This document shows, one piece after another, positions 1 to 23,340 of a stretch of DNA of 23,340 nucleotides (the first letter of the stretch is position 1; the number at the start of each line of letters is the position of its first letter). Position numbers and translations under genes: made by a program. This DNA comes from a virus: positions 1 to 23,340 of IMG/VR virus record IMGVR_UViG_3300001680_000222; one strand, written 5' to 3'. Below the pieces are notes generated by a model. It did no database searches and had not been told where the DNA came from. It was given only the letters and a program-made list of their open reading frames with translations.

Positions 1-313
1 TATCTGGACTAAACATTGCGTACCAAAGTAAGTATCCTGCCGCAGTAGTAGTTTTACCTGTTTGTCGAGATAGCATGTTTATACTAAATCGATACTCGTG
101 GTAGTTATGTATTAACTCTTTTTGAAAATCATACGGTTGATATTGTATTTTTCCTTGTACTGGATGTTGTATCCAAAAGAAATTACTAATAAAATAATAG
201 ATTCCTTTTTCTGGGTCAACACACTTTACAAAGTCTTCTAACTCTTTATCTGTGTATGCTGTTTTTATATGTGGCTTGCGTATTAACTCGCTACCGTCTG
301 ATTGGAATCCCAT
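1..313 (-). CDS. 17: Terminase large subunit gp17, N-terminal part (cut by window edge)
   Basis: The large terminase is the ATP-driven motor that pumps DNA into the prohead and cuts the concatemer. Only the first 104 codons are in the window; the rest lies beyond position 1. Residues 58-66 (QYQPYDFQK) match the adenine-binding Q-motif region of phage terminases, and SRQTGKTT at about residues 82-89 is the Walker A ATP-binding loop in the classic terminase form. The start is the ATG at 313, just past the stop of the upstream radical SAM gene, so the two are probably co-transcribed. The small subunit gp16 is about 6 kb upstream on the same strand rather than adjacent as in T4. Assignment rests on the motif and the T4-like setting. 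Confidence 0.93.
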   Translation of the reverse strand, partial: MGFQSDGSELIRKPHIKTAYTDKELEDFVKCVDPEKGIYYFISNFFWIQHPVQGKIQYQPYDFQKELIHNYHEYRFSINMLSRQTGKTTTAAGYLLWYAMFSPD

Positions 314-321
314 AATACTAT

Positions 322-1329
322 TTACTCAGAACACGTACTACAGTTATCATTACATACTATAAGGCGACCTTCTTCAAATGTCTTGATGTTCCATGTTTCC
401 TCAATTGTGTTAAACCATTGTATGCATTCCTCAAGCGGATACTTAATAGCATTATTATGTGATATAGTATCTTTGAACTGTGCATTTACAGGCTGGTGAT
501 AATTGCCATGTCCGTAAGTTTTTGGCTCAAATCCCATATAACAACAAGGATAAATATCACCAGTTGACGATATATAGATTTCCTTTGTTTTTTTAACTTC
601 ACAGTTAATTGAGTTAGGTGTGCGTTCGTCAACGATATCTTCTAGCAGGACTTCATCGATTTCCCGTTTGTTAAATGCTTCATCAAATCTAATACTGTCT
701 GAATTATCTATAACATGTACTAAATTACCTTTATTATCAAAAGCAGGTAATGCACCTCGTGTATTCTTTATAACTTTGAACTTAGCAAATCCATGTTTAT
801 GTGCTACTTTTTTAAGGAGCGACTTCTGATCTTTATTGTGGTCGAACTCTATCATCTTGCAATGTGCTACCCCACCGCTATTAATAAAGGTAGTTGCATT
901 TTTTAGAATTCTATTAAAGTTTGTTCCTTGGCGGTACAAGGTATGCGTATCTTCTAACCCATCGATACAAAACTCAACAACTATACTAGTTTTTCCTAAC
1001 CTTTCCCAAAATCTTTTACTCTGAGCAGATCCATTAGTACTAACGTGTATTTTTAGGTTTTTGTTTTTAGATAACAACCATTTAACTATCTCGGGGGACT
1101 CGTTATTTGAAACAAAATCACCGAAGTTTCCGTTAATTCTAATATGTGTTAGCTGGTGTAGGAATGCATCTGAGAAGATTTTTTGTATTTCTACTAGAGA
1201 TAGATTACGTTCGATATATCCATCATTAAATGGATATCCATAGAAATTTCTCGGACAGCCTGGGCATCTAGCATTGCATAATGATGATAGCTCAAGATGA
1301 ACTCTTTTGATTTCGTTAAAGGAATACAT
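322..1329 (-). CDS. Radical SAM protein with SPASM-like C-terminus
   Basis: A 335-residue radical S-adenosylmethionine enzyme. The cluster motif CX3CX2C (C18, C22, C25, in CNARCPGC) binds the [4Fe-4S] centre that cleaves SAM. A glycine-rich segment (RINGNFGD) and a later SFCIDGLE-like strand (VEFCIDGLEDT) fit the radical SAM barrel. The C-terminal third carries further cysteines: one before the ISSTGDIYPCCYMG segment, the CC pair in it, and a terminal CX3CX2C (CNDNCSTC). This is typical of a SPASM or twitch domain binding auxiliary Fe-S clusters, as in peptide-modifying enzymes. The substrate is unknown. It lies directly upstream of the large terminase and has a TATAAATA late promoter only 6 nt before its ATG with no Shine-Dalgarno, so it looks late-expressed. 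The radical SAM call is firm; peptide or protein modification is inference. Confidence 0.9.
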   Translation of the reverse strand: MYSFNEIKRVHLELSSLCNARCPGCPRNFYGYPFNDGYIERNLSLVEIQKIFSDAFLHQLTHIRINGNFGDFVSNNESPEIVKWLLSKNKNLKIHVSTNGSAQSKRFWERLGKTSIVVEFCIDGLEDTHTLYRQGTNFNRILKNATTFINSGGVAHCKMIEFDHNKDQKSLLKKVAHKHGFAKFKVIKNTRGALPAFDNKGNLVHVIDNSDSIRFDEAFNKREIDEVLLEDIVDERTPNSINCEVKKTKEIYISSTGDIYPCCYMGFEPKTYGHGNYHQPVNAQFKDTISHNNAIKYPLEECIQWFNTIEETWNIKTFEEGRLIVCNDNCSTCSE

Positions 1330-1335
1330 TACGGA

Positions 1336-1343
1336 TATTTATA
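1336..1343 (-). promoter_or_regulatory. T4-type late promoter (TATAAATA) for the radical SAM gene
   Basis: Reading on the minus strand the box is a perfect TATAAATA, the T4 late (gp55-dependent) -10 element. Its end is 6 nt from the ATG at 1329, so a transcript would start at or next to the start codon and carry essentially no leader. The 1344-1429 remainder of the gap shows nothing else I can support. Confidence 0.7.
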
Positions 1344-1429
1344 GAGTCTCACTTTATAGACAAGAGTAAGTTTAGTGTCTATGGGTAGCTAGCACCTGGC
1401 CATTCACCTCAGTCCTAAGGTAAAAATCG

Positions 1430-2158
1430 TTATGTCTTAAATATACTTGCACCTATAAGGTTATTATGTGGATAACCTTCTAAGTTCCGGAACAGTTCTA
1501 CGAATGTAGCACCTGATGCTAGTACGTCGTCTAAGACTAATATATTTGATTGTTCGGTTACACGTTTACTTAGCGGACCTGCTAACGAGAAGTAATTACT
1601 TACAAACTTAACAAACCGCTTGTCAAACTTCTTCATTTCTAAGTACCCGTCTTTAATTGCTTTGTTTAATACACCTTGTAACCCTGCTAAAATTTTAGGC
1701 GTCATCTTTGGGTTCTCTATATCTATTTTGATCTGTGATGGATCTATCGACTTAACAAAATATTCAGGATAGAACTCAACACCTTGCGCTCGTTGTTGTA
1801 AGTCTGCTAATAGGTCGTTTAGTATGTTGCTTGAGCTCGTTGGTGTAATAATCACGTCTATTTTATTAGGACGTATTACTTTAGATTGCAGAAAGATAGA
1901 TGTTCTTTTTAAGAATTGTCGGTAATCGTTTTGGTCTACTTCGTACGGTCCATTACCTTTAATAGATGACATAACATCTGTGGCTTGTACCATTTTATAT
2001 ACACTATAGACAGGATGATGCGCTACATTAATACCCTTTGCTATATATGGCTGGAACGCTTTGCCTTTGCCAAGTTTAGTCATACCACTTGAAGAGTAGT
2101 CAAATCCTAATTTGTTATCTTGTGTTTTGAAATCTTCGAACAAATTCTGTAGTAGCAT
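1430..2158 (-). CDS. Phosphoribosyltransferase-like protein
   Basis: A 242-residue protein of the type I phosphoribosyltransferase fold. Near the C-terminus is the PRPP-binding signature: hydrophobic strand, DD, then a glycine turn (NILVLDDVLASGATF, about residues 201-215). An upstream strand and loop (DVIITPTSSS) fits the pyrophosphate-loop region. The first ~90 residues are unlike standard purine or pyrimidine salvage enzymes, so the base or acceptor cannot be named. The N-terminus reads MLLQNLFEDF; LFE followed by D resembles a prohead-protease site, as in the small genes at 4091-5602, although one such match can be chance. A CATAAATA late box lies 6 nt upstream of the ATG with no usable Shine-Dalgarno. 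The SLOG gene ends 15 nt upstream. Fold call good, function unknown. Confidence 0.8.
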   Translation of the reverse strand: MLLQNLFEDFKTQDNKLGFDYSSSGMTKLGKGKAFQPYIAKGINVAHHPVYSVYKMVQATDVMSSIKGNGPYEVDQNDYRQFLKRTSIFLQSKVIRPNKIDVIITPTSSSNILNDLLADLQQRAQGVEFYPEYFVKSIDPSQIKIDIENPKMTPKILAGLQGVLNKAIKDGYLEMKKFDKRFVKFVSNYFSLAGPLSKRVTEQSNILVLDDVLASGATFVELFRNLEGYPHNNLIGASIFKT

Positions 2159-2164
2159 ATTCCA

Positions 2165-2172
2165 TATTTATG
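2165..2172 (-). promoter_or_regulatory. Late promoter variant (CATAAATA) for the PRTase-like gene
   Basis: The minus strand reads CATAAATA, then 6 nt, then the ATG at 2158. The same C-for-T variant precedes gp19, gp13 and gp14 in this window, which supports it as a real late box. Transcription would begin about at the start codon. Confidence 0.55.
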
Positions 2173-2514
2173 CTATTCCATGATGTAGAAGATTTCGATG
2201 CCTTTTTTCTGAGCAAGTTTAATTGAGTTAGCGGTACCACGAGACTGACCGTCCCAACAAGCAACAAGAATATCTGAATTATCAACAATAGTTTTGTTTC
2301 TAACAAAGCCAGCACCGCGACCGTGTTTAGCCCAGTCTGGTTTAAAGATAAGAGTTTTTAAGCCACGTTCTTCAGCATATCGAGCACCTAATGCATCGGC
2401 ACCTTTGGCGCCACCCGAAACAATGACATCGATTGGTGTGAGATTGGCATCACACCAATCTTTTAATTTTTGATAATCTGTAAAGGTCCTAGACCCGACA
2501 ATGCCTACGTTCAT
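2173..2514 (-). CDS. YspA/cpYpsA-type SLOG family protein (DUF2493-like)
   Basis: A 113-residue Rossmann-like protein of the SLOG superfamily (the DprA / lysine decarboxylase-like group), YspA/DUF2493 type. Diagnostic features are the N-terminal GSRTF, the nucleotide-binding SGGAKGAD at about residues 34-41, a GRGAGFVRN segment and the C-terminal AxWDGxSxGT pattern (ACWDGQSRGT). These proteins are thought to bind nucleotides or nucleotide-derived ligands; for this group no reaction is firmly established. Full family length, ATG at 2514, preceded by AGGAGA with good spacing. It has its own consensus sigma70 promoter, unlike its neighbours with late boxes, so it is probably made early. Its closeness to a PRTase-like gene hints at nucleotide or cofactor metabolism, but that is only inference. 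Confidence 0.88.
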   Translation of the reverse strand: MNVGIVGSRTFTDYQKLKDWCDANLTPIDVIVSGGAKGADALGARYAEERGLKTLIFKPDWAKHGRGAGFVRNKTIVDNSDILVACWDGQSRGTANSIKLAQKKGIEIFYIME

Positions 2515-2541
2515 ATTAATCTCCTGTAATTAATGCGTGCT

Positions 2542-2569
2542 ATTATACACAATATCTAGGAGATGTCAA
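2542..2569 (-). promoter_or_regulatory. Consensus sigma70 promoter for the SLOG gene
   Basis: On the minus strand a perfect TTGACA (2564-2569) and a perfect TATAAT (2542-2547) are separated by 16 nt. The ATG at 2514 follows after a leader with an AGGAGA ribosome site. This is the strongest host-type promoter in the window. Confidence 0.9.
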
Positions 2570-2597
2570 CCGTTTTTTTGACTACGGTATTCTAGTT

Positions 2598-4094
2598 CTA
2601 ATCGTCGAATAATCTCGAATTTAAAAATTCATCCCACCAATCATCTGCTTTAGCTTTTGGACTACGTAATGCGGGAGGAGGGTTTTCATCACTACCTAGT
2701 CCTCTACCATCTAGTCCTCTACCATCTAGTCCTCTACCATCTGCTTTAGCTGTTGGTTTCTTAATAAACCATGGTTTCTTACTCTTAGAGTTAGTTTCAT
2801 CGCCTCCTCTGCCTTCTAATCCTTGTGGGTGATCTTCTTCTACAGGTTTTTGATCTGCTTTGGCTGTTGGTGGTTTCTTACTTAACTTATCAACTGCCAT
2901 TCCAGCTAAACCTACACCAGTTGCGGTGGCAGCCACGCCTTGCCCAAGCGACGCAGGATCTACTTTTTTCTTTGTAAGGTTTTTCAAAGCTTTTAAAGCT
3001 TTTGGTCCATACTTTGCCGCCGCTGCCGCAAATGCAGGTAATGCAGGCCAAACTTCATCTAATTGCTCGTCTTCACTTTCGCCAACTAGTGTACCTGGTG
3101 TTGGTACTTTTGGTTGTTTCTTTACTTTTGACTGTGGTCTTACTTTTCGCTGTGCATCTGCACTCGGTACTTTCTTTATAATATTAAGTCCTTCAGGAAC
3201 AAAGTCGTTGTACTCTTTCATTAAACTTTCTTCTAAGCCCGTAACTGGCATTGCTTTTGTACGCATTGGGTTATCACCATCTGCCGCTTGTCTATACATG
3301 TTCTTAGGCTTATTAATACCGCCTGCTAATTTATTAATCATATAGTCTGTTTCAGCATACTTTTCATCTGGGGCATTTGCTAAATCTTCTTCTACACTTT
3401 CGTGTTGTCCGCCACAATCAGCATTCAATGGCATAACAGTTACGTTGTCTGTATCCATGCCTGCCATTTGTAACATTTGCATTAGCGCATCTTGTTCACT
3501 GCCTTGGCTCATTTCGCTTGGTGCTTCTGTATCCATACATGTGCCGCATTTGCTTTCGACTTCGCCGTCTATACCTGCATTTTTAAGCATCATGATTAGT
3601 TCTTTAGCATCGTTGCCGTCTGCATTAACTATAACGGTATCTTCTACACCTTGGTCTTTATTAGAAGTAGTATTAACTGTCATTCCTTCTTCTAACTGTT
3701 TGTTAAATTCTTCTTCTAATTTCATATCTATTCCCTCTGTTCTTAGTTTGATTTTATTAATAACATGTTCATGTGCGCTTTTTAATTCATCAACGGTATC
3801 GTACTCACCAACAACTTCATCATTAAAAATTAAATAAAACTTATCATTGTGATGTACTGTTGCAAAACCATGTGCATCATATTGTACTCTGTCATCAAGT
3901 GAATCTTCTTCTACTACTGGTTGCTGTGGTTCTTGTTCTACGTTTAACCCTTTAAAATTCTTATACATTGCTTGTCTAGCCATTTTTAAACCTTCTCTAC
4001 CTTTTGGGAAAGACTGTGCCATTTGACCATTAGTATCATATAAATGATTACCTTTATGGTCTTTATGTATTTTTGGTCCTTCGTTTAATTTCAC
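2598..4094 (-). CDS. Acidic multi-module protein, probable prohead-internal or structural protein
   Basis: A 498-residue, mostly acidic protein I cannot assign to a named family. It starts with GTG at 4094, overlapping the upstream stop as GTGA. Visible parts: MKLNE|G at the N-terminus (an LxE site); a segment matched to the upstream gene by short acidic stretches; a Cys/Met-rich region with CGTC, paired 'LMQMLQMAGMD' helices and DCGG; a NAPDEKYAETDYM...GDNPM stretch that I recall, unverified, from other marine T4-like phage proteins; then EDEQLDEVWPALP plus Ala-rich helix and KALKNLTKKK. This last module is shared almost exactly with the next gene upstream. The C-terminus has (DGRGL)3 from a 15-bp tandem repeat and three KAD-containing spacers. 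LDE and LNE sites suggest processing by the prohead protease. Low complexity and repeats suggest rapid change. Confidence 0.75.
   Translation of the reverse strand: MKLNEGPKIHKDHKGNHLYDTNGQMAQSFPKGREGLKMARQAMYKNFKGLNVEQEPQQPVVEEDSLDDRVQYDAHGFATVHHNDKFYLIFNDEVVGEYDTVDELKSAHEHVINKIKLRTEGIDMKLEEEFNKQLEEGMTVNTTSNKDQGVEDTVIVNADGNDAKELIMMLKNAGIDGEVESKCGTCMDTEAPSEMSQGSEQDALMQMLQMAGMDTDNVTVMPLNADCGGQHESVEEDLANAPDEKYAETDYMINKLAGGINKPKNMYRQAADGDNPMRTKAMPVTGLEESLMKEYNDFVPEGLNIIKKVPSADAQRKVRPQSKVKKQPKVPTPGTLVGESEDEQLDEVWPALPAFAAAAAKYGPKALKALKNLTKKKVDPASLGQGVAATATGVGLAGMAVDKLSKKPPTAKADQKPVEEDHPQGLEGRGGDETNSKSKKPWFIKKPTAKADGRGLDGRGLDGRGLGSDENPPPALRSPKAKADDWWDEFLNSRLFDD
2696..2740 (-). repeat. Perfect 15-bp tandem repeat, three copies
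   Basis: Three identical copies of ctagtcctctaccat (plus strand) run end to end at 2696-2710, 2711-2725 and 2726-2740. They are in frame and encode repeated Asp-Gly-Arg-Gly-Leu in the C-terminal linker of the protein above. Copy number is likely variable by slippage. Confidence 0.95.
3001..3074 (-). repeat. 74-nt coding repeat, copy A (WPALP/Ala-rich module)
   Basis: This stretch matches 4557-4630 over its full length with a few substitutions, and 3035-3074 is identical to 4591-4630 over 40 nt. It encodes EDEQLDEVWPALP followed by an alanine-rich helix ending AAKYGPK. The near-identity at DNA level indicates recent duplication or ongoing gene conversion between two neighbouring genes. Confidence 0.93.
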
Positions 4095-4690
4095 TGTTCC
4101 ATCTCTTCCGTGATATCAGCAATTGCTTTAAGCAAATGCCCTAAAGTTCCTTGCTCATTAATTGCCCAACTAGCAGTACTGTACTCACCTTCTTTACCAC
4201 GTCTAACAAGGTCTTCTAATTTACCTTGTACGTTTTGTTTAAGCTGTGATAAAGTCATATCACCAAACCCGCTAATTCTTACCTCAGGGTCTTGTGGGTT
4301 ATCATTATTAGTGATAGTGCCTACTTTCTCTTCAGTAAGGTTGCCGTCAGCTTCTGCTTCAACAATGCTTTCGTTCTTCTTTGTACTTGTTTTTGCCGCA
4401 TCTTTATACCACTTGCTTGCCGCGTCTAATTCTTCTTTACTCGGCTGTGCTCCATCTGCACGTTCCTTTGTTTTCATTTTTTTTGATTTACCACTATAAC
4501 TCATCACCTTGTTATTGTTTGCGGCTTTGATCATATCTTTTATAGCTTTTGAAACTTTTGGTCCGTACTTCGCAGCCGCTGCCGCAACAACAGGTAATGC
4601 AGGCCAAACTTCATCTAATTGCTCGTCTTCGTTAATACTGCTTGAGTTAAGTTTGTTTAAATCTGCTCTAATGCTTTCTTGTAAGTTCAT
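4091..4690 (-). CDS. Putative internal head protein with capsid-targeting-like leader (paralogue 4)
   Basis: A 199-residue protein of unknown family. I place the start at the ATG at 4690, not the longer in-frame ATG at 4726, because 4690 begins the MNLQESIRADL leader shared with the next three genes and the longer start lies inside the upstream gene. After the leader come INE (19-21) and LDE (25-27), both matching the [LI]xE| consensus of T4 prohead protease gp21. Then follows VWPALPVVAAAAAKYGPK and a Lys-rich helix, the module shared with the downstream 498-residue protein. The rest is acidic and charged with no known motif. Its stop overlaps the next GTG start by 4 nt. Packaging into the head is inferred from the leader. 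Confidence 0.75.
   Translation of the reverse strand: MNLQESIRADLNKLNSSSINEDEQLDEVWPALPVVAAAAAKYGPKVSKAIKDMIKAANNNKVMSYSGKSKKMKTKERADGAQPSKEELDAASKWYKDAAKTSTKKNESIVEAEADGNLTEEKVGTITNNDNPQDPEVRISGFGDMTLSQLKQNVQGKLEDLVRRGKEGEYSTASWAINEQGTLGHLLKAIADITEEMEQ
4557..4630 (-). repeat. 74-nt coding repeat, copy B (WPALP/Ala-rich module)
   Basis: Partner of 3001-3074. The last 40 nt (4591-4630) are identical to 3035-3074. The module sits about 25 residues after the shared leader in this gene but more than 300 residues into the other, so only the module was duplicated, not the whole gene. Confidence 0.93.
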
Positions 4691-4694
4691 AATA

Positions 4695-4970
4695 TTAATC
4701 CGTTGGGTGATCGTAGATACTGCCATCTAAATCTGGAATACCTTGTCTCATTCCTGAATTCATTGAAAAATGGCTTTCAATTATCGCATGATACATTTCG
4801 CGCATAGTTTTAATTCTATGTCCAGATAACACATATCCGTTATCTACCGCTTCAATTTGTTGATAAAGTTCCCTAAAATTAGCAAGAATTTGCATAACGT
4901 GTTGTTCTTCGCTAGGAGCCTCTTCTTCAAATAGTGCTAAGTCGCTTCTAATGCTTTCTTGTAAGTTCAT
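4695..4970 (-). CDS. Putative internal head protein with capsid-targeting-like leader (paralogue 3)
   Basis: A 91-residue protein beginning MNLQESIRSDLALFEEE. LFE (13-15) gives a predicted gp21-type cleavage point right after the leader, leaving a mature product of about 75 residues. The mature part is a charged, probably helical small domain (FRELYQQIEAVDN, IKTMREMYHAIIES) ending in DGSIYDHP. No known family is recognised. It sits 8 nt downstream of paralogue 2 and 4 nt upstream of paralogue 4, so all are in one operon. Comparison with the T4 internal proteins, whose leaders read MKTYQEFI.E, supports a head-packaged role; this is inference. Confidence 0.75.
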   Translation of the reverse strand: MNLQESIRSDLALFEEEAPSEEQHVMQILANFRELYQQIEAVDNGYVLSGHRIKTMREMYHAIIESHFSMNSGMRQGIPDLDGSIYDHPTD

Positions 4971-4978
4971 AATATTCT

Positions 4979-5269
4979 CTAAAATGGGAAAGGTACTTCT
5001 GGTGCTTCTACACCTGGTTCACCTGTGGTTTCTGCCATTATATCTTCTAAAATGCCAGCGGCTTTACTTAAATGCTGTTGTGCTTCTTTAAAATCTCTAT
5101 AGTAACTATCACCGTAAGTGCTAGCAACATAATCAGCTACATCAGTATCTGGTGTTACTGTTAATATTAGATGTTCTATCTGGTTTACTAACTTATGTAA
5201 AGCACTAGTATGCGTTTCTGTTTCTTCAAATAACGCTAAGTCTTTCTTAATGCTCTCTTGTAAATTCAT
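4979..5269 (-). CDS. Putative internal head protein with capsid-targeting-like leader (paralogue 2)
   Basis: A 96-residue protein beginning MNLQESIKKDLALFEETE, with LFE (13-15) as predicted prohead-protease site. The remainder is acidic and mostly helical (HKLVNQIEHLIL, FKEAQQHLSKAAGILEDIM) with an Asp/Tyr-rich middle (DTDVADYVASTYGDSYY) and a short Pro-rich tail. No known family is recognised. Shine-Dalgarno AAGGAA lies a few nt before the ATG. It follows paralogue 1 by 9 nt. Apart from the leader it shares no visible similarity with its neighbours, which is the pattern of a common export or packaging tag on different cargo. Confidence 0.75.
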   Translation of the reverse strand: MNLQESIKKDLALFEETETHTSALHKLVNQIEHLILTVTPDTDVADYVASTYGDSYYRDFKEAQQHLSKAAGILEDIMAETTGEPGVEAPEVPFPF

Positions 5270-5278
5270 AATAATTCC

Positions 5279-5602
5279 TTAAACTGGATAAGCCATTAAT
5301 GTTCCGCTATCGTACGGTTCACCGTACCAACCATGGTAGCTTAGTAACTTATCTAATGCTGTATTAACACCCATTGTATCTGCAAAAATCTCTTGGTTAA
5401 ACAAAGGAAGTTCATTTATTTCGCATGACTCTGTTCCACGGAACCAAATACCACCTGTTCTGCCGTCCCAATCTTCTGTAGAAACTGCATTGCATCCTGG
5501 AAACTTATTATTTAATATATCAATTAGTTCAACATCAGAAGATGAACTAGTTGCTTCGTTTAACTTGTTTAAATCGTTTCTAATACTTTCTTGTAAATTC
5601 AT
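5279..5602 (-). CDS. Putative internal head protein with capsid-targeting-like leader (paralogue 1)
   Basis: A 107-residue protein beginning MNLQESIRNDLNKLNEATSS. LNE (14-16) is the predicted prohead-protease site, followed by a Ser-rich linker. The mature part looks like a small globular domain, not a disordered one: ELIDILNNKFPGCNAV, a GRTGGIWFRGTE strand pair and a Trp/Tyr-rich end (YHGWYGEPYDSGTLMAY). I do not recognise the fold. Its ATG overlaps the stop of the upstream gene as ATGA, so translation is coupled. Head packaging is inferred from the leader and the neighbours. Confidence 0.75.
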   Translation of the reverse strand: MNLQESIRNDLNKLNEATSSSSDVELIDILNNKFPGCNAVSTEDWDGRTGGIWFRGTESCEINELPLFNQEIFADTMGVNTALDKLLSYHGWYGEPYDSGTLMAYPV

Positions 5603-6195
5603 TTTGAACTCGAAGTCTCTGGCTTAGGATCACGCTTAATATTACTAAATGGACCTGTGTTGCCTTGCTCTAAATCATTAGTTGACTTCATAGCTGGAGT
5701 TTTACCACCTGCAACTTCGTACTCTGACTTATCTGCATTTTTTACAATTGCTTGATACGAGTCTCTGTAGTCATTGCTAGCATCAATATGTTTTTGTGTA
5801 TTTGCTGGTAAGTCACTGTTTAATAATGCTTCGCCATTTGTGTCTTCTCTTTCTTCAGCTTCTGCATTCATACTATCATTGTACTGCTTACTAAGTACAA
5901 CTACACGCTTGTTAGGGATACCAACTAGTCTAATAACTTCCATGAACTGTTCTGTGTTTGCTGGGTAGTTAAAAACAACATCCATTGTGTTGATCTCTAT
6001 GTTTTTAAGACCTTCAAATCCTATAGGATCTTTCATCACTGGAGTTCTTTTTGGTTTAGACATACTTACCATATCAAACTTAGAAAAACACTCTTCCATG
6101 CGTTTTATTTGATCTTTAGTAAGATCGCCTGCGATTTTAATCCTGTATTCGAATTGTTGTGTAGATTCTATTAGGTAGTCAACTAAGTTTTTCAT
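5599..6195 (-). CDS. Conserved phage protein of unknown function, first gene of the small-protein cluster
   Basis: A 198-residue protein. The N-terminus MKNLVDYLIESTQQFEYRIKIAGD has LIE| and then a beta-alpha-beta start (EYRIKIAGDLTKDQIKRMEECF) followed by NIEINTMDVVFNYP and a strand with VVVLSKQ. This looks like a compact ferredoxin-like domain of about 110 residues with a disordered acidic C-terminal half (EREDTNGEALLNSDLP and later Lys/Asp/Ser-rich). I have seen similar sequences in marine T4-like phages without a function, but cannot verify. It heads the operon of leader-bearing genes and precedes gp16 only by a 47-nt gap containing a weak late-like box. A virion or prohead role fits the place; the enzymatic role, if any, is unknown. 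Confidence 0.7.
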   Translation of the reverse strand: MKNLVDYLIESTQQFEYRIKIAGDLTKDQIKRMEECFSKFDMVSMSKPKRTPVMKDPIGFEGLKNIEINTMDVVFNYPANTEQFMEVIRLVGIPNKRVVVLSKQYNDSMNAEAEEREDTNGEALLNSDLPANTQKHIDASNDYRDSYQAIVKNADKSEYEVAGGKTPAMKSTNDLEQGNTGPFSNIKRDPKPETSSSK

Positions 6196-6227
6196 GCGGT
6201 TTCCTATTACGACTTATTATATTGTTG

Positions 6228-6235
6228 TATTTACC
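6228..6235 (-). promoter_or_regulatory. Weak late-promoter-like box (GGTAAATA)
   Basis: The minus strand reads GGTAAATA in the 47-nt gap between gp16 and the small-protein cluster, followed by a leader with TAGGAAA before the ATG at 6195. It keeps the TAAATA core but departs in the first two bases, so it is only a candidate for separate late expression of the cluster. Confidence 0.3.
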
Positions 6236-6242
6236 AATAATA

Positions 6243-6722
6243 CTAGTCTTTGGTAATAGGTTCGTCCGTGCCTTTGATTAGTCGTTCTAGAAGTTCGTTT
6301 CTATCAAACATCGGTCCGCTGTTTACTGATTCTTCTCGATGTGGAGAATTTTGATCTAACTTTGCTTTTTTAAGCTGTAGGTCAATTGTTTTAAGCTTCT
6401 TATTTATTTTAGCATTTTTAGCTGTAATAGCATGACTAAGCATTCTGTCTGCTACACCGAATATCTCACTAGAAAAACGTGCTTCAACATTCATACCTAA
6501 GTCCATTAAGTCTTTGTAACTTTCTACAGCCATCTTTGCAAGATCGTCCATTTCTCTATCACTTGCTTCTAACCCGCGTACAGCAGACAATGCGTTTTCT
6601 ATTTTTTCTAAGTTAGATAACTCTAGTACAGGATTAATTACGATAGGTTCGTCAGTTTCGACATCAATAGGTCGATCGTCTGTCTCTGGAAGTTCAAAGA
6701 GTTCCTCAAGCTTACGTGTCAT
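6243..6722 (-). CDS. 16: Terminase small subunit gp16
   Basis: A 159-residue protein that in T4 forms a ring regulating the gp17 motor and choosing where packaging begins. The N-terminal MTRKLEELFELPE, the central helical pair (ELSNLEKIENALSAVRGLEASDREMDDLAK, then a SYKDLMDLGMNVE turn) and the SHAITAKNAKINKKLKTIDLQLKKAK segment are the conserved body of T4-type gp16 and its marine relatives. Length is close to T4 (164). Start at ATG 6722, 1 nt after the gp4 stop, with GGAAA upstream. It is separated from gp17 by about 6 kb of inserted genes, whereas T4 has 16 and 17 adjacent. Confidence 0.9.
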   Translation of the reverse strand: MTRKLEELFELPETDDRPIDVETDEPIVINPVLELSNLEKIENALSAVRGLEASDREMDDLAKMAVESYKDLMDLGMNVEARFSSEIFGVADRMLSHAITAKNAKINKKLKTIDLQLKKAKLDQNSPHREESVNSGPMFDRNELLERLIKGTDEPITKD

Positions 6723-6723
6723 A

Positions 6724-7146
6724 TTATTTCCTAAAGATTTGTTCTTCTGTTACTACTCTAAATACCATGCCGTTGCGTTTGGCCCATTTAGTAGCTTGGT
6801 CCCATTTTGCATAGTTTACAGCTACTACAGCCTTATCTCTATTACTTAGCTTAGATTCCATGATGCTTTGCTTCTTTGGTTTAATCTCTACTAATTCAGC
6901 AACCTTCTTACCGTGCTTATTTTGATAGAATACTAAAAAGTCTGGAATATATATAGACTGTTTACCAGTGACAGGATTTCTGTATGGTATTTTAATTGAC
7001 TCGCTGGCCCATTCTAATATGTGATTGTTGTTGTCACAAAAATTCATAAAAGCAAGTTCCCAAGAACTACGGTACTTTATCTTACCTTTACCTACATATT
7101 TCTTCGGATTCCGTGGTTTATATTCACCTTGTGAGAAACGAGGCAT
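6724..7146 (-). CDS. 4: Head completion protein gp4
   Basis: A 140-residue protein of the T4 gp4 family, which finishes filled heads before tails join. The family shows a nuclease-like fold. The hallmark pattern is clear: GEYKPRNPKKYVG, then SSWELAFMNFCDNN, SIKIPYRNPVTGK, and YIPDFLVFY...VEIKPKKQ. The acidic and lysine residues of the PD...ExK type (PDF and EIKPK) match the core of endonuclease I-like folds. Length is near T4 gp4 (150). The ATG at 7146 overlaps the preceding stop as TAATG. It lies in a head-and-packaging operon with gp16. Confidence 0.92.
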   Translation of the reverse strand: MPRFSQGEYKPRNPKKYVGKGKIKYRSSWELAFMNFCDNNNHILEWASESIKIPYRNPVTGKQSIYIPDFLVFYQNKHGKKVAELVEIKPKKQSIMESKLSNRDKAVVAVNYAKWDQATKWAKRNGMVFRVVTEEQIFRK

Positions 7147-7499
7147 TATATTAGTACATTACGTGCAACAAAAATGTTAGGATTAAGTACGTTACTTACT
7201 CCTACTAACGCACTTTTAGGACGTGTTTGATTAAGATAAAATGCCATTACTTCTGAAACACCTATCGCACTCTGACCTTTCATAGAATCTAGCATTGTTA
7301 ATGCTGGGACGTTTGTTTGATTCGCTACCCGAAACAAGTCAAGCGTAAATGCTTTTGCTAAAGTTTCTGTGCTCATTACCTTAGTAAAGAATCCTAAAAC
7401 TATATCATACTGTTCACTATGTACTTGCTGTCCTACGCGGTTATCGCTATAAAAATTCTCTGAGCTAAACTGCTTTGTACTTTGGCCGCTATGAGGCAT
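7146..7499 (-). CDS. Conserved small protein, probable virion component
   Basis: A 117-residue protein. The first ~45 residues are polar; the rest is rich in aliphatic residues with a pattern of helices (ETLAKAFTLDLFRVANQTNVPALTML) and a closing strand (NIFVARNVLI). I recall similar proteins in marine T4-like phages next to tail or head-completion genes but have no function for them. The start ATG at 7499 abuts the stop of the upstream tube-fold gene, and its end overlaps gp4 by one base, so it is part of the structural operon. It is not an obvious match to gp3 or gp53. Confidence 0.7.
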   Translation of the reverse strand: MPHSGQSTKQFSSENFYSDNRVGQQVHSEQYDIVLGFFTKVMSTETLAKAFTLDLFRVANQTNVPALTMLDSMKGQSAIGVSEVMAFYLNQTRPKSALVGVSNVLNPNIFVARNVLI

Positions 7500-8965
7500 T
7501 ATTGACCCCCTACTTGTTGTCCGTTGCTAGTTACATCTCCAGATACACCAAGTCTAGGATCAAACACTAAACTTTCTCTTAAACTACTAATAGTTGATTG
7601 CGCAGTTTGTTGTAAGTTATCAAGTGACGGTTGTAACTCTTGTGCAAAACTCTGAAACTGTGTAGCGGCATTCTGCAAATTTGCTTGTATTTCAGGAGCA
7701 TTTTGTTCTAACACAGCAAAACCTTGCTGTGTTGCGTTTTGTATGCTTACTAACGAATTTGTAAGACTACTGCTAGTTGTATTACGCTGTGGCGCATACT
7801 GTCTTTGTAGACTTCCTAGGCTATCGGATAATGTTGAGAATGTGTTGGTATTAGGCAATCCATTGCTAAAATTCTCATTTAACGGAATAAGCCCTTCTGA
7901 TGCATCAAACGACGGAATGTTAAATCCGCTAGCATTACTATTAGTAGAACCTAAACCTGATAAAAAATTCGCACCTTGTGACACTACTTCTGTGGCTATA
8001 TCACTAGACAATAACTGACCTACATCTACATTCCTTAATGTGTTTTGCAGAGTTCCGCTTGTTCTATATGCACCTAATATATTACCATCTGCTAAATCTT
8101 CAATAATACTTTCACCTGCATCAAATATACCACCTCGGCCAAACGTACTTGCTGTGCTACCTGCTCTCAATGGGCTCGAACTTGTATCGTACACCGACGA
8201 ATCAGCAAAGCCTTTAACTTGATTGCCGATTCTACCGCGCCCGTATTTAACAGCTTCGTAGTTAAATGTCATCGAATGTTGCATTACATCACCGCCAGCA
8301 CTTACATCATGTGTATCGTGTTGCCAATCTGTAATAAGAGGATTAATCATTGTGTATGATTTAAAGTTACCTTTGTTTAACGTATATATTTTTATATCTT
8401 TAAAGAAAGCAGGCTTAGTATCATTAATCGAACCTTGGCCGTTATAGCCCCAATCACTAATCGATCTTAAATTATCATATATGTCTCGGTTGTTATACCC
8501 TGGTGTGTTAACACCTTGCCCGTCGTAGGTATAACTAGAATCGTTATAATAATAACGATAATAATTAACCCACATAGACCGTACTGCATCACTCCCATCA
8601 TCATGAAGTGTTATAGTAACTGGTTGATAATTAATCTTCTTTTGAATATAACGCTTACGGTTATATTGATTCATTGCTTCGACTTCAAGGCTAAACGACG
8701 GCAAGGTTGCAGTCTTAGCTAATACGCCAATAGTTGCAGTATCATTACCACGTTGTATTCCTGGAATCTCTGTATTCAATGTGAAGAATACATGGAAAAG
8801 AAATTTGTTAGTAGGTGCTAGTGCAAAACCATCTTTTACAAAAGTTTTGCTAGCGTGTTGGTAATCTCTAACATAATCAACACCGAAGAATCCTTGATTA
8901 AAGTCATTGTCAAATCCTTTAATCTGGTTCTTTAATGTTTGTGTTAATAGGCTACCAAATCCCAT
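7499..8965 (-). CDS. Tail-tube-fold structural protein with coiled-coil tail (gp54/gp48-like candidate)
   Basis: A 488-residue virion protein. Residues about 50-260 show the phage tail-tube pattern: hydrophobic strands NKFLFHVFFTL, TATLPSFSLEVEAMNQYNRKRYIQKKINYQPVTI, a MWVNYYRYYYND helix, and DIKIYTLNKG...PLITDWQHDTHDVSAGGDVMQHSMTFNYEAV. Tube-fold proteins in T4-like phages include gp19, gp48 and gp54. The remaining ~220 residues are Ser/Asn/Gln-rich and low complexity, with a Gln-rich amphipathic stretch near 400-465 that may form a coiled coil. The gene directly follows gp19, so a tube-initiation or tube-end role (gp54) is plausible, but which homologue it is cannot be decided by eye. Confidence 0.7.
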   Translation of the reverse strand: MGFGSLLTQTLKNQIKGFDNDFNQGFFGVDYVRDYQHASKTFVKDGFALAPTNKFLFHVFFTLNTEIPGIQRGNDTATIGVLAKTATLPSFSLEVEAMNQYNRKRYIQKKINYQPVTITLHDDGSDAVRSMWVNYYRYYYNDSSYTYDGQGVNTPGYNNRDIYDNLRSISDWGYNGQGSINDTKPAFFKDIKIYTLNKGNFKSYTMINPLITDWQHDTHDVSAGGDVMQHSMTFNYEAVKYGRGRIGNQVKGFADSSVYDTSSSPLRAGSTASTFGRGGIFDAGESIIEDLADGNILGAYRTSGTLQNTLRNVDVGQLLSSDIATEVVSQGANFLSGLGSTNSNASGFNIPSFDASEGLIPLNENFSNGLPNTNTFSTLSDSLGSLQRQYAPQRNTTSSSLTNSLVSIQNATQQGFAVLEQNAPEIQANLQNAATQFQSFAQELQPSLDNLQQTAQSTISSLRESLVFDPRLGVSGDVTSNGQQVGGQ

Positions 8966-8971
8966 ATTAGA

Positions 8972-9586
8972 TTAAGAAACGTTATCGCCGATTGAACGTC
9001 CTACATCTGTGCCTACACCGCTACCTAATGGAGTCTGTACTGCATTATCAAAACGAAGTGTCATTGCTAGTGTAACTGGCTCTGAACTACCATAATTTAA
9101 ATCACCGTAGTTTACGTTTGACAAGTAACATCCATATACTTCCCATGTTTCAAGTACTGTAGGTTCAAATGCACCGTTACCACCGTCTAAAATCTCACAT
9201 CGTGTAGTAAATTTGTAGTCTGCACCTGAAGCGGCACTTGCTTGCTCCATGAAGTCTAATTGCTTCTGTAGTTGCTCACCAACGAGTTTAGCTACATTAC
9301 CACTGGCATCGTCACGTAAGTTGACACTGATGTCGTCCCATGTATGCTTTCCTGCTAAACGAACTCTTGAGTTGTATATCTCAAGATCAATTGGATCAAA
9401 ACTAACACTAGGACGTGTGAAGTCCATAACTTGTTTAGTTAATTCTGTTCTTGGAGTTGATACTCCCATATTTTCAAATATAATCCTAAATCGATATTTC
9501 AATTTAGGCATTAACAAGCCCTGACTAGACCCTGATTGATCAGTAGCCAAAGGCGTTGTCATTCTAGTCAATGATGATACTGCCAT
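8972..9586 (-). CDS. 19: Tail tube protein gp19
   Basis: A 204-residue major tail tube subunit that stacks as hexamers inside the sheath. The arrangement LKYRFRIIFEN, MDFTRPSVSFDPIDLEIYNSRVRLAGKHTWDDISVNLRDD, then TRCEILDG...LETWEVYGCYLSNVNYGDLNYGSSEPVTLAMTLRFDNA matches the T4 gp19 pattern of P..(V)...NS+..VAGK.TWDDI.V...DD and the late strand pair. Slightly longer than T4 (163) through N- and C-terminal tails. The ATG at 9586 follows GGGAGT, and a CATAAATA late box sits 29 nt upstream, giving the promoter-plus-leader layout also seen for gp18. Confidence 0.92.
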   Translation of the reverse strand: MAVSSLTRMTTPLATDQSGSSQGLLMPKLKYRFRIIFENMGVSTPRTELTKQVMDFTRPSVSFDPIDLEIYNSRVRLAGKHTWDDISVNLRDDASGNVAKLVGEQLQKQLDFMEQASAASGADYKFTTRCEILDGGNGAFEPTVLETWEVYGCYLSNVNYGDLNYGSSEPVTLAMTLRFDNAVQTPLGSGVGTDVGRSIGDNVS

Positions 9587-9614
9587 GTGTTTACTCCCTT
9601 GTTAAAGTTACTAT

Positions 9615-9622
9615 TATTTATG
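9615..9622 (-). promoter_or_regulatory. Late promoter (CATAAATA) for gp19
   Basis: On the minus strand CATAAATA precedes a leader of roughly 23 nt with a strong AAGGGAGT ribosome site and the gp19 ATG at 9586. Same design as the gp18 promoter, consistent with heavy late expression of tube and sheath. Confidence 0.7.
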
Positions 9623-9690
9623 CTAAAGCAGAGGCGACGATACCGCCTTTAAAAAAATACCATTAAATACAGGTTAAGGTAACTAAGTTT

Positions 9691-10116
9691 ATGAAAAAGT
9701 TAATTGCTTTGAATAATCCTAGAGACCCTAACTTAGATAGGCAAAAAAAGAAGGTTATAAAAAGAACTTGCAAAGTAGATGAATGTACTAATAATATATC
9801 TCACTACCACGGACCCGGATCTCAAACATTATGCCGTGAACACCAAATAACATTGCGTGAATACGGTGGGTTTGCTAGAACTGATAGAGTATGGACGTTC
9901 CACAAAAAAGATATATGCGAAGATTGCGGGCACGATCCGTTGAATAATATTAGAGTTCAAGGAATGCCATTAAAAGAGAAGAAAGTTTACGCAATGCGAC
10001 TGCTACAAGTCGATCATGTAGTGGTAAGTAACCCGAAAAATAACCATCCCAGCAATTTAAGGACCTTATGTGGCGATTGCCACGCTATGAAGACTTACCT
10101 AAACGGGGACTTTTAA
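9691..10116 (+). CDS. Zinc-finger HNH endonuclease
   Basis: A 141-residue protein with a basic N-terminus, a zinc-binding segment CX4C (C27, C32) followed by CXXH (LCREH), and an HNH nuclease module: CEDCG, LLQVDHVVVSNPKNNHPSNLRTLCGDCHAMK. The DH pair, the NNHPSN and the final CGDCH give the HNH metal site plus structural zinc. Its strand is opposite to the flanking gp19 and gp18 genes and it is the first gene of a small island between them. Ribosome site AAGGTAA. No clear promoter is seen upstream. It could be a free-standing homing-type nuclease or a host-directed nuclease; the sequence does not decide. Confidence 0.88.
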   Translation: MKKLIALNNPRDPNLDRQKKKVIKRTCKVDECTNNISHYHGPGSQTLCREHQITLREYGGFARTDRVWTFHKKDICEDCGHDPLNNIRVQGMPLKEKKVYAMRLLQVDHVVVSNPKNNHPSNLRTLCGDCHAMKTYLNGDF

Positions 10117-10124
10117 TATAAATA
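10117..10124 (+). promoter_or_regulatory. T4-type late promoter (TATAAATA) for the 73-aa membrane protein
   Basis: A perfect TATAAATA directly after the HNH stop codon at 10116. It would start RNA near 10130, about 107 nt before the ATG at 10237, which is the longest leader of any late unit in this window. Confidence 0.75.
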
Positions 10125-10140
10125 ATTAAAATTTTATTTC

Positions 10141-10202
10141 GTCAGTAATGATGAGACAGTACTCTTGTGTGACAAGGGTATTTAAAGAGAGTCTGAAACG
10201 AC
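10141..10202 (+). promoter_or_regulatory. Structured 5' leader RNA element (candidate)
   Basis: The leader holds a nested set of helices: a 9-bp hairpin at 10160-10180 (TACTCTTGT / ACAAGGGTA, loop GTG, one G-U pair), enclosed by AGAC (10154-10157) with GTCT (10191-10194), and weakly by GTC (10141-10143) with GAC (10200-10202). Unpaired TGATG and GAAAC flank the middle helix. About 30 nt downstream is the AAAGGAGT ribosome site. It may control translation or stabilise a very abundant message. No known RNA class is matched with confidence. Confidence 0.5.
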
Positions 10203-10236
10203 TATAAACTATTTTTTAATAACAAAGGAGTACTTT

Positions 10237-10458
10237 ATGTTAGATAAAGTAGTAGGCTGGATTAAGGCCGGCACTGAAGCAGGTGTAGCGTTAATCGCTC
10301 TAGGTATCGTTTTACAGATTATATTTGGTGGTAGTGTACCATTCATCGGTGGGGACATCGTTGGAACAATTACTGGTATTATCGCCGGCCTAGGTAATGC
10401 CGGTCTAGTTGGCTTAGCGTCACTAGCAGTTATCTATCACATTTTTACTAAGCCGTAA
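10237..10458 (+). CDS. Small two-helix membrane protein (holin-like or unknown)
   Basis: A 73-residue hydrophobic protein. Two membrane segments are clear: about residues 15-32 (GVALIALGIVLQIIFGGS) and about 40-70 (IVGTITGIIAGLGNAGLVGLASLAVIY), joined by a short loop with Pro and Asp, with a positive N-terminal end (MLDKVVGWIKAG). Size and topology fit a class II holin, but T4-like phages use a different holin (t), and no lysin is nearby, so the role is open. Expression signals are unusually strong: perfect late promoter, long structured leader, near-perfect AAAGGAGT ribosome site and a strong hairpin terminator right behind. This makes it a single-gene, highly expressed late unit. Confidence 0.8.
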   Translation: MLDKVVGWIKAGTEAGVALIALGIVLQIIFGGSVPFIGGDIVGTITGIIAGLGNAGLVGLASLAVIYHIFTKP

Positions 10459-10475
10459 AAAGATAGATCATCCAT

Positions 10476-10503
10476 AAAAAAGGGCCATAATTGGCCCTTT
10501 TTT
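10476..10503 (+). terminator. Rho-independent terminator after the 73-aa membrane gene
   Basis: A 12-bp stem (AAAAAAGGGCCA with TGGCCCTTTTTT) and a TAAT loop ending in a T-run. Because it has A- and T-runs on both sides it can act in both directions, and it also lies downstream of the minus-strand micropeptide genes. Confidence 0.9.
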
Positions 10504-10521
10504 AGTGGTTGTTATTTCACA

Positions 10522-10638
10522 TTATATTATATTTACGATGAATATTGCTATCATGAATCCCATTAAGATCCACAATGCTTCATCTTTACCTGAGCCATAT
10601 ATTTCTTTCGACCAATCATACTTTTTATTATCTTTCAT
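10522..10638 (-). CDS. 38-aa single-pass membrane micropeptide
   Basis: A small frame starting at ATG 10638 and ending with TAA at 10522-10524. It encodes a charged N-terminal half (MKDNKKYDWSKEIYGSGKDE) and a hydrophobic C-terminal helix (ALWILMGFMIAIFIVNII), so it is probably a C-terminally anchored inner-membrane peptide. A perfect GGAGG Shine-Dalgarno lies at 10646-10650 with 7-nt spacing. It ends just before the bidirectional terminator. The ribosome site, clean topology and placement in an otherwise empty gap support it as a real gene. Function unknown. Confidence 0.72.
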   Translation of the reverse strand: MKDNKKYDWSKEIYGSGKDEALWILMGFMIAIFIVNII

Positions 10639-10681
10639 TATAGTACCTCCTTACATGGTCTAGTTAAAAAAGTATTTTGAC

Positions 10682-10750
10682 TTAGAACCAGTAAGTAGCT
10701 ATTGCTAATGTACCTGCTAATGCTAAGGCAAAAAATACTGCCATTCCCAT
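10682..10750 (-). CDS. 22-aa hydrophobic micropeptide
   Basis: A tiny frame from ATG 10750 to the TAA at 10682-10684, encoding an almost wholly hydrophobic peptide (MGMAVFFALALAGTLAIATYWF). It would be a single membrane helix. It has an AAAGGAGGTG ribosome site with 5-6 nt spacing, as strong as any in the window. It lies 43 nt upstream of the 38-aa micropeptide gene and both are probably expressed together from the extended -10 promoter near 10803. A second in-frame ATG occurs at codon 3. Function unknown. Confidence 0.62.
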   Translation of the reverse strand: MGMAVFFALALAGTLAIATYWF

Positions 10751-10802
10751 TGCGCACCTCCTTTGTTAAATGTGTAATATTATTTAGTTAGGTTAAGGGT
10801 TA

Positions 10803-10811
10803 ATTATAACA
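10803..10811 (-). promoter_or_regulatory. Extended -10 sigma70-type promoter for the micropeptide pair
   Basis: The minus strand reads TGTTATAAT, a perfect TATAAT with the TGn extension. No good -35 is seen, as is usual for extended -10 promoters. It faces away from the late promoter at 10817 and would give early or host-type transcription of the two micropeptide genes. Confidence 0.55.
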
Positions 10812-10821
10812 TACGTTATAA
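10804..10821. repeat. Inverted repeat between divergent promoters
   Basis: TTATAAC (10804-10810), 4-nt spacer ATAC, then GTTATAA (10815-10821). The palindrome overlaps the minus-strand extended -10 and the plus-strand late TATAAATA box, so a bound protein would affect both. It could also simply reflect two AT-rich promoter boxes facing each other. Confidence 0.6.
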
Positions 10822-10824
10822 ATA
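10817..10824 (+). promoter_or_regulatory. T4-type late promoter (TATAAATA) for the second HNH gene
   Basis: A perfect TATAAATA, then 5 nt (GAAAT), then the ATG at 10830. There is no Shine-Dalgarno. The expected transcription start is at the ATG, so the late mRNA would be leaderless. Confidence 0.7.
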
Positions 10825-10829
10825 GAAAT

Positions 10830-11378
10830 ATGTCTCATACCTTAATTCTAAACGCTGACGCCCAACCGCTATCAATGCTACCATTAAGTACACTAAAATG
10901 GGAGGACACTATGAGATTAATATTCCTCGATAAAGTAAACGTCGTTGAATATTACGACAATTGGAAAGTCCATTCTGCTAGAGACTCATTTAAAGTACCG
11001 TCTGTCGTCATAGTAAAGCGGTATATACAGCACAAAAAGTTCATAGCACTGTCTAAACCTAACTTATTTTTAAGAGATGGGTATAAATGTCAGTATTGTA
11101 ATAAAATGTTTGCTTACCGTGAACTTACATATGATCATGTATGGCCTAGATCAAAAGGTGGATTAACAGAGTGGAATAACATCGTAGCCGCTTGTAAGCC
11201 TTGCAACACTAAGAAAGGTGCTAGTATTATAGAACCACTTAATCAACCATTTATGCCTACGTATTGGAACTTAATTAAACGTAGGACAGAAATACCCATT
11301 GTTATTAGGCACTATTCTTGGAAACGATTCATTGATCCTAAAATGACTGTTAAACTAATCGAACCCAAGCAGTCATAA
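10830..11378 (+). CDS. HNH endonuclease
   Basis: A 182-residue protein of the HNH family common in bacteria and marine phages. The N-terminal ~75 residues (SHTLILNADAQPLSMLPLSTLKWEDTMRLIFLDKVNVVE) are typical of this subgroup. The nuclease module is LFLRDGYKCQYCNKMF, LTYDHVWPRSKGGLTEWNNIVAACKPCNTKKG, with CxxC, DH, N and CxxCN all present, so it should be active. It is a single-gene unit: leaderless late promoter in front, strong terminator behind, convergent with gp18. Nucleases in this subgroup may cut invading or host DNA; here the target is unknown. Confidence 0.9.
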   Translation: MSHTLILNADAQPLSMLPLSTLKWEDTMRLIFLDKVNVVEYYDNWKVHSARDSFKVPSVVIVKRYIQHKKFIALSKPNLFLRDGYKCQYCNKMFAYRELTYDHVWPRSKGGLTEWNNIVAACKPCNTKKGASIIEPLNQPFMPTYWNLIKRRTEIPIVIRHYSWKRFIDPKMTVKLIEPKQS

Positions 11379-11403
11379 AAAAAGCACCTTTCGGTGCTTT
11401 TTT
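11378..11403. terminator. Bidirectional Rho-independent terminator between HNH and gp18
   Basis: A-run plus GCACC, loop TTTC, GGTGC plus T-run. It overlaps the last base of the HNH stop codon and lies 18 nt beyond the gp18 stop on the other strand. A- and T-runs on both sides let it end both convergent transcripts. Confidence 0.92.
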
Positions 11404-11421
11404 GTGTCTATTAAGTGTTGT

Positions 11422-14400
11422 TTACACTCCGCCTGTGGCAATTTCGCCTGTATTCTTAATTCTAACAGGGATAAAGATAAACTCAACTGATTTAACTGGC
11501 TCAATAGCAATATCAACATATAATTCGTTTCTATCAATACGCGCTGGTGTGTTATTGCTCTCATCACATACTACTAGATAATCAAATAAGCCACGTTTAG
11601 CAATCAAATCGTTCATTATGCTTTCCATAACACCTTTAATCTCATCGCGTGTTAACTTGTCGTTTGGCTCAAAGATAAACGTCTTGGCCGCATTTTCAAC
11701 TTGTTGTCTAATAAACGAAACTAAACGTGCAACATTAATTCTATCTAACGCTGTGCCTGATTGTGTAGTTTTATTACCGTAGTTTACAAGACCTGTGCCT
11801 GGAATAAACGTTAGTGGGTTAATGTTGTTTTCATACAACGTATCTCTAGTTGCATTTCTAGTACCAGTTTGTTGGAACTCGCCAGTAGCAGAATCAATGT
11901 AGCCTAACGCATCTAGATTATCAATACTACCACGTCTAGTGCCTGCCGGTGCTAACCACGGATATGATTGATCATCACTGTGTACAATAGTTCTAAGTAG
12001 TGCATGACTAGGCGGAACAACAATTGCTGAACCTGTTAAGTCTGTACTTCTACCGCTTGGATAAAACACACCTAAGTACTGGTCGTTTACATTAAGACCA
12101 TCGTTAGTTGCTAACCCTAATCCGTTATTGTTAGTACTCCAATTAACTAAATCTGTTCCTGATTCTGATAATCTTAACGGAGTATCACCAACAACAAAAC
12201 CTGTATTGTTACGTTCATTGTTTAATGCTACCATATTAGTCATTAGCTCTGGGTAACCTGGTGCCGCCAATAAGTTAAACACACGTTGCTCTTCTCTGAT
12301 CTCTGTGTTACTATCAATTGCCGCTTTCATTGCCGCAACAACAATCGCACGTTGAGCAAGTCTTCCCATGTTAGCTTCGCCGTTATCTTTTAAACCTGAA
12401 GCAGTAACCCATGCATTTGTTTCTGTTGGTATTACACCAGTGAAGTCAGTTGAATTAAAGTAGTTTAGTTTAAATTCTTTAACATTAAAGCCGCTACGTC
12501 TTAAGTTCCAAAGCAATGTACCTGTTGGATATAAACTCGGTGATGGAGCATCTAAATCTAAATAGTTACTTGATAACAAACTAGCAATAGTTGGCATCGT
12601 ACCACTAATTGGATCTGTAGTTCCGTCAGTGTCCCACCTTGCATCTGCAAATAAAATACCTTTCTCTGATGTTTGATCAGTAGTATCAACTGCTACCCAT
12701 TTCGTTCCACTCCAGCGATTAATTAATGGAAAGTTCTCTAAATCACTTGTGTCAACCCAAAGATCATTTGCAACTAATGCTGTTCCGTCGCTTTGTGCTG
12801 ATGGTGCAAGTACAGATACTGTAGGACCAGCCGGGTCAGTAGTAGGAAACTTAGTTAAGTAACCTTTCCAGCCGCCGCCGCCTTGAACCATAATATCAAT
12901 TTCATCAATTGCACTACTATACCATTTAGTACCTTCAACTGGATCTTGCCCTGGTTGAGTAGGACCAGCACTAAATACCGCTTCCATGCCTAGTGCTTCA
13001 AAATTTGTAATTATTAGATCGCCTTGAACACACTCACGTACATTATATTGCGATATTGAAAATCCAGCATCTGCTAATGGAGTTCCTGATATATCTTTAA
13101 CTTCAATCACACCACCTTGGGTGTGAACAATTTTAACTGCTCCTGCTGTTGTGACTAATGCTGTTGTATTTGCAACACCTGTCGCTAACCAATCTTCAAC
13201 AAAAGACGCCGCTGTTGTTCCTGTTAAAGTTACCGTTACTGGTGCAGTTAATACAGTTGAACTATTATCACTTGCTTTAATTGTAAATGTATTACCTACT
13301 GTAAATGTAGGGTTAGTTATAGCACCTGCAACTTCTGTGGCTCCAGTTTGTGTGCGGAATAATACCATTAATGTTGCAGTATCGTCGGTAAACGAATCAA
13401 ACCTAGCATACGTAGTACCTGGAGGAATTGCACTGCCACCGTTAGCTGGATCTAACGCATTAATTGCAGACTCATCATCGCAATGCAATGATGTAACTTG
13501 TGATACAAATGTACCTGTAGTTGAGTCAAATTTCTTAATTGCAAGGTTAGTACCTAAGTCTACACTAGTAGTCTTAATCCAAACAGAACCTGTTCGTCTG
13601 CCTCCAGTAATCATTAAATCGCTAGCTTTCCAAGTTGGATTATTTGCGTGTGTGCTTTGGCGTAATTGTAGCATTCCGTATGTACCTGATAATCCAGTAC
13701 CTGTATTATCTGTTACTGCCAATATATGATGGCGCACTGTGCCAGTTCCTGTTCCCATGCCGGTTGCAATAAAGGTTTTACCTACCTCGTTTGCTCCTGC
13801 TCCGATAGCTGTAAAATCAGTTGTTCCTACTGTTAAAATCGTGTACTCAACACCTGGCATTAACATAGTTGCCGGTGGATATGCTCCTGACGATGTAGCA
13901 TCAGCATATATCTCAACTTTATTACTAACCACTGCGGCTGTAATACCTGTAAGACTAGCAGTATTAATATCTGAAACTAAAGTAGCAATTGTAGTACCCG
14001 AAAGAGTAACTGTTCCGCCGTTACCACTAGTGTTAATATCAATAGTAGTGCCGCTTGTCAGCGTAAGTGTGCTAGCATCTGCACTAGTAACCGATGGATG
14101 ACTATCATACCAATCTGAATCTGCCGCAATGCCGGTGTCAGTATTATCTCCTACTAATACCCAAGTATTACTGCGGTTCTTATAATAAATCGGAGTTCTA
14201 ACACTAATTGCAACTACAGCATAATCACCGATATTACCGATACTCGGTAACGGTTCACCAGTAACAACACCACCAACTAAGTTACTTAGGCTAGTAATTA
14301 CAGTTGGCACCTTATTTTTAAATGCTTCTGTAGTTTCATTCCATTCAAAGATACCCCACTGTGTAGACGCTGTGTCTAACCAGTAAGTACCATTCTCTGG

Positions 14401-14787
14401 ATTACCTGACGGTCTAACTGTTGTAGGAGTTAACTCTGCTAAGTCAATATCAGCACGCTGTACGTACGCTCTATTACTTAGTCCTAATACCGAATAAGCC
14501 GCTTGTAAGCCGTACTCATTAAGCTCATAACCATGAATTGGAGTACCGCTTGACGTTTTATAAAACGCTGGGGTACCAAACGTATTAGTTAATTCACGTT
14601 GACTTGAAATTAAAAATGTGTTGCCAACTGCTGATGCTAATGTTCCTGGTGCTACTGCTGTGCCAGCACCGTTAATTTTGTTAGCCGCTGTTGCAACTAA
14701 AATGAAAGGTACTGTCGCTGTTGATGCCGCTGGAAATGCGCTCTCATCAACAATGGTTACCTCTACGCCTGGTGAAACTAATGCCAT
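11422..14787 (-). CDS. 18: Tail sheath protein gp18, greatly enlarged
   Basis: The contractile sheath subunit. The N-terminus (MALVSPGVEVTIVDES) and the last ~430 residues carry the conserved sheath core: GTLLWNLRRSGFNVKEF, QRAIVVAAMKAAIDSN, VVPPSHALLRTIVHSDDQSYPWLAPAGTRRG, NNINPLTFIPGTGLVNYGNKT, INVARLVSFIRQQVENAAKTFIFEPND and the C-terminal FIFIPVRIKNTGEI. At 1,121 residues it is far longer than T4 gp18 (659). The extra ~460 residues sit at about 130-690 as beta-rich, Thr/Gly-rich domains: two similar TLSGTT/TLTGTT modules (about 240-290 and 500-575), a GTTDFTAIGA module near 310-350, and WSGTKW-type motifs. These should lie on the outer sheath surface. Late promoter and GGGAGT ribosome site precede it. 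Confidence 0.93.
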   Translation of the reverse strand: MALVSPGVEVTIVDESAFPAASTATVPFILVATAANKINGAGTAVAPGTLASAVGNTFLISSQRELTNTFGTPAFYKTSSGTPIHGYELNEYGLQAAYSVLGLSNRAYVQRADIDLAELTPTTVRPSGNPENGTYWLDTASTQWGIFEWNETTEAFKNKVPTVITSLSNLVGGVVTGEPLPSIGNIGDYAVVAISVRTPIYYKNRSNTWVLVGDNTDTGIAADSDWYDSHPSVTSADASTLTLTSGTTIDINTSGNGGTVTLSGTTIATLVSDINTASLTGITAAVVSNKVEIYADATSSGAYPPATMLMPGVEYTILTVGTTDFTAIGAGANEVGKTFIATGMGTGTGTVRHHILAVTDNTGTGLSGTYGMLQLRQSTHANNPTWKASDLMITGGRRTGSVWIKTTSVDLGTNLAIKKFDSTTGTFVSQVTSLHCDDESAINALDPANGGSAIPPGTTYARFDSFTDDTATLMVLFRTQTGATEVAGAITNPTFTVGNTFTIKASDNSSTVLTAPVTVTLTGTTAASFVEDWLATGVANTTALVTTAGAVKIVHTQGGVIEVKDISGTPLADAGFSISQYNVRECVQGDLIITNFEALGMEAVFSAGPTQPGQDPVEGTKWYSSAIDEIDIMVQGGGGWKGYLTKFPTTDPAGPTVSVLAPSAQSDGTALVANDLWVDTSDLENFPLINRWSGTKWVAVDTTDQTSEKGILFADARWDTDGTTDPISGTMPTIASLLSSNYLDLDAPSPSLYPTGTLLWNLRRSGFNVKEFKLNYFNSTDFTGVIPTETNAWVTASGLKDNGEANMGRLAQRAIVVAAMKAAIDSNTEIREEQRVFNLLAAPGYPELMTNMVALNNERNNTGFVVGDTPLRLSESGTDLVNWSTNNNGLGLATNDGLNVNDQYLGVFYPSGRSTDLTGSAIVVPPSHALLRTIVHSDDQSYPWLAPAGTRRGSIDNLDALGYIDSATGEFQQTGTRNATRDTLYENNINPLTFIPGTGLVNYGNKTTQSGTALDRINVARLVSFIRQQVENAAKTFIFEPNDKLTRDEIKGVMESIMNDLIAKRGLFDYLVVCDESNNTPARIDRNELYVDIAIEPVKSVEFIFIPVRIKNTGEIATGGV

Positions 14788-14821
14788 TTGTTCTACTCCC
14801 TATCTATAAATTTGTTAAAAC

Positions 14822-14829
14822 TATTTATA
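14822..14829 (-). promoter_or_regulatory. T4-type late promoter (TATAAATA) for gp18
   Basis: A perfect TATAAATA on the minus strand, followed by a leader of about 28 nt with AGGGAGT before the gp18 ATG at 14787. Nearly the same spacing and ribosome site as the gp19 leader. Confidence 0.8.
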
Positions 14830-14835
14830 GCTTTT

Positions 14836-14844
14836 TGGTATAAT
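14836..14844 (+). promoter_or_regulatory. Extended -10 sigma70-type promoter upstream of the zinc-ribbon gene
   Basis: TGGTATAAT carries a perfect TATAAT with the TGn extension and a weak TTAAAA upstream at 18-nt spacing. RNA starting near 14851 would include both arms of the RBS-sequestering hairpin at 14869-14911. A second TATAAT at 14878-14883 lacks a -35. Confidence 0.5.
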
Positions 14845-14868
14845 TAACGGTTTAGTGGTACCTTTGGA

Positions 14869-14911
14869 TACCTTTTTTATAATGATAAATATTTTAAAAA
14901 TAAAAAAGGTA
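14869..14911 (+). promoter_or_regulatory. Hairpin that would sequester the ribosome site, with a late promoter in its loop
   Basis: TACCTTTTTTAT (14869-14880) and ATAAAAAAGGTA (14900-14911) are a perfect 12-bp inverted repeat with a 19-nt loop. The right arm contains the AAGG ribosome site of the gene at 14919. GATAAATA (14884-14891), a late-promoter variant, lies inside the loop; RNA starting from it (near 14897) lacks the left arm and leaves the ribosome site free. T4 genes e, soc and 49 are controlled this way. Confidence 0.65.
14884..14891 (+). promoter_or_regulatory. Late promoter variant (GATAAATA) for the zinc-ribbon gene
   Basis: GATAAATA differs from the T4 late box only in the first base. 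It is 27 nt upstream of the ATG at 14919, a normal late-leader distance, and sits within the loop of the hairpin above. Confidence 0.5.
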
Positions 14912-14918
14912 CCTTTTT

Positions 14919-15248
14919 ATGACGAGAAAAAAAGAAAACCAAAAAGAAAGAGAATTATGTAAATGTGGGAAGCGTCATGTCGCTATTAATTACGCTAAAG
15001 ATGGAATATTACATTACAGGTCAACTTGTAGTACATGTGCTAAGAAACCTAAAATAGAAATACCTAAGTGGCAAGTAGCAGGTTACAGAAAAAAGAAGTA
15101 TTGCGAAAAGTGTAACTTTAAAGCGAAGTACCTAGAGCAATTAGACGTTTATACATTTACAGCTTTTAAAACTGTATGCCTTAACTGCTTAAAAGAATTA
15201 GAACATACCGGTACTTGGATACAAGGTGATTTAATCGCTGATTTTTAG
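14919..15248 (+). CDS. Small multi-zinc-ribbon protein (treble-clef, HNH-like remnant)
   Basis: A 109-residue basic protein with several zinc-binding pairs: CKCGKRH (C14, C16, H20), CSTC, YCEKCNFKAKY and VCLNC. The second half (CEKC...LEQLDVY...KTVCLNC) resembles treble-clef modules of phage HNH-like proteins, but the His/Asn stretch that would form an HNH site between LDVY and KTVC is absent (only TFTAF is there). So it is probably a nucleic-acid-binding zinc protein without nuclease activity. It is on the opposite strand to gp18 and DexA; its stop shares bases with the DexA stop (convergent overlap of 4 nt). Expression appears time-controlled by the upstream hairpin. Confidence 0.8.
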   Translation: MTRKKENQKERELCKCGKRHVAINYAKDGILHYRSTCSTCAKKPKIEIPKWQVAGYRKKKYCEKCNFKAKYLEQLDVYTFTAFKTVCLNCLKELEHTGTWIQGDLIADF

Positions 15249-15769
15249 CCGATCTTTGTTACTTCAAGTTGTGTAATACATTTCTGTAATAGCGTAATTT
15301 GATTAACACAATCAGCAAGGGCGTGATGATCGTTTCCTAATCTACCTGCGTTTGGACATAGCTTATATAATGTTCTAGCATCAAGGACTTTATAGTACTG
15401 CCATGGTAATGCTTTGTTATGTTCTTTGTACGCATCTTCTAGTATGGTCATATCAAACGCAATGCCGTTAGCCCATATCCTCCCACACTTACGTGCAAGT
15501 CTAGATAAATCATCTAACGCTTCGTCTAACGGCACTCTATCTTCATCACCAAACGCTTCTTCTTGTGCTTCTGCACCTTGTTTACTCCACCACTCAACAG
15601 TGCTATCGTCAATGTCTCTGTTAGGTTGTGTCTCTGTATCTATTCTATGATAGACAACATGTTCATCGTATACTGTATTTGTAAAAGGGTCAAAGCCAAT
15701 AGCGCCTATGTTTAAAATAACCGCATTTGGCGTTGTTGAGAGTGTTTCTATATCTAGCATTAAATCCAT
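15245..15769 (-). CDS. dexA: DexA-like 3'-5' exonuclease (DEDDh family)
   Basis: A 174-residue RNase H-fold exonuclease. Motif I is MLDIETLST (Asp and Glu metal ligands), motif II is WANGIAFDMTILEDAY, and motif III is HHALADCVNQ (His and Asp). A STVEWWSKQGAEAQEE segment is specific to T4 DexA and related phage exonucleases. T4 DexA (227 aa) degrades DNA 3' to 5'. All catalytic residues appear intact, so it should be active. The ATG at 15769 coincides with the predicted start of RNA from the extended -10 promoter just upstream; a second ATG at 15760 (MLDIET) with GGAT before it is an alternative start. The promoter type suggests early synthesis among late genes. Confidence 0.9.
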   Translation of the reverse strand: MDLMLDIETLSTTPNAVILNIGAIGFDPFTNTVYDEHVVYHRIDTETQPNRDIDDSTVEWWSKQGAEAQEEAFGDEDRVPLDEALDDLSRLARKCGRIWANGIAFDMTILEDAYKEHNKALPWQYYKVLDARTLYKLCPNAGRLGNDHHALADCVNQITLLQKCITQLEVTKIG

Positions 15770-15775
15770 AAGGCT

Positions 15776-15784
15776 ATTATAACA
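15776..15784 (-). promoter_or_regulatory. Extended -10 promoter for dexA
   Basis: The minus strand reads TGTTATAAT, the same extended -10 as at 10803-10811. No good -35 is seen. It lies in the 29-nt gap between dexA and the basic protein gene, so it would allow early expression of dexA alone. The predicted RNA start falls at about the ATG. Confidence 0.55.
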
Positions 15785-15798
15785 GTAACTCTGTTTAA

Positions 15799-16380
15799 TT
15801 AACGTCTTTTTTTCGGTTTCTTTTTCTTCTTAGGTCTACCTAATCGATTTAACTTAGCGGCTAACTTAGTTCTAGGATTTATAAGTTTAGTCCTTTTGGC
15901 TTTACGTGCTTGTGCTTTGCTTGTTTTTTTACGTGTAACTTTCATCCTTTGCGCTTGTGCAAAATCTAATGGCTTATTACAATCTTTAGGATCAGGTACT
16001 GTTCTATTTGTACGAATTCCTGATGTACAGCGCCATTTAAGCTTTAAGCCTTTAGGGGTACTTTTCCATACCATCCTGTGTTCGTTAATGCCGTGTTTAG
16101 AGAAACCATAGAATTTTTCAAATTCTTTATCGTCCATGTCAGCTCTATCTTTCTTGTACTGCTTTGTTAAGTTAGACGTCTTACTTAGTTTTTTCTTAGT
16201 AACAGCTTTAGCTACAGGGTTGTTCCACTTGTTAACAACTGCATGTGCCATTTTTTCGATAGTATCACCTGGTAAGTGGCTGAACTTCTTTGCGTTTCTT
16301 AGCATATTAACTGCTTTAGCAAGTTGCAACCAATTTTCATTTAAGACGTATTCTTCTTTTATTATTTCTCTTATTTTCAT
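15799..16380 (-). CDS. Very basic DNA-binding-like protein, possible internal head protein
   Basis: A 193-residue protein, Lys/Arg-rich throughout and especially at the end (GRPKKKKKPKKRR). The N-terminus MKIREIIKEEYVLNEN has several [LI]xE steps, with LNE at 13-15 as a possible gp21-type site, followed by an amphipathic helix region (LQLAKAVNMLRNAKKF) and a middle segment MVWKSTPKGLKLKWRCTSGIRTNRTVPDPKDCNKP. That middle resembles short basic proteins I recall from marine T4-like phages, where a W.CTSG...R.V..P..C pattern recurs (unverified). Charge and N-terminus suit a protein packed with DNA. It overlaps the SOD-like gene by 4 nt (ATGA), so the two are translated together. Function inferred only. 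Confidence 0.7.
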   Translation of the reverse strand: MKIREIIKEEYVLNENWLQLAKAVNMLRNAKKFSHLPGDTIEKMAHAVVNKWNNPVAKAVTKKKLSKTSNLTKQYKKDRADMDDKEFEKFYGFSKHGINEHRMVWKSTPKGLKLKWRCTSGIRTNRTVPDPKDCNKPLDFAQAQRMKVTRKKTSKAQARKAKRTKLINPRTKLAAKLNRLGRPKKKKKPKKRR

Positions 16381-16943
16381 AAAGACATCCTCTTATTTAC
16401 AACGTCCCAATCAATAATACGCCATATATTTGCTAAGTATTTGTCTTTATTTGCTTGATAATCTAAAGCCCAAGCATGCTCCCACATGTCTACTAAGAGT
16501 GCTATATTTGCTCGTACAGCGTGGTTCTTGATTACTTTGATATTACCCGTGGTATCCATAAAACACCATCCAGAACCTTGTATACTACGAGCAACCTCAC
16601 TAAATTCTTCTTTAAATTCAGTAAATGACTTATGCTTCTTTTCTATCACTTCTAATGCTATTCCGCTTGGCTTGTTGCTGTTTGTTGCTTTCTTAAACTG
16701 ACTAAAAAATTGATTATGTAGTACAGCGCCAGCGTAATTAAAATCACTATCACCGTCTTTATTATTATAGCGATCTACATAGCCTTTTGCTAGATTGCCA
16801 TAATGATAATTTACTGTTGCTTTAGACATTACAGGAGTTAACCCGTCCCTTGTTATAGGTAATTTCTCTAATTTAACTTCGCTTTCTTTTTTCTTTACGG
16901 TATTCTCGTCTTCAACGAGTGTTATGTATTTGAACAATCCCAT
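16377..16943 (-). CDS. Fe/Mn superoxide dismutase homologue with altered active site
   Basis: A 188-residue protein clearly of the Fe/Mn SOD family. N-terminal helical hairpin: VMSKATVNYHYGN..KGYVDRYNN; second helix NYAGAVLHNQFF; alpha/beta part ...FKEEF...GSGWCFMD, KNHAV, and LLVDMWEHAWALDYQANKDKYLANIWRIIDWDVV. Likely metal ligands are H47, D152 and H156. The usual second-helix WNHxF ligand has become LHNQF, so H76 is displaced one position. The usual HH pair after YHYGK is L51-A52, while Y55 (Tyr34 equivalent) stays. H141 sits where archaeal-type SODs have a second-sphere His. An extra ~28 residues precede the domain, with LVE|D (9-11). Activity is uncertain; a structural or head-packaged role is possible. 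Confidence 0.85.
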   Translation of the reverse strand: MGLFKYITLVEDENTVKKKESEVKLEKLPITRDGLTPVMSKATVNYHYGNLAKGYVDRYNNKDGDSDFNYAGAVLHNQFFSQFKKATNSNKPSGIALEVIEKKHKSFTEFKEEFSEVARSIQGSGWCFMDTTGNIKVIKNHAVRANIALLVDMWEHAWALDYQANKDKYLANIWRIIDWDVVNKRMSL

Positions 16944-16944
16944 A

Positions 16945-17706
16945 TTAACCTATAACCCAAGTAAGGGGTTGTCCTCCGTCGACGAAGTTGTATAAGTCTT
17001 CAATTAGTAGGGCCATCTCTGATTGTGCTTCTGCTTTAAGTTGTGAACCGTTTAATGCTGTGCCGCCTTGTGGTCCGCTAATACTAGCAAACTTCTCACG
17101 TGCTTCACCAATAATTAGCTTAGCCGCACTATACGTATAATCCCGCATCCATTGACTAGTGTGATTGTCTTGCAATAGCATAGACTCTGGCTTGTCATTG
17201 TATGTCCATAGCAGAATAACTTCGCCATCGCCTCTAGGATTTCTCACTAGTCTTAGCTGTTTAGTGACTGGGTTAAACGTATAATTCATAAATGCACCAA
17301 ACATTCTCTGTGCTATCTCAACGTACTGCGAATACAGTTCGTATGTTGCTAATCCTCCTGAATATGTATAATTCAGTAAGTAAACGTTTAATGTTGCTGA
17401 ACTAAACGGGTCGAAACTAGAGCTATTAGTGCCGCCCGAACTTCCCATTGTTCGTCTGTATATCTGTCTTACGTGTGTAATCTCTGATGGCAACGTATAT
17501 TCATTTACACCTTCTTGCATTTCTAACCAAGCATAACTTTCTTCTGTTGATGCTTGCGAACGTTGTCTATATGTTCCTAGTGCTTGTTTATACGCAACTT
17601 CATAGTGCGCAGGATCTAGCTCAAGGTCAATTATTCCTTCACCAAGACGAAGTGCTACATAATCAAATACGTCTTTCTTTAACCCTGTTAGATTGTCGTG
17701 TGCCAT
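16945..17706 (-). CDS. 13: Neck protein gp13
   Basis: A 253-residue head-tail connector (T4 gp13, 309 aa), which with gp14 closes the filled head. The start LKKDVFDYVALRLGEGIIDLELDPAHYEVAYKQALGTYRQ matches T4 gp13 [34 protein letters not shown]. The end WMRDYTYSAAKLIIGEAREKFASISGPQGGTALNGSQLKAEAQSEMALLIEDLYNF matches T4 WVKDYATALAK...[29 protein letters not shown]. The middle is shorter than in T4. It has its own CATAAATA late box and AAGG ribosome site. The other neck genes (gp14, gp15) lie on the opposite strand across the divergent region near 18900. Confidence 0.88.
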   Translation of the reverse strand: MAHDNLTGLKKDVFDYVALRLGEGIIDLELDPAHYEVAYKQALGTYRQRSQASTEESYAWLEMQEGVNEYTLPSEITHVRQIYRRTMGSSGGTNSSSFDPFSSATLNVYLLNYTYSGGLATYELYSQYVEIAQRMFGAFMNYTFNPVTKQLRLVRNPRGDGEVILLWTYNDKPESMLLQDNHTSQWMRDYTYSAAKLIIGEAREKFASISGPQGGTALNGSQLKAEAQSEMALLIEDLYNFVDGGQPLTWVIG

Positions 17707-17731
17707 ACAAAACCTTGTTGAACGTGTCTTG

Positions 17732-17739
17732 TATTTATG
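17732..17739 (-). promoter_or_regulatory. Late promoter (CATAAATA) for gp13
   Basis: CATAAATA on the minus strand, 25 nt before the gp13 ATG at 17706, followed by an AAGGTTT ribosome site. Only 6 nt separates it from the stop of the upstream gene. Confidence 0.65.
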
Positions 17740-17745
17740 ATGTTT

Positions 17746-18864
17746 TTAGTGGATCCTTAGTATGACTAAATCAGGACTAAATCTACCTGATAGTTTAGTC
17801 TCAACTGCTTTAATATCACTAATGTACTTTCTTACATTAGGCTTACTTGCTTTCGTGATCTCTTTTAACTGTTCTTTTGGTTTTCTTAGCGTCTTTGCAT
17901 ACGTCTCGCCTGCGCTAAATCCAACAATTGTGTTGTTCTTAACACTTAGCCCGCCTGATAATTCATCTGCTTTGTAATAGTGTATTTTGCGCTTCTTAAT
18001 ATCGTATACAAACATCTCTTTAGACTCTGGTATCTTAACAGGTGGTATACTCTTAAGATCAAGATCTTTAAACTCTTTACAATATTTTAGCTTTGCTACT
18101 TGTTTAGCAACAGGAATAGATTTTTTCTTAGGTTTAGCTCTTGTTGATTTCTTATATGTTACATAGCTGTTTAAATCATGTATGATTAACTCACAGAATC
18201 CTATGATATGTCGTATTTGTATCTTGCCTAAATGGCTATACGCCTCAACTAATTGCTTATCTTCACCTAGCTGTAATTCTTTGTACTCTTTTATTGCATG
18301 TTCCCACGGCGCTATTAGCAACGGAACATGCTGTGGTAGCATAGTGCTTAACATTAACGTGCCTATTGGCTTTATTTTATGCTTTGCAGGTGCGCCAAGT
18401 TTAATGAAATCATCTAGTAGTGCTTCTAAGTCACCGCCTACTAGCATTGCTTTCATCTTCATTATCTCTTGTACATTAGGCTTTGGCTTGTTTACTGCTT
18501 TTTCTTTTTGCTCGATTGCTTTCTCAGCAAGTGCCTTAAGTCTGCTAATATCTATTTCTAAAACAGATTCTTCTTGTTTGTTTAACTCAAACCCGTTTAA
18601 TGACATCTGCATTAGCCATGCGCTTGACTTGTTAATACTATTATCAGATACTTTCTTAATCAACTTAGCATCGTCGTTCTGTTTGTGCTTTGTTAAATAT
18701 AGATATATCATGCTTTTAGCATCCTTAGCACTATGAAAATAATTAAACCAAGTAAATGCTTTTATTTTTGTAATTCTGCGATACTCATCAGACGGCTGTG
18801 TGTCGGGAGTCCATGTAGGTTCGCGTCCCATTCCTTTTTGATCTAGTGTCTTTCCTCGTACCAT
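17746..18864 (-). CDS. Conserved phage protein of unknown function
   Basis: A 372-residue, Lys-rich protein with no domain I can name. The N-terminus is polar (GMGREPTWTPDTQPSDEYRR), followed by helical segments (FTWFNYFHSAKDAKSMIYLYL), a Lys/Glu coiled-coil-like stretch near 130-165, an ILIAPWEHAIKEYKEL helix, a basic linker (RAKPKKKSIPVAK) and a C-terminal beta region: EMFVYDIKKRKIHYYKADELSGGLSVKNNTIVGF followed by KTLRKPKEQLKEI. I recall that last segment as conserved in many marine T4-like phages, but without a function. It lies upstream of gp13 in the neck region and starts at ATG 18864; the promoter may be the TATAAT at 18912-18917. A late or early virion role cannot be decided. Confidence 0.75.
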   Translation of the reverse strand: MVRGKTLDQKGMGREPTWTPDTQPSDEYRRITKIKAFTWFNYFHSAKDAKSMIYLYLTKHKQNDDAKLIKKVSDNSINKSSAWLMQMSLNGFELNKQEESVLEIDISRLKALAEKAIEQKEKAVNKPKPNVQEIMKMKAMLVGGDLEALLDDFIKLGAPAKHKIKPIGTLMLSTMLPQHVPLLIAPWEHAIKEYKELQLGEDKQLVEAYSHLGKIQIRHIIGFCELIIHDLNSYVTYKKSTRAKPKKKSIPVAKQVAKLKYCKEFKDLDLKSIPPVKIPESKEMFVYDIKKRKIHYYKADELSGGLSVKNNTIVGFSAGETYAKTLRKPKEQLKEITKASKPNVRKYISDIKAVETKLSGRFSPDLVILRIH

Positions 18865-18911
18865 ATATTAATTAGTTATTCCGTTTCTGTATTTTATGCT
18901 TAGATAGGATC

Positions 18912-18917
18912 ATTATA
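18912..18917 (-). promoter_or_regulatory. Possible sigma70 -10 (TATAAT) for the 372-aa gene
   Basis: Perfect TATAAT on the minus strand in the 114-nt divergent gap, preceded by a T-run but without a clear -35. The leader to the ATG at 18864 would be about 40 nt. Candidate only. Confidence 0.35.
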
Positions 18918-18940
18918 CAAAAAAATCATAAAGAAAACCG

Positions 18941-18948
18941 CATAAATA
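18941..18948 (+). promoter_or_regulatory. Late promoter (CATAAATA) for the gp14-gp15 operon
   Basis: CATAAATA followed by a leader of about 24 nt with TTGAGGTT before the gp14 ATG at 18979. It would drive the plus-strand block 18979-22502, where genes touch or overlap. Confidence 0.65.
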
Positions 18949-18978
18949 TAGACACAACTGAAAAAATATTGAGGTTAC

Positions 18979-20265
18979 ATGCCAAGATTAAGTCTCTGGA
19001 AAGGCAATAGAGCTACAAACGACTACAAATTTTTAGATAAAACTATATCTGAAATGTACACTGTTGGCGGGCTTGATATACTAGTACATAAGTATCTAGG
19101 TCCTGTTTCTACAGGTGATGCTACTGTTCCTAATACAGATGAAAACTTCGATGCTACTCAACCCGGCGGTACTGACCCAGATGTCACCTCAATTGAAGAT
19201 TTATTCTTATTAGAAAACCGAGATAGAAATTACGACCCAGACATCTATCAGATACGCGGCGTGTATAATGTACAAGATATCGACTTTGATTTAAGTCAAT
19301 TTGGTCTATTCTTACAGCAGGATACATTATTCATTACATTCCATTATAACAACATGATCGATACCTTTACACGTAAGATTATGTCAGGTGATGTTATAGA
19401 AGTACCTAACTTAAGAGATTATCATCCGTTAGATGAATCGATATCGACTTCACTGCCAAAATTATATGTAGTGCAAGATGCCGCTTATGCTAGTGAGGGA
19501 TTTAGTCAAACTTGGCGTCCGCACTTATGGCGTATCAAAGCAACACCATTAGTAGGAAGTCAAGAATACAAAGGTATACTAGACGGCTTTGCTAATCCAT
19601 TAGACAATTATGTTGATATATGTGTTACTGCTAACAGCACAAATGTAACAGTAGATGATGCTACAGATTGCACAGTTGATGCATTTACCGGTGGTACGTT
19701 AAACGACTTACTAACTACACACAACAAAGACTTAGAAATTAATGATGCTGTTCTTGCGCAAGCAGTTGCTGAATTGCCATTTAGTGGGTATGATGTTAGC
19801 AAGTTCTACATCGAAGCACAAGACGAATACACTAGCAAACCATTAGACGGTACAGGCTTATCAACAGATAGTACTGTACTCACTACTGATTTAAACACAG
19901 TTACAACAGATAGAACTAAAGAAAGTCCGAAGGCAACCGGTTGGCTTAAAGGATACTTAACAGGAGAAGGTGTTCCGCCTAACGGATTGCCAGTTACTCC
20001 AGGAACAGTATTTCCGCCCGATGCAGTAGAGGGAGAATATGTATTGCGCTTAGACTATTTCCCTAACAGATTATTTAGATACAACGGCAATCGCTGGATT
20101 AAAATAGAAGATGGTGTAAGAACTGATCTTAGCTTATCTTCGGAAAATAGAACGCAACGTAACGAATTTGTTAATGATGATTCTACATTCGAAACAGAAG
20201 ATAGAGGAGATATCCCTACACTGCAAGGACTATCTGATTTACTTAGACCATCGGCGGATAACTAA
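18979..20265 (+). CDS. 14: Neck protein gp14
   Basis: A 428-residue protein that I assign to the T4 gp14 neck family (256 aa in T4). Supporting segments: ISEMYTVGGLDILVHKY near the N-terminus (T4 has ESIQMRGVECYYVPREY), then DLFLLENRDRNYDPDIYQIRGVYNVQDIDFDLSQFGLFLQQDTLFITF (T4: DLIFGED.....[26 protein letters not shown]), SGDVIEVPNLRDYHPLDE and the PHLWRIKATP strand. The C-terminal ~200 residues are an extension with a repeated Asp/Thr-rich stretch, LFRYNGNRWIKIED and a polar end. Its stop shares a base with the next ATG (TAATG). Remote similarity, but the neighbours gp15 and gp13 agree. Confidence 0.8.
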   Translation: MPRLSLWKGNRATNDYKFLDKTISEMYTVGGLDILVHKYLGPVSTGDATVPNTDENFDATQPGGTDPDVTSIEDLFLLENRDRNYDPDIYQIRGVYNVQDIDFDLSQFGLFLQQDTLFITFHYNNMIDTFTRKIMSGDVIEVPNLRDYHPLDESISTSLPKLYVVQDAAYASEGFSQTWRPHLWRIKATPLVGSQEYKGILDGFANPLDNYVDICVTANSTNVTVDDATDCTVDAFTGGTLNDLLTTHNKDLEINDAVLAQAVAELPFSGYDVSKFYIEAQDEYTSKPLDGTGLSTDSTVLTTDLNTVTTDRTKESPKATGWLKGYLTGEGVPPNGLPVTPGTVFPPDAVEGEYVLRLDYFPNRLFRYNGNRWIKIEDGVRTDLSLSSENRTQRNEFVNDDSTFETEDRGDIPTLQGLSDLLRPSADN

Positions 20266-20678
20266 TGGCTATAGGAGATCTACAAGACGGTGGTATGTTT
20301 GCTGGTAACAACGGCACTAACAACTTAATAATATCATTAGGGAACGTAAGCACAAGCAGAGTTAGATGGGACGAATCATTTGCGTCCGCAACCGAATATA
20401 GAAACAATATCGAAAACGACTGGGTACTACCTACATCGTTAGAATTACAATTTATATTCCGTAATGTTTTTAATTTTTTAAATACCGATACTGCTTCGTT
20501 TAATAGTCAAGTTAAAAGCTATCATTATTGGTCGTCGGATGTTATTAACGTTGTTAGCGGAACATTAGGACCAATTGAACATGCTGTTGTTGTATCTGGG
20601 TTACACTCATCAGATCATTTAATAAACAGCGACGACAAAGAAACAGTTAATTATGTAAGGGCAATAAGAAGATTATAA
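20265..20678 (+). CDS. Lcl/DUF1566-like (C-type-lectin-type) protein
   Basis: A 137-residue protein with the pattern of the Lcl C-terminal / DUF1566 domain: DWVLPTSLELQFIFRNVF, then YHYWSSDV, a strand region AVVVSGLH, and a closing YVRAIRRL. This fold is C-type-lectin-like and often binds carbohydrates or proteins at cell or virion surfaces. No signal peptide, as expected for a virion protein. It is placed between neck gp14 and sheath terminator gp15 with no spacing, so it is probably a small decoration or whisker-like part at the neck or upper tail. Function is inferred from fold and context only. Confidence 0.65.
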   Translation: MAIGDLQDGGMFAGNNGTNNLIISLGNVSTSRVRWDESFASATEYRNNIENDWVLPTSLELQFIFRNVFNFLNTDTASFNSQVKSYHYWSSDVINVVSGTLGPIEHAVVVSGLHSSDHLINSDDKETVNYVRAIRRL

Positions 20679-20679
20679 T

Positions 20680-22074
20680 ATGGCACTAAATCAATTCCAT
20701 TACGACGAACAAATAAGACGATTCTTATTACAGTTCACTAGAATGTTTAGCAATTTCCAAGTTGAGTATGGTCGCGATGACGACGGTAATATTACGTTAC
20801 TAAGAGTGCCAATACGCTACGGTGATTCATCTAGACAAGTACAAAACATATTACAGAATAACTCTGCAACTAATATGCCATCAGCACCGCTAATGTCGTT
20901 TTATATTAGCGGGTTAGAATATGCTAGAGATAGAGTGCAAGAACCACAGTTCGTAGGCAAGGTACAAGTAAGACAAAGGGAATACAACGAAACCACTGAA
21001 ACTTACGATACTACTCAAGGCAATGCATTTACAGTAGAGAGAAGAATGCCTTCTCCGTACAACTTAAACTTATCGCTTGACATATGGACAACTAACACTA
21101 ATCAAAAACTACAGCTAATTGAACAAATCGCTCCGTTATTTAACCCGTCGTTAGAAATACAAAGCACAGACAACTACTTAGATTGGACAAGTCTTAGCGT
21201 AGTAGAACTAAACAATCTTACATGGAGTTCTAGGAGTATTCCGATAGGTACAGACAATCCTATTGATGTTGCTACTATGGAGTTCACTACGCCTATATGG
21301 CTTAGCTTACCTGCTAAAGTCCTTAAAATGGGCGTTATACACAAGATTATCGCCGGTATACACAATGATAACTTAGATGCATTTGATGCATTAAACAGCG
21401 ATGACTTGTTACTCGGCACTAGAATGAAAATCACACCGCACGGATATCAACTATTGCTAATAGGTAATCAATTGCAGTTATTAGATCAAAATGCTGTTGA
21501 AGATATTAAAGATAGTTCATTTGATCCTATTAGTTTTCAAGACAGTATATTAATATGGCATGCTATTACAGAAGAGTATGGTGTAGTTGAGAACGGGATC
21601 AGTCAAATTAGACTAGATAACGGCATTAACAACGCTGAAATTATAGGCACTATAACGTTCCATCCAACTGATGATAACATTATGTTGTTTACTATTGATC
21701 CCGACACTTTACCGGAAAATACACTACCTGCAGTCGATGCTATTGTTAATCCTTTGCGTAGTGGTCCAGGTGTATTGTCAGGAAAAACTACATTCCCTAT
21801 TGCTAGTCCAGGACAACGTTACTTACTAACAGAAGGCACAGGATCAAGTACTCCGGACTTTGCTAATGCATGGGGAGACTTAACAGCAAACGTAAATGAC
21901 ATCATTGAATACAATGGTAGTAACTGGAATGTTATATTTGATGCTAATACTTCAAGTATTGTAGAACATGTTACGAATATAACAACTGCTATACAATACA
22001 GATGGACAGGAACAGAATGGTTACGCTCATACGAAGGATTATATGAAGGCGGTAATTGGAGTCTTGTTCTTTGA
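20680..22074 (+). CDS. 15: Tail sheath terminator (proximal tail stabilisation) gp15
   Basis: A 464-residue protein matching T4 gp15 (272 aa), which forms the ring at the top of the tail and joins it to the neck. The first ~215 residues fit: FHYDEQIRRFLLQFTRMFSNFQVEYGRDDDGN..LLRVPIRYGD, MPSAPLMSFYISGLEYARDR, MPSPYNLNLSLDIWTTNTNQKLQLIEQIAPLFNPSLEI and WSSRSIPIGTDNPIDVATMEFTTPIWL. The remaining ~250 residues are an extension absent from T4, with beta-rich parts and two aromatic modules (IEYNGSNWNVIFD and YRWTGTEWLRSYEG) like those in gp14 and gp18. It ends in a TTGA overlap with the Nudix start. Confidence 0.88.
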   Translation: MALNQFHYDEQIRRFLLQFTRMFSNFQVEYGRDDDGNITLLRVPIRYGDSSRQVQNILQNNSATNMPSAPLMSFYISGLEYARDRVQEPQFVGKVQVRQREYNETTETYDTTQGNAFTVERRMPSPYNLNLSLDIWTTNTNQKLQLIEQIAPLFNPSLEIQSTDNYLDWTSLSVVELNNLTWSSRSIPIGTDNPIDVATMEFTTPIWLSLPAKVLKMGVIHKIIAGIHNDNLDAFDALNSDDLLLGTRMKITPHGYQLLLIGNQLQLLDQNAVEDIKDSSFDPISFQDSILIWHAITEEYGVVENGISQIRLDNGINNAEIIGTITFHPTDDNIMLFTIDPDTLPENTLPAVDAIVNPLRSGPGVLSGKTTFPIASPGQRYLLTEGTGSSTPDFANAWGDLTANVNDIIEYNGSNWNVIFDANTSSIVEHVTNITTAIQYRWTGTEWLRSYEGLYEGGNWSLVL

Positions 22075-22502
22075 ATACGCCACAAGCGTGTGGTGTATGG
22101 TTCTTTGCTAAAGATACACAACGTTACCTTTACTTACTAAGAAACGATAAAAAGCATCAGGATTGTTGGGGATTGCCAGGTGGTAAAGTAGAGCGCGGGG
22201 AAAGTCTATTTGATGCAATCGAAAGAGAATGTACAGAAGAGATGGGTAGGATGCCCGAGCACACCAAACTAATACCTATTGAGAAATTCACAGGCACTAA
22301 CGATAGCTTCTATTATCATACATTCTTCTGCTTACTGAACAAAGAATTCACGCCAAATTTAAACAATGAACATCACGGGTATGCTTGGATCAACAAGGGT
22401 ATAATTCCTAAGCCTTTACACCCAGGATTATGGGCTACATTAAAGATTGAAGAAATATATCAAAGGATTAAGACTGTAGAAGAAATTTATACATCAGCAT
22501 AA
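22071..22502 (+). CDS. Nudix hydrolase
   Basis: A protein of about 143 residues with an intact Nudix box: GGKVERGESLFDAIERECTEEMG (Gx5Ex7REx2EEx2G, all catalytic Glu present). Such enzymes hydrolyse nucleoside diphosphate derivatives (oxidised nucleotides, NADH, ADP-ribose, RNA caps). The frame has no ATG at its beginning. I chose the TTG at 22071, whose codon overlaps the gp15 stop as TTGA and has GGAG 9 nt upstream; another TTG at 22056 is also possible. The 3' end overlaps the convergent gene by 16 nt. Being at the end of a late structural operon is odd for a metabolic enzyme. Substrate unknown. Confidence 0.9.
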   Translation: MNTPQACGVWFFAKDTQRYLYLLRNDKKHQDCWGLPGGKVERGESLFDAIERECTEEMGRMPEHTKLIPIEKFTGTNDSFYYHTFFCLLNKEFTPNLNNEHHGYAWINKGIIPKPLHPGLWATLKIEEIYQRIKTVEEIYTSA

Positions 22503-23161
22503 GATACATACTCTGGTATATCTATTGTTCGCATATTAGGCAAGTGTTTCCAGAGTTCCGGTGAAGTTCCAAATTTTATAACATGATAGAATTTTACACT
22601 AGAATATGCTTTCATAACAGCATTAGCACCGTACACCATCTTTTCTTGATATGTGCCATCTTTTGTATATTGGTCATATCCAAATAAAAATATCTCTTCG
22701 TGTCCGTCAAAACACGCTAACCATAAAGCAGTTGCATGGGGTAGCATTTTGACACTGTGCGGTACCAGATAAAACATATCAGGGTTTGCAATACAATGCT
22801 GTGCAGTTGTGTAGACTATGTTATCTTTATAATATTCAGATTCTATGACTTCGTCTAATGCTTCTTGTCCTTTAGCAACAAGAAAATCACATTTCATTTT
22901 TTTGTGCATGTCCTGTACACCGTAGACTTGCATGCTCTTACTACCAAGTAGTCCGCCTTTGTGTCCTTCTAACGCGGCGAGTAGAAAGTTTTGTATGCTT
23001 ACTCCGTTTGCAATACACGTGGCCCTATTACTAACATGTTTATTAGTAATAGGGTTATCAACCCATTCACGAATTTGTTCTTTTTTACCTTGCTTATAAA
23101 CAGTATTAGTAATGACAAACTCACCAGTATAATCTTCTCTATATCGTTGTGGTACTTGCAC
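22487..23161 (-). CDS. DUF115-like / glycosyltransferase-fold-like protein, unknown function
   Basis: A 224-residue protein starting with GTG at 23161, which overlaps the stop of the upstream gene (TAGTG). The first half has a pattern seen in MptE/DUF115-type and GT42-like proteins: VSNRATCIANGVSIQNFLLAAL (a nucleotide-binding-type GNG-like loop) followed by SMQVYGVQDMHKKMKCDFLVAK. Further on, LACFDGHEEIFLFGYDQY fits the second half of that fold. In phages such genes are often near fibre genes and may act in glycan synthesis or virion modification. The match is only a pattern by eye; an unrelated family is possible. Convergent with the Nudix gene. Confidence 0.6.
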   Translation of the reverse strand: MQVPQRYREDYTGEFVITNTVYKQGKKEQIREWVDNPITNKHVSNRATCIANGVSIQNFLLAALEGHKGGLLGSKSMQVYGVQDMHKKMKCDFLVAKGQEALDEVIESEYYKDNIVYTTAQHCIANPDMFYLVPHSVKMLPHATALWLACFDGHEEIFLFGYDQYTKDGTYQEKMVYGANAVMKAYSSVKFYHVIKFGTSPELWKHLPNMRTIDIPEYVSYADV

Positions 23162-23340
23162 TATCTAATACCCACTGCTACTTCAATCATTTCTTCTCCT
23201 TCTGTATTCTTCGATACTAACGATTTACCAATAATTGAGCCCGCCGGTGGATCTTTCTCTTCGTTCCATGCCATTGCTACACCCGGAGTATCACTTGATA
23301 TTATTAAGTCACCTTTATGTGTAACACCTGTTACTCTACA
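23161..23340 (-). CDS. C-terminus of a probable tail fibre or other structural protein (cut by window edge)
   Basis: An open frame from the right edge to the TAG at 23161-23163, giving the last 59 residues of a larger protein. The sequence includes SSDTPGVAMAW, PPAGSIIGKSLVSKN and ends EEMIEVAVGIR. The 'PGVAM...GxIIGKxL...IEVxVG' pattern is typical of C-terminal domains in phage fibre or adhesin proteins, including self-cleaving chaperone-type ends. It is translationally coupled to the DUF115-like gene. Only a family guess is possible from this fragment. Confidence 0.6.
   Translation of the reverse strand, partial: CRVTGVTHKGDLIISSDTPGVAMAWNEEKDPPAGSIIGKSLVSKNTEGEEMIEVAVGIR

Follow-up and report, generated by a model that had tools for sequence, protein, structure and literature searches.

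The window analyzed here is a 23.3-kb IMG/VR record (23,340 nucleotides) of a T4-like phage. Its genes include those of the tail tube (8972–9586, minus strand), the tail sheath (11422–14787, minus strand) and a neck protein (16945–17706, minus strand), and the element studied sits in a gap of 131 nt between the sheath gene and a small, divergently oriented gene for a 109-aa double zinc-finger protein (14919–15248, plus strand). The sheath gene has its own divergent late promoter, TATAAATA (14822–14829, minus strand). Searches of the window for Rfam families and for tRNAs found none. Elsewhere in the window, an iron/manganese superoxide dismutase gene (16377–16943, minus strand) lies amid phage structural genes, and two adjacent minus-strand genes (7499–8965 and 8972–9586) encode tail-tube-like proteins, one of them with a long C-terminal extension.

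Within the gap, all on the plus strand, the arms TACCTTTTTTAT (14869–14880, left arm 2) and ATAAAAAAGGTA (14900–14911, right arm) are exact reverse complements over 12 bp with a spacer of 19 nt, and the right arm includes AAGG (14906–14909), the ribosome site of the zinc-protein gene. An earlier interpretation made from the letters alone (the sequence-only reading) had described this repeat over the AAGG and a T4-type late promoter in the hairpin loop, and we found both as described, the promoter GATAAATA being located at 14884–14891 with a predicted RNA start at approximately 14896–14898. That interpretation had missed a second left arm, GGTACCTTT (14857–14865, left arm 1), which forms a perfect 9-bp pairing with 14905–14913. 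Upstream of the arms, an extended –10 sequence, TGGTATAAT (14836–14844), together with TTAAAA at 14815 and an 18-bp spacer, makes a candidate host-type promoter. Next to the start codon, the 16-bp palindrome AAAAAGGTACCTTTTT (14903–14918), earlier proposed as a second fold, is indeed perfect, but the alternative fold that it offers the late RNA is weak (approximately –2 kcal/mol) and the palindrome is broken in two relatives, L001 and L005.

The spacers between late promoters and start codons in the window fall into two classes, 25–34 nt with a Shine–Dalgarno (SD) sequence and 5–6 nt. The longer class comprises the tube, neck and sheath genes, gene 18979 and the zinc gene, where 27 nt separate GATAAATA from the ATG; as this spacer fits the structural-gene class, GATAAATA behaves like a real late promoter. 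The shorter class comprises gene 1329 (radical SAM-like), gene 2158 and gene 10830 (HNH), for which leaderless late mRNAs are predicted. Their late-promoter matches, 5–6 nt 5′ of the ATG, are at 1336–1343 (minus strand), 2165–2172 (minus strand) and 10817–10824 (plus strand), respectively. On the minus strand, TGTTATAAT (15776–15784) stands six nucleotides 5′ of the ATG of an exonuclease gene (15245–15769), perhaps giving a leaderless early mRNA.

For comparison, we retrieved approximately 80 viral contigs by a search with the sheath and added further loci from a pattern scan, discarding the many scan matches that lacked a fitting open reading frame or lay inside coding DNA. Most of the approximately 80 contigs have the divergent sheath/zinc-gene pair. 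The zinc protein had a single MAG match, at 39% identity, in a genome collection search and weak matches only among sequenced phages. Group A consists of the window, L001, L005, L007 and L011, plus L198 and L200 from the pattern scan; its members have two left CCTTT copies 9–11 bp apart (one altered in L001), an NATAAATA, and then CAAAGGTACCTTT or a variant of it 9–12 nt 5′ of the ATG. In group A′ (L008, L009, L013, L015 and L172), the same element stands 5′ of a 95-aa gene that has been inserted; where the contig extends far enough, the zinc gene follows it. The occurrence of a different gene behind the same element indicates that the element is tied to the junction and not to one gene.

Across the two groups, ten distinct sheath/zinc junction loci retained one or two left arms, the nested promoter and the SD-bearing right arm together, and all ten had a CCTTT copy approximately 10 bp 5′ of left arm 2. 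A forward ATAAATA was present between the arms in 10 of the 10 loci and a reverse one in none. The promoter always lies 3′ of the left arms, at an offset from AAAGG of exactly –21 in four loci and –24 in L001, and it adjoins the left arm in the five others. The expectation that relatives preserve the repeat was thus correct for these ten loci, but outside the window's clade the nested hairpin is mostly absent, L237 being an exception.

The arms have also changed in concert. L001 and L002 are close relatives of the window, with a zinc protein 76% identical; little of the window's sequence survives at their junction, but the layout does, in the order CTCTTTG, TATAAATA, CAAAGAG and ATG. In L001, ACCTTT/AAAGGT has become CTCTTTG/CAAAGAG, both arms together, by a two-base compensatory change (CTC/GAG) that preserves the hairpin though the right palindrome is broken. 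The arm extensions of L005, L007, L009 and L015 likewise differ between loci yet stay complementary, and the compensatory changes that the sequence-only reading had suggested looking for are therefore present. We compared each genome's own arms with arms swapped between genomes over the ten loci, and also ran the comparison on eight loci and without L001. Own arms formed helices of 9.1 pairs against 7.8 for swapped arms (Watson–Crick run, p=0.0007) and had a lower duplex energy (p=0.0014), although these permutation p-values are optimistic because the ten loci share ancestry.

In predicted folds, the AAGG of the window had a pairing probability of 1.00 in the full transcript and was approximately 36% unpaired in an RNA starting near 14897; for comparison, most other SDs of the window were paired at 0.30–0.75, while that of gene 2173 reached 0.97. 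Among the ten distinct loci, the SD was predicted to be paired at 0.87–1.00 in long RNAs, nearly all of it with the left arms, and it was 18–57% unpaired in the late RNA of those loci where a late start could be modeled. The folding energies were modestly below those of shuffled sequences (z of –0.3 to –2.2) and are weak evidence on their own. Such weak z-scores would suit an inverted repeat that arose by chance or drift in AT-rich DNA containing CCTTT words, with the gene simply transcribed from its late promoter, and chance could supply the parts: an ATAAATA is expected with a per-loop probability of 2–26%, and among dinucleotide-shuffled versions of the 131-nt gap, though just 1.1% of them, an inverted repeat of at least 12 bp appeared. 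The whole window holds only five short-loop inverted repeats of at least 11 bp. The joint retention of arms, nested promoter and SD in ten distinct loci and the better pairing of own than of swapped arms argue against chance, which we regard as very unlikely.

The element is a real, conserved regulatory element, and it probably works as a temporal translation switch of the T4 type. The analysis shows how the sequence is laid out, that the arms co-vary, that a nested promoter is conserved and how the RNAs are predicted to fold; we infer use of the promoter, the early presence of a longer RNA and a block to ribosomes by the hairpin. An RNA begun upstream of the left arms would fold with its AAGG ribosome site paired, and the gene would be silent. 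Once the late sigma factor is active, RNA polymerase would start at GATAAATA in the loop, and the short late RNA, with a leader of approximately 22 nt and without both left arms, would leave the SD open, allowing the protein to be made late. Given the conservation across ten loci and the pairing of own arms, silence on the long RNA and translation from the late one is the best reading of the mechanism.

The switch reading is weakest on where the long RNA would come from. The hairpin and nested late promoter of the earlier proposal stand, in ten co-varying loci, but the supposed early promoter does not fare as well: the window's combination of TTAAAA, 18 bp and TGGTATAAT outscores 99.7% of shuffles (0.3% match it), yet this extended –10 promoter is strong in the window only and is not conserved in L001, L007, L011, L008, L009 and L015. 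A sigma-70 promoter was rejected as a conserved feature, being absent or poor in most relatives. No same-strand gene lies directly upstream of the element; the nearest plus-strand gene ends at 11378 and is followed by an 11-bp hairpin (11378–11403) and then by 3.4 kb of the sheath gene on the opposite strand. With neither a conserved upstream promoter nor a gene to read through from, the early half of the switch is something that we infer, and a long RNA across the left arms may not exist. The hairpin could alternatively act on an upstream-started RNA as a transcription terminator, attenuator or 5′ stabilizer, and the stem is indeed followed by T-rich sequence in a divergent region that, judging by its layout, would gain from insulation. 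The stem is mostly A–U, however, with loops of 33–96 nt, and a terminator scan found no site at the element; we consider such a role extremely improbable.

The protein encoded behind the element belongs to a family with paired CxC/CxxC and CxxC/CxxC zinc-binding motifs and is a double zinc finger probably derived from HNH nucleases, with the catalytic loop lost. Relatives match Pfam HNH/HNH_3 weakly (best E 0.0002), while the window protein itself has no match; it has LDVYTFTAFKTVCLNC at the HNH site and lacks the loop and the His. Distant family members retain YHxDGNxxNN without the last His, and the window's clade is without that loop, such that the catalytic H-N-H residues are incomplete in the window protein and in the distant relatives. 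A structure model of the protein (pLDDT 84) gave no significant match in a PDB fold search, DNA-binding folds included, with GATA3 and Hpy99I among the nonsignificant hits, and a PDB profile search gave only a weak lead, DotN/IcmJ at E 0.002. In L006, the protein has an N-terminal GIY-YIG-like domain, with a match to Pfam SegE_GIY-YIG just below the cut-off; by eye, such a domain was also read at the N terminus of the zinc protein of L012, and in L004 what looks like a GIY-YIG-type gene has been inserted, lying between the start of the sheath gene and the junction. These domains and the inserted gene tie the locus to homing-endonuclease traffic.

Beyond the window's clade, the sequence 5′ of the gene takes other forms. 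In group B, the region 5′ of TAAATA-N4/5-ATG contains a compact palindrome, such as CCCTTTGCAAAGG, CCTTAATTAAGG or CCTTACGTAAGG, and other distant relatives have AAAGGG direct repeats with an 11-bp phase in the palindrome's position, which replace the palindrome in part of the loci among L096–L149. Of 11 contigs of 91–342 kb, ten have the palindrome with a late promoter a single time per genome and the remaining one, G005, has it twice; the direct-repeat type with a late promoter was found once per genome in 5 of 5. We also noted a CCTT-N-AAGG palindrome, present once in each genome, immediately 5′ of a late promoter and zinc gene in L029, L036, L040, L052, L118 and other large contigs, and hairpins of the form ACCTTTG...TATAAATA...CAAAGGT 5′ of a baseplate-region gene in L226, L227, L230 and L246, the left arm in L226 overlapping the start of the divergent gene. 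The palindrome of the distant relatives was rejected as a means of hiding the SD, its AAGG lying approximately 17–30 nt from the ATG. The late promoter of these relatives lies 3–6 nt 5′ of the ATG, and, by the geometry of T4 late promoters, transcription from it should begin at the ATG and yield a leaderless late RNA. TAAATA-N3-6-ATG was enriched over a reversed control in several genomes, though not in all. It is possible that the gene is always translated late, from a leaderless RNA in most lineages and from an SD hidden on the long RNA in the window's clade.

The presence of the half-site element in distant relatives without the nested hairpin makes a DNA operator a real rival to the switch or an extra layer. 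The CCTTT/AAAGG repeats would then be half-sites bound by a protein, most simply the zinc protein itself, that regulates the late promoter, and the RNA hairpin would be a by-product or a second layer. The half-site recurs in the same place as the palindrome CCTTTGCAAAGG in distant relatives, as the AAAGGG direct repeats and, in the window's clade, as CCTTT repeats with a 9- to 10-bp phase, and its near-constant single occurrence with a late promoter in large contigs is consistent with an operator. So are the loci L006 and L012, in which the left repeats persist and the right arm is missing, and the precedent of I-TevI, which represses its own late promoter and has a hairpin over its ribosome-binding site (RBS) (PMC2988022). 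L006 and L012 also count against the switch, as do AAAGG/CCTTT sites outside the clade where no SD can be hidden. However, the complementarity of own arms co-varies and exceeds the half-site, the L001 hairpin has been kept with its right palindrome broken, and the zinc protein resembles no DNA-binding fold significantly; we regard the operator as rather unlikely, though it is the main rival to the switch or a companion of it. Less probable still is a reading in which an HNH-derived zinc protein has been domesticated and regulates the gene that encodes it, with AAAGG being both operator and SD and inverted copies of AAAGG forming an RNA lock on either side of the late promoter; lineages would have rearranged the half-sites into palindromes, direct repeats or the nested hairpin and replaced an SD-led late mRNA by one without a leader.

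The preferred reading, a translation switch, extends the hairpin/late-promoter design of T4 to a new gene family in an uncultured T4-like lineage, on the comparative evidence of co-varying arms. The comparison also exposes a lineage-level alternative, in which the close spacing of late promoter and ATG predicts leaderless mRNAs, and the once-per-genome AAAGG/CCTTT element opens the idea that an ex-nuclease regulates itself to a direct test.

In the T4 genes e, soc and 49, the SD is in a stem formed on long RNAs only, since the late promoter is so placed that the late RNA is made without the 5′ arm (PMC3014915); such RBS hairpins silence read-through RNAs (PMC3014915, PMC2988022). The window matches these genes in the predicted pairing of its SD in a long RNA and, judging by sequence position, in a late promoter placed to drop the 5′ arm. 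It differs in that the T4 genes are reached by polycistronic early read-through, whereas the window gene is an isolated divergent island without a conserved upstream promoter; the window gene also has two left arms and is unrelated to those of T4. T4 I-TevI, I-TevII, I-TevIII and segB and Aeh1 mobE have a hairpin over the RBS with a late promoter inside (PMC2988022), and the window shares with them the RBS hairpin, the nested late promoter and the world of HNH and GIY-YIG genes; unlike those homing endonucleases, its protein is without the HNH catalytic loop and has a fixed site beside the tail sheath gene. In the pattern scan, L222 gave a hairpin of –36 kcal/mol (2059–2102, minus strand) with GATAAATA in its loop, 5′ of a GIY-YIG-type gene right after tRNA-His. 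As in the window, a hairpin over the RBS has the promoter nested in its loop, but the gene is different and the arms, ACCTTTG/CAAAGGT within approximately 18 bp, are much longer and cover the tRNA 3′ end. This locus is a look-alike of T4 segB, and its design matches the known regulation of that gene (PMC2988022).
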